64,000 nt of DNA from contig NZ_CP019791.1 in the NCBI RefSeq assembly GCF_002007645.1, forward strand, positions 2,542,001 to 2,606,000. The letters run 5' to 3'. The position numbers were made by a program, and so were the translations under genes. Source of the DNA: Anaerohalosphaera lusitana. GTDB taxonomy: Bacteria > Planctomycetota > Phycisphaerae > Sedimentisphaerales > Anaerohalosphaeraceae. Positions 1-64,000 of this stretch are shown here, piece by piece. The notes under the pieces were generated by a model, which searched no databases, was not told the origin of the DNA, and saw nothing but the letters and a program-made list of their open reading frames with translations. Each line of letters begins with the position of its first letter. Positions within the stretch are counted from its first letter, which is position 1.

Positions 1-431
1 ATATTATGCCAACGTGTCTTGATATGGCCGGCGCGGACATACCGCCCGCACTGGACGGGATGAGCATGCTCAAGCTGGTGCGCGGCGAGACGGCTGACTG
101 GCGTGAGTATATCGATCTGGAGCACGATGTGTGTTACGCGGCGGAGAATCACTGGATCTCGCTGACGGACGGCCAGTTTAAGTACGTGTACTTCCTGTAT
201 GACGGCAGTGAACAGTTGTTCGATATGCGGCAGGGACGCGGCGAGCTCGAGGATCTGGCGGGTAAGACCGAATGGGCGAGTACGCTGGAGATGTGGCGTA
301 ACCGTCTGATCCAACACGTTAGTGAGCGCGGCAGTCAATATGTGCAGAACGGGCAGCTTCAGGTGTGGGGCTCGACGCGGAAGCTGTATTCGCCTTACTA
401 TAACAATTTATATGATCCATGGCAGGCATAA
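1..431 (+). CDS. Sulfatase, C-terminal part (cut by window start)
   Basis: The reading frame is open to the left edge, so only about the last 142 codons of a longer gene are seen. The residues resemble the C-terminal subdomain of arylsulfatase-type enzymes: a 'PTCLDMAGADIP' segment followed by 'LDGMSMLKL', then a beta-rich region with 'GQFKYVYFLYDGSEQLFD' and a 'DLAGKTEW' segment. Sulfatases of this family use a formylglycine in the N-terminal domain, which lies outside the window. The anaerobic maturase at 12264-13406 could install that residue. The substrate is probably a sulfated polysaccharide, given the glycosidase and pseudopilin nearby, but this cannot be read from the fragment. The ATG at position 6 is internal, not a start. 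Confidence 0.82.
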   Translation, partial: IMPTCLDMAGADIPPALDGMSMLKLVRGETADWREYIDLEHDVCYAAENHWISLTDGQFKYVYFLYDGSEQLFDMRQGRGELEDLAGKTEWASTLEMWRNRLIQHVSERGSQYVQNGQLQVWGSTRKLYSPYYNNLYDPWQA

Positions 432-454
432 ACAATTTTGAATGGAGACAAAAA

Positions 455-1249
455 ATGAAGAAACGGGGATTCACCTTAATAGAGCTGCTGGTAGTTATTT
501 CGATAATCGCGCTTTTGCTGGCGATTATGATGCCGGCGCTGGGTATGGTCAAGGAAAAGGCGCGGGCGGTCGTTTGCAGGTCCAATATGAAGCAGTGGGG
601 TCTGTGCGTGGCGCTGTATGCGCAGAATAACAATGGCAAGCTGCAGGATGGCCGAACGGGTTATGAAGAAGGCGGAGAGGGGGCTTCCGTTTGGTATCAC
701 GCATATCGGGACTACTACAACGATCCGGACATAAGGTTTTGTCCGTCTGCGAAGAAGCTGGGTAAAGTTCCGCACGGTAATGCGGGGATAGGCTACTGGG
801 GCGGCAAGTATGAGGCCTGGAGCCTGAACAATGCTACAGATGACAGCGGCAGCATTGCTATGAACAGTTGGGCGATGAGTCCTACTTATGGAGATACTTC
901 GTACTACTGGAAGAAGTTCCATTGCAAGGGTGCAAAGGATGTTCCGGTTTTCGTTGACGGGCTGTGGCGGTCGCTTAACCCAAAGAACATAGACACTGCA
1001 CCGGCAAGTGACGGTGCGTTGCCCCCGGCCGCATGGCAGGACAGCATGTGGCGTGTGGCTCTGGACAGGCACGATGGTGCGGTCAATGTAGCGTTTATGG
1101 ACGGTTCGGTCAGTAAGGTGGATATCAAGGAGCTATGGTCGCTGAAGTGGAGCCGGGTGTGGGATACGGATGAAGGTCCAAACGGAGGCTGGCCGGAGTG
1201 GATGGACAAGTTCAAAGATTATGATTATCCCGGCTTGCGTGATGATTGA
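455..1249 (+). CDS. Pseudopilin-type protein with prepilin N-terminal cleavage/methylation domain
   Basis: 264 residues. The N-terminus MKKRGFTLIELLVV is a textbook type IV prepilin leader: short basic leader, Gly before the cleavage point, Phe+1 and Glu+5, then a hydrophobic helix to about residue 32. The C-terminal part carries 'RHDGAVNVAFMDGSV', the H-x9-DG signature common in the large planctomycete pseudopilin-like families. The start at 455 is preferred over an in-frame ATG at 419, because a GGAG ribosome site lies 7 bases before 455 and the 419 start would overlap the sulfatase. It follows the sulfatase by 23 bases and is probably cotranscribed. The mature protein is probably envelope-attached or exported through a type II/IV pilus-like machine. 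A specific function is unknown. Confidence 0.88.
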   Translation: MKKRGFTLIELLVVISIIALLLAIMMPALGMVKEKARAVVCRSNMKQWGLCVALYAQNNNGKLQDGRTGYEEGGEGASVWYHAYRDYYNDPDIRFCPSAKKLGKVPHGNAGIGYWGGKYEAWSLNNATDDSGSIAMNSWAMSPTYGDTSYYWKKFHCKGAKDVPVFVDGLWRSLNPKNIDTAPASDGALPPAAWQDSMWRVALDRHDGAVNVAFMDGSVSKVDIKELWSLKWSRVWDTDEGPNGGWPEWMDKFKDYDYPGLRDD

Positions 1250-1300
1250 TCAGCCGGCAGAGGCTGTGTGAAAGCCGAGACCGCATTATTATAATTGAGA

Positions 1301-1343
1301 AGGGCAGTGCAAGATCGAATGTGACCATGCACTGCCCTTTTTT
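1301..1343 (+). terminator. Rho-independent terminator after the sulfatase-pseudopilin unit
   Basis: A perfect 11-bp stem (1301-1311 with 1328-1338, arm AGGGCAGTGCA) encloses a 16-base loop and is followed by a run of six T. It lies between convergent genes and is clearly strongest for the plus strand. Confidence 0.9.
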
Positions 1344-1364
1344 GTTGACCTGGTTTGGCCCGTC

Positions 1365-1886
1365 TTATGCGTAGCGGTTTTTTATGATCTTCGAGAAGTC
1401 GAGCTCGTCTTTGGATTTGGGCTCGCGGTGTTCGTCGGGGTAGCCGATCGCGATGACGGACTCGACAGCGGTGTTCTCGGGGGCGTTGAGCAGTTCGCGG
1501 ACATATTCATCGCTTGTTCGGCCCGTGGGGGATTTGCGGTTGCGTATCTGTACCCAGCAGGAGCCGAGCCCGAGGCTCTGGGCGGTTAGTTGGATAAGGA
1601 TCGAAGCGATGGAGCAGTCTTCAACCCAGACATCGGATTTGGTGGTGTCGGCGAGGACGACGACGGCAAAGGGGGCGTGGAGCATGAAGTTCGAGCCGTG
1701 GGTTTTGGACTCTGCGAGCTTGGTGATCAGTTCGGGATCATCAACAAAGACGAACTGCCAGGGATCGAAATTGCGGGAGGAGGGACTGCGAAGAGCTGCC
1801 TCTTTGAGCAGCTCCACTTTGTCGGGCTCGACCTTTTTGTCGGTGAATTTTCGGATGCTGCGACGATTGCGTAGAAGCTCGATCAT
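1365..1886 (-). CDS. Nitroreductase family protein
   Basis: 173 residues, a compact FMN-dependent nitroreductase. The N-terminal 'RRSIRKFTDKKV' is the FMN-phosphate-binding start of the family. 'RSPSSRNFDPWQFVFVDD' follows and 'GLGSCWVQIR' is the mid-protein family motif. Such enzymes use NAD(P)H to reduce nitro groups, quinones or flavins in the cytoplasm; the natural substrate is not predictable. It is a single gene, convergent with the pseudopilin. The start has an AAGGAAA-type ribosome site a few bases upstream. Confidence 0.85.
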   Translation of the reverse strand: MIELLRNRRSIRKFTDKKVEPDKVELLKEAALRSPSSRNFDPWQFVFVDDPELITKLAESKTHGSNFMLHAPFAVVVLADTTKSDVWVEDCSIASILIQLTAQSLGLGSCWVQIRNRKSPTGRTSDEYVRELLNAPENTAVESVIAIGYPDEHREPKSKDELDFSKIIKNRYA

Positions 1887-2020
1887 TATGTATTCCTTTC
1901 CTTAAAAGCAAAATTCAAGTTTATTGTAGCATGAGACGGCATTTCTGACCAGTTGCTTTTGGCGGTTACGATGTTTCAGTTATAGGGGATTCATCGTGTA
2001 AGGATTGTTCGAGAAAGTAT

Positions 2021-2050
2021 TTGACAAGCAGGTATGAGTGTGTCTATAAT
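2021..2050 (+). promoter_or_regulatory. Promoter of tRNA-Gly
   Basis: TTGACA at 2021-2026 and TATAAT at 2045-2050 with an 18-base spacer: both boxes are perfect sigma-70 consensus. The tRNA begins 14 bases after the -10 box. Confidence 0.85.
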
Positions 2051-2064
2051 TCGCACCTCACCCA

Positions 2065-2135
2065 GCGGGTGTAGCTTAGTGGTAAAGCGCCAGCTTCCCA
2101 AGCTGGATACCAGGGTTCGATTCCCTGTACCCGCA
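2065..2135 (+). tRNA. tRNA-Gly (anticodon CCC)
   Basis: A full cloverleaf can be drawn. The acceptor arm GCGGGTG (2065-2071) pairs with 2128-2134 with one G-U, and the discriminator is A2135. The anticodon stem CCAGC/GCTGG encloses loop TTCCCAA, giving anticodon CCC (GGG codons, Gly). The T-arm is CAGGG-TTCGATT-CCCTG. CCA is not encoded, so CCA-adding enzyme is needed. No terminator is visible before the GH27 gene 75 bases downstream. Confidence 0.95.
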
Positions 2136-2210
2136 TTCTTCCCGGTTTTTCGCTTGCTGTGTGTGTTCGCGCGCGGACATTTTATAACATTAGCTTCTGA
2201 AAGGGTGTGT

Positions 2211-3428
2211 ATGAGGATCTTCGAGGTTGTTTGCTTGAGTTTCGCTGCGTTTTTGTTTGCGGGTTGCGGCGGGTCGGCCAGGCCCGAGACTCCGATAATG
2301 GGCTGGAGCAGTTGGAACAGCTACCGCATAAATATCAATGAGGAGCTGATAAAGGCCCAGGCGGACTCGATGGTTTCCAGCGGGATGGCTGATGCGGGGT
2401 ATGAGTATGTCAATATAGATGACGGCTATTTTGGGGGCCGTGATGAGGATGGAAAGCTGTTTTCGCATCCTGAGAAGTTTCCCAACGGCATGAAAGCGGT
2501 TGCGGACTATATACACTCAAAGGGGCTCAAAGCTGGGATATACAGCGATGCGGGGAAGGATACTTGTGCGAGCAAGTGGGATAACGATCCGAAGGGGTAC
2601 GGCGTGGGGCTTTACGGCCATACGGAGCAGGACCTGCGTTTGATGCTCGAGGAGTGGGGCTATGATTTTATGAAGGTTGACTGGTGCGGGGGCGAATGGC
2701 TTGGGCTCGATGAACCGTCCCGTTATACGGAGATAGGTGAGACGATACGCTCGATCCGTGAGGACGTGGTTTACAATGTTTGCAGGTGGCAGTTTCCGGG
2801 GGAATGGTTTATCGATGTAGCGGATTCATGGAGAATTTCGGGTGATATTCAGGCCGACTTTGGGTCGATCACCAGGATCATTGATCTGAATGCAGATCTG
2901 TGGAAGTATGCCGGGCCGGGCCACGTGAATGATATGGATATGCTGCAGGTGGGCAGGGGGATGAGCTATGAGGAGGACAAGGCGCATTTTTCAATGTGGT
3001 GCATGATGGCGTCGCCGCTGCTGGCGGGTAATGATCTGCGATCGATGACGGAAGAGACGGTGGAGATACTGACGAATGCGGAGATGATCGCGATAAATCA
3101 GGATCCGCTGGTGTACCAGGCGAGAAGGCTGAGGGACGATGGTGAATATGAGTTGTGGGCGCGGCCGTTGGGTGCTGTGGACAGCGGGGTGGTTGCGGTT
3201 GCATTGCTGAACCGTTCGAAAGCTGAGGCTGTGATCGGCTTCGAGCCCGCGGAGGTTGGGCTTGCTGATACAGGGTATACCGTTCGTGATGTTTGGGCTC
3301 ATAAGTTTATCAAGGTTGATGATGAGTCAGGGCTTGAATTTGCGGTGCCCGCGCATGGGGTTGTAGTCCTGACACTGAAGGGTAAGGCGGCTGAGGATAA
3401 TCCGTTTTCGCCTGATGAGCGGATTTGA
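2211..3428 (+). CDS. Alpha-galactosidase-like glycoside hydrolase family 27, lipoprotein
   Basis: 405 residues. Residues 1-19 form a lipoprotein signal with lipobox FAGC (Cys19), so the enzyme is probably anchored in a membrane facing the periplasm or outside. 'GWSSWNSY' (31-38) opens the GH27 (beta/alpha)8 barrel. 'GIYSDAG' (109-115) and 'YDFMKVDWC' (151-159) follow, the latter with catalytic nucleophile Asp157. Asp212 in 'RISGDI' fits the acid/base. A beta-sandwich tail follows the barrel. The family removes terminal alpha-galactose (or alpha-N-acetylgalactosamine) from oligosaccharides. An in-frame start further upstream would run through the tRNA, so ATG 2211 is chosen. Confidence 0.9.
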   Translation: MRIFEVVCLSFAAFLFAGCGGSARPETPIMGWSSWNSYRININEELIKAQADSMVSSGMADAGYEYVNIDDGYFGGRDEDGKLFSHPEKFPNGMKAVADYIHSKGLKAGIYSDAGKDTCASKWDNDPKGYGVGLYGHTEQDLRLMLEEWGYDFMKVDWCGGEWLGLDEPSRYTEIGETIRSIREDVVYNVCRWQFPGEWFIDVADSWRISGDIQADFGSITRIIDLNADLWKYAGPGHVNDMDMLQVGRGMSYEEDKAHFSMWCMMASPLLAGNDLRSMTEETVEILTNAEMIAINQDPLVYQARRLRDDGEYELWARPLGAVDSGVVAVALLNRSKAEAVIGFEPAEVGLADTGYTVRDVWAHKFIKVDDESGLEFAVPAHGVVVLTLKGKAAEDNPFSPDERI

Positions 3429-3433
3429 GTGGA

Positions 3434-3471
3434 CAAAAATAACCCCCGGGGAAGGAGGAACCCCGAGGGTT
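3434..3471 (-). terminator. Terminator of adhE
   Basis: The hairpin 3441-3451/3461-3471 (arms AACCC-C-CGGGG and CCCCG-A-GGGTT, one mismatch, 9-base loop) is followed on the minus strand by a T-rich run (3440-3435). It sits 36 bases past the adhE stop codon. Confidence 0.8.
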
Positions 3472-3506
3472 TGGAGGAGGAGGAGGTAAATGTGTGGTTT
3501 TAGTTG

Positions 3507-6149
3507 CTATTTATACGCCTTAACATAGATTTCCTTGATCTCGCTCAGGAGAGGATATCTCGGGTTCGTGCCGGTGCACTGGTCGTCGAAGGCCTGTTCC
3601 GTGAGGTCCTCTAGCTTGCCGTAGAAATCCTTTTCGGTCACGCCTGCGTCCTTGATGGTGGTCGGCACGTCGAGTTCGGCGCTGAGCCTGGTCAGGGCTT
3701 CGATCAGCTTTTCGACCTTTTCTTCGTTCCTGCTGCCGCCCAGACCGAGGTAGTCGGCTACTCGTGCGTAAACCTTGTTGCTCACCGGGTGCGTGTACTG
3801 CGAGAAGATACCCTGCTTACGCGGCTTGTCGGTCGCGTTGTATCTGACGATGTGCGGTATCAGGATCGCGTTCGCAACGCCGTGCGGGATGTGGAACGCG
3901 GAACCGAGCTTGTGCGCCATCGAGTGGCACAGACCGAGGAACGCGTTGGCGAATGCCATACCAGCCATCGTCGCGGCGTAGTGCACCTTTTCGCGTGCCT
4001 TCACGTTGTTCGCACCGTCCCTGTAGGAAGCGGGCAGGTAGTCGAACAGCAGCTTCAGCGATTCCATCGCGATGCCGTTGGTGTAGTCCGTGGCCGTTGT
4101 CGCCGCCAGTGCTTCGAGTGCGTGCGTTACCGCGTCCAGGCCCGACGCTGCTGTCAAAGATGCGGGCATCGAGAGTACCAGGTCCGGATCAACGATCGCC
4201 ATGTCGGGCGTCAGTTCGTAATCGGCGATCGGGTATTTCACGCCTTCCATGTCATCGGTGATGACCGCGAAGGGCGTTACCTCAGAGCCCGTGCCGGATG
4301 TGGTCGGGATAGCTACCATTGTCGCCTTCTTGCCGAGCTCGGGGAACTTGCAGACACGCTTGCGGATGTCCATGAACCGCATCGCGAGATCCTCGAAGCG
4401 AGACTCGGGGTGCTCGTACATCAGCCACATGATCTTTGCCGCGTCGATGGGCGAACCGCCGCCGAGTGCGATGACAGTGTCGGGCTTGAACGTGTTCATC
4501 GCGGCAAGGCCCTTGTCGACCGTCGTCAGATCCGGGTCCGGGTTGACGTCGGCGAAGACCTGGCTTTCGATGCCGATCGAGTCGAGTACCTCGGTGACCT
4601 TTCTCGTGTAGCCGAGCTCGAAGAGCGGCTTGTCGGTTACGATGAAGGCACGCTTGCGGCCGTAGAGTTCCTTGAGCGAATCAGCCAGGCAGCCTCGCTT
4701 GAAGTATACTTTGGGCGGAACGCGGAACCACTGCATGTTTTCGCGGCGTTCTGCGACGGTTTTTACATTGAGCAGGTGCTGTACGCTGACGTTCTCACTT
4801 ACGCTGTTGCCGCCCCATGTGCCGCAGCCGAGCGTGAGAGACGGGTCGACCTTGAAGTTGTAGATGTCGCCGATCGCGCCCTGCGAGCTGGGCATGTTGA
4901 TCAGTGTTCGGCCGGTAGACATGCGTGCGCTGAATGCCGCGATGCGCTCGTCGTTGTCGGGGTTAGTATAGAGGACAGATGTGTGTCCCATGCCGGCGAA
5001 TTCGACGAGATCGACGGCTTTGTCTACTGCTGCGGCAAAGTCCGAAACCTTGTACAATGCGAGGACCGGAGAGAGCTTCTCGATGCTGAACGGCTCATCT
5101 GTGCCGACCTTCGTGACCTCGGCGATAAGAACCTTTGTGTCTTCACGAACGTCGAAGTTTGCGGCCTGTGCGATCTTGTATGCAGGCTGGCCGACGATAG
5201 CAGCGTTGAGCTTGCCGTCCTTTACGATTGTGCCGGCGAGCTTCTTTTTCTGCGTATCGTTGAGGATCAGTGCGCCCCGCTTTGCGAATTCAGCCTTTAC
5301 CGCGTTGTAGACCTCATCAGCGACGATCACAGACTGCTCGGATGCGCAGATCAGGCCGTTGTCGAAAGTCTTGCTGACCAGGATAGAGCTTACAGCATTT
5401 TCGATGTCTGCGGTTTCGTCGATGATAGCGGGCGTATTGCCGCTGCCTACACCGATTGCGGGTCGGCCTGAAGAGTATGCGGCCTTTACCATACCCGGTC
5501 CGCCTGTCGCGAGGATCAATGCGGTGTCGCGGTGCTTCATGAGATGGCTGGTGCCGTCGAGAGACGGTTCTTCGATCCAGCCAACTATTCCTTCGGGTGC
5601 TCCGGCCTTTACGGCGGCGTCGTAGACGATCTTCGCTGCTTCGACGGTGCATTTCTTGGCACGGGGGTGCGGCGCGAAGATGATCGCGTTGCGGGTTTTC
5701 AGCGCGAGCAGGGCCTTGAAGATCGCGGTCGAAGTCGGGTTTGTGGTCGGGATGATGCCCGCGATCACTCCGACAGGCTCGGCGACCTTGCGAACGCCCA
5801 TCGCTGTGTCGTGTTCAATCACGCCGCAGGTTTTTGCGTCGCGGAATTTGTTGTAGACGAATTCAGATGCAAAGTGATTTTTGACGACCTTATCTTCAAC
5901 GATCCCCATGCCTGTCTCGGCGGCGGCGTGTTTTGCCAGGGAGATCCGTGCGCTGTTTGCAGCCATTGCAGCACGGAAGAAGATCTCGTCGACCTGCTCC
6001 TGCGAGAATGAAGCGTACTTGTACTGGGCGATCTTGGCCCGGTTGATGATGCCGTCCAGTTGCTCCAGGGGGTCGATCCGGTTTTGTTCTTTGCGGTCCG
6101 CCACAGCGACCTGTCCGTTCGCGTTGTTCTTTCTTGTTTTGTCGTTCAT
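3507..6149 (-). CDS. adhE: Bifunctional acetaldehyde-CoA/alcohol dehydrogenase AdhE
   Basis: 880 residues, normal for AdhE. The N-terminal half is a CoA-acylating aldehyde dehydrogenase, with the catalytic Cys in 'NGLICASEQSV'. The C-terminal half is an iron-dependent alcohol dehydrogenase, with the metal/NAD motifs 'GGGSPIDAAK' and 'CHSMAHKLGSAFHIPHG'. It converts acetyl-CoA to acetaldehyde and then ethanol, oxidising two NADH; homologues form cytoplasmic spirosomes. The start ATG 6149 has a GGGAG ribosome site; a longer in-frame version (to 6251) lacks one and would start in the regulatory region. It is divergent from rex. The shared intergenic region holds two Rex-like operators, so NADH-responsive repression is likely. 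Confidence 0.97.
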   Translation of the reverse strand: MNDKTRKNNANGQVAVADRKEQNRIDPLEQLDGIINRAKIAQYKYASFSQEQVDEIFFRAAMAANSARISLAKHAAAETGMGIVEDKVVKNHFASEFVYNKFRDAKTCGVIEHDTAMGVRKVAEPVGVIAGIIPTTNPTSTAIFKALLALKTRNAIIFAPHPRAKKCTVEAAKIVYDAAVKAGAPEGIVGWIEEPSLDGTSHLMKHRDTALILATGGPGMVKAAYSSGRPAIGVGSGNTPAIIDETADIENAVSSILVSKTFDNGLICASEQSVIVADEVYNAVKAEFAKRGALILNDTQKKKLAGTIVKDGKLNAAIVGQPAYKIAQAANFDVREDTKVLIAEVTKVGTDEPFSIEKLSPVLALYKVSDFAAAVDKAVDLVEFAGMGHTSVLYTNPDNDERIAAFSARMSTGRTLINMPSSQGAIGDIYNFKVDPSLTLGCGTWGGNSVSENVSVQHLLNVKTVAERRENMQWFRVPPKVYFKRGCLADSLKELYGRKRAFIVTDKPLFELGYTRKVTEVLDSIGIESQVFADVNPDPDLTTVDKGLAAMNTFKPDTVIALGGGSPIDAAKIMWLMYEHPESRFEDLAMRFMDIRKRVCKFPELGKKATMVAIPTTSGTGSEVTPFAVITDDMEGVKYPIADYELTPDMAIVDPDLVLSMPASLTAASGLDAVTHALEALAATTATDYTNGIAMESLKLLFDYLPASYRDGANNVKAREKVHYAATMAGMAFANAFLGLCHSMAHKLGSAFHIPHGVANAILIPHIVRYNATDKPRKQGIFSQYTHPVSNKVYARVADYLGLGGSRNEEKVEKLIEALTRLSAELDVPTTIKDAGVTEKDFYGKLEDLTEQAFDDQCTGTNPRYPLLSEIKEIYVKAYK

Positions 6150-6203
6150 CTTAATCTCCCTTTTGTAATACTTGCTTTGTTTCGTGTCGAGCAGTGGTCG
6201 GGC

Positions 6204-6239
6204 GCTCGATACTTTATGCTCGATATTTATTGCTCGATA
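6204..6239. repeat. Three exact GCTCGATA repeats at a 14-bp period in the adhE leader
   Basis: GCTCGATA occurs at 6204-6211, 6218-6225 and 6232-6239, each start exactly 14 bases after the last. An inverted copy of its core, TCGAGC, lies at 6187-6192 and could pair with the first repeat. The block lies between the candidate adhE promoter and the adhE start codon, so it is probably in the 5' leader. Its role is unknown. Confidence 0.75.
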
Positions 6240-6241
6240 TA

Positions 6242-6270
6242 CAATTATCAAACTCTAGGCGTTTGTTCAA
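6242..6270 (-). promoter_or_regulatory. Candidate adhE promoter
   Basis: Minus strand: TTGAAC (6270-6265), 17-base spacer, TAATTG (6247-6242). GATAAT overlaps with shorter spacing. This gives a leader of roughly 85 bases. The -10 is imperfect, so the exact promoter is uncertain. Confidence 0.45.
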
Positions 6271-6366
6271 GTGTTTTTCTTGAGATTTGGCGGTCAAGAT
6301 GCCGCATAGATCGCGGTAAGGCTGCGTAAGTGTTGTCTTAAAAACCACTTATAGTCAAGCAAGTTG

Positions 6367-6384
6367 TTATGAAAAAAATCACAA
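6367..6384. promoter_or_regulatory. Rex-like operator 1
   Basis: The 18-mer TTATGAAAAAAATCACAA matches the known Rex consensus TTGTGAAnnnnTTCACAA at 12 of 14 fixed positions. It lies between divergent adhE and rex. Confidence 0.65.
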
Positions 6385-6407
6385 AAACATCTACGTGCCC
6401 CGGCTTA

Positions 6408-6425
6408 TTGTTCCGGTATTCACAA
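6408..6425. promoter_or_regulatory. Rex-like operator 2
   Basis: TTGTTCCGGTATTCACAA matches the Rex consensus at 11 of 14 fixed positions. The right half-site is perfect, and outer bases extend the dyad (TTATTGT/ACAATAA, 6405-6428). It is centred 41 bp from operator 1, close to four helical turns, so two Rex dimers would sit on the same DNA face. Confidence 0.6.
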
Positions 6426-6462
6426 TAATTTGCTAAAATCTGCTGGAATCGGCCGAAAAGTA

Positions 6463-6491
6463 TTGCACAAGAGACTGGTTTTATGCATAAT
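6463..6491 (+). promoter_or_regulatory. Candidate rex operon promoter
   Basis: TTGCAC (6463-6468), 17-base spacer, CATAAT (6486-6491). It lies just downstream of the two Rex-like operators and about 50 bases before the rex start, consistent with autoregulation. Confidence 0.55.
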
Positions 6492-6540
6492 ATACATGGA
6501 TTCGATAAAAGTTTACCGAACTGTCATGTTGGAGAGAGAA

Positions 6541-7191
6541 ATGAGCCAGGACAAGCCAGTGTCAGTATCGCACCCTACGATAAGGCGATTGCCCGCGTAC
6601 CTGAATATTCTGCGTAAGGCACAGGACGAAAACAAGACACACATCAGCAGCACCTTCATAGCCGATAAGCTCGGGTACGAGCCAATACAGGTTCGCAAGG
6701 ATCTGGCGGGTCTGGGAATAACGGGCCAGGCCGGTGTCGGTTTCGATGCAGCAGAACTGATCGATGCGATCCTTGGATTTCTCGGCTGGGACAATGCGAC
6801 GGACGCTTATCTGATCGGTGCGGGTAACCTGGGGTCGGCCCTGGCGGGATACAAGGGCTTCAAAGATTATAATTTGAATATTCTTGCCTGTTTCGACAGC
6901 GATCTGAGAAAGGTCGGCACTGAAATACACGGCAAGAAAGTCTTCGGCATGGAACGTCTGGCTGAACTGATAGAACGGACGGGCGTAAACATTGCGATAC
7001 TCACTCTACCCGACAAAGCGGCCCAGGAAATTACGGACAAGATCGTTGAGGCAGGGATAAGAGCGATATGGAACTTCACGACGGTCAAGCTGGATGTACC
7101 CGATGGAGTTATCGTCGAGCGGGTGGACCTTGCGGCAAGTTTGGCGCTGCTTTCCAGGAGGACGGCAGAGGCAATGAAGAACGATAAATGA
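6541..7191 (+). CDS. rex: Redox-sensing transcriptional repressor Rex
   Basis: 216 residues. The N-terminal winged helix (about 1-80) includes 'RRLPAYLNIL' and 'IQVRKDLA', typical of Rex. The NAD(H)-binding Rossmann domain follows with 'LIGAGNLGSAL' and 'IAILTLPDKAAQ'. The C-terminal swapped helix contains 'SLALLSRR'. Rex dimers bind operators when NADH/NAD is low and release at high NADH, derepressing fermentation genes. ATG 6541 is chosen over an upstream in-frame start because GGAGAG lies at the right distance. The stop overlaps a possible start of the next gene, so it heads the hydrogenase operon. Confidence 0.95.
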   Translation: MSQDKPVSVSHPTIRRLPAYLNILRKAQDENKTHISSTFIADKLGYEPIQVRKDLAGLGITGQAGVGFDAAELIDAILGFLGWDNATDAYLIGAGNLGSALAGYKGFKDYNLNILACFDSDLRKVGTEIHGKKVFGMERLAELIERTGVNIAILTLPDKAAQEITDKIVEAGIRAIWNFTTVKLDVPDGVIVERVDLAASLALLSRRTAEAMKNDK

Positions 7192-7211
7192 ACTGTTTAA
7201 CAGGAGTCAAT

Positions 7212-7472
7212 ATGTTCCGCCGAAAGAAAAAACTGGAGATCACGATCTGCATGGGCAGCAGTTGTTTTTCACGAGGGAGCAGGGATTCTCTTGAGGTGCT
7301 TCAGAAATACCTCGAGGAAGAGGGGCTGGAAGAAAAGGTAGACTTGCGTGGGGCACTTTGCATGGGCAACTGCAAGAAGGGGCCCAACATGGTGGTGAGT
7401 GACGAAGAATATGAAAACGTTACGCCTGGAACGGTGGTCGATATAGTCAAGCATCATCTGGAACGCAAGTAA
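7212..7472 (+). CDS. Thioredoxin-fold [2Fe-2S] ferredoxin, NuoE/HydC-like (first copy)
   Basis: 86 residues. The cluster motif is split as C-x4-C ('CMGSSC') near residue 14 and C-x3-C ('CMGNC') near residue 52, as in NuoE/HoxE/HydC-type thioredoxin-like ferredoxins. It lacks the N-terminal helical domain of full NuoE. The ATG at 7212 has a GGAG site 5 bases upstream, better than the in-frame ATG at 7188. It lies between rex and the sensory hydrogenase and probably passes electrons to or from that protein. A paralogue at 10461 precedes the second hydrogenase. Confidence 0.85.
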   Translation: MFRRKKKLEITICMGSSCFSRGSRDSLEVLQKYLEEEGLEEKVDLRGALCMGNCKKGPNMVVSDEEYENVTPGTVVDIVKHHLERK

Positions 7473-7541
7473 GCAGGTGATAAGTGAATTTATGAACTGA
7501 CAGGCAAACAGAGCATGAGTACCTTTCCGCAGGAGAAGAGC

Positions 7542-9275
7542 ATGAATCAATTACAGCCAATTTTTACTGAGCCCGCAGAATGCCAGGACTGCTATAAATG
7601 CCTGAGGCAGTGTTCGGTGAAGGGTATCAAGATCCAGGAAGGACACGCCAGGATCATTCCTGAGCTTTGCGTGATGTGCGGAAAGTGTGTGCAGGTGTGT
7701 CCCGTGGGTGCAAAGCGTGTCCGCAATGATCTTGACAGGGCGAAGCTGCTCTTGCAAATGAAGAAGAAGGTAATAGTTTCGCTGGCGCCGAGTTTTGTGT
7801 CCGAGTTTGCCGGTATCGAGCAGGCGCAGTTGATAGCCGGTATCAAGCGACTGGGTTTTTACGGCGTCAGTGAGACTGCGCTCGGTGCGCAGGAGGTCTC
7901 AGCGACGATCGCAAAAAAGCTCAAAGAAGAAAATGAAGGCGTTTATATATCCTCAGCGTGTCCGACGGTTGTGGAGCTGGTCAAAAAATACCGCAGCGAG
8001 CATGCCGAGAAAGTGACGAGTCTGCTGTCGCCAGTGCTGGCTCACACGAAGCTGCTCCGCCGGCAGTACGGTGAGGATGTCGGAGTCGTGTTCGTTGGGC
8101 CGTGCATAAGCAAAAAGGCAGAAGCTGATTCGCATGGTGAGATGCTCGAAGTAGCGATCACTTTCGAAGAGCTCAGAGAGTGGTTCGACTCGGCCGGGAT
8201 AGAGCCCGGTGACGAACAGGGCGGTGCAGATGATGATTTCATCCCTTACAGAGCCAACGAAGGCGCACTGTACCCCATCGACGGCGGGATGATCGCGGGG
8301 ATCAAGCGGAACTGCTCCGTGAGTGATTCGCAGTTGATGACGTTTTCGGGCATAGAGAATATCGAGCAGGCTTTGGGTAGCCTTGAAGAGATAAAGACGG
8401 ACGGACCGATGTTCATAGAGATGCTCGCGTGTGAGGGCGGGTGCGTGAATGGGCCCAAGGCCGGCCAGCAGGGCAAGACCATCGTCAAGCGGAGCAGCGT
8501 GCTCAGTTTTGCTCAGTGGGACGATTCTGCGATACCGCGTGAGCCGGGCGTTGAGATCGAGGACAACTGGCTGATCGAGCCGGTCAGGCGTATGGTTCAC
8601 AGCGAAGAAGAGATAAGTCGAGCCCTAAAGACGGTCGGCAAGTTCAGCCGGGAAGACGAGCTGAACTGCGGCGGGTGCGGTTATGATTCCTGCCGGGAGT
8701 TTGCCAGGGCGCTGCTTGACGGCCGGGCGGAGACGAGCATGTGTGCCGGTTATATGCGAAAGCTCGCGCACAAGAAAGCGGATGCACTGATAAGGACCAT
8801 GCCCTCTGGCGTCGTGATCGTGGATGAGCACATGCGGATCGTTGAAAGCAACAGGCGATTCGCTGAGCTGATGGGCGAGGAAAGTGCCGCAGCGTTTGAC
8901 GCCAAGCCCGGACTCGAGGGTGCGGTGCTTGACCGGGTCATCGGTTTCGGCAACCTGTTTTCGCAGGTCCTGAGCAGCGGTCAGCAGTCGGTCGAAAAAA
9001 GCGTGCGTCACGGCAAGGTAATTCTCCGCGTCACAGTGTTTACGATCGACCCGCACAGGATAGTCGGCGGGATCGTGCAGGATATAACCGCGCCGGCCGT
9101 ACAGAAGGAACAGGTCGTGCGAAAAGCGAAGGAAGTGATCACGAACCACTTGTCAACGGTTCAGCAGATCGCCTTCCTGCTTGGTGAGAACGCTGCCGAA
9201 TCGGAGGTCATACTGAACTCTATCACCGAGTCATTCTCCGCGGACGCTTTGGGAGACGGGACCGATGCAGACTGA
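7542..9275 (+). CDS. Sensory-type [FeFe]-hydrogenase with PAS domain (HydS-like)
   Basis: 577 residues. Domain order: two [4Fe-4S] ferredoxin motifs ('CQDCYKCLRQC', 'CVMCGKCVQVCP'; about 14-60), the H-cluster domain (about 75-345), a four-cysteine Fe-S domain ('CGGCGYDSC' with a later Cys), and a C-terminal PAS domain (about 410-520). H-cluster loops are present: L1 'SSACP', L2 'VGPCISKKAE', L3 'EMLACEGGCVNG'. In L1 the proton-relay cysteine of catalytic enzymes (TSCCP) is replaced by alanine, as in known HydS proteins, which sense H2 rather than turn it over fast. The PAS domain supports signalling. ATG 7542 has an AGGAG site; the ATG at 7515 does not. It overlaps the phosphatase gene by 11 bases. 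Confidence 0.88.
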   Translation: MNQLQPIFTEPAECQDCYKCLRQCSVKGIKIQEGHARIIPELCVMCGKCVQVCPVGAKRVRNDLDRAKLLLQMKKKVIVSLAPSFVSEFAGIEQAQLIAGIKRLGFYGVSETALGAQEVSATIAKKLKEENEGVYISSACPTVVELVKKYRSEHAEKVTSLLSPVLAHTKLLRRQYGEDVGVVFVGPCISKKAEADSHGEMLEVAITFEELREWFDSAGIEPGDEQGGADDDFIPYRANEGALYPIDGGMIAGIKRNCSVSDSQLMTFSGIENIEQALGSLEEIKTDGPMFIEMLACEGGCVNGPKAGQQGKTIVKRSSVLSFAQWDDSAIPREPGVEIEDNWLIEPVRRMVHSEEEISRALKTVGKFSREDELNCGGCGYDSCREFARALLDGRAETSMCAGYMRKLAHKKADALIRTMPSGVVIVDEHMRIVESNRRFAELMGEESAAAFDAKPGLEGAVLDRVIGFGNLFSQVLSSGQQSVEKSVRHGKVILRVTVFTIDPHRIVGGIVQDITAPAVQKEQVVRKAKEVITNHLSTVQQIAFLLGENAAESEVILNSITESFSADALGDGTDAD

Positions 9276-10452
9276 TAAAGCTTTTGTCGAAGTCGATTTC
9301 GGCCAGCACAGCAAATCCGGCCAGCAGGCAGCAGGGGATGTATTTCTTTCGAAGAAGATACCGGAAGAAGGCAGGACGATCTGTGTGCTCGCCGACGGGC
9401 TGGGCAGCGGAATCAAGGCGCATGTGCTCGCTACCTTGACGGCGACGATGGCCATGAAGTACATCTCGTCGGATATTGACATAAGGCGAGCGTCGGAGAT
9501 CATCATGGCGACGCTGCCGATATGCAGCGAGAGAAAGATCGGCTATTCGACCTTTACGATCGTGGATATACGCAGCGACGGGCGTGTTTCCGTGATCGAA
9601 TATGACAATCCCCCATTCAGGCTGCTGCGGGATGGTGTGTTGGTCGACATCGACAAGAAGAAGCTGGAAGTAGCGACCGCGAATCGGGGCAGATGTGAGG
9701 TTCTGTACAGCAGCTTCACCGCCAGGCAGGGCGACCGGACGGTTTTTTATACTGACGGGGTGACGCAGAGCGGTATGGGCCGGGATGCCACGCCGTTCGG
9801 CTGGGGCAATGATGCTGTCGGCAGCTACATCGTCGAGCAGTGCGGCATGGAACGCGATATAAGCGCGAGACAGTTGAGCAGGTCCGTCGTGGAAAAGGCC
9901 AGACGGATCGACGGAGGCAAGGCGAAGGATGACATAAGCTGTGCCGTGGTGAATTTCCGCAGGCCGAGAAAGTCGGTAGTGATGACAGGACCGCCGCTGG
10001 ATGAGCGGAAGGATACGGAAATGGCGCGAATACTACGGGAGTATGGCGGCCGGAAGATCGTTTGCGGAGGAACGACTGCCAGGATCATTGCGCGGGAGCT
10101 TGGCGAGGAGATCAGCGTTGATCTGGGCTGCCTGGACAGCTCGGTGCCGCCTGCGTCGAATATCGCTGGCGTGGACCTGGTGACCGAAGGGACGCTGACG
10201 CTGAGCAGGATGGCGGAGATACTTGAGGCCGGCGAGGATCCGGACAAGCTCAAATCGAACGCGGCTGTTCGTCTGGCTCGCTATCTGCTTGACAGTGATA
10301 TAATAGAATTTGTGGTTGGGACAAAGATCAACGAAGCTCACCAGGATCCGAATTTCCCGGTCGAGCTGGATATAAGACGGAACCTGATGAAACGTATCGT
10401 TGGGCTGTTAAATACGAAATACCTCAAGCAGGCAAATATGAGGCTTATTTAG
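9265..10452 (+). CDS. SpoIIE/PP2C-type serine phosphatase of the hydrogenase operon
   Basis: 395 residues. PP2C/SpoIIE metal-binding motifs are intact: 'VLADGLGSGIKA' near residue 40, 'VFYTDGVTQ' near 160 and 'KDDISCAVV' near 225. A C-terminal domain of about 160 residues follows, with 'IVCGGTTARIIARELG'; it is not part of the phosphatase core and I do not recognise its function. It would remove phosphate from Ser/Thr of a partner protein. The tight overlap with the PAS-hydrogenase suggests that gene is its input. No cognate kinase gene is in the window. The start ATG 9265 has a GGGAG-type site inside the upstream gene. Confidence 0.82.
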   Translation: MQTDKAFVEVDFGQHSKSGQQAAGDVFLSKKIPEEGRTICVLADGLGSGIKAHVLATLTATMAMKYISSDIDIRRASEIIMATLPICSERKIGYSTFTIVDIRSDGRVSVIEYDNPPFRLLRDGVLVDIDKKKLEVATANRGRCEVLYSSFTARQGDRTVFYTDGVTQSGMGRDATPFGWGNDAVGSYIVEQCGMERDISARQLSRSVVEKARRIDGGKAKDDISCAVVNFRRPRKSVVMTGPPLDERKDTEMARILREYGGRKIVCGGTTARIIARELGEEISVDLGCLDSSVPPASNIAGVDLVTEGTLTLSRMAEILEAGEDPDKLKSNAAVRLARYLLDSDIIEFVVGTKINEAHQDPNFPVELDIRRNLMKRIVGLLNTKYLKQANMRLI

Positions 10453-10460
10453 GTGGTAAC

Positions 10461-10715
10461 ATGGAAAAGGTAAAAGTTGAGATATGTACGGGCACGACTT
10501 GTTATGTCATGGGCGCCTCCGAGGTGGCAGGACTCGAGGAACTGCTGGATGAAAAGCTTCGCCCAGCGGTCCAGATCAAGGGTTCGCCCTGTTTTGGACT
10601 TTGCAAGGATCTGCAGTACAGGGGTGCGCCGTATGTCAAGGTCAACGACGTGCTGATCGAGGAAGCGACCGTGGAAGATGTGGTGCGTGAAATAAAGAAA
10701 CAACTGGATACGTGA
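10461..10715 (+). CDS. Thioredoxin-fold [2Fe-2S] ferredoxin (second copy)
   Basis: 84 residues with C-x4-C ('CTGTTC') and C-x3-C ('CFGLC') motifs, the NuoE/HydC-type [2Fe-2S] ligand pattern. It begins 8 bases after the phosphatase, with an AGGTGG ribosome site, and ends 10 bases before the catalytic hydrogenase. It is therefore the likely small electron-transfer subunit of that enzyme. It is clearly related to the 7212-7472 product but diverged, suggesting each hydrogenase has its own ferredoxin. Confidence 0.85.
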   Translation: MEKVKVEICTGTTCYVMGASEVAGLEELLDEKLRPAVQIKGSPCFGLCKDLQYRGAPYVKVNDVLIEEATVEDVVREIKKQLDT

Positions 10716-10725
10716 GGTTTCCGGA

Positions 10726-12165
10726 ATGAAATATCAGAACAATGCTCAGAGGATCAAAACCACACTGCTGATCGAGACGGCGAGACTAGCATTCGAAGGT
10801 AAACTGCAACGTGAGATCGACAGGGTGCCTGTGAACCTGTATCCGCGGGACAGAACCGGTGCGCGATGCTGTGTTTACAAGGACCGGGCGATCACAAAGT
10901 ATCGGCTGATGGCGATAATGGGACATGCCGTTGAGACCGAGACTGATGAGCTTAAGATGCTGGGCGAGTATGCTGTCGATGCTGACAAACGCGAAAAGCC
11001 CGCCGACCCGATCCTCACCGTGATCGACGAGGCGTGCAGTGCATGTCTCAAGGGAAGACACTATGTGACGAACGTGTGCAAAGGGTGTGTTGCCCGGCCC
11101 TGTACAGTGAATTGCCCCAAAGATGCGATCCAGGTGGTTAACGGCCAGGCGATCATCGACGACGACAAGTGCGTTAACTGCGGGCTTTGTGTGAATGTGT
11201 GCCCGTATCACGCGATAGTTTATGTGCCCGTGCCTTGCGAAGAGGCGTGTCCGGTGGGAGCTATTGCCAAGGGCGCCGACGGCAGGGAGCACATCGATTA
11301 CGATAAATGCACATTCTGCGGCAAGTGCATGCAGGCGTGTCCGTTCGGCGCGATCATGGAGCGGTCGCAGATGGTGGACGTAATAGGAAAACTCAAGAGT
11401 GACAGGAAGGTGGTTGCGATGCTGGCGCCTGCGATGGCGGGACAGTTCCCTGCTGAGTTCGGCAAGCTGTGTGCAGCGGTCAGGGCGATGGGTTTTGACA
11501 ATGTCATGGAGGTTGCCGAAGGTGCCGCGATAACGGCTGAGCACGAAGCGAATGAACTGGCTGACCGGCTGGGCGATGGTGAGCAAATGATGACTTCAAG
11601 CTGTTGTCCGGCGTACATGGAGACGGTTCGAAAACACGTCCCGGAGATGGCAAAATTTGTCTCGGATACGCCGACTCCGATGCATTACGCTGCTAAGCTG
11701 GTGAAGGATCGCGAGCCCGATGCGGTGACCGTCTTCATAGGTCCATGCGTTGCAAAGAGACACGAAGCAATGAGTGACGAATTGGTTGACTATGTGCTGA
11801 CCACGGATGAACTCGGGGCAATGCTTGTCGGTCAGGAGCTGGATATTGATGAATTTATCGCTGCGGATCTGGGCGAAGGCCCGGGAAGTGAAGCGAGAGA
11901 ATTTGCGGTGACCGGCGGGGTTACGGGTGCGATCAGGGCAAAGTGCGGAGATAACCGGGTCAAGGCAATGCAGGTCGATGGGATCGGCAAGAAAGAGCTG
12001 AAAATGCTGCGAAGGTACGCAAAGGCCGGCTGTGATGCCAACTTCATCGAAGTTATGAGCTGTCAGGGCGGGTGTGTGGCCGGGCCGTGCAATATCAGCA
12101 AGCCCAAGGCCGCTGAACGCAGAGTGAGAAAATTCGTAGAACAGTCAAAAGGAGCCCGTGCCTGA
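10726..12165 (+). CDS. [FeFe]-hydrogenase, catalytic, group B type
   Basis: 479 residues. A helical N-terminal region (1-95) is followed by a cysteine-rich segment and ferredoxin-type clusters ('CKGCVARPCTVNCP', 'CVNCGLCVNVCP', 'CTFCGKCMQACP'; about 100-215). The H-cluster domain has complete loops: L1 'TSSCCPAYM' with both cysteines, L2 'IGPCVAKRHEA' and L3 'EVMSCQGGCVAGP'. It should catalyse H2 formation from reduced ferredoxin (or the reverse) in the cytoplasm. The architecture fits group B enzymes of anaerobes. Maturation genes hydEFG are not in the window. It is the last gene of the rex operon; an independent promoter follows. Confidence 0.92.
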   Translation: MKYQNNAQRIKTTLLIETARLAFEGKLQREIDRVPVNLYPRDRTGARCCVYKDRAITKYRLMAIMGHAVETETDELKMLGEYAVDADKREKPADPILTVIDEACSACLKGRHYVTNVCKGCVARPCTVNCPKDAIQVVNGQAIIDDDKCVNCGLCVNVCPYHAIVYVPVPCEEACPVGAIAKGADGREHIDYDKCTFCGKCMQACPFGAIMERSQMVDVIGKLKSDRKVVAMLAPAMAGQFPAEFGKLCAAVRAMGFDNVMEVAEGAAITAEHEANELADRLGDGEQMMTSSCCPAYMETVRKHVPEMAKFVSDTPTPMHYAAKLVKDREPDAVTVFIGPCVAKRHEAMSDELVDYVLTTDELGAMLVGQELDIDEFIAADLGEGPGSEAREFAVTGGVTGAIRAKCGDNRVKAMQVDGIGKKELKMLRRYAKAGCDANFIEVMSCQGGCVAGPCNISKPKAAERRVRKFVEQSKGARA

Positions 12166-12193
12166 ATCAATAAGGGTATATTGCCGGAAAATA

Positions 12194-12222
12194 TTGGATT
12201 ATCCGCCCAAAAATCCTATACT
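12194..12222 (+). promoter_or_regulatory. Candidate promoter of the sulfatase maturase
   Basis: TTGGAT (12194-12199), 17-base spacer, TATACT (12217-12222), about 40 bases before the gene start. It implies the maturase is transcribed separately from the hydrogenase operon. Confidence 0.55.
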
Positions 12223-12263
12223 CAGGCAGGGACGGATTAATTTGATTATACGGGTGTTTGTAA

Positions 12264-13406
12264 ATGAGACCATTTTCGCTTTTGATCAAGCCCACCGGGC
12301 CTGACTGCAATATAGACTGCAGATACTGTTTTTACACGTGCAAGACCACTCTGTTCGGCGGCGGCAGGCACCGCATGAGCGAAGAGGTGCTCGAGAAGAT
12401 GGTGAACGATTTTCTCGGGTGCGGGTTCCCGCAGAACAGTTTTGCATGGCAGGGCGGTGAGCCTACGCTGATGGGGTTGGATTTCTATAAAAAAGTCGTC
12501 GAGCTGCAGGAGAAGGCATGCGGGGCGGGCCAGAACTTCACGAATTCACTGCAGACCAACGGCATTCTGCTGGACGATGAATGGTGCGAGTTTCTGGCGG
12601 AAAAGGGTTTTCTTGTTGGGATCAGTATAGACGGGCCGAAGAAGTTTCATGACAAATACAGGCTCGATCATGGGGGGAATGGGACCTTCGATCGGGTGAT
12701 GGCTGCGATCGAACGATGCAAAAAGCATGGGGTTCAGTTCAACATTCTGACGCTGCTGAACAGTTATAATGTCGAGCATCCGGACGAGCTGTTCGATTTT
12801 TACGTGGAAAACGGTTTCAAGTTCCTGCAGTTTATCCAGTGTGTGGAAGAGGACCCGGAGACGGGTGAGATCGCGGATTTCAGTATAACGCCCGAACAGT
12901 ATGGCGATTTTCTGTGCAGGATATTCGATCGGTGGGTTGACCATGGCGTGCGGAAGATGAGTATCCGGACGTTTGACAGCATGATAAGTCAGTGTCTGGG
13001 TATGGGTGCGACCGAGTGTACTTTCATGCCGAAATGTGCGGATTACGTGGTTGTCGAGCATGACGGCGGGGTGTACTGCTGTGACTTTTTTGTTGAGAAC
13101 GAGCACAGGATCGGAAATCTGCTGGATCGCAACCTCGGCGAACTGGCGGGCGACAGTATCAAACGGCGATTCAACCGGCAGAAACGGAAGCTGGCGAACA
13201 AGTGCCTGGTTTGTCGACATCTCGATATTTGCAGGGGAGGATGTCCGAAGGATCGCAAGAAGGGCTATGACGACGGGATCACCTATTTCTGCGAGGGGTA
13301 CAAAAAGTTTTTCGACCATTCGATGGGAGAATTCTGGAAGCTGGCGTCGATGATACAGCAGGAGAATCTGCTGGCTGAACGGCAGGAGGTCTGGAACAAG
13401 GGGTGA
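12264..13406 (+). CDS. Anaerobic sulfatase-maturating enzyme (radical SAM, SPASM)
   Basis: 380 residues. The N-terminal 'CNIDCRYCFY' is the CxxxCxxC radical-SAM motif in the form typical of anaerobic sulfatase maturases. 'WQGGEPTLMG' and 'ISIDGPKKFHD' follow. The C-terminal region has the SPASM cysteine set ('CTFMPKCADYVVVEHDGG', 'CCDFF', 'CLVCRHLDICRGGCPKD') for two auxiliary [4Fe-4S] clusters. It oxidises a Cys or Ser of sulfatases to formylglycine without oxygen, and could act on the sulfatase at the start of the window. Strict anaerobes that use sulfated glycans rely on this enzyme. Confidence 0.93.
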   Translation: MRPFSLLIKPTGPDCNIDCRYCFYTCKTTLFGGGRHRMSEEVLEKMVNDFLGCGFPQNSFAWQGGEPTLMGLDFYKKVVELQEKACGAGQNFTNSLQTNGILLDDEWCEFLAEKGFLVGISIDGPKKFHDKYRLDHGGNGTFDRVMAAIERCKKHGVQFNILTLLNSYNVEHPDELFDFYVENGFKFLQFIQCVEEDPETGEIADFSITPEQYGDFLCRIFDRWVDHGVRKMSIRTFDSMISQCLGMGATECTFMPKCADYVVVEHDGGVYCCDFFVENEHRIGNLLDRNLGELAGDSIKRRFNRQKRKLANKCLVCRHLDICRGGCPKDRKKGYDDGITYFCEGYKKFFDHSMGEFWKLASMIQQENLLAERQEVWNKG

Positions 13407-13474
13407 TCTGTCTGGTTTTTCCACGCCTTCAAATTGTGTCCCGCCAGCGCTTTATACCGGCGTAATTTCTTGAC

Positions 13475-13503
13475 TTGACGGGCTCATATTGGTAACTTAC
13501 TGA
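13475..13503 (+). promoter_or_regulatory. Weak candidate promoter of trpS
   Basis: TTGACG (13475-13480), 17-base spacer, TACTGA (13498-13503). The -35 is good, the -10 poor. It lies immediately upstream of the phased T-tracts. Confidence 0.35.
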
Positions 13504-13507
13504 AGAA

Positions 13508-13586
13508 TTTTTATTGCTACTTTTGCCCAGTTTTTGAAGCTTTTTGCATAGTTTTGCTTCATTTTTCTTACTTTTGTGCACTTTTT
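13508..13586 (+). repeat. Helically phased T-tracts in the trpS upstream/leader region
   Basis: Runs of four or five T start at 13521, 13531, 13541, 13552, 13562, 13572 and 13582 (intervals 10, 10, 11, 10, 10, 10). A further run lies at 13508. Most tracts are followed by G. Such phasing with the helix is the hallmark of intrinsically curved DNA. It occupies the gap between the maturase and trpS; no gene is seen in 13407-13606. Confidence 0.85.
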
Positions 13587-13606
13587 ACAGGTTCAGGAGC
13601 AGCCAA

Positions 13607-14578
13607 TTGAGAGTACTTTCAGGTATACAGCCGTCGGGTAAACTGCATATAGGCAACTTTTTCGGGGCCATGCGCCAGCATTTGCAGCTCCAGGCGGACA
13701 ACGAGGGTTTCTATTTTATCGCCGATTATCACGCATTAACCACGAATCCGCAGGCCGATGAACTCAGGCAGCGGTGCCTGGATGTTGCGATGGATTACCT
13801 GGCGCTCGGTTTGGACCCTGAAAAGACGGTTTTCTGGCGGCAGTCTGATGTGCCTGAAGTGACGGAGCTGGCGTGGATACTTTCGTGTGTGACGCCGATG
13901 GGGCTGCTGCAGCGGTGCACCTCTTATAAGGATAAGGTAGCACAGGGTTTATCGCCCAATCACGGGCTTTTTGCCTATCCTGTGCTGCAGGCGGCTGATA
14001 TAGTGGCGTTCGACAGTGAATGTGTGCCGGTCGGTCAGGATCAGAAGCAGCACATCGAGGTGACCCGGGACATCGCCCAGCGGTTCAATAATATGTACGG
14101 CGAGGTATTTGTCCTGCCTGATGAGCATATACTTGAGTCTGTCGCTGTCGTGCCGGGCGTGGACGGGCGGAAGATGAGTAAGAGTTACGATAACACCATC
14201 GAGATATTCGAGCCCGAGAACAAGGTCAAGAAGAAGGTTATGCGGATCAAGACCGATTCGACACCGGTGGAGGAGCCGAAGGATCCTGATCAGTGCAGTA
14301 TTTTCGCGATGCTCAAGCTGGTGGCTGAGAAGGATGAGCTGGCGGAGTGGCGCGAGAAGTACGAAAAGGGCGGGACCGGGTACGGGACCGTGAAAAAACG
14401 CGTTGTTGAGCTGCTGCATGACTATTTCAGGCCTTACCGTAATAAGCGGGCCGAGCTTGAGGATAATCAGGATTATGTGAAAAAGGTGCTTGCCGACGGT
14501 GCGGAGCGAGCCAGGGCCGTTGCGCGGACTACGTTGGATAAGGTTCGGGATGCAGTTGGGATGGGAGGTCTGGATTGA
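13607..14578 (+). CDS. trpS: Tryptophanyl-tRNA synthetase
   Basis: 323 residues. 'GIQPSGKLHIGNFFGAM' contains the class I HIGH-type motif, and 'GRKMSKSYDN' is the KMSKS loop. It charges tRNA-Trp with tryptophan in the cytoplasm. The start is taken as TTG 13607: it gives the family-typical 'MRVLSGIQPSG' N-terminus and has an AGGAG site 7 bases upstream. The ATG at 13544 would add 21 unrelated residues read from the T-tract region. The stop overlaps the next start (TTGA). Confidence 0.95.
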   Translation: MRVLSGIQPSGKLHIGNFFGAMRQHLQLQADNEGFYFIADYHALTTNPQADELRQRCLDVAMDYLALGLDPEKTVFWRQSDVPEVTELAWILSCVTPMGLLQRCTSYKDKVAQGLSPNHGLFAYPVLQAADIVAFDSECVPVGQDQKQHIEVTRDIAQRFNNMYGEVFVLPDEHILESVAVVPGVDGRKMSKSYDNTIEIFEPENKVKKKVMRIKTDSTPVEEPKDPDQCSIFAMLKLVAEKDELAEWREKYEKGGTGYGTVKKRVVELLHDYFRPYRNKRAELEDNQDYVKKVLADGAERARAVARTTLDKVRDAVGMGGLD

Positions 14579-14823
14579 GCTCGGATAAGCTGATCACGAT
14601 TGCTGAATATGAGAACAACCTGGACGCCAGGCTTGCGATGATGTGGCTTGAGAGCAATGGGGTCAAGGCCACGGTGACCGGTGAGACGCTTTCGGTGGTT
14701 GTGCCGGAGATAGGCTGGCGGCGGATCGAGCTGCAGGTGCTGGAGAGCGATGCCGAAGAGGCGAGAAAGCTGCTGGAGGAGCATGAAAAGCAAAGGGATG
14801 ATGAAATTGATGGGGATGAATGA
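14575..14823 (+). CDS. DUF2007-type small protein
   Basis: 82 residues, starting with TTG that overlaps the trpS stop (TTGA), with GGGAGG upstream. The pattern 'LITIAEYENNLDARLAMMWLESNGVKATVTGE' and 'IELQVLESDAEEARKLL' matches the DUF2007 family, a small ferredoxin-like fold with suggested signal-transducing role. Biochemical function is unknown. It overlaps scpA by four bases, so all three genes are translationally coupled. Confidence 0.75.
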   Translation: MSSDKLITIAEYENNLDARLAMMWLESNGVKATVTGETLSVVVPEIGWRRIELQVLESDAEEARKLLEEHEKQRDDEIDGDE

Positions 14824-15839
14824 TGAGTGAACTATACAGGGTCGACCTGGATGTTTTTTCAGGGCCGCTGGATCTGCTGCTGTATCTGGTGCGCAAGGAC
14901 GAGGTCGACATTTATGACATACCTATCTCGCATATAACTGAGCAGTACATACATTATATTGAGATGCTCAAGCTGCTGGATATCGAGGTTGCGGGTGATT
15001 TTCTGATCATGGCGGCGACGCTGATGGAGATCAAATCCGCGATGCTGCTGCCGAAAGCGTCGGTAGAGGACGGCGAAGAGGAGGAAGACAGCGACCCGCG
15101 GGCGGAGCTGGTAAGGCAGTTGCTGGAATACAAAAAGTTCAAGGATGCTGCGAATCTGCTGGAGAGCTCGGCCGAGGACAGGAGCGAGAGGCATACGCGG
15201 CCGGACAATATACTTACGGAGCTCAAGCAGGACGCTGAGCCCGAGGTGGACCTGGAGCAGGTGAGCATCTGGGACCTGCTGGAAGCGTTTGACGGGATAA
15301 TGCAGGCGACGGGGCGGTATGCGGATTACAGCAGTATCAAGGATGACACGCCTATCGACCTGTATCAGATCGATATCCTACATCGGCTGCAGAGCGAAGG
15401 TACTATGAGTTTTGAGAGTATCTTTGCGGGCAAGAAGAACAAGCTGGTGATGGTGGGGATGTTTTTGGCGATGCTGGAGTTGATGCGGAATCGACTTATC
15501 TGGGTGGAACAGAGCGAGAAGCAGGGCGACATTTATGTCAGGCCGTTGACGGAGGATGCCGCGGAGGAAGCTGTTCAGCGGGCGATCTATGAGCGAACGG
15601 TCGGCGAGGAAGCGGCGGAAAATGAGCAAAATGCCACGGTTGGGCATGCTGACGGCCAGCCGGAGGGGGCCGCTGAGAACGCCAGCGTCCCGGCAGGGGA
15701 AGGCGGCCCCGGTGAAACAGAGGAGGAAGTAAATCGCGATATGATACCTATAAGGGAGTATTCACCCGCACAGGGACGGGAAGAGCCGGATGAGCATATG
15801 GTCGCTGAGGGCGAAGAATCAGGCGATGAGGAGCTTTAG
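14820..15839 (+). CDS. scpA: Segregation and condensation protein ScpA
   Basis: 339 residues. The N-terminus 'LDVFSGPLDLLLYLVRKDEVDIYDIPI' is the ScpA kleisin signature, and the C-terminal winged helix (about 180-245) binds the SMC head. ScpA bridges SMC dimers with ScpB in bacterial condensin. An acidic low-complexity tail of about 90 residues after residue 250 is unusual and not part of the core kleisin. scpB is not adjacent. The start ATG overlaps the DUF2007 stop. Confidence 0.92.
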   Translation: MMSELYRVDLDVFSGPLDLLLYLVRKDEVDIYDIPISHITEQYIHYIEMLKLLDIEVAGDFLIMAATLMEIKSAMLLPKASVEDGEEEEDSDPRAELVRQLLEYKKFKDAANLLESSAEDRSERHTRPDNILTELKQDAEPEVDLEQVSIWDLLEAFDGIMQATGRYADYSSIKDDTPIDLYQIDILHRLQSEGTMSFESIFAGKKNKLVMVGMFLAMLELMRNRLIWVEQSEKQGDIYVRPLTEDAAEEAVQRAIYERTVGEEAAENEQNATVGHADGQPEGAAENASVPAGEGGPGETEEEVNRDMIPIREYSPAQGREEPDEHMVAEGEESGDEEL

Positions 15840-15903
15840 GCGGGGCGGGTTAATTGAGAGCTGTTTTTGATGTGCTAAAGCCGGTATTTGCGTCATTTGT
15901 TGT

Positions 15904-15932
15904 TTGACACATACGTCAACTGGCGGTAGAAT
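15904..15932 (+). promoter_or_regulatory. Promoter of trxA
   Basis: TTGACA (15904-15909), 17-base spacer, TAGAAT (15927-15932), about 50 bases before trxA. Confidence 0.75.
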
Positions 15933-15981
15933 TCGCGTTGTAACATTATGTGCTTTGAGACGCTTTTGAAAGGATATTACG

Positions 15982-16308
15982 ATGGCAGGTAACGTTGTAG
16001 AACTCACTGATGCGACTTTCGATGATACGGTAACGGGTTCGGACGTGCCGGTGCTTGTTGATTTCTGGGCTCCGTGGTGCGGTCCGTGTAAGATGATCGC
16101 TCCGGTTATCGATGAGTTGGCGGACGAATACGCAGGCAAGGCCAAGGTGTGCAAGGTCAACACTGACGAGCACCGCGAAGCTGCTGTCGAGTACGCGATC
16201 AATGCTATTCCCACGATCATTCTGTTCAATAACGGGCAGGTTGCAAAGAAGTGGGTCGGCATGACAACTAAGAAAGATATTACGGCGGAAATTGACGAGC
16301 TGATATAA
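15982..16308 (+). CDS. trxA: Thioredoxin
   Basis: 108 residues with 'VDFWAPWCGPCKM', the classical WCGPC redox site, and the cis-proline loop 'AIPTIILF'. It reduces protein disulfides in the cytoplasm. AAGGA lies upstream of the ATG. It is a single-gene unit with its own promoter and terminator. Confidence 0.97.
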   Translation: MAGNVVELTDATFDDTVTGSDVPVLVDFWAPWCGPCKMIAPVIDELADEYAGKAKVCKVNTDEHREAAVEYAINAIPTIILFNNGQVAKKWVGMTTKKDITAEIDELI

Positions 16309-16405
16309 TTCCGTCATTCAGTTGCCGTCATTGCGAAGGCTTTTGGACGGTATATATAAGTATATGATCCTGCCATTTTCGGCGGGTATGCATGGCTGAT
16401 CCAGG

Positions 16406-16435
16406 GGACGCATAATTTTAATGCGTCCTTTTTTT
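16406..16435 (+). terminator. Terminator of trxA
   Basis: The perfect 8-bp stem GGACGCAT/ATGCGTCC (16406-16413 with 16421-16428) has a 7-base loop and is followed by seven T. Confidence 0.9.
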
Positions 16436-16448
16436 AGTATGATGATAG

Positions 16449-16489
16449 CCGGTTCTGTTTTGTGACTTCTTTATCAGATGCAGAGCCGG
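16449..16489 (+). promoter_or_regulatory. Possible hairpin in the aspS upstream region
   Basis: CCGGTTCTG (16449-16457) can pair with CAGAGCCGG (16481-16489): nine pairs with one G-U and a 23-base loop. There is no T-run, so it is not a terminator. It may be part of the aspS leader; no promoter is obvious. Confidence 0.3.
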
Positions 16490-16532
16490 TGGGAAGTTAT
16501 TAGAATTTTTGTGATACCTGGAAAGAAAGAAA

Positions 16533-18350
16533 ATGCTGAAACGAACACATAACTGCGGTGAGCTGCGAAGCAGCAATGTTGGTGAGAAGGTCCGTATGGC
16601 AGGTTGGGTCCATTCGTACAGGGACCATGGTAATCTGGTTTTCATTGACCTTCGAGACCGTGAGGGGCTCGTGCAGCTTGTGTTCGATCCTGAACAGCAT
16701 AAAGAGGTGCATGCCGAGGCTCGCAAACTTAGGTGTGAGTGGGTTATTGCCGCTCAGGGCGAGGTTCGCAGACGCAGTGAGGGCATGGACAATCCGAAGA
16801 TGGCGACGGGCGAGATCGAGGTGGCGATAGATGAGCTGGAGATACTGAATACGGCGAAGACGCCGCCTTTCGATATCGATTCGGTTAACGAGGTGAATGA
16901 GGAAACTCGGCTGAAGTACCGTTTCTTTGATCTTCGCCGGCCCGCGATGCAGGAGAAGATGCGTGTGAGGCATCGTGTTGCGAAGATGGTGCGGGACTAT
17001 TATGACGACAACGGGTTCTGGGAGATCGAGACGCCGATGCTGGGCAAGAGCACGCCTGAAGGTGCGAGAGACTTTCTTGTGCCGAGCAGACTCTACCAGG
17101 GATCATTCTATGCACTGCCTCAGTCGCCTCAGCTTTTCAAGCAGATACTGATGGTAGCGGGCAGTGACAGGTATTTCCAGATCGTCCGGTGCTTCCGTGA
17201 TGAGGATCCGCGGGCGGACAGGCAGGCAGAGTTTACGCAGGTCGACGTGGAGATGAGTTTCGTCGACAGTGAAGATGTCATGAGCGTAAACGAGAAGCTC
17301 GTTGCTGACATATTCAAGAACGTGCTCGATGTTGATGTTTCACTGCCCATCAAACGGATGAGCTATAAGCAGGCGATCGATGAATACGGTATCGACAGGC
17401 CCGATCTGCGGTTCGATATGCGTTTGCATGAAATTACAGATATTGCCGCGAACGTCGATTTCAAGGTTTTTACTTCGACAGTCAAAAAGGGCGGTATTGT
17501 CAAGGGACTTTGTGCTCCGGGCGGGGGCAAGTTCTCCCGCAGGGATATCGAGAAGACGCTGACGGAGTTTGTCAACGGATATGGAGCGAAGGGTCTGGCG
17601 TGGCTGAAGGTTGTCGCTAAAGAGGACGGCAGCGGGTTGACAGTAAACAGCAGTATTGCGAAGTTCTTCTCTGAGGAACAGCAGCAGGAGATCATCAGCA
17701 GATTCGATGCCAATGACGGCGATGTGATACTGATGGTAGCGGACAAAGAGGACGTGGTGAACAAGTCGCTTGCTCCGCTTCGTGTCAAGCTCGGTAAAGA
17801 GCTTGGGTTATGCAAAGAGGGCAGTTATGAGTTCGTGTGGATCGTGGACTTCCCGCTGTTCGACTGGAACGAGGATGAAAAGCGGTTCGATTCGCTGCAC
17901 CATCCGTTTACGGCGCCGGTTCCGGAGGACCTGGAAAAGCTGGAAAGTGATCCTGGCAATATCCGGTCGCAGGCTTACGATCTGGTCGTCAACGGCTCGG
18001 AGGTAGGCGGCGGCAGCATTCGTATACATAACCCTGAAGTGCAGGCGAAGGTGTTTGACCTGCTGAATATTTCCCGCGAGCAGGCAGAGGAGCGTTTCGG
18101 CTTCTTCCTGAAGGCACTTGATTACGGTACGCCGCCGCACGGTGGTATCGCGTTCGGTCTTGACAGGCTTGTGATGCTGCTGACGGGTACGGACAATATT
18201 CGCGACGTGATCGCATTCCCGAAGACACAGCGCGGGCAGTGTCTGCTAACGGATGCGCCTGGTGAGGTAGACAAGGCTCAGTTGGACGAGCTCAACCTGC
18301 GGACGCAGAAGCATCTGCATGCTGTGGAAAAGAAACCGGGACAGGCGTAA
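16533..18350 (+). CDS. aspS: Aspartyl-tRNA synthetase (bacterial type)
   Basis: 605 residues. The N-terminal OB-fold anticodon-binding domain ('MAGWVHSYRDHGNLVFIDLRD', in two parts around residues 22-45) is followed by the class II catalytic core with motif 2 ('RCFRDEDPRADRQAEFTQVD'). A GAD-type insertion lies near 290-410, and motif 3 is 'GIAFGLDRLVMLL'. The insertion marks the long bacterial AspRS. Whether it also charges tRNA-Asn cannot be told, since gatCAB is not in view. The start has a GGAAAG-type site. Confidence 0.96.
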   Translation: MLKRTHNCGELRSSNVGEKVRMAGWVHSYRDHGNLVFIDLRDREGLVQLVFDPEQHKEVHAEARKLRCEWVIAAQGEVRRRSEGMDNPKMATGEIEVAIDELEILNTAKTPPFDIDSVNEVNEETRLKYRFFDLRRPAMQEKMRVRHRVAKMVRDYYDDNGFWEIETPMLGKSTPEGARDFLVPSRLYQGSFYALPQSPQLFKQILMVAGSDRYFQIVRCFRDEDPRADRQAEFTQVDVEMSFVDSEDVMSVNEKLVADIFKNVLDVDVSLPIKRMSYKQAIDEYGIDRPDLRFDMRLHEITDIAANVDFKVFTSTVKKGGIVKGLCAPGGGKFSRRDIEKTLTEFVNGYGAKGLAWLKVVAKEDGSGLTVNSSIAKFFSEEQQQEIISRFDANDGDVILMVADKEDVVNKSLAPLRVKLGKELGLCKEGSYEFVWIVDFPLFDWNEDEKRFDSLHHPFTAPVPEDLEKLESDPGNIRSQAYDLVVNGSEVGGGSIRIHNPEVQAKVFDLLNISREQAEERFGFFLKALDYGTPPHGGIAFGLDRLVMLLTGTDNIRDVIAFPKTQRGQCLLTDAPGEVDKAQLDELNLRTQKHLHAVEKKPGQA

Positions 18351-18382
18351 ATCATTGGCCAGTCATTTGACAGGTAGGTGTG

Positions 18383-20020
18383 ATGCTTGATGCCGTTAAA
18401 AAATGGATCTATAAGGGGCTTCGAATTGTCGGTTTGAAGCCCCTTTCGATTGCTGAGAAGTCCCGGATCATGTTCGGCGGGGCGGTGATCCTGATCCTTA
18501 CGGTGGCACTGTTGATACCCTATTTCTGGATGGGCAAGCTGATCGAGAAGAATGCGCTGGATGCGGGCAGGGCTGTTGCGGATACGGTTTATGAGCGACA
18601 CTTCCAGATGGGTGAGGGCCAGATCGAAGGGCTTCCGGCGCTGGGGAGCGGGGGAAGGCTGCAGCAGAAGGATGATTTTGCTGTCAAGTGGCTTCGGCTT
18701 GAAGGCGGGGGCGATATTGTTAAGGATGATATGCCCGAACGCCACTATGAGGTTTTGACCGAATTGACGGCTGAGGAGGACGGGATGGATGAGGAGTCGT
18801 GGACGAGCACGGAGGGTGAGGCCGCCCAGAACAACTATGTCAAAATTGTACGTGCGAATGACGCATGCATCAGATGTCACAATCCTGACGGCTCGGGTTC
18901 GGCATTCAATCGTAATCAGGTCGTAGGTGCGATTATCGCCAGCACCCCCGCCCGAGAGCTGGCGAAAACGCAGTTGATGAATACGGTTGCAATAATAATT
19001 GCGGGTTTGCTTGCCGGTGCCGCGGCGGTGGTTGCGTTTTACGCGATCGCACAGCGGATAATTTTGCGGCCGATACGTCAGCTTCGTGCCCTGGTGAACA
19101 ATATTGCGGACGGTAATTTCGATGCAAGAAGTTCGATCAGGACGGGTGATGAATACGAAAAACTAGCCAATGCTTTCAACCATATGCTGGACGTTCTACA
19201 GGAATCGCAGGAGAAACTACGTCACGCCAATGAAGAGCTGGATAACAAGATAGCGGAGCTTTCCGAACGTAATATCGAGCTGTATAAAGCGAATAAACTC
19301 AAGAGTGAATTTTTGGCAAACATGAGTCATGAATTCAGGACGCCTTTGAATGCGATAATTGGATTCGCTCAGTTGCTGCATGATCGGGCTGGGGCGGATG
19401 CCGAGAAGATGAAACGCTATGCTGAGAATATACTGACCAGCGGGAAATCGCTGCTCAGCATGATAAACGATCTTCTGGATCTGGCGAAAGCGGAAGCGGG
19501 CAAGATGATCCTGCACGTCGGAAAGGTCAATGTGCAGGAGCTTTGTCAGGGGCTGGCGGCGTTCTTTTCACCGATGACCGAACAGAAATCCATTAAGCTG
19601 AAGGTAGAGCCTTCTGAGGATGTGCCTCTGGTTACTACTGACGCCGGCAAGGTGCAGCAGATACTTTACAATTTTTTGAGTAACGCGATCAAGTTTACAC
19701 CCGAGGGGGGCAGAATAGTTATTTCAGCGAAGATGATCGGCGAAAAGAAGGTGCGGCTGACGGTCAGTGACAGTGGGTGCGGAATAGCGGAGGCTCAGCA
19801 GGAGAATATTTTTGAGAAGTTCCGGCAGCTTGACGGATCGCTGACCAGGCAGGGTGAGGGCACGGGGCTTGGCTTAGCAATATGCAAGGAGCTTAGCGGT
19901 CTTCTGGCAGGCCAGGTTTCGGTAGAGAGCGAGTTAGGCGAGGGGGCAGCGTTCCATCTGGACATCCCTGTGGCATTGAGGGAAAAGAAACCACAGCAGC
20001 AGCCGAGTATAGACAGCTAA
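18383..20020 (+). CDS. Sensor histidine kinase with haem-motif periplasmic domain
   Basis: 545 residues. Transmembrane helices lie at about 31-50 and 199-222. The periplasmic segment resembles the DUF3365/Tll0287-like sensor family and carries a CxxCH motif (Cys162, Cys165, His166), which fits covalent c-type haem. Then come HAMP (about 223-275), a coiled coil, HisKA with 'MSHEFRTPLN' (His316) and a GHKL ATPase ('NFLSNAIKFT', 'DSGCGIAE', 'GEGTGLGLAI'). It should sense a redox or gas signal and phosphorylate an unknown regulator; none is adjacent. It lies 32 bases after aspS. GTG 18380 directly before the ATG is an alternative start. Confidence 0.9.
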   Translation: MLDAVKKWIYKGLRIVGLKPLSIAEKSRIMFGGAVILILTVALLIPYFWMGKLIEKNALDAGRAVADTVYERHFQMGEGQIEGLPALGSGGRLQQKDDFAVKWLRLEGGGDIVKDDMPERHYEVLTELTAEEDGMDEESWTSTEGEAAQNNYVKIVRANDACIRCHNPDGSGSAFNRNQVVGAIIASTPARELAKTQLMNTVAIIIAGLLAGAAAVVAFYAIAQRIILRPIRQLRALVNNIADGNFDARSSIRTGDEYEKLANAFNHMLDVLQESQEKLRHANEELDNKIAELSERNIELYKANKLKSEFLANMSHEFRTPLNAIIGFAQLLHDRAGADAEKMKRYAENILTSGKSLLSMINDLLDLAKAEAGKMILHVGKVNVQELCQGLAAFFSPMTEQKSIKLKVEPSEDVPLVTTDAGKVQQILYNFLSNAIKFTPEGGRIVISAKMIGEKKVRLTVSDSGCGIAEAQQENIFEKFRQLDGSLTRQGEGTGLGLAICKELSGLLAGQVSVESELGEGAAFHLDIPVALREKKPQQQPSIDS

Positions 20021-20070
20021 CCATAAGCTTCAGGGGGTAATGGGGAGGGGCATCTACGAGGGCAGTTCAT

Positions 20071-20102
20071 TTCTCATATGTGAGAATCTCTTCTCACATG
20101 TG
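20071..20102. repeat. Operator-like direct and inverted repeat, candidate enhancer site
   Basis: TTCTCATATGTG (20071-20082) recurs as TTCTCACATGTG (20091-20102), 20 bp apart. The block also forms a dyad: ATGTGAGAA (20078-20086), loop TCTC, TTCTCACAT (20091-20099), extendable to 12 pairs. It lies about 180-200 bp upstream of the sigma-54 promoter at 20279, the usual distance for an activator binding site. The rest of 20021-20385 holds no gene. Confidence 0.55.
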
Positions 20103-20278
20103 CAAAGCCATTTTGTTGTGCGAAGATTCTGCGGACAAAGAATAAATGGCCATTTCCATAAAAACTATTAAGACGTACTAATTATTTGTCGAGCTTAGGC
20201 GGTTTTTGCCTTTGGGAACGGTCGTTCAAGTCTCGATGTATTTTGGGGGCATTTCTTTCGATTTTAGCTGTGGCGTTC

Positions 20279-20293
20279 TGGCACGGAGCTTGC
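20279..20293 (+). promoter_or_regulatory. Sigma-54 (RpoN) promoter
   Basis: TGGCACG-GAGC-TTGC: the -24 GG is at 20280-20281 and the -12 GC at 20292-20293, separated by exactly ten bases. All consensus positions are met. Transcription should begin near 20305, about 80 bases before the 20386 gene. Confidence 0.8.
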
Positions 20294-20385
20294 GTTTATG
20301 TAATGGCGTCTGATAACGGAGAGGTCAGACAGTTTACGTGAGAGAGTGAAGGTTAGTGCTATCAGTTTTTTGGGAAGGAAAAGTG

Positions 20386-20739
20386 ATGTTGAAATCTGCC
20401 TTAAGTACGATGCCGGTCAGCAGCGCAAGCAGGGTTGGGGATGAAGTTGTCAACGAATGCGATTTTGATGTGGTCGTTCAGATGCACATGCCTCTTTTAG
20501 CGGAGCTGGTTGGGGAATTTGAGAGCATGTGTCCCTGCAGGATATGCCGAGATGATCTTATGAGGGTTGCGGTGGTGAGTTTTCGTAATTCTGTCGAGGC
20601 TTACGAGTTCTGCACCGATGTGGATTACTGGGAATTCTGCAAGCCTGAAGTATCACAGTGCCTTGCGGATGCGGTTCGGTATGCCCTGTATGTAAATAGT
20701 TGTGATGCTGAGAAAGATTGCGGGAGAGTGGTATGGTAG
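20386..20739 (+). CDS. Small protein resembling a degenerate sigma-factor region 2
   Basis: 117 residues, cysteine-rich (eight Cys), with no transmembrane segment. Residues 35-100 can be laid without gaps on residues 41-106 of the sigma factor encoded next. Shared positions include Pro-Leu ('MPLLAEL' versus 'LPLVRSI'), the Asp-Asp pair (56-57 versus 62-63), V-x-V, Tyr73, Val79, Asp95 and Arg98. Basic residues of the sigma promoter-contact region ('FSTYARSRIKG') are replaced ('YWEFCKPEVSQ'), and regions 3 and 4 are absent. It may bind core polymerase or compete with the sigma factor; this is inference. GGAAGG precedes the ATG. It overlaps the sigma gene by 7 bases, both downstream of the sigma-54 promoter. 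Confidence 0.7.
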   Translation: MLKSALSTMPVSSASRVGDEVVNECDFDVVVQMHMPLLAELVGEFESMCPCRICRDDLMRVAVVSFRNSVEAYEFCTDVDYWEFCKPEVSQCLADAVRYALYVNSCDAEKDCGRVVW

Positions 20740-21533
20740 CTGTCAAATCGATTAAAGAATCAAAATCGGATAAGCAGAACAAGTGCGGTTTTTTTGAGAA
20801 GGAAGGCGGACAGTTAGGTTTGGACGAGCGGAATGAGCTTCTGAAAAAGTTTCTGCCGCTGGTAAGAAGTATTGCTGCAAAAGTTTCGAGCTCGACCAGT
20901 TCGAATGTTGAATTCGATGACATGGTGAGCGTTGGCGTATTTGGTCTTATGAGGGCGATCGACAATTATGATCCGTCTCGTGAGGTTCACTTCAGCACTT
21001 ATGCAAGGTCGCGGATCAAGGGTGCGATGCTGGATGAGCTTCGGCAGAGCGACTGGATACCGAGGCACACTCGAAGGCAGGTTAACAAATATAAGCGGGC
21101 GAAGTCGAAGCTAGTGGTTGATCTCGGACGTGAGCCGAAACAGCCTGAAATAGCGGCAGAGCTCGGCAAGACGATGGAGGAGTTCAGGAAATGGCAGTAT
21201 CATCTTGAAACGACGAGTCTTGTGTCGCTGGATTCTTTGAGCGGGGGCAGTGATGACGAAGACGAGAAGCTGGGTTGGCTGGCTGATCCAGGCGGTTATG
21301 ATCCTTCTATGCCTGTGCAGCAGGAGGATTCGAGGAACTATCTGACCAAGAGTCTGGGCAAGATCGAACGTCTGATCATAAAGCTTTATTACTACGAACA
21401 GCTTACAATGAGGGAGGTGGGCAGTATCCTGAAGATATCTGAGTCGCGGGTTTCGCAGATGCACAGTGACATTCTTGAAAGGCTGCGAGAACGGCTTGGC
21501 AGTAACGAGGAGTTCTATCACCTCGCCAGCTAG
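20733..21533 (+). CDS. FliA/WhiG-family RNA polymerase sigma factor (sigma-28 type)
   Basis: 266 residues. Region 2 ('VEFDDMVSVGVFGLMRAIDNYDP' in two overlapping halves, then 'HFSTYARSRIKGAMLDELR'), region 3 (about 110-165) and region 4 ('LTMREVGSILKISESRVSQMHSDIL' read across residues 225-249) are all present in the FliA/WhiG order. Such factors direct flagellar, chemotaxis or developmental genes. ATG 20733 with GGGAG is preferred to the TTG at 20718. Transcription probably comes from the sigma-54 promoter, giving a sigma-54 to sigma-28 cascade as in many flagellar systems. No flagellar structural gene is in the window. Confidence 0.9.
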   Translation: MVAVKSIKESKSDKQNKCGFFEKEGGQLGLDERNELLKKFLPLVRSIAAKVSSSTSSNVEFDDMVSVGVFGLMRAIDNYDPSREVHFSTYARSRIKGAMLDELRQSDWIPRHTRRQVNKYKRAKSKLVVDLGREPKQPEIAAELGKTMEEFRKWQYHLETTSLVSLDSLSGGSDDEDEKLGWLADPGGYDPSMPVQQEDSRNYLTKSLGKIERLIIKLYYYEQLTMREVGSILKISESRVSQMHSDILERLRERLGSNEEFYHLAS

Positions 21534-21571
21534 ATTTGGTTAGGCGGATGGCTGCATGGATGTGGTAGAGG

Positions 21572-22492
21572 CTAAAGCTGGGGCATGTAGCAGTCGTAGT
21601 GGCGGCCGAACAGTCCGACGGCTCGCATTGCGAAAAGCATCAGCAGGACGGCAATGAGTTCACCGAGAAAGGCTGATGCTGCGATGATCATTGGCGGGCT
21701 GTCAAGTCGGCCGTAATCTGGGATGAGTATCTGTGCGATGACCGCAGCAGCTACCAGCAGGAACACCAGCGTGTAGGGTTTGAATGCTTTGGCAATGGGG
21801 CGGAGCGTATTTGCGGGCACGAAGGCCAGCCAGGGTGATTCTGAGGCGGTGAGGTTCAGGAGCATCATCGGGAAGAGGAAAAAGCCTGCGACGAGAAATG
21901 TTATGCGGACGAGGGCAGGGACCGGGACAGGTGTGCTCATCAGCATTGTGAGCAGTAGTATGAAGGGAAGCTGGGAGAGAATGAAGGCGACGATGAAGAA
22001 GTAATCGGCCTTGATGACGTTGCCGAAGAAGGCGAAACCTGAGTTGATGTCATCGGAATCGGGCATTTCGTCGACGCCGTAGACGGTGTCTTCGATGAGT
22101 CGCATGTAACACCAGAATACGCAGCCGTAAGCGATGACGGTCGTGATCTGGCCGATAGGCATCTGCAGTCGGAAGCCGGGGAAGGTGGCGGAAAGATCTA
22201 CGTGGCCTATGAAGAATTTGAAGGCGACGGCGGCGAATATGAAAACCATGAATTTTAAGTTGCTGCATCGGAAAAGCACCTTCCAACTGTCTCGCAGAGC
22301 GGCGGTGTAGAAGCCGGGCAGGGGTGTGTCGTTGGTGTACTGCTCGTCAGCGGGCTCTGGATTTTCGTAATCGCTGGCTTGTTCAGGGGAGATCGTGAAT
22401 ATGCTGCCGCACATTTTGCACTGGACCTTTTTGCCCGCGTGGGAGTCGGGTACGGTGTAGGTTTTATTGCAGCCGGTACAATCTACGTTCAT
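21572..22492 (-). CDS. Zinc-ribbon membrane protein of unknown function
   Basis: 306 residues. The N-terminus has two CxxC pairs ('CTGCNKTYTVPDSHAGKKV' and 'CKMC'), an MJ0042-type zinc finger frequent in planctomycetes and deltaproteobacteria. After a linker come about six hydrophobic helices (about 78-300) with no recognised catalytic motif. It follows pilT by 13 bases on the same strand, so a role with the pilus or envelope is possible but unproven. Confidence 0.75.
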   Translation of the reverse strand: MNVDCTGCNKTYTVPDSHAGKKVQCKMCGSIFTISPEQASDYENPEPADEQYTNDTPLPGFYTAALRDSWKVLFRCSNLKFMVFIFAAVAFKFFIGHVDLSATFPGFRLQMPIGQITTVIAYGCVFWCYMRLIEDTVYGVDEMPDSDDINSGFAFFGNVIKADYFFIVAFILSQLPFILLLTMLMSTPVPVPALVRITFLVAGFFLFPMMLLNLTASESPWLAFVPANTLRPIAKAFKPYTLVFLLVAAAVIAQILIPDYGRLDSPPMIIAASAFLGELIAVLLMLFAMRAVGLFGRHYDCYMPQL

Positions 22493-22505
22493 GGTTTGCT
22501 GGTTA

Positions 22506-23672
22506 TCAGCTCACTCCTATGTCGGATACGACGTTCATTGCGTCTACGAATGACTTCTGGTCGTTTGCCCACTTTTTCGCTTCGAGAAGATCGACCTTTC
22601 CCTGTTTGACAAGGCGGGCGAGGTGGCGTTCGAGGGTGATCATGTTTTCGTCGACTCGGTCGCGGGTCTTGGTTTGGAGGAGGGAATAGAGCTGTTCGAT
22701 TTTTGCGTGCCTTATGAGGTTTGAGACAGCATAGGTGTTGTTCAATATTTCCATTGCGACTATACGACCTTGACCGTCCTTGCGGGGGACGAGCTTCTGG
22801 CTGATCACGTATGCAAGGCCGAGGGAGAGCTGGCTGCGGACTTCTTCCTGGCGGCCGGACGGGAAATAGTCGAGTATCCTTGTAATAGTGCCGGTGACGT
22901 CGCGGGTGTGCAGTGTTGAGAAAACCAGGTGGCCCGTTTCGGCTGCGGTGAGGGTCATTGCTACGGTTTCCGGGTCACGCATTTCGCCGACGAAGATTAC
23001 GTCGGGATCCTCACGCATCATGGCGCGGAGTCCGTCGGAGAAGCTGTTTACGTCTCGGCCTACTTCCCGCTGAGAAATGACCGAGTGCTTCTGGTCGAAT
23101 ACGTATTCGATGGGGTCCTCGAGTGTGATGATGCGGCATGCACGGTTCTTGTTGATGTAATTGATAAGAGAGGCAATCGTGGTGCTTTTTCCTGCGCCGG
23201 TTATGCCGGTAAAGAGCATGAGCCCCTGTTTACGGTTTACTACTTCCTGCCACATATTGCTGGGAAATCCGACATCTTTGGGCTCGGGAATCTCTATGCC
23301 CAAGGCACGTATCGCGGCGGAGAGGCCGTCATTTTCGCGGAACACGTTGATGCGGTATTGGAGTTTGCCGTGGCGGTATGAGCAGTCTACGCTGCAGTCC
23401 TTGTTAAGGCGGTCGACCTCGCGTGGTCCGATGAGGGGGTAGATGAGTTTCCTGGCGAGATCGTCGGTCATGACCGCGCCTCGCATTCTTACGAGGTCGC
23501 CATCGACACGGTAGGCGGGCTGAGTGCCGATCTTGATGTGCAGGTCGGAAACTCTCATCGCGCCATGTTTTTCAAAATAGGCAAGCATATCGGTCATGCT
23601 CAGCTTTACGCCGTCACCGCCGGGATATATCTTGTCGTCTACTGAATAAGAGAAATAGTCCTGATCAGTCAT
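22506..23672 (-). CDS. pilT: Type IV pilus retraction ATPase PilT
   Basis: 388 residues. The Walker A 'FTGITGAGKSTTIASL', Asp box 'ITLEDPIEYVF', Walker B 'VIFVGEMRDPETV' and His box 'GHLVFSTLHT' all fit PilT/PilU secretion ATPases. An N-terminal PAS-like domain is included ('LHIKIGTQPAYRVDG'). It powers pilus retraction at the inner membrane. The 'AIRALGIEIPEPKDVG' segment is PilT-like. AGAGGAT precedes the ATG. The MITE-like element begins 23 bases upstream of the start codon and must contain or displace the promoter. Confidence 0.93.
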   Translation of the reverse strand: MTDQDYFSYSVDDKIYPGGDGVKLSMTDMLAYFEKHGAMRVSDLHIKIGTQPAYRVDGDLVRMRGAVMTDDLARKLIYPLIGPREVDRLNKDCSVDCSYRHGKLQYRINVFRENDGLSAAIRALGIEIPEPKDVGFPSNMWQEVVNRKQGLMLFTGITGAGKSTTIASLINYINKNRACRIITLEDPIEYVFDQKHSVISQREVGRDVNSFSDGLRAMMREDPDVIFVGEMRDPETVAMTLTAAETGHLVFSTLHTRDVTGTITRILDYFPSGRQEEVRSQLSLGLAYVISQKLVPRKDGQGRIVAMEILNNTYAVSNLIRHAKIEQLYSLLQTKTRDRVDENMITLERHLARLVKQGKVDLLEAKKWANDQKSFVDAMNVVSDIGVS

Positions 23673-23695
23673 AAATAATCCTCTGAAGTTCGCTC

Positions 23696-23872
23696 ATAAT
23701 ATAGGGCAGCTCTAACAATTCATTTTGGCGGACAAGCGAATCTTTTTGATTCCGAGCGGCGTCAGACAAAAACCGCTTTAGCTACAACTAAAGCTGATTT
23801 GTCTTCCTTGCCGGAACGCAAAAATCTTCTACTTGCCGCTCAAAAGCAATTATTAGAGCTACCCTATATAAT
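23696..23872. mobile_element. MITE-like near-palindromic element (no transposase)
   Basis: The 25-base ends 23696-23720 and 23848-23872 are inverted copies with 22 of 25 matches (core AGAGCTACCCTATATAAT on the right). The interior continues as an imperfect inverted repeat: AGACAAA/TTTGTCT (23764-23770 with 23798-23804) and the apex GCTTTAG/CTAAAGC (23775-23781 with 23788-23794). The roughly 177-bp element has no coding capacity and could fold into one long hairpin. TA-rich ends could be target duplications. It sits between pilT and the PfkB gene. Nothing else is seen in 23673-24052 apart from the promoter at 23988. Confidence 0.7.
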
Positions 23873-23987
23873 ACCGTTATCGGCTTTTTGTTACCAGAAA
23901 ATTAGAGTTCCGGTGGTATTACATGGAAATGGCGGGTGGAAGTCATCAGGGCAGTGATAGTCGGCGGTACGGTGTGGACAAAAACAG

Positions 23988-24015
23988 TTGCATATGTGTG
24001 GTAAGGCATTATACT
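23988..24015 (+). promoter_or_regulatory. Candidate promoter of the PfkB kinase gene
   Basis: TTGCAT (23988-23993), 16-base spacer, TATACT (24010-24015), about 38 bases before the start. Confidence 0.5.
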
Positions 24016-24052
24016 GTTTAGCGAACCGGGATTAAGCAATGGCGAGGCAGTA

Positions 24053-25021
24053 ATGAGACCAAGAATTCCCAGAATTGTCGTGATCGGCCCATCTTACGTC
24101 GATATGGCGATCAAATGCGATACGTTTCCATCGGCGGGGGAATCTGTGGAAGGGACCGGTTTTTCCTACATACCAACCGGTTCGGGGGTTGTAAGTGCAA
24201 TAGAGGCATCACTTTGTGATTGCGATGTCAATCTGATCAGCAAAGTTGGTGACGATTGCCAGGGGCAGACTATTCGCTCGTATTTAGAAGAGAAAAAAGT
24301 GAGTACGGAATTCGTCTATACGGCCCAGGCTATCAGTACCGGTGCGATCGTGACGATGGTTAACGGAACCGGTGAGAATATGTCCTGTGTGGCAGAAGGG
24401 GCCAATCGTTCATTGCAGGTTGACGAGATCAAGGCGGCCCCAACTGAGCAGTTGATATCCTCTGCGGATGCCTGTCTTATCCGTACGGGGGTTTCGCGTG
24501 AAATAGGCAGAGCGGCCATACAATTGTGCAAGCTGTACCAGACGCGTGTGGTGCTTGAACTGCCAATGGAAACCAGGGACGAAACCGAGTTGGAGTTTCT
24601 TGACTGGCCCTCAGACTTTTACGATGTGGACGTACTTATTCCCGATGTATCAAACGGCAGCCTGGTCAGTGACCCGGCGGTAGGAATTGTTCACAATCTT
24701 AAATTCCTCGGGTCGGGACTGGTTGCGAGGGGGGTTAAGTACGTTGTGATAAAGATGGGACACCGGGGCTGCTGTGTTGTAAGCAGGGACGGCGTGGATC
24801 AGATACGAGGTTTTTCGCTCGAGGGCGTGATAGAGCAGGGTGCCAGCGGTGACGCTTTTGCGGGTGCTTTGGCAGCTTCATGCGGTGCGGGAGACCAGAT
24901 CAATGATGCTGCCAGGTTCGCCCAGGCAGCATGCGAACTGGCAGGCCAGAAGTTCAGCACGCCGGATTCTCTTCCACGGAAGGCAGAGATAATTGAGTTG
25001 CTGCAGAGTCAGCGGGATTGA
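24053..25021 (+). CDS. PfkB-family carbohydrate kinase
   Basis: 322 residues of ribokinase fold. The N-terminus 'IVVIGPSYVDMAIKCDTFPSAGE' is the PfkB opening, 'GDDCQGQTI' lies in the lid region, and 'GASGDAFAGALAAS' near 275 is the C-terminal PfkB signature with the catalytic Asp and the anion-hole glycines. It should phosphorylate a sugar with ATP in the cytoplasm (ribokinase-like); the exact substrate is not evident. The next gene starts within or a few bases after its stop, so the two are likely cotranscribed. Confidence 0.85.
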   Translation: MRPRIPRIVVIGPSYVDMAIKCDTFPSAGESVEGTGFSYIPTGSGVVSAIEASLCDCDVNLISKVGDDCQGQTIRSYLEEKKVSTEFVYTAQAISTGAIVTMVNGTGENMSCVAEGANRSLQVDEIKAAPTEQLISSADACLIRTGVSREIGRAAIQLCKLYQTRVVLELPMETRDETELEFLDWPSDFYDVDVLIPDVSNGSLVSDPAVGIVHNLKFLGSGLVARGVKYVVIKMGHRGCCVVSRDGVDQIRGFSLEGVIEQGASGDAFAGALAASCGAGDQINDAARFAQAACELAGQKFSTPDSLPRKAEIIELLQSQRD

Positions 25022-25026
25022 CCTGG

Positions 25027-26211
25027 ATGGAAAACAACGAGTTGAAAGCTTTTACAAAGCAGAATACGCAGGTTCGGGCAGGTGAAATATTACGCGCACT
25101 TTGTGACAGGCGTGAAATACGTCTGTTTCGATGCACCGTTATAGGGGAGCTGGACGCCAATAAGCTGCTTGACCCTGAAGGTGAATACAATTGTGACGAT
25201 CTGTCCGTTGACCGGCCAGCCTTCCATGCATGCCTTCGATTTGAACAGAAGATCCATTTCAATAGCTGCAAGTTTCTCGAAAACGTATGTTTTGCTTCTC
25301 CGTGGGACACTCCAAAGGCACTGAAAGCCGTTTTTGCTGGGGACGTAGTATTTAATTCATCCATTTTCTGCGGACAGGCTTTATTCGCGAATGCGACTTT
25401 CAAACAGTTGGCCGGCTTTGACGGTTGTGAATTCCAGAAGGTTACAGCTTTTCGCAATTCGTTGTTCGAATCGAGGGCGATGTTCCGAACTGCGCACTTC
25501 GCAGGATATGGGCTTTTCAGCGGGGCTCGTTTTGGGGGTGACAGCAGGTTTACGAATACCTGTTTCGGCAAAGGTGCGAATTTTTCGAAGACGAAGTTCT
25601 GCACCGCGGTGGACTTTGCCGGTGTGTATGCGGAAAGTCGAGCCATACCCATTTTCGAGGATGTAGAATTCACGCGTAAGGGGCGTGGTGACGATGAGAC
25701 CTTCTGGCGTTTTATCAAGCAGGCGTCACAGGAGGCGGGCTATTATAGAATGGCCGGCGAGTGCTTCTACAAGGAGCGCTGCGCGCATTTATGGAAGAAG
25801 TTCAGAGGTCCGGATGATGAGGTTGAACGCGGCAAACGCATTGCGGTGCGGTTACTGAGAGGTTTGCAGATACTGCCGGAGCTTGTATTTGGTAGACTGC
25901 TTTTCGGTTATGGGGAAAGGCCTATACGGGTGCTGATCGCAGGTGCGATAGTCATTATAGCTTGCGGAATCTTTTATGAGTCGCCATTGGCCGATCTTTC
26001 GGGCAGACTGGCTACTGAGTCAGGGCATTATTCTCTGGTTGACGGCCTCTATTTCAGCGTGACGACGTTTACAACGGTAGGATTTGGAGATATACATCCT
26101 GTAGAGACTCATCTTCTTACTCGTTTTGTGGTGATGCTCGAGGCAATGACCGGGGCGGGTTTGACGGCGCTGTTTATTGTGGCACTGTCAAAGCGGTATT
26201 CCAGGGGGTAG
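25027..26211 (+). CDS. Pentapeptide-repeat protein fused to a two-helix potassium channel
   Basis: 394 residues. Residues 109-197 show phenylalanines in an exact alternation of five- and six-residue steps (an 11-residue period, eight units), the pattern of Pentapeptide_3-type beta-helices. Earlier copies lie at 78-89. After a cytoplasmic linker come a transmembrane helix (about 299-318), the pore loop with selectivity filter 'TTVGFGD' (349-355) and a second helix (about 363-388). The C-terminus thus looks like an Ion_trans_2 K+ channel with a cytoplasmic N-terminal beta-helix in place of the usual RCK domain. ATG 25027 is chosen; an in-frame TTG at 25018 overlaps the upstream stop. The 3' end overlaps the convergent PAS gene by 38 bases. 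Confidence 0.85.
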   Translation: MENNELKAFTKQNTQVRAGEILRALCDRREIRLFRCTVIGELDANKLLDPEGEYNCDDLSVDRPAFHACLRFEQKIHFNSCKFLENVCFASPWDTPKALKAVFAGDVVFNSSIFCGQALFANATFKQLAGFDGCEFQKVTAFRNSLFESRAMFRTAHFAGYGLFSGARFGGDSRFTNTCFGKGANFSKTKFCTAVDFAGVYAESRAIPIFEDVEFTRKGRGDDETFWRFIKQASQEAGYYRMAGECFYKERCAHLWKKFRGPDDEVERGKRIAVRLLRGLQILPELVFGRLLFGYGERPIRVLIAGAIVIIACGIFYESPLADLSGRLATESGHYSLVDGLYFSVTTFTTVGFGDIHPVETHLLTRFVVMLEAMTGAGLTALFIVALSKRYSRG

Positions 26212-26563
26212 AAGCTTTGTGGCGGTGTTTGCTTAGTCTGCAGACGAGGAGATCGGGTCGGTTTTTGTCAGCGGCGGCCGGGATTATGGCGCGGTCTTCA
26301 TGTAGCCACTTGTAGCGACCATCAGCGCATCTGAGTCGATATTTTATGCAAGGCAAGGTTTCACTTTTGCAGGTTTGCGTGTCATATTGTGCATTAAGAC
26401 GGTCGGCATCTGCAGGATGCATAAGTGAATAAAACCATCCGGGTCCCTGCCCTTTGAGATGGGCGGCGTCGTAACCTGTCAACAGTTTTACTTCAGGGGC
26501 AGCATGCCTGAAGGCATAGGTCTTAAGGTCCACTGCAAGTACACATGATATACTATCGATCAT
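26174..26563 (-). CDS. Stand-alone PAS-domain protein
   Basis: 129 residues, essentially one PAS fold: 'ISCVLAVDLKTYAFRHAAPE', 'LLTGYDAAHL', 'WFYSLMHPADADRL' and 'YRLRCADGRYKWLHED', the PAS_3 pattern. There is no output domain. It may be a small ligand or partner-binding sensor. An AGGGA site lies 9 bases before the ATG. Convergent with the channel gene. Confidence 0.7.
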   Translation of the reverse strand: MIDSISCVLAVDLKTYAFRHAAPEVKLLTGYDAAHLKGQGPGWFYSLMHPADADRLNAQYDTQTCKSETLPCIKYRLRCADGRYKWLHEDRAIIPAAADKNRPDLLVCRLSKHRHKASTPWNTALTVPQ

Positions 26564-26767
26564 TTTTAAGTTCCCTAAGGTCGTTTATGGTCGATTATTA
26601 GTCCCAAAATGGTAGATCAATGAGTTCGCAACTGAACCTTATGGTCGTAAGAAAAGAGACGCTAATTTGAGTAAAAAGCCATAATTGCTGAGAATCCCCG
26701 AACAATCCGGGAGGAATTGGAAATATAGCTTTATGTAGTCTTGTGTAGAGCATTGCAAGAGATGACC

Positions 26768-26796
26768 TTGACAGCAGGTTCGGCAAAGAGTATATG
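26768..26796 (+). promoter_or_regulatory. Promoter of the receiver-domain gene
   Basis: TTGACA (26768-26773), 17-base spacer, TATATG (26791-26796). Apart from this, the 298-base gap 26564-26861 shows nothing convincing. Confidence 0.65.
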
Positions 26797-26861
26797 TAAA
26801 GTATAGAGCACCGCAAAAGTTTTGTCAGATCACTAGTTCGCTCGAAAGGAAGGCGAGGAGA

Positions 26862-27308
26862 ATGAAGGACAACGTAACCATCATAGCAGTGCAGAGAGAT
26901 GTCGATGAGCTGGAATCTTTGCGTAAGGGCCTGCATCGTGCTGGTATCGCGAACGAGGTCAAACATTTTGGGGAAATAAGCAAAGCGGAAAACTTTTTCG
27001 ATTCGCTTGGCGATTCTGAGGGGGCTCATCCGGGGGCGTGCTATCTGCTTCTTGTAGACGCTGAAGGAGCAAACGGCGAGGCTGAAGATTTCATTGCGAA
27101 GCTTAAGCAAAGCGCTGCTTTGAAACGTATGCCGATCCTGGTTCTTTCAACTGAGGATGACGAAGCGGCTACCGAGAAATGGCATTCGATGGGCTGCAGT
27201 ATCTACCTATCAAAACCGTCATCTCCGGCCGATCTGATTGATGCCATACATAAACTGGGGTTGTTCCTTGGGACAGTTGAGATACCTCAGGTTGGCAGTA
27301 CTTCGTAA
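26862..27308 (+). CDS. Response-regulator receiver protein (single domain, divergent)
   Basis: 148 residues of CheY-like fold: 'VTIIAVQRDVDELESL', 'YLLLVDAEGANG' with the likely phospho-acceptor Asp, 'MPILVLSTEDDE' and 'SIYLSKPSSPADLIDAI' with the conserved Lys. The N-terminal acidic pair is altered (VQRD in place of DD), so metal binding or phosphorylation may be weakened. There is no output domain. It precedes the giant sensor kinase by 92 bases and could belong to the same pathway. Start ATG 26862 has a GGCGAGGAG-type site. Confidence 0.8.
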   Translation: MKDNVTIIAVQRDVDELESLRKGLHRAGIANEVKHFGEISKAENFFDSLGDSEGAHPGACYLLLVDAEGANGEAEDFIAKLKQSAALKRMPILVLSTEDDEAATEKWHSMGCSIYLSKPSSPADLIDAIHKLGLFLGTVEIPQVGSTS

Positions 27309-27354
27309 GCGGGACGTTTCGTGTTTGGGGGTTGTGTGACAGTTGCGTAGTGCA

Positions 27355-27382
27355 TTGACTGCACAAGTTTTTAGTTTATTCT
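27355..27382 (+). promoter_or_regulatory. Candidate promoter of the sensor kinase-activator operon
   Basis: TTGACT (27355-27360), 16-base spacer, TATTCT (27377-27382). The -35 sits inside a small dyad GTGCA-TTGAC-TGCAC (27350-27364). Confidence 0.45.
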
Positions 27383-27400
27383 TTTTGTTCAGGATTTTGG

Positions 27401-30400
27401 ATGGCGTATCTGGGGGCGAAGCCGCATGTGATCCTTATCGTCGAGGATGATCGATTACTTGCACGGCTTATGGAAAAACGCTTGCATTCGGCCGGCCATA
27501 AGGTAAAGGCGGTTTACAGCGGCAAGAGTGCGATTCAATATGTTGAGAGCAATCTGAGTAAAAAACTGTTCATGATTGCAGATTATCAACTCGGTGATAT
27601 GACGGCGAGCCAACTTGTCTGCAAGCTGAGTGCGATAAATTCTGATGTTCCTTTTATCGTAGCCACGGGGCAAGGGAGTGAGCAGGTCGCGGTCGAAATG
27701 ATGAAGCTTGGGGCGCTTGACTATCTTATCAAAGACGGTACTTTTCTCGACCTTTTGCCGCTGGTTGTAAGTCAGGGCATTAGAAATGTTGAGCTGGAGG
27801 GCAAGCTGGCTTCAACCGAGCAGGCGCTTCGCCAGGAGAAGACTCATCTTTTGAATAATATACCCGACCTTGTATTTCAAATCGACAGGGAAGGGTTGCT
27901 GAGGTCCTTGAATCCTGCGATGTTCAAAAAACTCGGGTACAGTTCCGAGGAACTGAGCGGGAAGTGCTTGTTTGAATTCTGTGATCCGCAGAGCCAAAAA
28001 GGTGTTCGGGCGGATTATGCATCGGTCATGGAAGGAAGTCAGCTTAGTTCACACATCTTACGACTGGTTGACAAGGCTGGGAGCACGAAGTGGCTTGAAG
28101 GTAATGTCGTACCGATAAGGGATGAGCCCGAGGGCGGCATTTCGGGTGCAAGTGCAATTTATCATGATATTACTGCACAGAAGCTTGCGTCTGAGGCCCT
28201 GAGGGAGGCAGAGCAGAGATACCGCCTGCTTGTTGAAAACTCGCCTACGCTGGTTGTGGAGCTTGATAACAATAACAATCGCGTGAGGCTGAACAGCAAA
28301 GCGCATGATTTTTTCGGCGTACAAAATGCTGGGGATATTTCGGGCCGAGAGCTTCTGGAGAAGATGCCGGAAAGCTGGCACGGTCCACTGCTGGAAGCTG
28401 TCAAGAAGGCTCCTGAGGGGATCTCAAAAAGAATGACCCTTCCGTGGTACGGAAAAAATAACTCTAAGCAGTGGTATGAACTCGATGTATCACCGCTGGC
28501 GGGCGCGGAAGGCGCGGCCAGCAAGACCCTCATTACGGCTTGGAACGTCACGCACCGCGTCAGCAAAGAAATCGAATATGCTGAGTCTTTGAGGGCTCAG
28601 CATAAATCTGCAAGAGAGGCCAAGATACTTCAGCAGATAGCGTTTTCAGTCGACCTTAACAGACCCGATGCGAGCGAAGGGGTTCTAGACCTGTCAACAA
28701 AGCTTCTCTGTCGTCATCTGGGAGCGGCAGCCGGCGTTGGTTATTTTTTCGACGACAACGGTTTTATGATACGTGCCGGACAAAAGGGCAGCATACCCTT
28801 GAATGCCCTGGAGAGGCTGGACGATCATATTTGCAGCCGTCGCATGGTTGGCAAGCTGGCCCGGACGCGAGGTCCGCGGCTGGTGTCAAATCTTCACCTG
28901 GTGCCTGGCGATGCCGGTGATATCGAATATAGAGGACGATCGGGGCTTTCGACATGTATATTGCCATTGAGACACGGGCGAAGGGTACAGGGAGCAATTC
29001 TGCTGGTTGCAGGGCATAAGGAGCTGACCTCTCACACCGACTTTCTGAGATCAGCGGCAGACTGTATTGGCATTACAATTGCTAACAGCAGATCCTATCA
29101 AAAGGCCAAGAAACAGTTAAGCAATATAGGTTCATCGGGCGAGACTATGGTTGACGAAAGCCGGAGTCGGTTTGATGACAGTCGGAACCCTGATGAGCTT
29201 GTGTCAGTCATCGCCTCGGGCGTGCATGCTGTCAAGGCGGAGGGCGGGATCGTTCTTCTTTACGACAAGAAGCGAGATGTGTTGGAAAGCGCTGCCAATT
29301 ATAGCAAAGGTGACCAGGGGATGAACGTGGTAATGCTTTCGCGGCACAATAATGCTGTCTGGCAATGCTATGAAGCGGGTAAACCTGAATTGCATGTGAA
29401 GGACCAGGACAATACACAGGTACTGCCTAGTGCTGTGAGACGACTTGCTGACAGTTCCGTTCTGATAATGCCGCTGAAAGACGGTAATGAAAACGTCGGA
29501 GTTTTTATCTTGCTGGACGTTGCCGCGGAATTTTATGATTCGGCAATGTATATACTTGGAGCTTTTACCAAGCTGGCGATCCAAGCCATACAGAATAGAA
29601 GGCTGTTTTCCAGGGCCGAGTCTTTTCGCGAAAATATCACAAGCATAAGGGATTGTGCCAGAAGGATGGAGCGTTCCACGGATACCGCTGAAATACTGCG
29701 ATCCTTTAGCGATACCGCGAGGATAGCTGTTAAGGCATCAATAGCGGGTGCGGCAACATATTCACATGCAGAAGGGAAGTATACTGCCGGAGAATATGCC
29801 TGTAAATTGAAGGACGGTCGCCCGAGTTCGAAGCTTGAAGGTTTGTTAAATCAGGGCAAGTATTTCCGAAAGGTGAGTAATGAAGCCCATGTGATTTCAG
29901 ATCCTGAAATTGCGATGCATCTGTTTGGAAATGAAGGTGATTATGGTGATTGTATTTGTGCTCCGGTCACTTATTCAGATGATATCCTGGGTGTGCTGCT
30001 GCTGTGTTTTGAGAATGGTACAATTGTTAATCGGCAGGACATAATGTTGGCCGAGGAGACTGCAAGGCTGCTGGCGGTCACGCTAAACAGTCTGCGTCTG
30101 AACCGACGCCTTTTGGCATCGGAGAGACTTAAGGACATAATCCTGCACACTGTTCACGAGCCGCTTTTGGTGATCGATCTCAAAGGAATGGTTGTCACTG
30201 TAAATGATGCCGCTTCCAAACTTTTCGGCAAGAGCAGGGACGCTTTCGAGAATCTCTATTATGCAGAAGTGCCTGGGTTCGACACGGCGCTCGCCAAGCC
30301 TGTGAAGGATTGGCTGAAGGGTGCAAATGAGGAAGGGCAGTCTCATGGGATTGCGAATGACTATGACGACAATGAGCTATTTCTGGCATTAGAGAGCAGA

Positions 30401-31267
30401 ACGATTACGATCGAGAACACTCGCTGTCTGCTTGTGTCGATCACTGACATGACACAGCAGCGTAAAATGAATGAGACGCTAGAGCATAAAGATAAGCTTT
30501 CCAGCCTGGGGCGCATGGCCGCACAAATTGCCCACGAGGTCGGAAATCCTCTCGCGTTGATATCGAGCAGAATACAAAGGCTGACAGAGAAGGAAGAGAT
30601 CGATAAGAATGATCTTGCTGGCGTGTTGCCTCATGTCGATCGAATATCCGGGCTTATAAAACGCATGTCAGACCTGGGGCGTCCAAACGTTCCGGCATTT
30701 GATCGGTGCAAGCTAAGTTCGATAGTAAATAATGTGATCACTTTGGCCGGCTACACCGATATGTTTGAGAAGGTAGAGTTGAAAACAGTGATTGTTGACG
30801 AGTCTCCTGTTGTTGAGTGTGATGCGGGCAAGGTTACTCAGATCCTTCTGAATCTTCTTATGAATGCAGCTCAGGCATGTGAGATGGATGGCGAGGTGAC
30901 AGTGGGGGTCAAGTACCGCAGGCTGCCTATCGAGGAAGCTGATCGTGAGCGGTTTGAGGATTTTGCGGTTATTACTGTCAGCGACAACGGAAAGGGGATG
31001 ACTGAGGAAACTCAGGAGCACATCTTCGAGCCGTTCTATACCCAAAGACAAGATGGGGCGGGTCTGGGGCTTTCGGTGTCGATGTCTATAATGCGTCAGC
31101 ACCAAGGATGGATAAGCGTGGAAAGCACACTTGGGAAGGGGGCAGTGTTTACGCTCTTTTTGCCCATGAAGCAAAATGACCGCGAAAAGGTTGAGGGTGG
31201 AAGTAAACGCCGAATCGGTGCGATCTGTTACGAAAGTAAGACGAGAGAACTCAATCAGAGAAATTGA
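27401..31267 (+). CDS. Large multidomain sensor histidine kinase (receiver-PAS-PAS-GAF-PAS-HisKA-HATPase)
   Basis: 1288 residues, no transmembrane helix, so cytoplasmic. Order: an N-terminal receiver ('ILIVEDD', phospho-Asp61 in 'MIADYQLGD', 'LDYLIKDG'), PAS (about 145-265), PAS (about 270-395), GAF-like domains (about 410-900), PAS (about 905-1025), HisKA with 'LGRMAAQIAHEVGNPLALI' (His1045) and a GHKL ATPase ('LLNLLMNAAQA', 'DNGKGMTEE', 'GAGLGLSVS'). The kinase core is NtrB-like. It ends one base before the sigma-54 activator gene, its obvious partner. The signal is unknown; several stacked sensor domains suggest integration of cytoplasmic cues. Confidence 0.9.
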   Translation: MAYLGAKPHVILIVEDDRLLARLMEKRLHSAGHKVKAVYSGKSAIQYVESNLSKKLFMIADYQLGDMTASQLVCKLSAINSDVPFIVATGQGSEQVAVEMMKLGALDYLIKDGTFLDLLPLVVSQGIRNVELEGKLASTEQALRQEKTHLLNNIPDLVFQIDREGLLRSLNPAMFKKLGYSSEELSGKCLFEFCDPQSQKGVRADYASVMEGSQLSSHILRLVDKAGSTKWLEGNVVPIRDEPEGGISGASAIYHDITAQKLASEALREAEQRYRLLVENSPTLVVELDNNNNRVRLNSKAHDFFGVQNAGDISGRELLEKMPESWHGPLLEAVKKAPEGISKRMTLPWYGKNNSKQWYELDVSPLAGAEGAASKTLITAWNVTHRVSKEIEYAESLRAQHKSAREAKILQQIAFSVDLNRPDASEGVLDLSTKLLCRHLGAAAGVGYFFDDNGFMIRAGQKGSIPLNALERLDDHICSRRMVGKLARTRGPRLVSNLHLVPGDAGDIEYRGRSGLSTCILPLRHGRRVQGAILLVAGHKELTSHTDFLRSAADCIGITIANSRSYQKAKKQLSNIGSSGETMVDESRSRFDDSRNPDELVSVIASGVHAVKAEGGIVLLYDKKRDVLESAANYSKGDQGMNVVMLSRHNNAVWQCYEAGKPELHVKDQDNTQVLPSAVRRLADSSVLIMPLKDGNENVGVFILLDVAAEFYDSAMYILGAFTKLAIQAIQNRRLFSRAESFRENITSIRDCARRMERSTDTAEILRSFSDTARIAVKASIAGAATYSHAEGKYTAGEYACKLKDGRPSSKLEGLLNQGKYFRKVSNEAHVISDPEIAMHLFGNEGDYGDCICAPVTYSDDILGVLLLCFENGTIVNRQDIMLAEETARLLAVTLNSLRLNRRLLASERLKDIILHTVHEPLLVIDLKGMVVTVNDAASKLFGKSRDAFENLYYAEVPGFDTALAKPVKDWLKGANEEGQSHGIANDYDDNELFLALESRTITIENTRCLLVSITDMTQQRKMNETLEHKDKLSSLGRMAAQIAHEVGNPLALISSRIQRLTEKEEIDKNDLAGVLPHVDRISGLIKRMSDLGRPNVPAFDRCKLSSIVNNVITLAGYTDMFEKVELKTVIVDESPVVECDAGKVTQILLNLLMNAAQACEMDGEVTVGVKYRRLPIEEADRERFEDFAVITVSDNGKGMTEETQEHIFEPFYTQRQDGAGLGLSVSMSIMRQHQGWISVESTLGKGAVFTLFLPMKQNDREKVEGGSKRRIGAICYESKTRELNQRN

Positions 31268-31268
31268 T

Positions 31269-32690
31269 ATGGAACGCATTCTAATCGTGGATGATGATTC
31301 AGGTATTCGCTCTGAACTGGTCAGTATAGTCAGCAGTCCTGGCAGAGAGATCATCGAGGCCTCGGATGGATCAGAGGCATTGCAAGTGCTTGAGAGCGAG
31401 ATGTTTGACCTCATTTTGTCCGATGTTCGCATGCCTGGGATGGATGGGTTCGAACTTCTTGCAGAGATTCGTCAGAGGTGGACGAATCTGCCGGTGATCA
31501 TAATCACCGCCTTTGCGTCTACCGACACGGCTGTGCAGGCATTGCGGGGAGGAGCCTATGATTACATCACCAAGCCGTTTTCAATAGATGATATTCGTAA
31601 TATTGTTAGCCATGCGCTGGAGGCAAATCGCCTGTTCAATGAGGTCAGCTACCTGAAAGGCAGGCTGGGCGAAAGGTATTCGATGGACAATATCATCGGT
31701 CAGTGTCCCGCGATGCAAAAAGTTTTCGATACCATAATGCGTGTGGCGAAGGCGCCGTGCAACATTCTTATCACCGGCGAAAGTGGAACGGGTAAGGATC
31801 TGGCTGCGCAGGCAATACATGAGTACAGTTCCAGAAGTCAGAATCATCTTGTGACCATAGATTGCGGGAGCATCCCCGAGGGGTTGCTGGAGTCCGAGCT
31901 ATTTGGACACGTAAAAGGCGCCTTTACAGGGGCCGTGAGCGAAAAAGAGGGGCTGGTGCAGAGCGCTAACGGGGGAACAATATTTCTGGATGAGATCGGT
32001 GACATGCCGTTATCTCTTCAGGTTAAGCTTCTGCGACTGATTCAGAACCGACATGTTCAGAAGGTCGGCAGCACAAAGCGGGAGCAAGTTGACGTGCGGA
32101 TCCTTGCAGCCACCAACGCCAATTTGGCCGAAAAGGTTCGTAACAAGCAGTTCAGGGAGGACCTTTTCTACCGTCTCAATGTAGTTGAGATACACCTGCC
32201 TCCTTTGAGAAGCAGAGGTGGTGATGTTCTGCTGCTGATGTCGTATTTTCTTAAACGGTACTCCGAAGCTTTGGGCAGAGAGGTTTGCAAAGTTGACGAG
32301 AGTGTCAAGCGTGCATTCGGAAAATACCCCTGGCCGGGCAACGTCAGGGAGCTGGAGAATGCTGTAGAAAGGGCTGTGACGCTTTGTGATGGTAGTTTGA
32401 TACGGCTGGAGGATATTCCGGGCAATATTGCACAATGGCAGAATGAAAGCGGGGCGGTGTCAGGTACCCTGTCAGAACGCGTGGACCATTTCGAAAAGCA
32501 ATGCCTGATCGGGGCAATGGAAGCTGAGGAGTTCCATGCAGCAGGAGCCGCTGAGCGATTAGGAATAAGCCTTGCTACGCTCTATCGCAAGCTCAAGAAA
32601 TTCGACATACCGGTCGCCAGTACCGGCATCGTCGAGGTTGAAAGATCAAACACAGGACAGACACAATTCACCAGGGGCTTAAAAAGATAG
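31269..32690 (+). CDS. Sigma-54-dependent response regulator (NtrC family)
   Basis: 473 residues. The receiver (1-120) has Asp8-10, phospho-acceptor Asp52 and Lys102. The AAA+ domain follows, with Walker A 'GESGTGKD' (170-177), GAFTGA (217-222), which contacts sigma-54, and Walker B 'FLDEIG' (239-244). The C-terminal Fis-type helix-turn-helix is 'AAERLGISLATLYRKLKKF'. It activates sigma-54 promoters after phosphorylation, presumably by the adjacent kinase. The sigma-54 promoter at 20279 with its upstream dyad is a plausible but unproven target. ATG 31269 begins the receiver exactly; an in-frame upstream start would overlap the kinase gene. Confidence 0.95.
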   Translation: MERILIVDDDSGIRSELVSIVSSPGREIIEASDGSEALQVLESEMFDLILSDVRMPGMDGFELLAEIRQRWTNLPVIIITAFASTDTAVQALRGGAYDYITKPFSIDDIRNIVSHALEANRLFNEVSYLKGRLGERYSMDNIIGQCPAMQKVFDTIMRVAKAPCNILITGESGTGKDLAAQAIHEYSSRSQNHLVTIDCGSIPEGLLESELFGHVKGAFTGAVSEKEGLVQSANGGTIFLDEIGDMPLSLQVKLLRLIQNRHVQKVGSTKREQVDVRILAATNANLAEKVRNKQFREDLFYRLNVVEIHLPPLRSRGGDVLLLMSYFLKRYSEALGREVCKVDESVKRAFGKYPWPGNVRELENAVERAVTLCDGSLIRLEDIPGNIAQWQNESGAVSGTLSERVDHFEKQCLIGAMEAEEFHAAGAAERLGISLATLYRKLKKFDIPVASTGIVEVERSNTGQTQFTRGLKR

Positions 32691-32795
32691 TGTTGAGCGT
32701 CTGAGCAGGCAGAAAAGAAACACTTGTATACTTGCGCTCAGTGTAGTAAAGTACTTCATATTCGTTAAAGTCCTGGTCCTGTTCAAGAGATTGTG

Positions 32796-33812
32796 ATGGT
32801 TCTGTATTTCAGCGTTTTTTGGCTGAGCTGCAGGCCGGTATTGTATATTATGCTTCGTGACATTACGCCAAAACCTGTTCGTCTGTTTGCAGCCAAACAT
32901 ATCTTCCCTAAAAGCCCTGTGATCTGGGCCAATTTCAGGCCGATCGTTCAACTATGCACAAACAGGTTGAAACCTCAGGAGCCGCCGGTTGTGATTTTAT
33001 CGCTGCCGAGAAGCGGGTCCAGTTGGGTGGGAGAGATACTCGGAGGTGCTGGTGATGCCCTCTATCTTCGTGAGCCTCTTACTCAAACATATCTGAGGAG
33101 CGGGGGCGAAAAGAAGCTCAGTTTTTTCGAATTCGATGGCCCTCCCTGGGAGTACGAGAAAGCTGCTGACCTGTCATTTCGGGCTATACCTCAATTCTCA
33201 AAAGGCATCGTCAGATTTCCTGAGCAGTGGGGTTTAAACTGCAGGACCCGCAAAAAGACGGTAATCAAGGAGGTAAATCCGTTTGTGCTTCCCTGGTTAA
33301 TGCAAAAGTATCAACCCCGAATTATTTATCTGGTCAGGCATCCTGCGTCTACGGCACATAGTTTTCATAAGATGGGTTGGGACGGCAGGAACCAATTTGA
33401 ACGCCGGTTTCTGGATCGTAGTCTTGCTGAGATAAATGATTATCAGCGGTGGGCCGGATCGTTCTGGTCCGCCCATGCGGCAGTTCAGTCGGTGGTTTTG
33501 AAACGTGTTCTAGAACAAGCAAAAGGTTATGAGTCTTTCAAGCTGGTACAGTACGAGAACCTCTGTAAAGATCCTATCAATGAATTCAGATCCTTATATG
33601 ATTTCGCAGGATTGAAATGGGACGAAGCTGCGGAAGATCTTGTTGTCAAGAAGACTCAGCCCTCACAAGTCGACAAGCATAGTTTCAGCACGCAGCGTAA
33701 TAGTGCGGTCGAGGCAGAGAAATGGCGAAAACTCGTTTCTGCTGACAAGCTTGAACTTATAAAGGAAGCCTGGCTATGGTACGATCCGCCGTTGTACAGG
33801 GATGAATGGTAG
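32796..33812 (+). CDS. Sulfotransferase family protein
   Basis: 338 residues. 'VVILSLPRSGSSWVGEIL' is the PAPS 5'-phosphosulfate loop and 'IIYLVRHPASTAHS' the 3'-phosphate-binding motif of the sulfotransferase superfamily. The N-terminal hydrophobic stretch (3-19) may be a membrane anchor or a non-native extension; an internal Met at 32850 is the alternative start. The acceptor is unknown, perhaps an envelope glycan or lipid. It follows the NtrC-type gene by 105 bases and is closed by a bidirectional terminator. Confidence 0.8.
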   Translation: MVLYFSVFWLSCRPVLYIMLRDITPKPVRLFAAKHIFPKSPVIWANFRPIVQLCTNRLKPQEPPVVILSLPRSGSSWVGEILGGAGDALYLREPLTQTYLRSGGEKKLSFFEFDGPPWEYEKAADLSFRAIPQFSKGIVRFPEQWGLNCRTRKKTVIKEVNPFVLPWLMQKYQPRIIYLVRHPASTAHSFHKMGWDGRNQFERRFLDRSLAEINDYQRWAGSFWSAHAAVQSVVLKRVLEQAKGYESFKLVQYENLCKDPINEFRSLYDFAGLKWDEAAEDLVVKKTQPSQVDKHSFSTQRNSAVEAEKWRKLVSADKLELIKEAWLWYDPPLYRDEW

Positions 33813-33851
33813 CAGCAGCCATTTTTTAATCGTGTTATGGATTTGCATTAG

Positions 33852-33887
33852 AAAAGCTCCGCCGGACAGTGCCGAACGGAGCTTTTT
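33852..33887. terminator. Bidirectional terminator between sulfotransferase and ackA
   Basis: The stem AAAAGCTCCG/CGGAGCTTTT (33852-33861 with 33877-33886) ends in T5 on the plus strand and T4 on the minus strand, serving both convergent genes. Confidence 0.85.
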
Positions 33888-33913
33888 GTAGATAGTGTTT
33901 CTGAGACTTTTCG

Positions 33914-35104
33914 CTATTGTGTAAGTTCGAACGTATCGTGGGCTATGGCATATTCTTCATCGGTGGGGATGATATAGACATTTACGCTGCTGTCTTCGGT
34001 ACTGATCTTGCCTTCTTTGCGAACCGTTTCATCATTAAGAGCGGTGTCCATTTTGACACCCATCGCGGAAAGATCGGTGCAAATTCGTTCCCTGACCGGG
34101 GTGGAATTTTCGCCTATGCCGCCTGTGAAGATTATAGCGTCGACACCGTTGAGCACAGCAAAGTACATGCCTATGTATTTCTTTATGCGGTAGCTGAACA
34201 TATCGACGGCCAGCTCTGCCTGTTTGTCGCCTTCATCCACTGCTTCGAGCAGATTACGCATGTCGTTGCTCTTGCCTGAGATCCCAAGCAGACCGCTTTG
34301 CTTGTTGCACATTTTGTTGATCTCGTCAACATCGTAGCCCTTGTCCTTGAGATAGAAGATTATAGCGGGGTCGATGTCGCCGCAACGGGTTCCCATCATG
34401 ACGCCTTCCAGAGGGGTCAGACCCATTGAGGTGTCGATGGATTTGCCGTCCTTGACAGCGGTGATGGAGCAACCGTTTCCGAGGTGGCAGGTGATCAGCT
34501 TAACGTCCTTGAAATCCTTGCCGAGCACTTCCGCAGCCCGTCTCGCAACGTAGTTGTGACTGGTTCCGTGGAAACCATACCGGCGGACCCGGTACTTTTC
34601 GTAAATGTCATAGGGCAGGCCGTACATGTAAGCGACCTTTGGTATAGAGGCATGGAAGGCGGTGTCGAAACAGGCGACCTGTTTTGCGTTTGGAAGGTTT
34701 TCCTGAGCCGCCTTGATTCCGGTCAAATTCGGTGGATTGTGAAGAGGTGCCAGGTCGGCGAATTTTTCGATCGAAGCGATAACATCGTCGTCTATGACAA
34801 CAGAGCCCGAAAACTCTTCCCCGCCATGCACTACTCTATGGCCCACTGCCTGGATATCCTGAATGTCGTCTATGACTTTTGACTCTCCGGTTGCAAGCGT
34901 CTCCAGGATCAGGTTCATGCCCTGCTTGTGATTTTTGATCTCAGTCTCAAATACATGTTCCTTGCTGTCTGACTTCTGGGAGAGAACTGAGCCTGCTTCA
35001 CCAATTCGTTCGACAACACCTTTGGCAAGCACATTGGCTTCGGGCATTTGATACAGTTGGTACTTTATTGAAGAGCTGCCTGCGTTGATGACTAAAACCT
35101 TCAT
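33914..35104 (-). CDS. ackA: Acetate kinase
   Basis: 396 residues, normal length. 'MKVLVINAGSSSIKYQLY' is the N-terminal signature, 'RVVHGGEEF' and 'GFHGTSHNYV' hold substrate-binding and catalytic His/Arg, and 'FTGGIGENS' is the nucleotide-binding loop. It makes ATP and acetate from acetyl phosphate. No phosphotransacetylase gene is in the window. The longer in-frame start at 35158 has no ribosome site; 35104 has AAAGGA. Confidence 0.96.
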   Translation of the reverse strand: MKVLVINAGSSSIKYQLYQMPEANVLAKGVVERIGEAGSVLSQKSDSKEHVFETEIKNHKQGMNLILETLATGESKVIDDIQDIQAVGHRVVHGGEEFSGSVVIDDDVIASIEKFADLAPLHNPPNLTGIKAAQENLPNAKQVACFDTAFHASIPKVAYMYGLPYDIYEKYRVRRYGFHGTSHNYVARRAAEVLGKDFKDVKLITCHLGNGCSITAVKDGKSIDTSMGLTPLEGVMMGTRCGDIDPAIIFYLKDKGYDVDEINKMCNKQSGLLGISGKSNDMRNLLEAVDEGDKQAELAVDMFSYRIKKYIGMYFAVLNGVDAIIFTGGIGENSTPVRERICTDLSAMGVKMDTALNDETVRKEGKISTEDSSVNVYIIPTDEEYAIAHDTFELTQ

Positions 35105-35220
35105 CGCGATGGGTCCTTTTGATGATATTGGGTAACAATGTAAAAATGGGAGCACCAAAGCTCCGGAACGAAAAAGATCAGCCTTTAGAAAGCATGTCGC
35201 TGGCTGAAGTGCAAAGTCTA

Positions 35221-35249
35221 TTTGTAACGCGAAGATAGGGCTAAGTCAA
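35221..35249 (-). promoter_or_regulatory. Candidate ackA promoter
   Basis: Minus strand: TTGACT (35249-35244), 17-base spacer, TACAAA (35226-35221). This leaves a leader of about 110 bases. No Rex-like site or other feature was seen in the rest of 35105-35418 except the hairpin at 35383. Confidence 0.5.
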
Positions 35250-35382
35250 TAGGAATATGAGGATTAACGGCAGCAAGCATGCAGTCGATCAGAAACGAAA
35301 GCAGGACGACTCTGGAGCAACATTTGGGATCAGGCCATTTATTGCAAATTGGACCATTAAGTGAATGCAATTTTGACTGACA

Positions 35383-35413
35383 GCAATCTGCTAACAAAAT
35401 ACTAACAGATTGC
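35383..35413 (-). terminator. Hairpin just after the ROK kinase gene
   Basis: GCAATCTG (35383-35390) pairs with CAGATTGC (35406-35413), beginning 5 bases past the stop codon. It lacks a clear T-run, so termination is uncertain. Confidence 0.35.
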
Positions 35414-35418
35414 CGCGA

Positions 35419-36396
35419 TCAGGTGAGCTGGCCTTTTTCCAGTCTGTGTGTAGCAAGGGCCGCATTACCGATGATGCCTGCATGAGTGCCCAATTCAGCA
35501 AAACACAGTTCTATCTCCTCGTGTTGAAGGGTCCAGATGTGCTGGCGGAAATACTTCTTTATGGGTTCGAGCAGAAGGTCGCCGGCAGCGATCATGCCGC
35601 CGTAGAAAAGGATCCGCTCAGGGCCAGCGACATGCAAGAGGCTGACGCAGAGCAGGGCGAGGTACTCTGCTGTCGTGTCGGTGATTTGTCTTGCCAGGTC
35701 GTCGCCCTTTGCGAGATGGTCATAGACATCCTCGCAGGTTACCGTTCCATTTTCTTTGAGTACCTGCTGAAGTGTCGAGTCTTCAGCATTTTCCTGCAAT
35801 GCCTCGATTGCTCGTCTTGCAGTCGAGCTGGCGGAGCTGTACGCCTCGACACAACCTTTTTGGCCGCATCCGCAGAGTCTTCCGCCGGGCTGGACGATCA
35901 TATGTCCTATTTCCGCTCCTGCGTTGGCATATCCGTGCACGAGTTCGCCGTTGCTGATTATTCCACCGCCCACGCCTGTACCAAGGGTAATCAGGATCAT
36001 GTCCTGTGCGCCCTTGCCCGCGCCTGCGACGTGTTCACCCCAGCAGGTGACGTTGGCGTCATTTTCAAGAACGACAGGACAGCCTAATCTGTCTCGGATC
36101 ATCTGTCGGAGAGGTGTGTCGTTGAACTTGAGATTTGGGGCGTTGAGAACAATGCCGTTTTCGACATCTACAACACCGGGAGTTCCGATACCTGCGGCCG
36201 CGATCTCACTGAGAGCCAGGCCATACTGACCAAGTAGTGATTCGACTGTCTGGCCGATACGGTCCACTATGTCGGATGCACCGTTTTCCACCAGGGTCGG
36301 GACCGAGGTTTCCGTGAGCAGGTTGAGATTGCTGTCGAAACAGCCGATCTTTATGTTTGTCCCCCCAAGGTCAATGCCGACAAATATTTCCGCCAT
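35419..36396 (-). CDS. ROK-family glucokinase
   Basis: 325 residues. 'FVGIDLGGTNIKIG' is the ATP-binding start, 'ENDANVTCWGE' has the catalytic Asp, 'LGTGVGGGII' follows, and 'GAEIGHMIVQPGGRLCGC' then 'GQKGCVEAYSS' is the ROK zinc site. It most likely phosphorylates glucose. There is no DNA-binding domain, so it is a kinase and not a ROK repressor. Start ATG 36396 fits the family start. An imperfect dyad (36479-36499, arms AGTTTA/TAAACT) about 80 bases upstream could be an operator. Confidence 0.88.
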   Translation of the reverse strand: MAEIFVGIDLGGTNIKIGCFDSNLNLLTETSVPTLVENGASDIVDRIGQTVESLLGQYGLALSEIAAAGIGTPGVVDVENGIVLNAPNLKFNDTPLRQMIRDRLGCPVVLENDANVTCWGEHVAGAGKGAQDMILITLGTGVGGGIISNGELVHGYANAGAEIGHMIVQPGGRLCGCGQKGCVEAYSSASSTARRAIEALQENAEDSTLQQVLKENGTVTCEDVYDHLAKGDDLARQITDTTAEYLALLCVSLLHVAGPERILFYGGMIAAGDLLLEPIKKYFRQHIWTLQHEEIELCFAELGTHAGIIGNAALATHRLEKGQLT

Positions 36397-36610
36397 ATTC
36401 TCATCCCTCAAAAAAAATTGACCCGGTAATCTGATACTGATTTTCACGGCTATGCGACCATAAGGCTGCCGGTCAAGCAGTTTACCAGTTGGCTAAACTT
36501 GCGTCACGGAAATTATCGGCTTAATATGGCAACCAGATTAGTAGAGAATTCTGAACAAGTGCCAGACGGGTTGGCAGACGGTTTCACTTACGGTAAAGGA
36601 GTTTATGAAA

Positions 36611-36639
36611 TTGACAATTTAAGCCCAATGTGCTAGGAA
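36611..36639 (+). promoter_or_regulatory. Candidate promoter of the etf-lactate dehydrogenase operon
   Basis: TTGACA (36611-36616), 17-base spacer, TAGGAA (36634-36639). The -35 is perfect, the -10 weak. The rest of 36397-36692 shows only the dyad noted with the ROK kinase. Confidence 0.4.
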
Positions 36640-36692
36640 TTATGTTCCGAGGTTCATCAGCTAAGAGATTATTAAGCTTGTGAGACAGAATT

Positions 36693-37499
36693 TTGGCCAA
36701 TAAGATCGTTGTTCCGATAAAGCAGGTTCCTGAGACCAAATCCGTTAAAATGGACGAAAAAACGGGTACGGTTATCAGGGAAGGTGTTGATTCGATCGTA
36801 AATCCGCTGGATCTGTACGCTATTGAAGCGGCTTTGAGACTGCGGGATCGATACGGAGGCGAAATTGTCGGCATCTCCATGGGCCCTAAAAAGTCAGTTA
36901 AAGCACTCAAAGAGGCAGTTTCAATGGGAGTAGATTCCGCGATCTTGCTAAGCGACAGGGCGTTTGCGGGATCCGATACATGGGCGACAAGTCTGATCCT
37001 GGCGTCGGCGATACGGAAGATCGGGGATTTTGGACTGGTTGTTTGCGGCGAGCGAGCCACTGATGGAGACACAGGACAGGTAGGGCCCGGAATTGCATCA
37101 TTTCTTGGTATTCCGGCATTAACTTACGTAAGCCGAATTCAAGATCTCAGTGACAAGTTGTGTCGGGCAGAAAGGCTGATCGAAGATGGACGTGAGATTC
37201 TTGAGACATCGCTGCCGGCCGTACTGACAGTTATAAAGGAGGCCGGCGAACCGAGACTGCCGACGCTTCGGGGTAAAAAGAGGGCTAAGGATCTGGACGT
37301 GCAGATCTGGGGCAATGATGAGCTGGGCATCGATCCTGACAAGATAGGGCTGAAAGGATCACCGACGCGGGTAGTGAAGATCTATCGGCCAAAAGTAGCT
37401 AGAAAATGCACCATCGCAGAGGCTAAAGACGAAGCCTCAGTCGGGCCTGCGGTTGATCGCATGTGCGGATTTCTGGCCGATAAGGGGGTGCTGCAGTGA
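36693..37499 (+). CDS. etfB: Electron transfer flavoprotein beta subunit
   Basis: 268 residues, beginning with TTG. 'VPIKQVPETKSVKMDEKTGTV' in two halves and 'REGVDSIVNPLDLYAIEAAL' are the pattern of EtfB/FixA, close to bifurcating-type Etfs of anaerobes. 'CGERATDGDTGQVGP' contacts AMP or the second FAD. It forms a heterodimer with EtfA and passes electrons to or from the dehydrogenase encoded two genes on. It overlaps etfA by four bases. Confidence 0.93.
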   Translation: MANKIVVPIKQVPETKSVKMDEKTGTVIREGVDSIVNPLDLYAIEAALRLRDRYGGEIVGISMGPKKSVKALKEAVSMGVDSAILLSDRAFAGSDTWATSLILASAIRKIGDFGLVVCGERATDGDTGQVGPGIASFLGIPALTYVSRIQDLSDKLCRAERLIEDGREILETSLPAVLTVIKEAGEPRLPTLRGKKRAKDLDVQIWGNDELGIDPDKIGLKGSPTRVVKIYRPKVARKCTIAEAKDEASVGPAVDRMCGFLADKGVLQ

Positions 37500-38497
37500 A
37501 GGCTTCTGGTATATGGATACTTGCGGAGCAGAAGGGTGGAAAGATCGCGGATGTCTCGTTCGAGCTGTTGACCAGGGGGATAAAGCTGTCTGAGGAGCGG
37601 GGCTGTGAACTTGCCGCAGTGATACTGGGCAAGGACCTGTCAGACGCTGATTTGCAGGAACTGATAGACAGAGGGGCGGATCGCGTGATATGCATCGAGG
37701 CCGAGCAGCTCGATCATTTTCTCGTCGAGCCTTATAGCAACTGCCTGCTTGAGCTTTTAGGTGAGGAAAGGCCTGAGGTTCTTATCGCGGCGGCGACTTC
37801 GACGGGCAGAACGTTGATGCCTTACCTTGCGATACAGGCCAACGCGGGGCTGACCGCGGATTGTACCGAGCTGAGTATCGAGAAAGACACAGGCAATCTG
37901 CTTCAGACAAGGCCTGCGATAGGCGGCAACATCATGGCGACCATCAAGACGCCGGAGCACAGACCGCAGATGGCGACGGTCAGGCCCAGGTCCGCACCAC
38001 CAGCAACTCGGCATAAGGGCAGGAGCGGACCAATTGAACGGTTCAAACCCAGCGAGGGCAGCCTGGGCAGCAGGGTCAAACGGCTGTCATTTTTGCCGGA
38101 TGCTGACGAAAAGCCGCTTGGCGATGCAGGCGTGGTAGTCGCGGTCGGCAAGGGGATCAAGAAAGCCGAGAACATTGCCATCGTTAAGGAACTGGCGGAT
38201 GCTTTGGGCGGGGCGCTCGGTGCTACCCGTGAGGTTGTCGACAGAGGTTGGCTGAGTTATCCGCATCAGATCGGGCTCAGCGGCCAGACGATTAGTCCAA
38301 AACTCTATGTCGGAGTTGGTGTTTCGGGGACCATTCAGCATCTTGCGGGCATGCAGACATCCGAGGTGATCGTGGCGATCAATAATGATCCGGAGGCGCA
38401 GATTTTTAAGATAGCGGACTTTGGCGTCGTGGGAAATCTTTTCGACGTTGTGCCCGCGATGGTAGAAAAACTCAAGGCGGGGAGGGGTATGGTATGA
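37496..38497 (+). CDS. etfA: Electron transfer flavoprotein alpha subunit
   Basis: 333 residues, GTG start overlapping the etfB stop. The C-terminal FAD domain has 'GATREVVDRGWLSYPHQIGLSGQ' (read in two parts), 'PKLYVGVGVSGTIQHLAGM' and 'VAINNDPEAQIFKIADFGVVG', all canonical. It lacks the N-terminal ferredoxin extension found in some lactate-linked EtfA proteins, so ferredoxin would have to dock differently if bifurcation occurs. It overlaps the next gene by four bases. Confidence 0.94.
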   Translation: MKASGIWILAEQKGGKIADVSFELLTRGIKLSEERGCELAAVILGKDLSDADLQELIDRGADRVICIEAEQLDHFLVEPYSNCLLELLGEERPEVLIAAATSTGRTLMPYLAIQANAGLTADCTELSIEKDTGNLLQTRPAIGGNIMATIKTPEHRPQMATVRPRSAPPATRHKGRSGPIERFKPSEGSLGSRVKRLSFLPDADEKPLGDAGVVVAVGKGIKKAENIAIVKELADALGGALGATREVVDRGWLSYPHQIGLSGQTISPKLYVGVGVSGTIQHLAGMQTSEVIVAINNDPEAQIFKIADFGVVGNLFDVVPAMVEKLKAGRGMV

Positions 38498-39933
38498 CAG
38501 ATAGAACTTACAGCCCGGTGACGAATGAAATTTTGCAGGAGCTCAAAGCGATCGTGGGCGAGCGGTACGTGATCGCCGGCGATGACGACAAGCTCGAACC
38601 GTATTCGCATGACGAGGTGAAGGGTGAGCAGTACGCTCATATGCCCGAATGCGTGGTAAGGCCTCGCAAGGCAGAGGAGATCGCCGAGATAATGAAACTG
38701 GCGAACCGCGAGCATGTCGCTGTCACTCCTCGCGGCGCGGGCTCGGGCATGTCCGGCGGGGCGGTGCCCATCGAGGGCGGCATTGTGCTGCTGATGGATC
38801 GCATGAATGACATCGTCGAGCTTGACAAAGAAAATATGATGATCACGGTCGAGCCGGGCGTTGTTGCGAATGACATCAATGAGTACCTCGCAGAGTACGA
38901 CCTGTTTTACGCGGGCTATCCGATGAGCCTGGAGACATGTTTTATTGGCGGTAATGTCGCTGAAAACGCCGGCGGGGGCAAGGCGGTGAAGTACGGGGTG
39001 ACCAGTCGGTATGTTCTGGGGCTTGAGGTAGTGACGCCGACAGGTGAGATCGTGGAGTTGGGAGGTAAGCTGATAAAGGACGTGACCGGCTATAATATGA
39101 TCCAGTTGATGGTCGGCTCGGAGGGGACGCTCGGCGTTTTCACTAAGATCGTGCTGAAGCTGATGCCTCTGCCCAAATCGCAGGTGGATCTGCTGTGCCT
39201 GTTCGACAGTGCGGAACAGGCGATCGAGTGCGTGCCGCAGATCATGACGCGGAGCGGTATAATCCCAACCGCGATAGAGTTCATGGACAGGACGGCTGTG
39301 CGGGCCGCGTGTGAATACCTGAACGAATCAATACCGTACGAGCAGGCCGGGGCGATGCTGCTCATCACGGTAGACGGCCCGTCGGAGGAGCAGGTCGAGC
39401 ATGACTATATGCAGATAGGCGATCAGTGCATGGAGGCGGGAGCGAGCGAGGTGTACGTGGCGGATAATTCGACCACGAGTGAGCGGGTGTGGAAGGTGCG
39501 GCGAAATATTGGTGAGGCGTACAATGTCATAAGCAAGCGGCAGTGTGCGGAGGATATTGTCGTTCCGCCCGCCTGCATTCCTGCGATCGTTGGAAAGCTG
39601 GGAGAGCTGTCAGAAAAATATGACGTGATGATGCCGTGCTTCGGTCATGCAGGTGATGGAAATTTGCATGCGAGGATCGTGTCGCCGCCGGAATGGTCCG
39701 ACGAGCAGTGGGAACCTGTTGCGGAAAAGATCCTAAATGAATTGTATAAGTTCACGGCCCAATGCGGGGGCAGGATAAGCGGTGAGCATGGCATAGGCCA
39801 TAAGCGGAAGAAGTATATGTCGTATTTCGTCTCCGAGGGCTATCTTGATATGCTCAGGGCGGTCAAACGCGGCATGGACCCGAACAATATACTGAACCCG
39901 GGTAAGATATTTGATTTGCAGGGGAAGGCATGA
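38494..39933 (+). CDS. FAD-linked D-2-hydroxyacid dehydrogenase (LctD/GlcD type, Etf-linked lactate dehydrogenase)
   Basis: 479 residues. The FAD-binding PCMH domain (about 45-220) includes 'TPRGAGSGMSGGAVP' and 'ENAGGGKAVKYGVT'. The C-terminal FAD-oxidase domain has 'MPCFGHAGDGNLHARI' and ends with 'GRISGEHGIGHKRKKYM'. The family oxidises D-lactate or glycolate. The overlapping etfBA genes suggest an Etf-linked lactate dehydrogenase as in acetogens (Lct complex), where lactate oxidation by NAD+ is driven by reduced ferredoxin. Glycolate is an alternative substrate. Confidence 0.85.
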   Translation: MTDRTYSPVTNEILQELKAIVGERYVIAGDDDKLEPYSHDEVKGEQYAHMPECVVRPRKAEEIAEIMKLANREHVAVTPRGAGSGMSGGAVPIEGGIVLLMDRMNDIVELDKENMMITVEPGVVANDINEYLAEYDLFYAGYPMSLETCFIGGNVAENAGGGKAVKYGVTSRYVLGLEVVTPTGEIVELGGKLIKDVTGYNMIQLMVGSEGTLGVFTKIVLKLMPLPKSQVDLLCLFDSAEQAIECVPQIMTRSGIIPTAIEFMDRTAVRAACEYLNESIPYEQAGAMLLITVDGPSEEQVEHDYMQIGDQCMEAGASEVYVADNSTTSERVWKVRRNIGEAYNVISKRQCAEDIVVPPACIPAIVGKLGELSEKYDVMMPCFGHAGDGNLHARIVSPPEWSDEQWEPVAEKILNELYKFTAQCGGRISGEHGIGHKRKKYMSYFVSEGYLDMLRAVKRGMDPNNILNPGKIFDLQGKA

Positions 39934-40961
39934 AGTCATTCAAACTGACAGGCATTAGGCAGATGGAAGTTTTCGATGTTCCTGAACCCACAGCCAAAGA
40001 CGATCAGGTCGTAGTCGAACTGGCTGCTATAGGCGTGTGCGGATCTGACGTGCATTATTACGTAAACGGCAACATAGGCAGTCAGGTGGTTGAGTATCCT
40101 TTTGCTGTTGGGCACGAGTGTGCCGGGACGGTGGTGAAAACGGGCGGGTCCGTGAGCTCGCTGAAGGAGGGCGACAGGGTCGCGGTGGACCCGGCAATGC
40201 CCTGCTGGAAATGCGATCAGTGCAAGGCGGGGCGTCATCATACCTGTCGGAACCTGAAATTCCTGGGATGTCCCGGTCAGGCGGAAGGGTGCCTGAGTGA
40301 ATATATTGCGATGCCCGAGACAAGCTGTGTTAAACTGCCCGAGGGTATGAGCTTTACGCGGGGTGCTCTTTCCGAGCCGTTGGCGATTGGAGTTTATGCA
40401 GTCAGGCTGTCGATCCCGATGCAGGATGCCAAAGTTGCAATCCTGGGCGTCGGTCCCATCGGTCTTAGTGTGCTGTTGGCGGCGAAGGCCGGCGGGGCGG
40501 AAACTGTTTTCGCTACCGACAAGCTGGATTACCGCCTGAAAGCAGCAAAGCAGGCTGGGGCCGATGCTGCGGGCAACCCGGACAAGCAGAACATCGTTAA
40601 ACAGGCCGCCGTGGTTGAGCCAGGCGGATTTGACGTTGTCTTTGAGTGCTGCGGGCAGCAGGATGCACTCGATCAGGCTATTGAAATACTGAAGCCCGGC
40701 GGTAAGCTGATGGTGGTTGGGATTCCGCAGGAAGATCGCGTTTCATTCTGTCCTGACAAGACCAGGCGGAAAGAGATTTGCATCCAGAACGTGCGCAGGC
40801 AGGTTGACTGCGTTGATGCGACGCTGGAGATGATGGCTGACGGGCGGCTGAATGCTGATTTTATGGCAACTCACCGCTTTGGTTTTGATGCTGCACAGGA
40901 AGCATTCGATCTTGTCAGTAATTATCAGGATGGTGTTATAAAGGCAATGATCGATTTTTGA
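39930..40961 (+). CDS. Zinc-dependent medium-chain dehydrogenase, sorbitol/xylitol dehydrogenase-like
   Basis: 343 residues. 'GVCGSDVHYY' and 'GHECAGTV' hold catalytic-zinc ligands, 'CWKCDQCKAGRHHTC' the four-cysteine structural zinc, and 'ILGVGPIGLSVLLAAK' the NAD-binding turn. The sequence is nearest to polyol (sorbitol/xylitol) dehydrogenases; it oxidises a polyol to a ketose with NAD+. It overlaps the lactate dehydrogenase gene by four bases and is the last gene of the operon. Confidence 0.88.
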   Translation: MKSFKLTGIRQMEVFDVPEPTAKDDQVVVELAAIGVCGSDVHYYVNGNIGSQVVEYPFAVGHECAGTVVKTGGSVSSLKEGDRVAVDPAMPCWKCDQCKAGRHHTCRNLKFLGCPGQAEGCLSEYIAMPETSCVKLPEGMSFTRGALSEPLAIGVYAVRLSIPMQDAKVAILGVGPIGLSVLLAAKAGGAETVFATDKLDYRLKAAKQAGADAAGNPDKQNIVKQAAVVEPGGFDVVFECCGQQDALDQAIEILKPGGKLMVVGIPQEDRVSFCPDKTRRKEICIQNVRRQVDCVDATLEMMADGRLNADFMATHRFGFDAAQEAFDLVSNYQDGVIKAMIDF

Positions 40962-40971
40962 TGATGGTATG

Positions 40972-41006
40972 AAAAAAGGCGGACCACTCTGAAATGATCC
41001 GCCTTT
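40972..41006. terminator. Bidirectional terminator between polyol dehydrogenase and malic enzyme
   Basis: The stem AAAGGCGGA/TCCGCCTTT (40975-40983 with 40998-41006) has a further CA/TG pair inside. On the minus strand it is followed by T6, on the plus strand by a looser T-rich stretch. Confidence 0.85.
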
Positions 41007-41027
41007 GCATATTTTTCTTTCAGCGTT

Positions 41028-42419
41028 CTATTTTTTACTGTTGAGATAGTCGGCTGCAACTGCGTCCGCAACCTGCCTGTGGACATTACGGTCCAGCATG
41101 TCGGGCAGCAGGCAGTCCTCGTCCGCGATCTCGGCAAGCTTCTTCGCAGCAGCGATCTGCATGCTCAAAGTTATAGCGTCGGCATGAACGTCGAGAGCTC
41201 CACGGAAGATGCCTGGGTATGCGAGAGCGTTATTAACGCCCCGGCCATCGGCGTATACTGCAGCTCCGGCATCGATGGCGTCTTCGGCACTGATCTCGCC
41301 GACAGGATTACTGAGCGGGAAGCAGATGGGGTCGGGGTTCATCGAGGCGACCATTTCCTTGCTTACCATGTTAGGCTGAGCGACGCCGATGAAGATGTCC
41401 TTGTCCTTAAAGCCTTCAGCGAGTGGGCAGGTCTGTCCCTGCTTGTTGGTTATGTCCGCGAGCCTGTCCTTATACTTGGTCATTCTCTCGGTACGGCCCT
41501 TGTAGATCGGGCCGGTAGAGTCGTAGACTACGATGTCCTTGACGCCGAAGTCCAGAAGGATCTTCGAGATCGCGATGCCTGCTGCGCCCGCGCCGAGCAT
41601 TATAACATTGCAGTCCTCGGTCTTCTTGCCGGTGGCTTTGATTGCGTTGATAAGGGCCGCGAGTACGACGGTCGCTGTTCCGTGCTGGTCGTCGTGGAAT
41701 ACGGGCACATCCAGCTTTTCGCGAAGGGCCTCTTCGATCTCAAAGCATGCAGGAGCTGCGATGTCTTCGAGCTGGATCGCGCCGAAGCTCGGAGCGATAT
41801 TCAAAGATGTTTCGATGACTGTCTTCGGATCCTTCGAATCAACCAGGATCGGGATAGCGCTGAGATTCGCAAATTCAGCAAATATGGCAGCCTTGCCTTC
41901 CATTACCGGCAGGGAGGGAACTACGCCGATATCCCCAAGACCCAGAACTGCTGTTCCGTCAGTGATTATCGCGACGCGGTCACAGAGTCCGGTCCAATCC
42001 CAGGCGGATTCGGGATTGTTCTGAATTTCCTTGCATACGCTTGCAACGCCGGGGGTGTAGACCATTCGCAAGTCGGTAAGGCTCTGTATCGGGATGCGGC
42101 TGACCATCTCCACTGCCCCTCGGCGATGGATCTCCATGATCTCGTCAACCTGATCGACAACTTCAACATCATCTAGAGCGTTGATGCCTTGAACGGTCTT
42201 TGCGACCTCATCCTTACTCTTGCAGTAGATGAGTATATCGCGAACCTGCGTCTGGTCGTCAACTTCCACCAGGTCGATACTGCCGACATGTACACCGACA
42301 TCTCCTATAACGCTGGTGACTTTTCCCAGTATGCCAGGCTTGTCCGCCATTTGACATCTCAGCGAGAAAATCTCATTTGCACCATAACGTTCCTGCCAGC
42401 TACTTCCTTCTAAAAACAT
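41028..42419 (-). CDS. NAD(P)-dependent malic enzyme with N-terminal ACT domain
   Basis: 463 residues. Residues 15-90 form an ACT-type regulatory domain ('LRCQMADKPGILGKVTSVIG', 'VHVGSIDLVEV'). The malic enzyme N-domain follows with 'MVYTPGVASVCKEI' and 'PVFHDDQHGTATVV', and the NAD domain has 'IMLGAGAAGIAISKIL'. It decarboxylates malate to pyruvate. The ACT domain suggests allosteric control by an amino acid or similar small molecule. Confidence 0.93.
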   Translation of the reverse strand: MFLEGSSWQERYGANEIFSLRCQMADKPGILGKVTSVIGDVGVHVGSIDLVEVDDQTQVRDILIYCKSKDEVAKTVQGINALDDVEVVDQVDEIMEIHRRGAVEMVSRIPIQSLTDLRMVYTPGVASVCKEIQNNPESAWDWTGLCDRVAIITDGTAVLGLGDIGVVPSLPVMEGKAAIFAEFANLSAIPILVDSKDPKTVIETSLNIAPSFGAIQLEDIAAPACFEIEEALREKLDVPVFHDDQHGTATVVLAALINAIKATGKKTEDCNVIMLGAGAAGIAISKILLDFGVKDIVVYDSTGPIYKGRTERMTKYKDRLADITNKQGQTCPLAEGFKDKDIFIGVAQPNMVSKEMVASMNPDPICFPLSNPVGEISAEDAIDAGAAVYADGRGVNNALAYPGIFRGALDVHADAITLSMQIAAAKKLAEIADEDCLLPDMLDRNVHRQVADAVAADYLNSKK

Positions 42420-42463
42420 AATGTAACCCCGAAATTAATCAGATTTCAAAGACAAGAAGCAGT

Positions 42464-42492
42464 CTTATATTCTATGCGGCTCGAAAAGTCAA
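42464..42492 (-). promoter_or_regulatory. Promoter of malic enzyme
   Basis: Minus strand: TTGACT (42492-42487), 17-base spacer, TATAAG (42469-42464), about 45 bases before the start codon. Confidence 0.7.
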
Positions 42493-42534
42493 CCGCTAAG
42501 AAGTAAAAGCGCGTACCGGAGAATTGTGAGGTGT

Positions 42535-44460
42535 TTATCTGCGTGTGTTTTCAGCGAGCTGCTTGTTGAATAGCCTCAACTGGACATCAGTCGCTGAAAG
42601 TGCCCAGTCGATATAGTGGAGTTTATGGACTGGCTTGTGATGGCCTTCGTTCATGAGCCCGTGTTGAACGGCCTGCAGAAATTCCCGGCAGACATTGCGA
42701 TTGATAGGCGTTGGCGCATTGGCCCAGTCCTTTAGTTCGGCATAGATATTTCGCAGGTTCTGACTGCCCTCGAGTTGTGCAATAGTCAGATAATCGGCGG
42801 GATTGCAGGAGATCTGCAGGCCCTTCAATGCCAGTATCAGCGGTTCGAAATTAGCGCGCGAATTAAGCCTGATGAATTTGTACTGCTGTACGTATGTCGG
42901 AGCGAAAGTGTGCAGGTGGTCGACCATGAAGTCGTTTTTGCGATGGTATTTTCTCTTGCTGGTTCGGGCAAAAACAAGCTCTTCATCCGGCCTGTATTGT
43001 TTGATCTCGTCATGGCCCATTCGTGATATCCACATCTTGCCGGACATAAGCCTTTGCGGATCTCCGCCGAGTGCAAGCAGGCATTTGACGAAACCCGGAC
43101 GAAGCACCTTCTGTTTGCCGATCTGCCTTTTTCGAAGCTGCAGTGAAATATGCAGACTGTGCGGGCCGATCGGGTAAAATTTCGTTGTTTCCTTGATCAA
43201 CTGATTGAGAATCCAGGGGTCATTGGTTGCGGGCTTTGAGAGATCTCCGAGCCTGCTTAATCTTCCCGGTGCAAGTTCCAGAAAGCCGCGTTTGCCATCC
43301 GGATCGCTGTCGCCGCTGTGATCGTCTATGTAACCGCCCAGCTTCCAGGTCATGATATCCAGGCCGAAATCGCTGAAATACTGGAAATTGTCAAAAACGC
43401 TATCCTTTTCGCCGTTCTTTTCGGAAATAGCTTTGAAGCCCAGATTGCTCAGTTCAACTTCCGCACCGAGCGGCGTCAGGCCGGGCTGACAGTTGTTGTG
43501 AATCTTGAAAAGTTCGCTTCTGCCTACACGAGAGTCAAACATGCTGTCGGCAGCTCTGATCGCGTATTTGACGTAATCGAGCAGGTCATAATTGCCATCC
43601 AGCGGCATGGTTTCCAGCCCGCGTCCGAGGATAAGGTCGACGGTCTGCGGATTCGCGTTGATCATTCTTAGCGCTATCAGAAGGCTGATCGAGCGTGTGT
43701 AGAAACGGCGTGAAGGGCCCAACTGCTCCAGGTCATATCTGTAACGGCTGTGCAGCTTGTGTTCGAACTGGTTCAGGATGATCTGTTTGATGACCAGGGC
43801 GACGTAGTTCGGCAGATACGGCCGCGCCTCGTCGTCGTCGAAAAGATGGCGAATAGTCGGGAACGGACGATCCAGCTCATTTTCGAGATAGAAGTCGCTT
43901 ACGACATCGCTGCCGAGGTGGCTGATGACCAGGTCACGCTCGGTGGTACCAAGCAGTTCTCGCCTCGCTCGTCGTTCGACTTCAGCGTCGTGTGATTTTT
44001 CGCCCGGCCGTGTCCTGCTCTTGAAAAAGTTGGTGATGCGCTTTCGCAGCCATAGTTCATGTATAAGATTGACGTGCCAGCGGTCGCCGAACTTGCGTGC
44101 CAGCGACTCTAGGCTCCCCAGATATGCGAGCGACTCTACGGATCCACTTGCAGTATTTACGGTTACGGTCCCGCGGTCGTAGAATTTGCCCTCGTATGCA
44201 TCGACCTCTTCCACGGCTGAGGCGGGCAATCCGTATATGAGAAAGCCCTCGATCCTGCCGCCTTGCTGCGGAGTTGCATAATAGTAAACATTGTCCGGAC
44301 TTACTTTCTGATAGCCGGGGAGTATGGCCAGTTCGGCATGGAGGACCTGCGGCCCGCGCGGGTTCTTTTTCAGGCTGAAACTATAGCCGCAAACCGACTT
44401 TAGGATATTGGGGTCCCGCAGCGAGCCGTAAACGAAAAGATTGTAGCGATCATTGTCCAT
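42535..44460 (-). CDS. Fusion of AIG2/GGCT cyclotransferase-like domain and GS-like amidoligase
   Basis: 641 residues. Residues 8-115 are a gamma-glutamylcyclotransferase/AIG2 fold: 'LFVYGSLRD' at the start and 'VDAYEGKFYDR' with the probable catalytic Glu90. A helical linker (about 130-320) follows. Residues 325-560 resemble the glutamine-synthetase-like amidoligase family: 'LGAEVEL' (331-337, metal-binding acidic residues), 'GFLELAPGRLS' (Glu395), 'GPHSLHISLQL' (His434, His437) and 'RLNSRANFEPL'. One half would cleave a gamma-glutamyl-type amide, the other form an amide bond with ATP. Substrates are unknown. It starts 23 bases after alr on the same strand, so a D-alanine or peptidoglycan-related peptide is worth considering. 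Domain calls are by motif only. Confidence 0.7.
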   Translation of the reverse strand: MDNDRYNLFVYGSLRDPNILKSVCGYSFSLKKNPRGPQVLHAELAILPGYQKVSPDNVYYYATPQQGGRIEGFLIYGLPASAVEEVDAYEGKFYDRGTVTVNTASGSVESLAYLGSLESLARKFGDRWHVNLIHELWLRKRITNFFKSRTRPGEKSHDAEVERRARRELLGTTERDLVISHLGSDVVSDFYLENELDRPFPTIRHLFDDDEARPYLPNYVALVIKQIILNQFEHKLHSRYRYDLEQLGPSRRFYTRSISLLIALRMINANPQTVDLILGRGLETMPLDGNYDLLDYVKYAIRAADSMFDSRVGRSELFKIHNNCQPGLTPLGAEVELSNLGFKAISEKNGEKDSVFDNFQYFSDFGLDIMTWKLGGYIDDHSGDSDPDGKRGFLELAPGRLSRLGDLSKPATNDPWILNQLIKETTKFYPIGPHSLHISLQLRKRQIGKQKVLRPGFVKCLLALGGDPQRLMSGKMWISRMGHDEIKQYRPDEELVFARTSKRKYHRKNDFMVDHLHTFAPTYVQQYKFIRLNSRANFEPLILALKGLQISCNPADYLTIAQLEGSQNLRNIYAELKDWANAPTPINRNVCREFLQAVQHGLMNEGHHKPVHKLHYIDWALSATDVQLRLFNKQLAENTRR

Positions 44461-44483
44461 AAGTATCTTCCCCCTGACGGCGG

Positions 44484-45635
44484 CTAATGCACGATCCTGC
44501 TGACGTGCGCATGTACGCTTGTGAGTATCTCATAGCAGATGGTCTCGGCAAGATCCGCCAGTGCGTACCCGCCGCAGGGCGAGTCATGTTTGTCGTCGAT
44601 AATCGTTACCATCTGGCCGACAGCGACACCGGGTACATCGGTGACGTCCAGCAGAAGCTGGTCCATACATACTCTTCCGATTACTTTGCCTACATGTTCG
44701 CCCACCATCATTGGCGCCTTGTTCGAGAAGCACCGCCAGTAGCCGTCCGCATATCCAAGCGGAACGATCGCGGCGACCGTATCCCTGTAGGGTACGAAGG
44801 AACGGCCGTAACTGACAGAATGTCCTGCGGGAATATGCTTGAGCCGAGCGATCGGAGCCTGGAGCTTCATCGTAGGAGATAGCTTAATTGGCGGGTCAGT
44901 CATGGGACGCGAATAGTAACCGTACATGCTTATACCGCAGCGAACCATGTCAAAGTTGGCCTCGGGCATTTTGATCGTGGCTGCGCTGTTCGATGCGTGA
45001 ATTATAACGTCTTTTCTTTTGCGGATGCTCGCAGTGCCAAGAAAGTCTTCGAAACGCCGAAGCTGTTCATACGCATAGTCAAGCTCGACTTCGTCAGCAG
45101 TTGCAAAATGGGTGTAAATACCGGCCAGCCTTACATTCGGGGCCTGGTCGATCAGATCGATCAGCGTTTGTGCTTCGTTCTGATCCAGGCCGCACCTGCT
45201 CATTCCGGTTTCGATATTCAGGTGTGCGTTGAACACGTGGCTGGACCCTTCCAGCACATCTTGAATGAAGTTGACAGCGTCCGCGGACGCGACGGGGCAG
45301 TGGAAACCTCGTTCGGCACTTATAAGTATCTGCTCCCTGGGCTGGGAAGGGTAAACAGCTTCGAAAATCAGTATAGACTGCCTGTCGATCAGGGTGTCGA
45401 TATGCAGGGCCTCGTAGAAGCTGTTCACCGCGAAAAAGTCGACGTCCTCGGTTTTCAGGATGTTCACAACCTCGGCGATTCCATGACCGTAGGCGTTTGC
45501 TTTTACGACCGCGCAATACTTCGTGCCATCCTTGCACAGGCTCTTTAGATTGCGGACGTTGTGCTTGAGGGCCTTTGATGAGATATGGCACTCCAGGTCG
45601 GGCCTTATGAATCTTTGTGATCGGTATAAACGCAT
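44484..45635 (-). CDS. alr: Alanine racemase
   Basis: 383 residues. 'CAVVKANAYGHG' holds the PLP-binding Lys45, 'NIETGMSRCGL' is an active-site segment, 'HSVSYGRSF' contains the second catalytic Tyr and 'PLGYADGYWR' the following loop. It makes D-alanine for peptidoglycan. It begins one base after the upstream glycosyltransferase stop and is followed closely by the amidoligase fusion, so the three genes are one transcript. Confidence 0.95.
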   Translation of the reverse strand: MRLYRSQRFIRPDLECHISSKALKHNVRNLKSLCKDGTKYCAVVKANAYGHGIAEVVNILKTEDVDFFAVNSFYEALHIDTLIDRQSILIFEAVYPSQPREQILISAERGFHCPVASADAVNFIQDVLEGSSHVFNAHLNIETGMSRCGLDQNEAQTLIDLIDQAPNVRLAGIYTHFATADEVELDYAYEQLRRFEDFLGTASIRKRKDVIIHASNSAATIKMPEANFDMVRCGISMYGYYSRPMTDPPIKLSPTMKLQAPIARLKHIPAGHSVSYGRSFVPYRDTVAAIVPLGYADGYWRCFSNKAPMMVGEHVGKVIGRVCMDQLLLDVTDVPGVAVGQMVTIIDDKHDSPCGGYALADLAETICYEILTSVHAHVSRIVH

Positions 45636-45636
45636 C

Positions 45637-46341
45637 TTAACTGCTTAAGATATCTTTCCTGAGTATGAACAATTCCTTGAATGCACGGAGGATGACTGCC
45701 GGGCTTGCGCCGGTTGGCGCGCCTGCAGTACGCGGGTAGTGGTGTACACCGTGCTGGACTATTTTGAAACCCCTACGGCTCGCCCGAGCCAGGACCTCAG
45801 TGTCTATGAGAGCGCCGGTACTTTTCATAGGCATATTCTCGAATACCCTGGCGCGGTACAACTTGAACGCACAGTCAATATCGCGCAGCTTCATATGAAA
45901 GACAAAGTTTACCAGAACACCCCAGCAGTAAGCATTTATCTTGCGAATAGTTCCTTCCTGACGCTTGAGACGATAGCAGCTTACGATATCGCAATCCTCG
46001 ATCAGCGGCAGAATGTCTTTGAGCTCGCCGACGTCAAACTGCCCGTCGCCGTCGGTATAGAATATCAGCTCCTTCGAGGCAGCTTCAAAGCCGGACTGAA
46101 GGGCGGCACCGTAACCCGAGTTTGTTTTGTGATGGACAACCTTTACCGAAGATATCTCCTCAGCAAGGCTGTCGGCGATCTGAGCGGTTCCGTCGACGCT
46201 GCCGTCATTTACGATTATTATTTCGTGATCATCGGTCAGCGACTCGAGAACTTCTTCGGTCTTGCGGACGAGCTTTTCGATATTCTCCTGCTCGTTGTAA
46301 CAAGGGAAAAATGCACTGATTGACGGGGAGGTTTTAGTCAT
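45637..46341 (-). CDS. Glycosyltransferase family 2 (polyprenyl-phosphate mannosyl/glucosyl transferase-like)
   Basis: About 234 residues. 'SAFFPCYNEQENIEKLV', 'IIIVNDGSVDGTAQIA' and 'ELIFYTDGDGQFDVGEL' with the DxD-type motif are GT2 (DPM1-like) hallmarks. There is no C-terminal membrane domain. It likely transfers a sugar from a nucleotide donor to a polyprenyl phosphate for envelope glycans. A TTG at 46350 is an alternative start. The membrane protein gene 45 bases upstream may use its lipid-linked product. Confidence 0.85.
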   Translation of the reverse strand: MTKTSPSISAFFPCYNEQENIEKLVRKTEEVLESLTDDHEIIIVNDGSVDGTAQIADSLAEEISSVKVVHHKTNSGYGAALQSGFEAASKELIFYTDGDGQFDVGELKDILPLIEDCDIVSCYRLKRQEGTIRKINAYCWGVLVNFVFHMKLRDIDCAFKLYRARVFENMPMKSTGALIDTEVLARASRRGFKIVQHGVHHYPRTAGAPTGASPAVILRAFKELFILRKDILSS

Positions 46342-46386
46342 TTTTGGCAAAACTGGAAATAGTTAACCGATCATTAATCGGGTCAT

Positions 46387-48708
46387 TTACCACTTAATCT
46401 TACTAATTAACTCGCCTTGCTCTGCTTTGAACTTCTCATTGAGTTGTTTGTACTCATCAGCAAGGTCGGGTTGCTGCTGTCTCTTATATATATCGGCCAA
46501 AAGGGCGGCACTTAATGAGGCCGCAGCCAATCTTTCCCCATATCCATCCTGGTTTTTGAGCATCAGCTTGTTTTTCTCGAATTCCTCGAGGAACGAACGC
46601 ATTTCGGTAGCGATGCTGTCCCGCAATTCGCGATGATTCAGTGCCAGATTATACAGCAGACCGGCTGTGGCCGGCTCAGCATTTATCTCAAACGCCTGCA
46701 TTGCGTGCTCGAATGCCCGACGCCTGGCAGCAGGGTTTCGCTGTCCGGATTTAAGACGGGCCAGCGTCAACTGTTTCGAAAGCTCAGTCGGGAATTCCGT
46801 AGTGCCGTTAATAGCTCCCGCCACCAGTTTCCTGCCCTGATCCGTGGATATGTCGACATACATGATCTGATGCGGGTCGGCGTACGCAAGCTGCCAGTTG
46901 GGATGTCTCGGCAGGGCCTTGGGCAGGTAGTTCACTCTATATGGATTGCTTTCGGGCCTGAACTCGCGTTCGGGCAGCAGCAATACCCAGATATCGCGTT
47001 TCTTCATCTCTTCATCGAGCGCATCTCCGATCTTGCGTAACTGATCCGCATCCGCCATTCGACCGGACCGTCGCAGCTTGTACGCCAGTCGCGTACCGCC
47101 TCCGTACAACTGCCGCCAGAGGATGAACTTGGAATGATCGTAGGCTGCCTGTGCGCGGCCGTCCATAAACAACTGCAGCGGAGTTCTGCCTGTTTCCGGG
47201 TCCGGGTCCTGCCCGAATGCTATCGCGCCGCCTTCGGTCCAGAAGTTGAACATATTGCCGCTTATATCGTTCATGTTTATGAAGTCGCACACATCTATCG
47301 GTTTGAGCCCCGAAGCGGTCATCCGCATGAACATACTGGTTCGTTCGCTGTCGGTGGGCCAGGGATCGAGGTATACGCGTTTGAATTGTTTACCCCAGAT
47401 GGATGTAAAAGCTATCAGGATAACCGCACCGGCAATGACGATTCCGGTACCCATTTTACGCGGTATGACGGGCAGATTCAGGCCTCGACCTTCGTTGTAG
47501 CGCTTTCTAGCCAGCACCATGGCAATAGTCTGCTCGATGAACATTGCAACGACAGGGCAGGCGGCAAAGGCTGCGATCGGTATGAATCGCCTCATCTGCA
47601 CAGCCATGTAAACTGTTGCGGCGGCGACAGCGATCATCGCAAGGTCGATCTTTGGCCAGCTATATTCTCCCTCAGCATACGTCACTTTGGCTCGTTTTCT
47701 GGCTTTGACTTTTGGTCGTAGGAATCTGACTAAGATCCATGCTGCAAGGGCGATCCACATGATAATGAACAGTACGAGAAAGGCGGTTTCCTGCCCGACA
47801 GGGTTTTCCCATTCGAATGCTGGGTGCCATTCGTTGACAGTTCTCCAGGACTCGGCATGTTCGCTCACGCTGATGATGAAGGTGTGCGTCAGATTGGTCA
47901 GGTGGAAGGGATTGAAGATCACCATCGCAACGAAAGACGCCAGTCCCGCACCGACTATGTGCCACAGCTTCTTAAGCTCGATCGCCACAAGCCTGTCTTT
48001 GAGGATGAAGTTGCCCAGAAGATGAATAGTGAAAAAGGGCACGAGCATGATGTAAACGTAAATATAGCCGCCGTGCAGGTTGGCCCAGAGCGCTGTCAGT
48101 GGAACCAAAAGCCACGCGAAAAGCGCGCTTCGATATGTCGTTAGCCCTAAAATAACCAGATATGCAGCCACGAGCAGGTTTGCATGCGCAGCAGGGCGTA
48201 TATCCAGAAATGTCCTCGCTGTATACATTGCAAATGCTGCTGCGATCGCCGCACCGGGTATGGTAACACCCAGCAGGCGTGCAAAATAATACACGCAGAT
48301 GGCAGCGAGGATGTTGATTCCGAACTTCCAATAGACCAGTGTGTCATAGTTCAACTCGCCCGCATCGCCGAATATCTTGGCTGTTTTATAGAACAGCAAA
48401 TGTGTGAGCCAGTTCTGGTTGATCCAGCCGGTGGGGTGTATCTTTTTGATGATATCATGGCTCCACTCCGGAAACTCCGCGAGCTGCTGCTCGGTCGGTC
48501 CCGCTTCGTGGCTGTTGGCGCTGAACGGCTCGACCGTATCAACGCCATGGTTGTCAAAATGCCTGCCGCATGCAAGGGCGACCCACGTATCGCCTGCAGC
48601 AACCATATGAGTCGAAGCCTGCAGAGCGAACAAAATCACTCCCGCCCAGAAAACAACTCTGACCCAGATAGACAAAGATCCATTGTTGATTTTTAACTGC
48701 TCAGCCAT
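46387..48708 (-). CDS. Large multipass membrane protein, unknown (glycosyltransferase-like topology)
   Basis: 773 residues. The N-terminal two thirds (about 12-450) contain roughly ten hydrophobic helices with a long first periplasmic loop. An acidic 'GDTW' follows the first helix, as in GT-C type glycosyltransferases. A soluble domain ('FNFWTEGGAIAFGQDPDPE', 'LFMDGRAQAAY', 'WVLLLPEREF') and a helical TPR-like tail follow. I do not recognise a named family; lipid-linked sugar transfer is a guess supported by the adjacent GT2 gene. It overlaps the upstream aminotransferase by 16 bases. Confidence 0.75.
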   Translation of the reverse strand: MAEQLKINNGSLSIWVRVVFWAGVILFALQASTHMVAAGDTWVALACGRHFDNHGVDTVEPFSANSHEAGPTEQQLAEFPEWSHDIIKKIHPTGWINQNWLTHLLFYKTAKIFGDAGELNYDTLVYWKFGINILAAICVYYFARLLGVTIPGAAIAAAFAMYTARTFLDIRPAAHANLLVAAYLVILGLTTYRSALFAWLLVPLTALWANLHGGYIYVYIMLVPFFTIHLLGNFILKDRLVAIELKKLWHIVGAGLASFVAMVIFNPFHLTNLTHTFIISVSEHAESWRTVNEWHPAFEWENPVGQETAFLVLFIIMWIALAAWILVRFLRPKVKARKRAKVTYAEGEYSWPKIDLAMIAVAAATVYMAVQMRRFIPIAAFAACPVVAMFIEQTIAMVLARKRYNEGRGLNLPVIPRKMGTGIVIAGAVILIAFTSIWGKQFKRVYLDPWPTDSERTSMFMRMTASGLKPIDVCDFINMNDISGNMFNFWTEGGAIAFGQDPDPETGRTPLQLFMDGRAQAAYDHSKFILWRQLYGGGTRLAYKLRRSGRMADADQLRKIGDALDEEMKKRDIWVLLLPEREFRPESNPYRVNYLPKALPRHPNWQLAYADPHQIMYVDISTDQGRKLVAGAINGTTEFPTELSKQLTLARLKSGQRNPAARRRAFEHAMQAFEINAEPATAGLLYNLALNHRELRDSIATEMRSFLEEFEKNKLMLKNQDGYGERLAAASLSAALLADIYKRQQQPDLADEYKQLNEKFKAEQGELISKIKW

Positions 48709-49880
48709 TTTTCGATGCGATCCAATCCTTTTTCAATCTGCTCGGTGGAGCAGGCGAAACTCAAACGTACATTATCGGGACAGCCGAAAGGCTCGCCCGG
48801 CACAACAGCGACATTGGCCTGTTCCAGAAGAACCTGCGCAAAGCTCATGCTGTCCTTGACCGGTGCCTGTCCCATCGTTCTGCCGTAAAGGCTCGATACA
48901 TCCGGGAAGCAGTAAAACGCCCCGGTCGGTTGATGGCACTGGATGCCGGGCAGTTCGTTCAGCCGCTTGGCCATGTAATTGCCGCGTTTTTCAAATTCGA
49001 CCCTCATGCTTTCGACCGTACCGGTTTTATCCGCCAGTGCAGCCAGTGCCGCTTCCTGTACGAACGTTACCGCATTTGAGGTCATATGCGATTGAAGTCT
49101 TCCCATCGCTCGAATAGCACTGAGCGGGCCGGCCGTGTAACCGAGCCTCCAGCCGGTCATCGCGAACGCCTTGCTGAATCCGTTTATCGTCAAGGTACGC
49201 TCGTATGCGTCATCGCTGACCGCTGCAAAACTGACGAACTTTGTTCCGCCGTATACGAGTTTTTCATAAATCTCATCGGAAAGCACCATAACGTCGGTGT
49301 CCTCGAGAACCTCGGCAAGGTCGGCAAACTCTTGAGGTGTATATGAGAAACCGCCCGGATTGTTCGGTGAATTCAGTATAAGCAGTGCTGTGCGGTCGGT
49401 TATCGAAGACTCAAGAAGTTCAGGCGTGAGCTTGTAGCTGTTTTCTTTTTCTGTGTGAATTACTTTGACTTTGCCGCCAGCCAGCTTTACAGCTTCAGGA
49501 TACGTTACCCAGTAAGGGGCCGGCAGCAGAACATCGTCGCCGGGATCAATTACCGCCTGAAGGGCAGTATAAACGCTGTGTTTTGCCCCGATATTGACGA
49601 TGATCTGGTCGGGGGTGTAATCGAGTTCGTTGTCTGAGGCGAGTTTCTCGGCTATGGCGTTACGCAGTTTCAGAATCCCGTTCGCTGCTGTATAGCCTGT
49701 TTTCCCGGCATTTATAGCTTCGATAGCGGCGGTTTTTATGAAATTCGGCGTGTCAAAATCAGGCTCACCAGCCGCAAAGCTGACGACGTCGATTCCCTCT
49801 GCTGCCATCTCCTTCGCTCGCGATGTCACGGCTATGGTGGCTGAGGGCGGCACCGACTGTGCTCTCTTGCTTACCTTCAT
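48693..49880 (-). CDS. Class I/II aminotransferase, aspartate aminotransferase-like
   Basis: 395 residues. 'FAAGEPDFDTP', 'YTAANGILKLRNAIAEKL', 'NSPNNPGG', 'LSDEIYEKLVYGG' and the PLP-lysine motif 'NGFSKAFAMTGWRLGY' fit the type Ib aspartate/prephenate aminotransferase group. It exchanges amino groups between aspartate (or prephenate/aromatic acids) and 2-oxoglutarate. It has its own promoter and is transcribed with the following membrane protein. Confidence 0.9.
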   Translation of the reverse strand: MKVSKRAQSVPPSATIAVTSRAKEMAAEGIDVVSFAAGEPDFDTPNFIKTAAIEAINAGKTGYTAANGILKLRNAIAEKLASDNELDYTPDQIIVNIGAKHSVYTALQAVIDPGDDVLLPAPYWVTYPEAVKLAGGKVKVIHTEKENSYKLTPELLESSITDRTALLILNSPNNPGGFSYTPQEFADLAEVLEDTDVMVLSDEIYEKLVYGGTKFVSFAAVSDDAYERTLTINGFSKAFAMTGWRLGYTAGPLSAIRAMGRLQSHMTSNAVTFVQEAALAALADKTGTVESMRVEFEKRGNYMAKRLNELPGIQCHQPTGAFYCFPDVSSLYGRTMGQAPVKDSMSFAQVLLEQANVAVVPGEPFGCPDNVRLSFACSTEQIEKGLDRIEKWLSS

Positions 49881-49927
49881 TGTCGCTATTTCCTCCGCAG
49901 AGTGATCTTTGTATTTGAAATTGGTGT

Positions 49928-49956
49928 ATTAGACCCAATGCCGGAGTAATCGTCAA
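49928..49956 (-). promoter_or_regulatory. Promoter of the aminotransferase operon
   Basis: Minus strand: TTGACG (49956-49951), 17-base spacer, TCTAAT (49933-49928), 47 bases before the start codon. It separates this unit from lgt upstream. Confidence 0.65.
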
Positions 49957-49989
49957 GCAAAAAGGAAGTGCGGGCAGCTCTGATCCCTG

Positions 49990-50982
49990 TTAGGTGGGCT
50001 TACGTGACGATCTGCTCATCCTGTTGAAGACATAAAACAGAACAAGGCCCGTTATGACCATGTAAATGCCGATGTTTTGTGACACCGTTCCGCCTTTGTA
50101 AAGTGCCCACCATCCATATTCGAAGGGGTTGTCCGCTCTTATGGACTCCAGCACGAATCGGGTCGTGCCGTAAAGGATGAGCATCAGCGAAAATGTCCAG
50201 CCGGGTTTTGCATCTCTGAAACGCCGCCAAAATAAAAACAAAACACCCGCAAGAAGAAGTCCATTTGCACTGGCATAGAGCTGAGTGGGGTGAACGGGCC
50301 GGCACGAATATACGTTTTTTACGGCTTCCTGCTGTTGTTCTGTCAGCTTTTCTTTGGGTTTCAGATAGTAATGGTGCTTTTGAGCATCAGATTGAGCGGG
50401 AACCCAGTGGCCGTGTTCGTCAAAGCCGCCATAATACTCTGGCGGCAGGTCAAGAACAGCTTCATCTCTCTGACGGTCGGAATCAGGGTATGCCTGGCTC
50501 TGGTACGGCGGGGAGCCGTAAGGGAATTGCACTCCAAGCGGGTTTTCCGTAATTGCGCCGAAGCAGCAGCCGTTCAGAAAGCATCCTATCCGTCCGAACG
50601 CAAGGCCGATCATCAGTCCCACCGCGATCATATCACCGTATTTACGGGCATTGAGCTTTTTGAACCACAGATACGATCCTACCACCGCAGCGGCGAATAG
50701 AACACCCCCCAGAAACTCGAGCCCTCCCTGCCAGACCGCAAATATTTCGCCAAAGCTGTCGATATTCTCAGCGTGATGCACGACGTAAAAGAGCCTTGCC
50801 CCGATCACGCCCGCAAGCAGTGAATACAGGGCGACATTCAAGATGTTCGCCGGATCCTCACCCTGATGCGCTGCCATACGGCGCATGACGAACATCGCAA
50901 CCAGAAAGCCTATGACCATCATCAGGCCGTAGCTTTTAAGCGTTACATGGATGAAAGGTATTTCGAAAAGCTCAGGCTGCAT
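49990..50982 (-). CDS. lgt: Prolipoprotein diacylglyceryl transferase
   Basis: 330 residues, multipass. 'GRIGCFLNGCCFG' is the Lgt signature and 'HPTQLYAS' is conserved. It attaches diacylglycerol to the lipobox cysteine of lipoproteins such as the GH27 enzyme in this window. Residues about 155-228 are an extra hydrophilic segment between membrane helices, explaining a length above the usual 260-290. It starts 9 bases after panD. Confidence 0.93.
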   Translation of the reverse strand: MQPELFEIPFIHVTLKSYGLMMVIGFLVAMFVMRRMAAHQGEDPANILNVALYSLLAGVIGARLFYVVHHAENIDSFGEIFAVWQGGLEFLGGVLFAAAVVGSYLWFKKLNARKYGDMIAVGLMIGLAFGRIGCFLNGCCFGAITENPLGVQFPYGSPPYQSQAYPDSDRQRDEAVLDLPPEYYGGFDEHGHWVPAQSDAQKHHYYLKPKEKLTEQQQEAVKNVYSCRPVHPTQLYASANGLLLAGVLFLFWRRFRDAKPGWTFSLMLILYGTTRFVLESIRADNPFEYGWWALYKGGTVSQNIGIYMVITGLVLFYVFNRMSRSSRKPT

Positions 50983-50991
50983 AGAAGCTCT

Positions 50992-51348
50992 TTACAGAAT
51001 CTTAGCGATCTTATTATTCTCGTCCGGCACGACGACGCTTGGCTTGAGCGAATCCATTTCCTCATCGGTGTAGTAGGCAAAGTTCATCACGATTACAATA
51101 TCACCGACGGAAAAGTGCCTGGCCGCCGCACCTAGTACGGTAAATTCACCGCTGCCTGCCGGGGCTGGTATACAGTACGTGCCGAGTCGCTCGCCGTTTG
51201 TTACGTTTGCCAGAAGAACCTCTTCATATGGCTTTATGTTCGCTGCTTCAAGCAGATCGGCATCTATGCCCACGCTGCCCGGGTAATCGATCTTGGTGCC
51301 GGTAACTGTCGCTCGGTGGATCTTGCCTTTTAATGCCTTTGACAACAT
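50992..51348 (-). CDS. panD: Aspartate 1-decarboxylase
   Basis: 118 residues. 'KIDYPGSVGID' contains the Gly24-Ser25 self-cleavage site that yields the pyruvoyl group. It makes beta-alanine from aspartate for pantothenate. Lys9 and Tyr22 expected of the family are present. It follows panC by 60 bases on the same strand, so both halves of pantothenate assembly are supplied together. Confidence 0.95.
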   Translation of the reverse strand: MLSKALKGKIHRATVTGTKIDYPGSVGIDADLLEAANIKPYEEVLLANVTNGERLGTYCIPAPAGSGEFTVLGAAARHFSVGDIVIVMNFAYYTDEEMDSLKPSVVVPDENNKIAKIL

Positions 51349-51408
51349 TATTGAATGTTCCTTACTTGTGAATAGAAAAAATTGGCTCTGCCATAATGAT
51401 TACATCTA

Positions 51409-52266
51409 TTATTTCTGGGTGTTCGCGTCAACTATTATATTGTCAATTAGCCTTGCCGTTCCCAGCTTAGCCGCAATAGCGATCAATGCCTTGCCCTGTA
51501 TCTGCGGTAGTTCGCTAAGTGTATCAAGGTCGACAATATTGATATATTCGGGCTCGATCTCTTGGGATTCAGCTAAGACACTCTGAATCGTCTGCTTGAC
51601 TTTTTCCGTTGAACGTTCGCCCTGATCAACCGCATCACGTGCGGCTGCCAACGACTTGTATATCAGCGGTGCGTCCTGTCGCTGCTCGGGCGTAAGATAT
51701 TTGTTCCTGCTGCTCATCGCAAGCCCGTCCGGTTCCCTGACCGTATCGCACACAACAATCTGCAGCGGCATATTCAAATCCGCGACCATCCGCTTGATCA
51801 CAATGGCTTGCTGACCGTCCTTCTGGCCGAAAAAGGCGTAATCGGGCTGGACGATGTTGAACAGCTTTGTACACACGGTCGTTACGCCGCGAAAATGGCC
51901 GGGTCGGCTTCGCCCGCACAGCTTGTCGGTCAGGCTCTCCACATTGACCCATGTGAGATTTTCCTGCGGGTACATCTCATTTACAGCCGGCGCAAAGATC
52001 GCATCTACCTGTTCATCACGGCACTTCTGCTGATCTGCTGCCATATCCCGCGGGTATGCCTCCAGATCTTCAGAAGGGCCGAACTGGGTCGGATTGACGA
52101 ATATGCTCACCACAACGACATCACTTTTTTCTTTAGCCCGGCGTATCAGTGAAAGATGCCCGGCATGCAGTGCGCCCATAGTCGGCACAAAACCGATCGA
52201 TTTGCCCTGACTTCGAGCATCTCTGACGAAGGCCCGCATTTCTTCTATCGTTGTCAGCGTTCGCAT
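51409..52266 (-). CDS. panC: Pantothenate synthetase (pantoate-beta-alanine ligase)
   Basis: 285 residues. 'PTMGALHAGHLSLI' is the HIGH-type nucleotide motif, 'SIFVNPTQFGPSEDL' binds pantoate and 'MSSRNKYL' is the KMSKS-like loop. It joins pantoate and beta-alanine with ATP. ATG 52266 matches the family start; it overlaps the end of the folK fusion gene by 13 bases. Confidence 0.95.
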   Translation of the reverse strand: MRTLTTIEEMRAFVRDARSQGKSIGFVPTMGALHAGHLSLIRRAKEKSDVVVVSIFVNPTQFGPSEDLEAYPRDMAADQQKCRDEQVDAIFAPAVNEMYPQENLTWVNVESLTDKLCGRSRPGHFRGVTTVCTKLFNIVQPDYAFFGQKDGQQAIVIKRMVADLNMPLQIVVCDTVREPDGLAMSSRNKYLTPEQRQDAPLIYKSLAAARDAVDQGERSTEKVKQTIQSVLAESQEIEPEYINIVDLDTLSELPQIQGKALIAIAAKLGTARLIDNIIVDANTQK

Positions 52267-53330
52267 ATATAGCACCGTATTTCGGAAGCGAGTTCACTTA
52301 CATGGTCGTTTTGCATGCAGTTGAACTGAGCTGCATCCAGAGTTATAAGCGGACTGTGCGCCCAGTCCGCGAACATTTCGTCATAATCACCCCCTAGCTC
52401 TGCAATTGAATTTTCGTTGATCGAACTTTCGTAAGGACGGCTGCGTTGTTGTACCCGCTCCAGGATTCTCGCAGGTGTATCCTTGAGATATATCGTAAGG
52501 ACTGGTTCCGAGATAGCTCGCTCAACCTGAGCATGCCTGGTGTTGTATTCGTTCAACTGATCCGCATCCAGCGTCCGCTCAGCAAATAACGAATCCTTGG
52601 CAAAAACATAATCACTGAGCACGACCTTGCCGGAAGGCAGTGTGTCCGCGTTGAGCTGCTCATAACGGCTTTCAAGGAAATACAGTTGGGACTTCAGTGC
52701 TGCTTCTCTGTCCCCCTTACATGCGGCCGGCAGATAAGGATTTGTATCGTACGCCTCCCTTAGTACCCCGCAGCCAAGTTTATCTGCCAGCTTCGTTGCA
52801 AGAGTCGTCTTGCCAACACCGATAACACCTGCAACAGAGATCAACTGAGGCCGATCCGGATCGAGCCAGAAATCATGCCCGTTAAGTCTGTCAGCAAGCT
52901 CCTGCATCGTCCTGCCCGTCGTGGGATGCCGCAGCTCAGCTGCTATCTCACACATGCCTTTGAGGACGAACGTGCGCAGGTGCATTTGCGGATGCGGAAC
53001 TATCAGGCCCGGCGATTCGAAAATCTGATCGCCATGCATCAGCAGATCGAGATCGATGGTTCGTGACTCCCACCTGCCGTTTCGTGCTCTGCCAAGCGAA
53101 TTTTCGATCGAAACGAGCCTGCCGAAAAGCTGCTGCGGGGTCAGGGTTGTCCTGACCTCCGCTACAGCATTGAGATACGATGGTTGATCCTTGTTCGCAA
53201 GGGGGGCAGTCTCATAGATGCTACTGATCCGGACAACGTGAGTATCGGCGCTGTCCAGCTTCTGCAGAGCTTGCCGAATCTTCACGGCCGTATCGCCGAG
53301 GTTGCCGCCCAGTCCAACATATGCTGCCAA
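52254..53330 (-). CDS. folK: Fusion of HPPK (FolK) and deoxynucleoside kinase
   Basis: 358 residues from a TTG start with AGGGG 7 bases upstream; an ATG at 53354 would add 8 residues. The N-terminal part (to about 150) is 6-hydroxymethyl-dihydropterin pyrophosphokinase: 'YVGLGGNLGD' and 'RWESRTIDLDLLMHG' with two Mg-binding Asp, then 'PHPQMHLRTFVL'. The C-terminal part (from about 160) is a deoxynucleoside kinase: P-loop 'GVIGVGKTTLA', 'LSDYVFAKDSLFA' and 'ILERVQQRSRPYE' with the LID arginines. It therefore couples a folate step to deoxynucleoside salvage in one polypeptide. It lies between dapL and panC. Confidence 0.88.
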   Translation of the reverse strand: MAAYVGLGGNLGDTAVKIRQALQKLDSADTHVVRISSIYETAPLANKDQPSYLNAVAEVRTTLTPQQLFGRLVSIENSLGRARNGRWESRTIDLDLLMHGDQIFESPGLIVPHPQMHLRTFVLKGMCEIAAELRHPTTGRTMQELADRLNGHDFWLDPDRPQLISVAGVIGVGKTTLATKLADKLGCGVLREAYDTNPYLPAACKGDREAALKSQLYFLESRYEQLNADTLPSGKVVLSDYVFAKDSLFAERTLDADQLNEYNTRHAQVERAISEPVLTIYLKDTPARILERVQQRSRPYESSINENSIAELGGDYDEMFADWAHSPLITLDAAQFNCMQNDHVSELASEIRCYICER

Positions 53331-53364
53331 TTCAGATCCCCTTGCGCAAGGCATCGACTTTCAG

Positions 53365-54591
53365 TTATATCTTCGCGAAACGCTTCATCGCTTCGTCTAC
53401 GATCTCCGGCTTGTTGAATGCACTGAGGCGGAAGTAGCCTTCGCCCGCCGCACCGAAGCCTGCGCCAGGAGTGCCGACTACGTGAGCCTTATTCAGAACT
53501 GCATCGAAGAATTCCCACGACTTCATTCCCTCAGGTGCCTGCAGCCAGACGTATGGAGCGTTCTGTCCGCCGTAGACATTGTAACCGAGTTCGGTCAGCG
53601 CCTTGCGGATACGAGAAGCATTGTCCATGTACAGGTTGATCGTATTGCGGATCTGTTCCTTGCCTTCCGGCGTATAGACTGCTGCTGCACCCTTTTGGGT
53701 GATGTAGGAGCAGCCGTTGAACTTGGTGCTGTGACGGCGGTTCCAGATTGCGTTTACGTCGATCGCTTCGCCGGCCTTAGTGTAGGCTTTAAGTGCTTTA
53801 GGTACAACTGTGAATGCACAGCGTGTGCCCGTGAAGCCGGCAGTCTTCGAGAAGCTGCGGAACTCGATCGCGACTTCTTCCGCTCCGTCGATCTCATAGA
53901 TAGAGTGCGGAATGTTCGGATCGGAGATAAACGCTTCATAGGCTGCATCGAACAGGATAAGGGCCTTGTTCTCGCGAGCATAATCAACCCACTTCTTGAG
54001 CTGATCCTTCGTTGCGGTTGCACCGGTCGGATTGTTGGGATAGCAAAGGTAGATCATATCTACCGATTCCGAGGGCAGTTCCGGGACGAAGTTGTTCTCT
54101 GCTGTGCAGGGCATATAGACGATGCCGCCGTATCGGCCGCCTTCAGTCGCGTTGCTCGTCCTGCCGGCCATGACGTTTGTGTCGACGTAGACGGGGTAGA
54201 CAGGGTCAGTCACTGCAACGATGTTGTCCAGTCCGAAGATCTCCTGGATATTGCCGGTATCACATTTCGAACCGTCGCTGATAAAAATCTCGCTCTTGTC
54301 CAGCTTTACTCCGCGCGGCGCGAAATCGTTTGCCAGAATAGCTTCGGTCAGAAATTCATAACCCTGTTCAGGACCGTAGCCGTGAAAGCCTTCGGACGTC
54401 GCCATCTCATCGACAGCGTCGTGCATGGCCTTGATAACGGCAGGGCACAGCGGTTCGGTCACATCACCGATACCGAGCTTGATGATGTCAGCATCAGGAT
54501 TGTTCTCCGCAAATTCGGAAACACGTCTACCAATTTCCGGAAACAGGTAACCAGCCTGCAGTTTGAGGTAATTTTCATTGATCTTGATCAT
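53365..54591 (-). CDS. dapL: LL-diaminopimelate aminotransferase
   Basis: 408 residues. '[16 protein letters not shown]', '[17 protein letters not shown]', '[18 protein letters not shown]' and the PLP motif '[17 protein letters not shown]' are diagnostic of DapL rather than general aminotransferases. It converts tetrahydrodipicolinate directly to LL-diaminopimelate, bypassing the acylated route, for lysine and peptidoglycan. It heads the dapL-folK-panC-panD-lgt block. The gap 54592-54875 shows no other gene. Confidence 0.95.
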
Positions 54592-54875
54592 AGTTTCACC
54601 ATTAAATGAATTAACATCTCAGTTGTCAGTTAAACATACACCGCTTGTGACATGACAATGCAAACCGAAGCGATGAGAGTGCAGATCTTCCGCCTAGACC
54701 GCACTAAAGCCCTTGATTCTAGTGGTGCGAAGGTCATTAGTCAACCTTAACATCCTAAAAGTGCTAAGTGACACCGCAAATAAGGACATATGGGTCAGTT
54801 TAACGTTAAGCTGCACGTTTTTTGAACCGATTTACTAATGAGATAGCAAAAATTCAAAAAATAGAGGTGCGTAAA

Positions 54876-55286
54876 ATGAAGTGTTTAATAGTAGAAGACG
54901 ACCGCAGTGCGCAAAAACTAATGCAAATTTACTTGAGCGACTTTTTTGAGTGTTCCGTTGCGGAAAATGGAGTGGAAGCTCTGGAAGAAGTAGTCTCTTC
55001 GCTCGAAAGCGGAACCCCCTATGATCTAATTTGTATGGACATAATGATGCCGGAGATGGATGGGATGGAAGCGCTGGAAAAGATACGCCAGGCCGAAAGC
55101 AAACGAGGAATAGAAGGGCTCAACTGCATAAAGGTTATCATGACCACAGCGAAGCAGCAGTCCGAAGACATATTCGGTGCGTTCCGCAAGGGCTGTGAAG
55201 GGTATATCGTAAAACCCATCCGCCGTGCAGATCTCATCGAGCAGATAGAAAAGCTCGGTCTGATCAAGATAGAAGCCGTTAAATAA
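54876..55286 (+). CDS. Single-domain response regulator (CheY-like)
   Basis: 136 residues. 'CLIVEDDRSAQKLM', 'DLICMDIMMPEMDGMEAL' with the phospho-acceptor Asp, 'VIMTTA' and 'GCEGYIVKPI' with the conserved Lys are all intact. There is no output domain, so it acts by protein contact. GAGGTG lies before ATG 54876; an in-frame ATG at 54822 lacks a ribosome site. No kinase is adjacent. Confidence 0.88.
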   Translation: MKCLIVEDDRSAQKLMQIYLSDFFECSVAENGVEALEEVVSSLESGTPYDLICMDIMMPEMDGMEALEKIRQAESKRGIEGLNCIKVIMTTAKQQSEDIFGAFRKGCEGYIVKPIRRADLIEQIEKLGLIKIEAVK

Positions 55287-55287
55287 A

Positions 55288-55316
55288 GAACGCCTCCGCT
55301 TTGTGCAAAGGCGTTC
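55288..55316. terminator. Hairpin between receiver gene and purQ
   Basis: GAACGCCT (55288-55295) pairs with AGGCGTTC (55309-55316) immediately after the receiver stop codon. No T-run follows on either strand, so it is a weak candidate for the convergent ends. Confidence 0.4.
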
Positions 55317-55322
55317 AATCGA

Positions 55323-56135
55323 TCAAAGAGTCTTTTTCACATACTCAACGGCGTTGTTGAAGATGATCATTCCATCCGCTTCGCTGTCGCCTTCGAGTCT
55401 GGTCCAGTGAGGGTGCTGCGTCCTTCTCACAAATCGCTCCGGATGCGGCATCAGGCCCAGCACTCGCCCCGTTGAATCGGTCAGACCCGCGATGGAGTTG
55501 AACGAGCCGTTCGGATTGACCGGGAAGCCGCCCACCTTGCCGTCCGCATCGACGTATCTGAATGCGATATGGTCCTCATTTTCAAGCTTCGACAGAACCG
55601 ATTCGTCGCGCGTGACGACCTTACCCTCGCCATGTGCGACCGGCAGATATATCCGCTGGCCTTTCTTGATGAACACGCAGTGCTCGCTCTCACTCTGGAG
55701 GTACGCCCAGCGGTCCTCGAATTTGCCGCTGTCGTTGTCAATCACGCTGACCGCCGGCTCAGTGAGGTTCGTGACGCTCTTATTACCGGCGCGATCGTCC
55801 GCAAATCCCGGCAGTATGCCGGTCTTCGCAAGTACCTGGAATCCGTTGCAGATGCCCAGCATCAGCTTACCGTCAGCAAGAAACTGCGTCAGCGGCTCGG
55901 ATAAATGATGAACGATCTGATTCGCAAGTATCTTGCCAGCAGCGACATCGTCACCATAGCTGAAGCCGCCCGGGAACAGCAGTATCTGGTATTCCTTGAG
56001 CAGATCGGTGTTCTCGATCACACGGTTTATATGTATTCTGTCCGCGGCTGCTCCCGCCAACTCGAGAGCGTGAACCGATTCATAGTCGCAATTTATGCCT
56101 GCCGCACGCAGTACTAATGCTTTAACCTGTTTCAT
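55323..56135 (-). CDS. purQ: Phosphoribosylformylglycinamidine synthase subunit PurQ (glutaminase)
   Basis: 270 residues. The class I glutamine amidotransferase triad is visible: Cys in 'LGICNGFQVL' and His/Glu in 'MPHPERF'. 'LFPGGFSYGDDVAAG' is the PurQ oxyanion region. It supplies ammonia to PurL for purine synthesis. At 270 residues it is longer than the roughly 225-residue PurQ of Gram-positives. It follows purL by 23 bases. Confidence 0.95.
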   Translation of the reverse strand: MKQVKALVLRAAGINCDYESVHALELAGAAADRIHINRVIENTDLLKEYQILLFPGGFSYGDDVAAGKILANQIVHHLSEPLTQFLADGKLMLGICNGFQVLAKTGILPGFADDRAGNKSVTNLTEPAVSVIDNDSGKFEDRWAYLQSESEHCVFIKKGQRIYLPVAHGEGKVVTRDESVLSKLENEDHIAFRYVDADGKVGGFPVNPNGSFNSIAGLTDSTGRVLGLMPHPERFVRRTQHPHWTRLEGDSEADGMIIFNNAVEYVKKTL

Positions 56136-56158
56136 TTGTATTCTGATCCGTTAAAAAC

Positions 56159-59041
56159 TTACCAATTGAGCGGTTTCTGCCATGCTTCCTTCAGTGTGTC
56201 AATGTCGGCGTCGATAACCTTTTTCTGCTTCGCGTCAGAGATCGCCAATCGTTTGTCCGCAACCACTTCGCCGATCTGACCGAACGGCGTATTCACCATT
56301 AGCTTGGCGAAAGCATCATAATTCGCCGGCTCGACTTCGACAACATACCGCGAATTCGACTCACTGAAAAGCTGAGCATGCGTCTCGACGCAGTCGTCAG
56401 TCTTTGCCAGCCCGCGAAGGTCGGCATCAATGCCGAATCCGCCCGCGAATGCCATCTCAGCCAAAGCTGTCGCCAGCCCGCCTTCAGAGCAGTCGTGACA
56501 GCTTCTGACAAGACCCGCCTGGATCGCTTCATAGATACGCTTTGCGGTCTGTGCGGATGCCGAAATATCGACGGTCGGTACGTTCGCACCGAGCTTGCCG
56601 TTGACTTTATAGAAATGCGATCCGCCAAGCTCATTTTTCGTCAGCCCGACAGCAAAAAGCAGATTGCCCGGCTTCTTCACATCCATCGTGACGCACTTGT
56701 CTATGTCATCCACCAGCGTCATCGCACTGATCAGCAATGTCGGCGGGATCGCGATCTCCGTCCCGTCATCGCATACGAATTCATTGTTGAGCGAGTCCTT
56801 ACCCGAGATGAACGGTACTTCGAAGCCCATCGCGCCGTCATAGCACGCCTGGCATGCTCGAACGAGTGCACCCATTGTCTCGGGCTTGTTGCAATCGCCC
56901 CAGCAGAAGTTGTCCAGTATCGCGATCCGGTCTGGCCGACCGCCAACCGAAATTATGTTACGTATCGCCTCATCGATACCCGACAGTGCCATCCAGTAGG
57001 GATCGATGTCGCCGTATAGCGGATTCATGCCGCAAGCAAGCGCGGTTCCCTTGTTAGAATCGAATTTGGGCTTGATCACAGCAGCATCCCCGGGCCCGTC
57101 ATTGGCAATGCCCACCAAAGGCTTGACCACGCTCGCACCCTGCACCTCATGATCGTACTGGCGGATGACCCATTCCTTGCTCGCTACGTTATAAGAAGAC
57201 AGTATCGCAAGCAGATCATCGTTGTAGTTGTCCTTTTCGCTAAGTTTAGGCTCGCTTAGATCCTTAGTCTTCCAAACAGCCTTCTTCAACGGCTTGCAAA
57301 TTCCGCTATGCAGGAATTCCATGCCTAGCTGACCAACCTCCTTGTCGTCATATTTGAGCGTCAACTGATTGTCGCCGGTGAACTGGCCGATCACGGTCGC
57401 TTCGACGTCTTCTGACGCAAAGAGTGCGGTCACTTTCTCGACGTTCTCCGGCTTGACGGAAATCACCATACGCTCCTGGGCCTCACTTATCCATATTTCC
57501 GTATAGTTCAGACCCGCGTACTTCAGCGGCACTTTTTCCAGGTCAACCGAGACGCCGATCTCTTCGCCCATTTCGCCTACCGCACTGCTCAGTCCGCCTG
57601 CACCGCAGTCGGTGATAGCATCGTAAAGGTTCTGTTCGCGGGCCTGCAGCAGTACATCGAGCACCTTCTTCTCGACAATCGCATCACCGATCTGCACAGC
57701 ATGCGAGAATATGTCCTCGTGCTCATGCGTCATCTGACCGCTGCTGAAGGTCGCGCCGTGAATACCGTCTCTTCCGGTCCTGCCGCCGACCACGATGACA
57801 TAGTCACCTTTGCTCGCTTGGCCGAAGCACTTGTCTTTCGGCATGATCCCAAGATTGCCGCAGAATACCAGCGGATTGGCAATATAACGGTCGTCGAAGT
57901 ATATCGCACCGTTCACAGTCGGAATACCCATGCGGTTGCCGTAATCGCGAACTCCCGACACGACGCCTTTCATGATGCGTCGCGGATGCAGCACGCCCTT
58001 GGGTACATCTTCCAGTTCCATATCGGGCTCGCCGAAACAGAATATGTCCGTGTTGGCTATCGGCTTCGCGCCCAGGCCTGTCCCCATCGGGTCCCTTATC
58101 ACACCGCCTATACCCGTCGCAGCTCCGCCGTACGGATCCAACGCGGAAGGGTGGTTGTGCGTTTCAACCTTGAAGCATATCGCCGAATCATCGTCGAATT
58201 CCACAACGCCGGCATTGTCTGCAAATACAGAAATGCACCAGTCCCTGTTGAGGTCCTTGGTGGCCTTGAAAACTGTGTCCTTGAGCAGATTCTTGTATTC
58301 CACTTTCTGCCCGTCGTGATCGAGCTCTACGCTGCTTGTCAGCGTCTTGTGTACGCAGTGTTCGCTCCAGGTCTGTGCGATCGTCTCGAGCTCAACGTCC
58401 CGCGGCTCACGGCCGATCTGCTTGTAGTAATTCTGAATGGTGTGCATCTCGGTCAAATTCAGGAACATGTCCATGTCCTTGCTGAGCTTCTCGAGCTGCT
58501 CATCGTCCAGGTCACGAATAGGCACTTCGGTGATTTTCAGAGCATAAGGCTCGGTATGCGGGCTGGGCGGCTCTGCATCACTGCCGAAGATAACATCCTC
58601 GATGCAGTCGTTGGCAAGAACACGCTTGACGATGTTGTCACGGTCGGCTGTCGAGATGTTACCTTCCATGACGAATTTGCGGGCGGTTCTCACCGAGCCC
58701 GGCGTAACACCCATATCCTGAAGGGCGGTAACGACCGATCTTGCAACGGGATCCGTAACGCCGCTTTTGAGGTGCACTTCGATCACTGTCGCGTTCTCAA
58801 GTCCTGCCGGCAGGGGGGCTCGACCGATCTCAAACTGCTGGTAGACAGTATCCGTAAGCAGCTCTTCGCCTACGCGCTGTGCGAACTCGCCATCGAACTC
58901 AGCCTCGATCAAAAATACATGCGTAAAATGTACTGCCTTGACAGAACTGATGCCGAGTTCCTGTATATCTTCGAGCACCATCTGGCCGTGAACATCCGGA
59001 AAGCCGTGCCTGCTCGAAATCTCAAAACGCCATTGTCTCAC
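56159..59041 (-). CDS. purL: Phosphoribosylformylglycinamidine synthase PurL with fused tandem PurS-like domains
   Basis: 960 residues, GTG start overlapping the tyrA stop. Residues 1-72 and about 82-152 each look like a PurS unit ('SSRHGFPDVHGQMVLEDIQE' and 'HLKSGVTDPVARSVVTALQD'), as in the N-terminal pseudodimer of large PurL. The synthase core follows: 'TWSEHCVHKT', 'CFKVETHNHPSALDPYGGAA' and a second half with 'GKDSLNNEF'. It uses ATP and ammonia from PurQ to make FGAM. No separate purS is needed. The glutaminase domain of the E. coli enzyme is absent and supplied by purQ, so this is an intermediate architecture. Confidence 0.94.
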   Translation of the reverse strand: MRQWRFEISSRHGFPDVHGQMVLEDIQELGISSVKAVHFTHVFLIEAEFDGEFAQRVGEELLTDTVYQQFEIGRAPLPAGLENATVIEVHLKSGVTDPVARSVVTALQDMGVTPGSVRTARKFVMEGNISTADRDNIVKRVLANDCIEDVIFGSDAEPPSPHTEPYALKITEVPIRDLDDEQLEKLSKDMDMFLNLTEMHTIQNYYKQIGREPRDVELETIAQTWSEHCVHKTLTSSVELDHDGQKVEYKNLLKDTVFKATKDLNRDWCISVFADNAGVVEFDDDSAICFKVETHNHPSALDPYGGAATGIGGVIRDPMGTGLGAKPIANTDIFCFGEPDMELEDVPKGVLHPRRIMKGVVSGVRDYGNRMGIPTVNGAIYFDDRYIANPLVFCGNLGIMPKDKCFGQASKGDYVIVVGGRTGRDGIHGATFSSGQMTHEHEDIFSHAVQIGDAIVEKKVLDVLLQAREQNLYDAITDCGAGGLSSAVGEMGEEIGVSVDLEKVPLKYAGLNYTEIWISEAQERMVISVKPENVEKVTALFASEDVEATVIGQFTGDNQLTLKYDDKEVGQLGMEFLHSGICKPLKKAVWKTKDLSEPKLSEKDNYNDDLLAILSSYNVASKEWVIRQYDHEVQGASVVKPLVGIANDGPGDAAVIKPKFDSNKGTALACGMNPLYGDIDPYWMALSGIDEAIRNIISVGGRPDRIAILDNFCWGDCNKPETMGALVRACQACYDGAMGFEVPFISGKDSLNNEFVCDDGTEIAIPPTLLISAMTLVDDIDKCVTMDVKKPGNLLFAVGLTKNELGGSHFYKVNGKLGANVPTVDISASAQTAKRIYEAIQAGLVRSCHDCSEGGLATALAEMAFAGGFGIDADLRGLAKTDDCVETHAQLFSESNSRYVVEVEPANYDAFAKLMVNTPFGQIGEVVADKRLAISDAKQKKVIDADIDTLKEAWQKPLNW

Positions 59042-59910
59042 AATAGTTCCTTCTTACTGATCTTGTAATCTATCAATTCCGCGCGTTTAGTCCGCGCCTT
59101 TTCCAGCAGATTCGCTAGCTTCCGCTGATCATCTTTTTCAATTGCTTCCTTGATCGTACTCAACTGCTTTATCATCCGGTCAATGCCGCGTGCCGTGTTG
59201 CTCGTATTGCTCAGAAGTATGTCGCTCCAGACGTTTGACGGCCCCGACGCGATCCTTGATGTATCGATGAATCCTTTGCCTGCATACTTGAGCTGCTCGA
59301 AGTTGCTTGCATTTACCAGCGCCACCGCGACCACATGCGGCAGGTGGCTTACGCTGCCGAAAATCCGATCGTGCTCGGCAGGGCTCATCACACTGACCCG
59401 CGAACCGAGAGCGGCCCAGAACTGCACCAAAGTCTTTACTGCTTCTTCGTTAGTTTTCTTCTTGCGGGTTACAATACACTTGGCACCGACAAGCAGATCA
59501 TCACGAGCATAGTCCACGCCGCTTTTCTCCGAGCCCGCTATGGGGTGCGATCCGACGTAGGCGACATCCTTTGAGAATATCTTCTCGCCCCATCTGTGAG
59601 GCAGTACCTTCGTGGACCCGACATCTGTGATTATTGCCCCGGGCTTTATGCTCGAAGCTATCTCTTTGAATATCCGCTCGAATGTGTAAATCGGTGTAGC
59701 GAGAATGACGATATCCGCACCCTTGACAGCTTCGTTCATGTCGTCGGCGATCTCGCTGGCGATGCACAGCTCTCTGGCTCGATTTCTCGTGCTTTCCCTG
59801 TGGCTGTAGCCCACGGCCTTGACACCGTTGAGCGACCGCAAAATGCTCAAAGTCACCGATCCGCCAAGCAGGCCCATTCCAATGACAGTGATTTGCTGTA
59901 AATTCTTCAT
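59038..59910 (-). CDS. tyrA: Prephenate dehydrogenase
   Basis: About 290 residues. The N-terminal 'ITVIGMGLLGGSVTLSIL' is the NAD(P) Rossmann motif, 'GSHPIAGSEKSGVDYARDDL' the prephenate-binding segment and 'VSHLPHVVAVALVN' the catalytic-helix region. It converts prephenate to 4-hydroxyphenylpyruvate for tyrosine. There is no C-terminal ACT domain. Two in-frame ATG (59916, 59910) are possible starts. It shares a transcript with purL and purQ. Confidence 0.92.
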   Translation of the reverse strand: MKNLQQITVIGMGLLGGSVTLSILRSLNGVKAVGYSHRESTRNRARELCIASEIADDMNEAVKGADIVILATPIYTFERIFKEIASSIKPGAIITDVGSTKVLPHRWGEKIFSKDVAYVGSHPIAGSEKSGVDYARDDLLVGAKCIVTRKKKTNEEAVKTLVQFWAALGSRVSVMSPAEHDRIFGSVSHLPHVVAVALVNASNFEQLKYAGKGFIDTSRIASGPSNVWSDILLSNTSNTARGIDRMIKQLSTIKEAIEKDDQRKLANLLEKARTKRAELIDYKISKKELL

Positions 59911-59955
59911 AAACATAGCCTTAGAGAAATACGGAAGAAAGGACGAACGCCTAAG

Positions 59956-59984
59956 AAGTTATCCCGAAATGCCCTCTATGTCAA
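59956..59984 (-). promoter_or_regulatory. Promoter of tyrA-purL-purQ
   Basis: Minus strand: TTGACA (59984-59979), 17-base spacer, TAACTT (59961-59956), about 45 bases before tyrA. Confidence 0.6.
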
Positions 59985-60070
59985 TTTTTTTCTTTCATTT
60001 ATCCCACCAAATTGGTATCATAATCGCCCGAAATGCATGTTGCCGACGGAACCGGCAAAAACAATAACCT

Positions 60071-60098
60071 GATTCGCTCACAAAGGCGAATCTTTTTT
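60071..60098 (+). terminator. Terminator-like hairpin in the accA leader, possible attenuator
   Basis: GATTCGC (60071-60077), 8-base loop, GCGAATC (60086-60092), then T6 (60093-60098), on the plus strand 37 bases before accA. No plus-strand gene ends upstream. A second hairpin TTGCCG/CGGCAA (60040-60045 with 60053-60058) precedes it. Confidence 0.6.
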
Positions 60099-60135
60099 AG
60101 TATGTATTGCTAACAACATAGGGTAAAATAATAAT

Positions 60136-61221
60136 ATGGCTGGTCAAAACGATAACAACACAGTTAACCAGTATTTGCCGTTCGAAGAGACAGTTGCTCA
60201 GCTCGATAGGCAGGTGGTCGAGCTCAAGGAGCAGGCCCAAACGAAGGGGCTGGACTTTTCTGCCGAGATCAGGCAGCTTCAGAAGGCCCAGACCAAGGAG
60301 CTCAAAAGGGTATATTCAAGTCTGAACCCGTGGCAGACTGTACAGGTCGCACGTCATCCTCAAAGGCCTTTGTTTACCGACTACCTCGACCATATGGTTA
60401 AGGACGTTCGCGAGCTGCACGGCGACCGCCTTTTCGGTGACGACCGCGCGATCGTGACAGCTTTGGGCCAGATCGGTCATGAAAAAGTGATGATCGTCGG
60501 CCAGAATAAGGGTCGCGAGACCAAAGAAAAGATCGAGTGCAATTTCGGCTGTCCGAACCCTGAGGGCTATAGAAAAGCACTCTTGAAGATGAAATTCGCT
60601 GAGAAATACGGCCTGCCGATAGTCACATTCATTGATACGCCGGGAGCATATCCGGGCATCGGAGCCGAAGAACGCGGGCAGGCGCAGGCTATCGCCCTCA
60701 ATCTCATGGAAATGTCCCGCTTGAAAGTGCCTATCATATGCATCGTCATAGGCGAAGGCGGCTCAGGCGGAGCTCTGGGTATCGGAGTAGGGGATCAGAT
60801 CGCAATTCTCGAATATGCATACTATTCTGTCATTTCACCGGAAGGTTGTGCAGCGATCCTTTGGCGTGACGGCTCGAAGGCGAACGAAGCCGCCGACGCA
60901 TTGAAGCTGACCAGCACCGACCTCAAGAAGCTTAACCTGGTGGACGAAGTCATCAAGGAACCGCTGGGCGGTGCCCACAGAAATGTGCATGACACTATAT
61001 ACAATGTCGAGCAGTACATTCTCAAGGCTTTACGTGACTGCAAACGGCAGAAGATCGACAATCTCCTCGATGCCAGGTACGAAAAACTCAGAAAGCTTGG
61101 AAACGCTTTCCAGACTGTTGCCCAAAGCAAATCTCAGGAAAAAGAGCTGCCGGATAACTTGTCCGTAAAAAAACAGCTTGAACAGGCCACTAAGGCTCAG
61201 AAGCAGCGAATGAAAGCATAA
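60136..61221 (+). CDS. accA: Acetyl-CoA carboxylase carboxyltransferase subunit alpha
   Basis: 361 residues. 'LPFEETVAQLDRQVVELKEQ' is the AccA N-terminus, 'IVTFIDTPGAYPGIGAEERG' and 'GEGGSGGALGIGVGD' are the crotonase-fold CoA and oxyanion motifs, and 'ISPEGCAAILWRD' follows. With AccD it transfers carboxyl from biotin to acetyl-CoA to make malonyl-CoA for fatty acids. A lysine/glutamine-rich tail makes it about 40 residues longer than E. coli AccA. accD is not adjacent. Confidence 0.96.
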   Translation: MAGQNDNNTVNQYLPFEETVAQLDRQVVELKEQAQTKGLDFSAEIRQLQKAQTKELKRVYSSLNPWQTVQVARHPQRPLFTDYLDHMVKDVRELHGDRLFGDDRAIVTALGQIGHEKVMIVGQNKGRETKEKIECNFGCPNPEGYRKALLKMKFAEKYGLPIVTFIDTPGAYPGIGAEERGQAQAIALNLMEMSRLKVPIICIVIGEGGSGGALGIGVGDQIAILEYAYYSVISPEGCAAILWRDGSKANEAADALKLTSTDLKKLNLVDEVIKEPLGGAHRNVHDTIYNVEQYILKALRDCKRQKIDNLLDARYEKLRKLGNAFQTVAQSKSQEKELPDNLSVKKQLEQATKAQKQRMKA

Positions 61222-61241
61222 CCGAGATAATTTAAGATATT

Positions 61242-61277
61242 AAAAAAGGCCGCTCCAGTGACACTGGGCGGCCTTTT
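61242..61277. terminator. Bidirectional terminator between accA and rpiB
   Basis: AAAAGGCCGC (61244-61253) pairs with GCGGCCTTTT (61268-61277), with an inner CCAG/CTGG extension. It is followed by a T-rich run on plus and preceded by A6 (T6 on minus). Confidence 0.9.
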
Positions 61278-61297
61278 CTTTATGCCTGTTTCGAACG

Positions 61298-61762
61298 TTA
61301 ATCAGTCACCGTTCGAGGATCTTTACCTTCTTCAATTGCGGCTATCTTGCTGACGCGCCTCTTATGACGTCCACCCAGAAATTCGGTGGTCAGCCAGGTT
61401 TCTACCATTTTGCGAAGCATCGTATTGCCGAGCAGGTCGCCGGACATGCAAAGAACGTTTGCATCATTGTGCTGACGGGAGATCTTTGCATTCAGTTCGT
61501 CAAAGCACAGCGCTGCTCTGACGCCCTTGACCTTGTTGGCCGCGATACTCATTCCAATGCCAGTGCCGCACACCAGGACCGCACGATCCACTTTACCGCT
61601 GGATACAGCTTCTGCCGCCAGATAAGCCACATCCGGATAGTCCACGGGGTGGTCATTACAGCAGCCAAGGTCTATGTACTCATGGTCAAGCTCTGCAACA
61701 GTAGCCTTTATCTGTTCGACTGCCTTGATTCCTCTGTGATCACTTGCAACGGCAATTTTCAT
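61298..61762 (-). CDS. rpiB: Ribose-5-phosphate isomerase B
   Basis: 154 residues. 'KIAVASDHRGIKAVEQI' is the N-terminal signature, 'YPDVAYLAAEAV' and 'VLVCGTGIGMSIAANKVKG' carry the active-site Cys and anion loop. It interconverts ribose-5-P and ribulose-5-P. It overlaps the Sua5-phosphatase fusion gene by four bases, a pairing that echoes the ywlC-ywlE-ywlF(rpiB) order of Bacillus. Confidence 0.95.
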   Translation of the reverse strand: MKIAVASDHRGIKAVEQIKATVAELDHEYIDLGCCNDHPVDYPDVAYLAAEAVSSGKVDRAVLVCGTGIGMSIAANKVKGVRAALCFDELNAKISRQHNDANVLCMSGDLLGNTMLRKMVETWLTTEFLGGRHKRRVSKIAAIEEGKDPRTVTD

Positions 61763-62883
61763 AGCAAAACCTCGTCTATTCTTTCCTTAAGCGCCTCATA
61801 AATACGTTCGGCACACACTCGATATACTTCGTCGCCACCGCCGATGGGGTCGGGAATGTCACCTTCTGCACTAAGCAGCAGACATTTACTCTCAACTTCA
61901 GGAAACATTTCCAGAATATGTCGACGATGACTCTCGGTCATCACAAATATAAAATCGCTCGTTAGAGCGTCGTCGCGGGTGAGCAGATGGCTGCGATGGG
62001 GGGTTGCATCAATGCCGCGAATTTGACAAATCCGGCATACTTGCTCACTTGCAGGTCTGTCGGGCCATGCCCCAACCCCCGCTGACGCAATTTTATAACC
62101 AATTTCGCTCACTTCGTCAATACCGCAGGCGAGTTTTTCCGACAAATACTTCCGACAAAACGCCTCCGCCATCGGACTTCTGCATGTGTTTCCGGTGCAT
62201 ACAAAAGTGATCTTTACCGCCGAAAGCTCATTGAGCTGTTTCTCGGTATATGTTCCCTCTCTCAGGACGCTAAGGCGACCTTTGCTTACTTTTACCACGG
62301 TGCTGCCTTTGCCTTCTCTGCAAGGTGCGCCCGGATCGGTCAATACAAGGTCGACCTTGCCCTTCAGGGACGCAAGCACCTCATCTGGTGTAACAGCAGG
62401 GGGCTGACCAGCGTAATTCGCACTGGGCGCTACCGTGGGCCAGACGACGGTCTTGAGCAATTCCACTGCAACGGCATTGTCCGGGCATCTTACACCGAGT
62501 GTCCCGTCACGGTAGAGCAGCGAAAAACTCTCTTCGCCGATCCGGTTTTTCAGGTCCTGATACTTGTCAGTTGCGATGTCAAATACTATCGTCAAAGGGC
62601 CAGGCCACAGCTTTTCGACCAGTTTTCGAGCCCGATATGGTACATGCGGAACGTAACGGTCGAGCTGCGAAGCCTCACCGATGTGGAGCGTATAACGTTT
62701 TTTCGGGGCTCGGCCCTTAACGTCATCGAGTCGTGCAATGGAGTCCTCCTTTGCACGGCAGGCAATCCCATAAACTGTTTCGGTGGGAAAAGCAACCAGC
62801 CCACCATTTTCAACGGTTTTGGCCGCTCTGCGTATGGCTTCGGCCCTGTTTTGTTTGCTAAGAGTCATCAATTCTGTCTGCAT
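61759..62883 (-). CDS. Fusion of Sua5/YrdC threonylcarbamoyl-AMP synthase and low-molecular-weight protein tyrosine/arginine phosphatase
   Basis: About 374 residues. The N-terminal half (to about 205) is YrdC/Sua5: 'GGLVAFPTETVYGIACRA', 'KKRYTLHI', 'KLWPGPLTIVF', 'GVRCPDN', 'APSANYAGQPP' and 'GSTVVKV'. It makes threonylcarbamoyl-AMP for t6A in tRNA. The C-terminal half is an LMW phosphatase: P-loop 'FVCTGNTCRSPMAEAF' (CX5R) and the 'IPDPIGG' Asp loop. The Thr at P-loop position 5 (CTGNTCRS) is the residue type seen in YwlE-like arginine phosphatases. A TTG at 62922 is an alternative start. Confidence 0.88.
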   Translation of the reverse strand: MQTELMTLSKQNRAEAIRRAAKTVENGGLVAFPTETVYGIACRAKEDSIARLDDVKGRAPKKRYTLHIGEASQLDRYVPHVPYRARKLVEKLWPGPLTIVFDIATDKYQDLKNRIGEESFSLLYRDGTLGVRCPDNAVAVELLKTVVWPTVAPSANYAGQPPAVTPDEVLASLKGKVDLVLTDPGAPCREGKGSTVVKVSKGRLSVLREGTYTEKQLNELSAVKITFVCTGNTCRSPMAEAFCRKYLSEKLACGIDEVSEIGYKIASAGVGAWPDRPASEQVCRICQIRGIDATPHRSHLLTRDDALTSDFIFVMTESHRRHILEMFPEVESKCLLLSAEGDIPDPIGGGDEVYRVCAERIYEALKERIDEVLL

Positions 62884-62957
62884 GCCCGCGAATATACACG
62901 AAAACTGATTAAAATCTAACAAAAATACGGAAGTCTATGCTCTAAAGTCGTTTGCAT

Positions 62958-62986
62958 TTGACACCGATATAAGCTCAGCGTAAACT
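62958..62986 (+). promoter_or_regulatory. Promoter of the 63031 sulfotransferase-like gene
   Basis: TTGACA (62958-62963), 17-base spacer, TAAACT (62981-62986), about 45 bases upstream of the start. Confidence 0.6.
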
Positions 62987-63030
62987 CTGGGTTAATTGTT
63001 TGTAAAATTTTTCTGAATGGTTCGATCTAA

Positions 63031-63612
63031 ATGCCTGAAAACGATGAATTTATAACAATAGTCTCCGGCTTGCCCCGTTCTGGGACCTCCATGATGATGC
63101 AGGCGCTGGAAGCCGGCGGAATTCCCATTCTCACGGATCACATTCGCAGCGCAGATGTGGACAATCCCAGGGGCTATTATGAATTCGAGGCCGTCAAAAA
63201 GACAAAAGAGGACCCTTCCTGGCTTCAGCAGGCACCTGGCAAGGCCGTCAAGATGATATATCGACTTCTGTATGACCTGCCGGAGGACCGTAATTACCAC
63301 GTCATCTTCATGGACCGGCCCCTGGAGGAGGTCATCGCATCCCAGAAGAAGATGCTCGAACGGCTGGGTAAGAAGGGGGGCGGTATCCCCGACGAGGCCA
63401 TGATAAAGGCCTTCGAGAAAGAGCTCGCCGCCTTTGATTCCTGGATTTCGACCAAAAAAAACTTCTCCGTGCTGCATATCGAACACCGGAAAATGATAGA
63501 ACAGCCGCTTGAGCAATGCCGCCTTATCGCGGATTTTCTGGATGGACGCGTTGATCCTCAGAAAATGGCGGAAGTGGTCGACCCGACGCTGCACAGAAAC
63601 GTTAAGCAGTGA
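63031..63612 (+). CDS. Sulfotransferase-like P-loop protein (short)
   Basis: 193 residues. 'IVSGLPRSGTSMMMQAL' is the sulfotransferase-type phosphate loop and 'YHVIFMDRPLEEVIASQ' corresponds to the 3'-phosphate region, though the usual R-x7-S is changed to RPLEEVIAS. It is much shorter than the 338-residue sulfotransferase at 32796. It may be a stand-alone small sulfotransferase or a nucleotide-binding relative; no acceptor is known. A long ORF on the opposite strand is a shadow. Confidence 0.75.
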   Translation: MPENDEFITIVSGLPRSGTSMMMQALEAGGIPILTDHIRSADVDNPRGYYEFEAVKKTKEDPSWLQQAPGKAVKMIYRLLYDLPEDRNYHVIFMDRPLEEVIASQKKMLERLGKKGGGIPDEAMIKAFEKELAAFDSWISTKKNFSVLHIEHRKMIEQPLEQCRLIADFLDGRVDPQKMAEVVDPTLHRNVKQ

Positions 63613-63679
63613 ATGCACCAACTGAAAAAGGTTTTAGGGCACAATTGTTTGAAAGCCCAACTTTTTTGCATGCATTTGC

Positions 63680-63708
63680 TTGCAATGCCAAACAAATCCT
63701 AGTAGAAT
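63680..63708 (+). promoter_or_regulatory. Promoter of tRNA-Pro
   Basis: TTGCAA (63680-63685), 17-base spacer, TAGAAT (63703-63708), 16 bases before the tRNA. Confidence 0.65.
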
Positions 63709-63724
63709 CCGAAATCTTATTGTC

Positions 63725-63799
63725 CGGGGTGTAGCTCAGCTTGGCTAGAGCGCCTGGTTTGGGACCAGGAGGTCGTAGGTTCGAATCCTGTCACCCCGA
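63725..63799 (+). tRNA. tRNA-Pro (anticodon TGG)
   Basis: Acceptor CGGGGTG (63725-63731) pairs with CACCCCG (63792-63798), discriminator A63799. The anticodon stem CCTGG/CCAGG encloses TTTGGGA, giving anticodon TGG (UGG, Pro). The T-loop TTCGAAT is present. CCA is not encoded. Confidence 0.95.
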
Positions 63800-63805
63800 C
63801 TTACT

Positions 63806-63841
63806 AAAGCCTTGTAAACTAATGGTTTACAGGGCTTTTTT
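63806..63841 (+). terminator. Terminator of tRNA-Pro
   Basis: AAAGCC-T-TGTAAAC (63806-63819) pairs with GTTTACA-G-GGCTTT (63825-63838) with one mismatch, and T-richness continues to 63841. The minus-strand gene's stop codon lies inside this hairpin. Confidence 0.85.
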
Positions 63842-64000
63842 CATGCCCGCGGTTGCCGCTTCCTGAACCGTCTGAACCCAAAGAGTTTCTGGATGAATGA
63901 AAGGGTTTGTCAGATTGAGTTTTTCCTGATATACTGCGATCGGCGTGGCGGCAGGAAATGGCGGAGCAAGCCGGATTTTTTCGGCGACACCTTGAACAAA
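63827..64000 (-). CDS. C-terminal 57 codons of an unknown protein (cut by window end)
   Basis: The minus strand is open from the right edge to a TAA at 63829-63827, with no start codon in view. The end reads '...NPFIHPETLWVQTVQ', then a short helix ending 'AGMKKAL'. I do not recognise the family. The convergent arrangement with tRNA-Pro, ending exactly in the shared hairpin, supports a real gene. Confidence 0.5.
   Translation of the reverse strand, partial: FVQGVAEKIRLAPPFPAATPIAVYQEKLNLTNPFIHPETLWVQTVQEAATAGMKKAL

Follow-up and report, generated by a model that had tools for sequence, protein, structure and literature searches.

How fermenting microbes are steered by H2 pressure towards hydrogen, acetate or ethanol has long been asked, and the question matters for biofuel production and for the gut. 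HydDB has since 2016 listed a group C3, annotated as 'phosphatase-linked (putative)', in which a sensory-type [FeFe]-hydrogenase is encoded beside a serine/threonine phosphatase (PMC5037454). The clostridial hfsABCD operon is described as encoding, in this order, a small protein, a PAS-containing hydrogenase, a serine phosphatase and a catalytic hydrogenase (PMC11837493). According to a study of Thermoanaerobacterium, adhE transcripts increase two- to threefold when hfsA or hfsB is deleted, and more ethanol is made, an effect for which hfsC and hfsD are required (PMC5707799), and Rex sites have been predicted before both hfsABCD and adhE of T. saccharolyticum (PMC5886521). The hydS-hydA2-adhE cluster of Ruminococcus albus, by its description, comprises AdhE, a ferredoxin-only hydrogenase, a sensory hydrogenase and a phosphatase, and is regulated, with a 111-fold change reported in the presence of an H2-consuming partner (PMC6776011).

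Here, we report a comparative analysis of a locus in the planctomycete Anaerohalosphaera lusitana, contained in a stretch of 64,000 bases that we refer to as the window. We interpret this locus, with a probability of roughly 0.7, as a phosphatase-linked (HydDB C3-type, hfs-like) H2-sensing operon that tunes the output of H2 relative to ethanol under the control of a variant Rex.

Organization of the locus

The original prediction, made from the DNA alone, described six genes at 6541-12165; their place and strand proved correct, and profile searches confirmed the families. It made no mention of the divergent adhE or of the regulatory sites between adhE and rex, which are included below.

3507-6149, minus strand: adhE, bifunctional acetaldehyde-CoA/alcohol dehydrogenase (NF010378, 1393 bits)
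6206-6251, no strand: three overlapping TCGAKA-N6-TMTCGA sites before adhE, candidate operator of the local Rex (1 mismatch each)
6367-6384, no strand: classical Rex- or CRP/FNR-like palindrome TTATGAAAAAAATCACAA (2 mismatches)
6408-6425, no strand: classical Rex- or CRP/FNR-like palindrome TTGTTCCGGTATTCACAA (motif scan)
6502-6519, no strand: TCGATAAAAGTTTACCGA, proposed Rex operator directly before rex (1 mismatch)
6541-7191, plus strand: rex, NADH/NAD-responsive repressor of the HydS-linked branch (NF003994; solved Rex structures; tree)
7188-7472, plus strand: thioredoxin-like 2Fe-2S protein, likely sensor subunit (PF01257, 2Fe-2S_thioredx)
7515-9275, plus strand: HydS, sensory [FeFe]-hydrogenase (family profiles; likely start 7542)
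9265-10452, plus strand: SpoIIE/PP2C phosphatase with a C-terminal domain (PF07228, 52.1 bits)
9964-10449, plus strand: C-terminal domain of the phosphatase, residues 234-395 (motifs GPP, CGGTT, PP and TEG)
10461-10715, plus strand: second thioredoxin-like 2Fe-2S protein (PF01257, a weak match of 27.2 bits against a cut-off of 24.8)
10726-12165, plus strand: group B [FeFe]-hydrogenase, catalytic (FeFe_hydrog_B1, TIGR04105, 527.2 bits against a cut-off of 450)

The adhE gene, which lies upstream of the operon and runs divergent from rex, occupies a minus-strand open reading frame (ORF) spanning 3507-6251, with the likely ATG, chosen by eye, at 6147-6149. For the first 2Fe-2S gene, position 7212, which has a ribosome site, is the more likely start. 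Judged by eye, the rex and first 2Fe-2S ORFs overlap by 4 nt and the HydS and phosphatase genes by 11 nt, and the next two gaps measure 8 and 10 nt. The single transcript that had been asserted for 6541-12165 is plausible.

The core of the operon is of a known kind, represented by HydDB C3, to which it corresponds by domains and neighbour gene, and by the clostridial hfsABCD and hydS-hydA2 clusters, where sensor mutants alter adhE expression; the implied newness of the sensor-phosphatase operon is therefore not supported. With hfsABCD, the locus shares the gene order as well as the link to adhE and predicted Rex sites (PMC5707799, PMC5886521). Unlike hfsABCD, it has rex in first place, an extra second 2Fe-2S gene, an adjacent and divergent adhE, and a different proposed Rex operator; HfsA of Thermoanaerobacterium is reported to align poorly with known proteins. 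The R. albus cluster differs in that its published description, as far as it covers the cluster, mentions no rex (PMC6776011).

The sensory hydrogenase and its link to the phosphatase

HydS matches the Fer4, Fe_hyd_lg_C (148.7 bits) and PF04060 FeS (38.5 bits) profiles and is laid out as two 4Fe-4S motifs, an H-domain (84-314), a C-terminal cysteine motif Cx2Cx4Cx16C and a PAS region that scores below the Pfam cut-off (PAS_8, 20.0 against 21.8 bits). The cysteine motif is present in 78 of 80 relatives. Strict H-cluster motifs are found in fewer (L1 in 39/80, L2 in 44/80, L3 in 33/80), being missing mostly in a divergent Bacteroidales type.

Among 80 loci collected by similarity to the phosphatase, every one has a HydS-type ORF immediately upstream of the phosphatase gene, so that our search for relatives lacking this linkage, which would have spoken against the original prediction, returned none. 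In Phycisphaerae, 29 of 30 loci match HydS or its PAS end, and the 30th is truncated by the contig start. The link between sensor and phosphatase is very stable across these sequences. The downstream partner varies: by eye, a group B hydrogenase follows in 25/80 loci, and a HydABC-type enzyme is the partner in others. These neighbourhoods, together with hfsABCD genetics (PMC5707799, PMC11837493), back the proposals that the operon consists of a sensor half and an enzyme half and that the phosphatase is the likely output of the sensor.

In NuoEF-CO-dehydrogenase clusters of some relatives, the partner of the phosphatase is a PAS protein devoid of a hydrogenase domain. This pairing seems to be new as far as the literature was searched, and it hints at the portion of the sensor to which the phosphatase responds. 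It also bears on whether HydS could be an ordinary catalytic subunit, the whole cluster encoding one multi-subunit hydrogenase. A published suggestion that HfsABC could be active as a hydrogenase even in the absence of HfsD (PMC13277313) would fit such an arrangement; nevertheless, we regard it as very improbable, given the partners that retain the PAS part alone and the Ala, Gly and Leu that, by eye, HydS carries at positions described as altered in sensory enzymes.

The phosphatase and its C-terminal domain

The metal-binding aspartates D25, D44, D164, D222 and D223 are invariant in both alignments of the phosphatase (21 and 48 sequences), and no loss of phosphatase motifs, the other observation that could have weakened the original prediction, was found in these relatives. 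The model of the whole protein (pLDDT 90.2) has a PP2C fold (Foldseek, 3pu9_A, E 3.2e-15; SpoIIE 5mqh, E 2.5e-13).

The conserved C-terminal domain has no Pfam match, a PHROGs search with the phosphatase returned 0 families, comparison with the sequences of solved structures matched the PP2C part alone, and PP2C matches dominated the fold search with the whole model. Modelled alone, the domain reached a pLDDT of 91.4, and Foldseek gave no match for it at 0.001. With VIA-align, the five best rows all belong to the molybdopterin oxidoreductase superfamily, from Z 9.9 (116 aligned residues, 2.9 A) to Z 7.8 (113 residues, 3.0 A), the next row scoring 6.5. In these comparisons, the model of the domain, which seems to be new, comes closest to one found in molybdopterin oxidoreductases/NuoG.

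A Rex branch with a proposed variant operator

The local Rex combines the winged-helix and NAD-binding domains (PF06971 and PF02629; NF003994, 260.8 bits against a cut-off of 130), matches Rex chains in the PDB down to 4.3e-39, and falls within a supported branch of the tree; we call rex genes of this branch window-type. It belongs to the same family as classical Rex, keeps the Arg and Lys of the recognition helix (Tma Arg48 and Lys49), and is associated with a palindrome of the same 6-N6-6 form. It differs from classical Rex in its proposed operator and in having Ala at the wing position of Tma Arg60.

The motif was first framed as TCGATA-N6-TATCGA, which is not enriched, either across whole loci at up to 2 mismatches (68 against 59.8 expected) or in the 64-kb window at 3 mismatches (26 against 25.5). 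As this form was singled out solely by its position near operons, it was widened to TCGAKA-N6-TMTCGA and then tried on new rex genes. In Phycisphaerae, the widened motif lies within 250 bp upstream of 19/19 window-type rex genes, 18 of them with at most one mismatch, compared to 0.035 of 19 expected from dinucleotide shuffles; four of the 19 served to define the motif and the other 15 did not. Among the other rex genes of Phycisphaerae, a match, with 2 mismatches, was found in 1/11. Within the 64,000 bases, sites with at most one mismatch number four, all in the adhE-rex gap, those before adhE starting at 6206, 6220 and 6234.

This 14-bp period recurs, the motif often being tandem. Across 298 Phycisphaerae genomes, tandem double sites, of which the reversed control has 0, occur at 15 distinct places: 8 lie directly before window-type rex and 7 are not at rex, some of the latter being TCGA-rich repeats. 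Genome-wide, single sites with at most one mismatch number 39, as against 27 in the reversed control, which is close to chance. Window-type Rex is encoded in 19/298 genomes, 18 of which are among the 33 with the phosphatase (Fisher p 6e-19, uncorrected for kinship). In Spirochaetota, the site precedes rex in just 4/19 window-like genes and is absent before rex in all 18 rows of one sub-branch. Four hydS operons (L048, L049, L050 and L127) carry sites while rex, encoding a protein 45-50% identical, lies elsewhere in the genome.

The operator goes with this Rex branch, as the sequences show, and the local Rex appears to read TCGAKA-N6-TMTCGA instead of the classical TTGTGAA-N4-TTCACAA. In the open-licence literature, we found no earlier description of such a Rex operator, and it seems to be new. 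Its conservation opens the way to a direct binding test and to the regulon.

The TCGA sites could alternatively belong to another regulator and travel with the operon, with Rex using the classical-looking sites at 6367 and 6408. These two share the adhE-rex gap and are the only such palindromes in the 64-kb window (0.57 expected); similar sites precede several window-type rex genes (for example, in L208, L209, L212 and L220), and the tandem arrays away from rex would also be in keeping with a separate regulator. We nonetheless consider this improbable. The TCGA site preserves the Rex-box layout, differing mainly at positions 2 and 4, and tracks the Rex branch over several phyla even where rex is located elsewhere. 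For the classical-like sites, CRP/FNR proteins or the genome's other Rex copies are equally plausible readers. The best classical-like fit in the gap has 2 mismatches in 14 positions, and the TCGA type has 1 in 12. FNR and ModE were also considered as candidates and provisionally set aside for spacing. Ala, Pro or Ser occupies the wing position of Tma 60 in the 19 Phycisphaerae members; as Pro is also found in 10/11 other Rex proteins of Phycisphaerae, this residue was dropped as the cause of the operator change.

Proposed mechanism

The gene set probably senses H2 and directs fermentation towards either hydrogen or ethanol. In our model, HydS, probably together with the first 2Fe-2S protein, would read H2 at a low-activity H-cluster and relay the signal, by way of its C-terminal 4Fe-4S and PAS region, to the PP2C phosphatase next to it. 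The target of the phosphatase would be a phosphoprotein through which both the divergent adhE and the group B hydrogenase are expressed more strongly; taking Thermoanaerobacterium as the model, we infer that the sensor without H2 restrains the phosphatase. The local Rex would in addition keep both promoters, those of adhE and of the operon, repressed as long as NADH is low. The observation that rex expression went up, not down, with ethanol in T. saccharolyticum (PMC5707799) counts against this model.

The phosphatase might instead act directly on an enzyme, such as AdhE, pyruvate:ferredoxin oxidoreductase or the hydrogenase, and not via transcription. In T. saccharolyticum, ADH activity increased without a matching rise in ALDH, and the authors suggest additional post-transcriptional control; adhE transcripts rose too, however (PMC5707799), and the substrates described for bacterial PPM phosphatases are STAS anti-anti-sigma factors (PMC11418112), so we view direct action as rather unlikely.

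A broader reading, which we hold tentatively and at slightly less than even odds, combines a Rex branch with a changed DNA code and a PAS-PP2C module into one cassette that anaerobes would use generally for gas/redox signalling. On the Rex side, the TCGA cores would be self-palindromic, with half-sites shared between neighbouring operators every 14 bp, and the branch would chiefly serve adhE and the operons of H2 sensor and phosphatase. The module would carry a molybdopterin-enzyme-like domain on the phosphatase and would be reused without the H-cluster in NADH-linked CO dehydrogenase clusters.

The genes read from 3507 to 13406 are consistent with the earlier statement that no kinase is nearby, and include no candidate RsbW/STAS partner for the phosphatase beside the operon. 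The genome as a whole encodes 4 SpoIIE phosphatases and has 12 HATPase_c_2 matches.

Organization of the operon

The packed six-gene set of the original prediction was confirmed within a genome of 4.25 Mb in one contig, in which the window spans 2542001-2606000. The relevant features are:

3507-6251, divergent from rex: adhE, likely start 6149, about 390 bp from rex
6541-12165, plus strand, consecutive genes: rex, thioredoxin-like 2Fe-2S protein, HydS (PAS-bearing sensory hydrogenase), SpoIIE-type PP2C phosphatase, second 2Fe-2S protein, group B [FeFe]-hydrogenase
12264-13406, directly after the operon: sulfatase-maturase-like radical SAM gene, anaerobic type (TIGR03942)

HydS combines an H-domain with two 4Fe-4S motifs and the cysteine pattern Cx2Cx4Cx16C; it also contains a region resembling PAS, which scores below the Pfam cut-off. 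Its motifs, read by eye, are SSACP, GPC and LAC; the Ala, Gly and Leu fall where, judged by eye from the motif description in PMC8163306, the sensory enzymes TmHydS and TamHydS depart from catalytic hydrogenases. The second hydrogenase of the operon retains SSCCP and passes the group B model. The genome encodes three Fe_hyd_lg_C proteins, the two of the operon and one at 1666916 (319 bits) that adjoins a Rex match. A second Rex match (3580-4161 of the fetched locus L147) lies near the apparent bifurcating hydrogenase operon of the genome, which has at least three Rex matches.

The gene set itself has been published for clostridia (PMC5707799, PMC11837493, PMC6776011), phosphatase-linked sensory hydrogenases are a putative class already in print (PMC5037454), and Caldithrix has been described as having rex and hydrogenase genes in one operon, preceded by a site close to the classical one (PMC5317091). 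Searches of open-licence papers found neither the operator reported here, nor the domain at the end of the phosphatase, nor its pairing with CO dehydrogenase.

Linkage of the sensor and the phosphatase

With the phosphatase alone as the query, matches were detected in 33 of the 298 genomes of the class Phycisphaerae. The gene directly upstream matched HydS or its PAS end in 29 of 30 class loci; the remaining locus is truncated by the start of its contig. A profile search of named genomes yielded at least 577 phosphatase relatives, of which the best 80 were retained, from Spirochaetota, Bacteroidota, Acidobacteriota, Cloacimonadota, Riflebacteria, Alphaproteobacteria and others. Neither unlinked pairs nor decayed phosphatases, the two observations that the original prediction named as contrary to it, were encountered: in all of these best 80 of at least 577, the phosphatase is immediately preceded by a HydS-type ORF in the same orientation, and the five Asp columns that bind metal show no substitution in either of two alignments. 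Within the same best 80, the C-terminal Cys motif is present in 78 of the upstream ORFs (one of the other two is cut by the contig), and strict H-cluster motifs were matched in 39 (L1), 44 (L2) and 33 (L3), being mostly missing from the divergent Bacteroidales type. By eye, these 80 loci include a downstream group B hydrogenase in 25, a Rex match in 13 (directly before the 2Fe-2S gene in 6) and an AdhE with 60% identity or more in two (L081, L118). Two successive HydS-phosphatase pairs, one of them divergent, occur at L062 8007-15702, L084 8259-14533 and L089 3261-9555.

Four fetched class loci (L139-L142) have no H-domain in the protein preceding the phosphatase; the L142 version is a PAS protein of 188 residues. 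The neighbors are MinD/CooC-like ATPase, polyferredoxin, 2Fe-2S, NuoE-like, NuoF-like and NuoG-N-like proteins, together with an anaerobic CO dehydrogenase (TIGR01702, 675 bits versus a cut-off of 478) that is present in three of the four, the fourth contig ending earlier. The arrangement is:

L142 5828-7545 and 10959-12911 (also L139, L141): PAS-only protein and phosphatase in a NuoEF-CO dehydrogenase cluster

Judging from these loci, the phosphatase seems to be associated with the PAS part rather than with H2 chemistry as such.

The C-terminal 162 residues of the phosphatase have no Pfam match and no PDB sequence match. This domain is strongly conserved, with the motifs GPP, CG[GA]TT, PP and TEG, and was modelled alone with a pLDDT of 91.4. 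Foldseek returned no match below 0.001 for the model; in VIA-align, the top five chains are all of the molybdopterin-oxidoreductase type (Z: FhcB, 9.9; two formylmethanofuran dehydrogenase chains, 9.3 and 8.8; formate hydrogenlyase chain A, 8.2; complex I chain G, 7.8), with the next row at 6.5. The latter two chains are the formate dehydrogenase and the 75-kDa subunit, respectively. A relationship in fold between the modelled domain and molybdopterin oxidoreductases is thus probable.

A candidate operator for the local Rex

TCGATA recurs every 14 bp in the adhE-rex gap, and in several phyla the first motif pattern matched where operons of rex or hydS have their 5' ends. Set against the Rex box, TTGTKA-N6-TMACAA, the proposed new operator, TCGAKA-N6-TMTCGA, appeared to have an identical layout. 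Among 30 class rex loci, the new site lies within 250 bp before rex in all 19 most window-like ("window-type", at least 170 bits) genes, 18 of them with at most one mismatch (shuffle expectation, 0.035 of 19), versus one of the other 11, with two mismatches. Four of the 19 had served to define the motif; all 15 others carry the site. The tandem double site was found in 14 of the 298 class genomes and never in the reversed-sequence control; its 15 distinct places include 8 directly before window-type rex and 7 elsewhere, several of the latter within TCGA-rich repeats. At L261-L264, TCGATACTCGATTC-type repeats of 14 bp imitate the operator.

In Spirochaetota, the site precedes rex in only 4 of 19 cases, a low count explained in large part by the tree, in which 18 rows without the site before rex form one fully supported sub-branch, with the four positives outside. 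In the rest of the window-type branch, 27 of 29 rows have the site with at most two mismatches (exceptions, L248 and L188). Three Spirochaetota loci (L048, L049, L050) keep sites before hydS, with the Rex genes elsewhere in their genomes. Rex proteins of the window-type branch retain the Arg and Lys by which G5 and A8 are read in the Thermotoga maritima Rex-DNA complex (PMC8836258), and differ in the helix start and the wing.

Within the window, the adhE-rex gap holds four sites with at most one mismatch, of which three precede adhE and one precedes rex; none occurs elsewhere across the 64 kb. In the whole genome, single sites with at most one mismatch are near chance (39 versus 27 in the reversed-sequence control), but the exact direct repeat TCGATA-N8-TCGATA is found at three places, two of them in this gap. 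Joint repression of adhE and the hydrogenase operon is thus probable.

At high NADH, Rex would leave both promoters, and H2 would act on HydS and, via PAS, on the phosphatase. In Thermoanaerobacterium saccharolyticum, which has the equivalent operon hfsABCD, adhE and ethanol go up when hfsA or hfsB is lost, an effect that requires hfsC and hfsD (PMC5707799) and suggests, by analogy, that the sensor restrains the phosphatase. The R. albus cluster is reported to go down 111-fold once a partner removes H2 (PMC6776011). The putative signal direction in A. lusitana is carried over from these two cases.

Two classical Rex- or CRP/FNR-like palindromes (6367-6384 and 6408-6425) lie between the TCGA sites of the window, and similar ones precede rex in several relatives.

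Follow-up and report, generated by a model that had tools for sequence, protein, structure and literature searches.

A stand-alone sigma region-2 protein encoded with a complete FliA/WhiG-type sigma factor in a sigma-54-driven operon of Anaerohalosphaera lusitana

The window, i.e. the whole 64-kb stretch of DNA analysed here, carries two adjacent genes, one for a sigma-like domain and the other for an entire sigma factor:

20386..20739, + strand: 117-aa stand-alone sigma region-2 protein, hereafter region-2-only protein (profile, BLASTP, ortholog, AlphaFold, Foldseek)
20733..21533, + strand: complete FliA/WhiG-type sigma factor of 266 aa with regions 2, 3 and 4 (Pfam, TIGR02479)

The two ORFs share the 7 bases ATGGTAG, an overlap already reported in an earlier interpretation made from the DNA letters (the sequence-only reading). 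The 117-aa ORF is preceded by a plausible ribosome-binding site (GGGAAGGAAAAGTG before its ATG) and displays a coding composition (GC at codon positions of 0.56/0.39/0.53) like that of its neighbours. The partner sigma exceeds the Pfam cut-off for each of Sigma70_r2 (3.9e-17), r3 and r4, and matches TIGR02479 FliA_WhiG with E = 2e-68. Further FliA/WhiG-type sigmas are encoded elsewhere in this genome, beside a FlhA-like, flagellar gene (L078:9876-10667) and beside a MinD/FlhG-like ATPase gene (L074:10245-11126, minus strand).

Two elements lie upstream of the pair:

20279..20294, + strand: sigma-54 (-24/-12) promoter TGGCACGGAGCTTGCG (consensus scan, 1 mismatch)
20071..20106, + strand: putative enhancer made of two tandem dyads 20 bp apart, TTCTCATATGTGAGAA and TTCTCACATGTGCAAA (inverted repeats)

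The promoter is the only site with at most one mismatch on either strand of the window, with 0.9 expected in shuffled sequences. The tandem dyads are located about 190 bp upstream of it and their exact motif occurs in the 4.25-Mb genome as these two copies only. We infer that they are sites for an NtrC-type activator. A histidine kinase gene, whose product has a CxxCH heme-type motif and a HAMP domain, is found just upstream of the pair (18380-20020).

The relationship of the small protein to sigma region 2 is detectable within the locus itself. In a single BLASTP comparison, its residues 30-103 align without gaps to residues 36-109 of the neighbouring sigma (11/74 identities, 35/74 positives, E = 2e-5), with the same +6 offset as the gapless fit of the sequence-only reading. 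The Smith-Waterman score of the two proteins is 61, compared with a mean of 27 +/- 4.1 for shuffled sequences (Z = 8.3), and none of 5000 shuffles of the 117-aa protein reaches the observed value. Taken alone, the protein has no match in Pfam and matches region 2 of the NCBIfam model TIGR02479 FliA_WhiG with E = 0.0023. Since this signal is weak, the assignment to sigma region 2 goes through an unambiguous intermediate, an ortholog found by searching 39 genomes of the same family. It is encoded by G016, a metagenome-assembled genome from another genus (Planctomycetota bacterium isolate CSMAG_1709, DAOVVQ010000014.1). This 127-aa protein is 28% identical to the window protein over region 2 (Z = 21.9), passes Pfam Sigma70_r2 (30.9 bits for a cut-off of 24) and matches TIGR02479 with 2.8e-16. 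A significant profile match, the absence of which would have spoken against the initial proposal, therefore exists. It is thus well supported that the product of the 117-aa ORF is a sigma70 region-2 domain on its own, of FliA/WhiG type.

The gene arrangement is also conserved in G016, where 74 bp separate the region-2-only gene from the downstream ortholog of the window sigma gene. The two partner sigmas share 49% identity (248 bits), other sigmas of the family reaching at most 201 bits. The occurrence of the pair in another planctomycete, suggested as a check by the sequence-only reading, is thus established, and the pair does not lack conservation in relatives. As anticipated, regions 3 and 4 (-35 recognition and beta-flap binding) are missing: the window protein stops just after region 2, and so does its G016 ortholog. 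There is no space for remnants of these regions, since the next gene overlaps by 7 bases in the window or begins 74 bp on in G016. A frameshifted or split sigma is ruled out by the completeness of the partner and by this 74-bp gap. Identity between the two region-2-only genes is 0.47/0.57/0.35 at codon positions 1/2/3, which indicates selection at the protein level; their third positions have diverged as much as those of the partner sigma genes (0.37). Furthermore, a sigma-54 site with 2 mismatches, TGGCATATCGGTTGCG, lies about 60 bp before the G016 operon. The promoter TGGCACGGAGCTTGCG thus has a counterpart, in agreement with the earlier proposal that the pair shares a sigma-54 promoter, and both genomes encode sigma-54. 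One version of the dyad with 3 mismatches, not above chance, occurs about 215-230 bp upstream of the G016 promoter. Behind this same promoter and ahead of the G016 pair lies an ORF for a 176-aa protein (L072:11186-11716) that matches no protein family and is without a homolog in any of the 38 other family genomes, that of the window included.

Moreover, a set of sensor and regulator genes accompanies the pair in both genomes. In the window, it consists of:

26174..26563, - strand: PAS-domain protein (27% identity, E = 1e-11 to L072 1885-2334 of the G016 cassette)
26862..27308, + strand: single-domain response regulator (30% identity, E = 8e-28 to L072 4902-5384 of the G016 cassette)
27401..31267, + strand: Receiver-PAS-GAF hybrid histidine kinase of 1288 aa, domain names read off the sequence (34% identity over 1311 columns to L072 5421-9311 of the G016 cassette)
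31269..32690, + strand: NtrC-family sigma-54 activator with a GAFTGA motif (64% identity to the NtrC gene adjoining the G016 pair)

The cassette precedes the pair in G016 and is located 5-12 kb downstream of it in the window; the histidine kinase at 18380-20020 does not belong to it. Orthologs of the NtrC-family activator (E <= 1e-130) are found in exactly two of the 39 family genomes, which are those with the region-2-only gene. This co-occurrence is supportive but not independent, since both genomes could just have inherited the block from a common ancestor. The presence at both loci of a sigma-54 promoter and the synteny of the sensor module indicate that the pair is part of one regulatory cassette. 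The activator encoded at 31269..32690 probably acts on the window sigma-54 promoter, and we infer that the cassette thereby drives its own region-2-only/sigma operon. In the single-domain receiver of the window, the acidic pocket is partly lost (QRD vs EDD in G016, whose counterpart looks normal), so this receiver may not be phosphorylated.

Structure prediction also points to sigma2. AlphaFold, run as the sequence-only reading had suggested and with the two region-2-only sequences alone, predicts helices at 27-46, 55-72 and 81-103, with a pLDDT of about 70-86 over the block. In Foldseek searches of the PDB, nearly all best matches of this model are sigma2 domains (N-terminal domain of B. subtilis SigE, sigma28, SigA), with a probability of about 1 and E-values from 0.02 upward, none falling below 0.01 because the domain is so small. 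In a second model, built from 23 rows, most helices score a block pLDDT of 94-96, but this model is biased towards a sigma2 answer since the rows include sigmas. Against PDB sequences, the profile of the region-2-only pair retrieves the sigma chains of 6pfj/6pfv best (E = 1e-7 for 6pfv, listed as the S. venezuelae RsiG-WhiG-c-di-GMP complex), followed by FliA, including FliA-FlgM complexes. The predicted fold of the region-2-only proteins is thus the sigma2 helix bundle and not a different one.

The residues kept by the two proteins are not those expected from a sigma factor in decay. Of the 21 region-2 residues on which they agree, eight (His34, Cys49, Glu83, Phe84, Leu93, Ala96, Tyr99 and Ala100, window numbering) are found in none of 51 full-length FliA/WhiG-type sigmas. 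These eight argue for a distinct family rather than for a decaying fragment. Five or six of them lie at region-2 residues 83-100 (regions 2.3-2.4), Leu93 being a mild change, and Glu83 stands where Thr is invariant in the 51 sigmas. Regions 2.3-2.4 melt and read the -10 element (PMC4598750). Hence, the region-2-only proteins look like a distinct family with a rebuilt DNA-facing side and not like a random relic, and the residues shared at 83-100 would fit a new interface rather than DNA melting. The loss of promoter-melting residues claimed by the sequence-only reading is partial: residues of the melting region are changed in both proteins, but each retains Asp95 and Arg98, which full-length sigmas of the FliA/WhiG type conserve and which match Asp and Arg in the 'LDELR' motif of FliA. 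In E. coli these are D81 and R84, which have been implicated in recognizing the -10 element. The region 2.2 signature is nearly unchanged in the G016 protein (DDLVSAGVYGLIEAI vs DDLVSAGIFGLMDAI in WhiG), whereas it is changed in the window protein (DDLMRVAVVSFRNSV; Ser to Arg, both Gly changed, Leu to Phe, Met to Arg). The 117 residues of the window protein also comprise 9 cysteines, some of them in the stretch CPCRIC at 49-54, and its G016 ortholog contains 3; those of the window protein could possibly form a metal or redox site.

That the region-2-only protein is a paralog of FliA/WhiG-type sigmas, encoded in a sigma-54-driven operon with a complete sigma of this type, is well supported. Its precise origin is another matter. 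The G016 protein is about as similar to the window sigma (32/79 identities, 40%) as to canonical WhiG-type sigmas (30/79, and 41% for the best). The two region-2-only proteins cluster together in the tree (100/99), both on long branches. Grouping them with the partner sigma gives p = 0.58 in an AU test that relies on about 80 columns and very long branches, so that derivation from the adjacent sigma is neither supported nor rejected. The sequence-only reading, which saw a duplicated and repurposed sigma domain paired with a FliA-type sigma, is therefore upheld by fold, profile, ortholog and synteny for the repurposed domain and its pairing, and left undecided for the duplication.

The family is rare, being present in two genomes among 161 of the order. 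A scan of the whole collection with the single window protein found no relatives, and a scan with the two-row alignment recovered only G016. No third ortholog was found in the 161 genomes of the order, in 397 of the class at a stricter threshold or, among the matches listed (to ~4e-10), in 294 of the phylum; these samples overlap. Short-frame matches in G031 and G090 come from sigmas truncated where a contig stops. Another family of the order harbors a 126-aa WhiG-type protein (G124 C65; L075:2101-2481, minus strand; WhiG model 1.6e-23) that ends just after region 2 and has altered region-2.4 residues. It is a genuine, independently truncated sigma; with no sigma beside it and a position outside the clade, it was rejected as a further family member. 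In addition, six unannotated phage records (MT839529.1, MT835847.1, LR756511.1 and three more) contain region-2-like matches to the G016 protein with 30-36% identity.

Sigma activity is ordinarily controlled by anti-sigmas or by proteolysis, and the FliA/WhiG class governs flagella and development. In the operon described here, the small protein probably adjusts the activity of its partner sigma. Lacking regions 3 and 4, and with an altered melting surface, it would not initiate transcription on its own, promoter melting being presumably lost; it would work through the protein surfaces of the sigma2 fold. We favor, tentatively and at somewhat short of an even chance, an account in which the protein is a sigma2 mimic that titrates a sigma2-directed regulator. 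The co-produced mimic would occupy an anti-sigma of the FlgM or RsiG kind, or another sigma2-binding factor, and the partner sigma would thereby be freed when the sensor cascade fires, both the target and the sign of the effect being presumed. Titration is favored because anti-sigmas of this sigma class hold sigma2, because the novel residues common to both proteins fall in the segment that melting would no longer require, and because the core-binding signature differs between the two copies. Indeed, RsiG holds WhiG at sigma2 helix 2 (PMC8325347), and FlgM and RseA block the core-binding surfaces of sigma2 (PMC4598750). The conservation of pairing, promoter and sensor module between proteins that are down to 28% identity also counts in favor of a mimic, as does the sigma2 net charge of -8 in the window protein (-1 in its partner, -3 in WhiG and +1 in flagellar FliA of the same genome). 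Other data count against it. No anti-sigma gene was found in either locus, and FlgM-like matches outside the loci are weak (16.9 bits in G000, below the cut-off, and 26.7 bits in G016). The sigma2 of the G016 protein, with a net charge of +2, is not acidic. With two known orthologs only, conserved surfaces are hard to map, and the retention of Asp95 and Arg98 makes some promoter contact possible. The broader statement, that the sensor cascade and sigma-54 co-induce a complete sigma and a sigma2 mimic, which sets sigma activity through a sigma2-binding regulator or through core, seems to us to have an even chance of being right.

Four other explanations can be weighed against titration by a sigma2 mimic. 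The protein could be a brake: bound to the beta' clamp helices by its region 2.2, it would deny sigmas, its partner included, access to core and so generate a self-limiting pulse. The nearly unchanged G016 signature fits this proposal, since sigma binds the beta' coiled coil chiefly through region 2.2 (PMC4598750). However, the window copy has lost the signature, which means that core binding is not conserved between the two proteins, and we regard such a brake as unlikely, though not far-fetched. The alteration of the melting region weighs against an accessory subunit that would join the initiation complex of the partner and help to open or select promoters, as part of a two-part sigma. The gene arrangement is that of SigO-RsoA, with a sigma2-only protein next to a sigma (PMC8103513), and the LDELR-equivalent Asp95 and Arg98 occur in both proteins. 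Nevertheless, the partner, unlike SigO, has a complete region 2 of its own and a second sigma2 would be redundant, which makes this role an improbable, though still live, rival.

The two remaining explanations attribute no role to the protein. A functionless truncated sigma duplicate drifting to loss would account for the fast divergence (28% vs 49% for the partner), for the missing region 2.2 signature of the window copy and for the patchy distribution. Yet the frame is intact in two genera, second codon positions are the most conserved, the eight residues seen in none of the 51 sigmas are shared and the place before the sigma gene is kept; a relic is accordingly improbable. Finally, the ATGGTAG overlap could mean that the ORF chiefly sets the translation of the sigma, its product being incidental. 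The 74 bp between the G016 genes show that overlap coupling is not conserved, and the protein sequence is under selection, so that a mere translational leader is very hard to credit.

The claim that no class of such regulators had been described was too strong, since RsoA and PhyR are both described (PMC8103513). RsoA of B. subtilis is a sigma2-only protein working with SigO and, like the protein studied here, is encoded separately with a sigma factor (PMC8103513). SigO provides the sigma4 part and has no sigma2 of its own, whereas the sigma encoded in the window is complete. The region-2-only protein moreover belongs to the FliA/WhiG type, RsoA being compared by description and not by sequence. 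PhyR, from the general stress response of Alphaproteobacteria, carries a sigma-like domain in which promoter and core contacts are degenerate and which acts by titrating an anti-sigma (PMC8103513, PMC4598750). Here the picture is mixed: both proteins have altered residues in the melting region but retain Asp95 and Arg98, and the region 2.2 signature is missing from the window copy and present in G016. PhyR is ECF-like with sigma2, sigma4 and a fused receiver, whereas the window protein is a sigma2 of 117 aa with no receiver; receivers are separate genes of the cassette and no anti-sigma was found in the locus. WhiG-RsiG-(c-di-GMP) and FliA-FlgM, whose structures head the PDB sequence matches of the region-2-only profile, differ in that complete sigmas are held by anti-sigmas, whereas here an isolated sigma2 comes without a known anti-sigma. 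Literature searches for additional lone sigma2 regulators yielded no other case. The G016 copy, still near a normal sigma2, is a tractable protein for binding work. If the account proposed here is true, this would be a single-domain, cis-encoded regulator of a sigma, as yet undescribed in the FliA/WhiG class, and a piece of a sigma could be recruited as a regulator of that sigma outside SigO-RsoA and PhyR. RsoA and PhyR are precedents, the one for a lone sigma2 and the other for sigma mimicry, and what is new here is the complete partner sigma and the FliA/WhiG ancestry.
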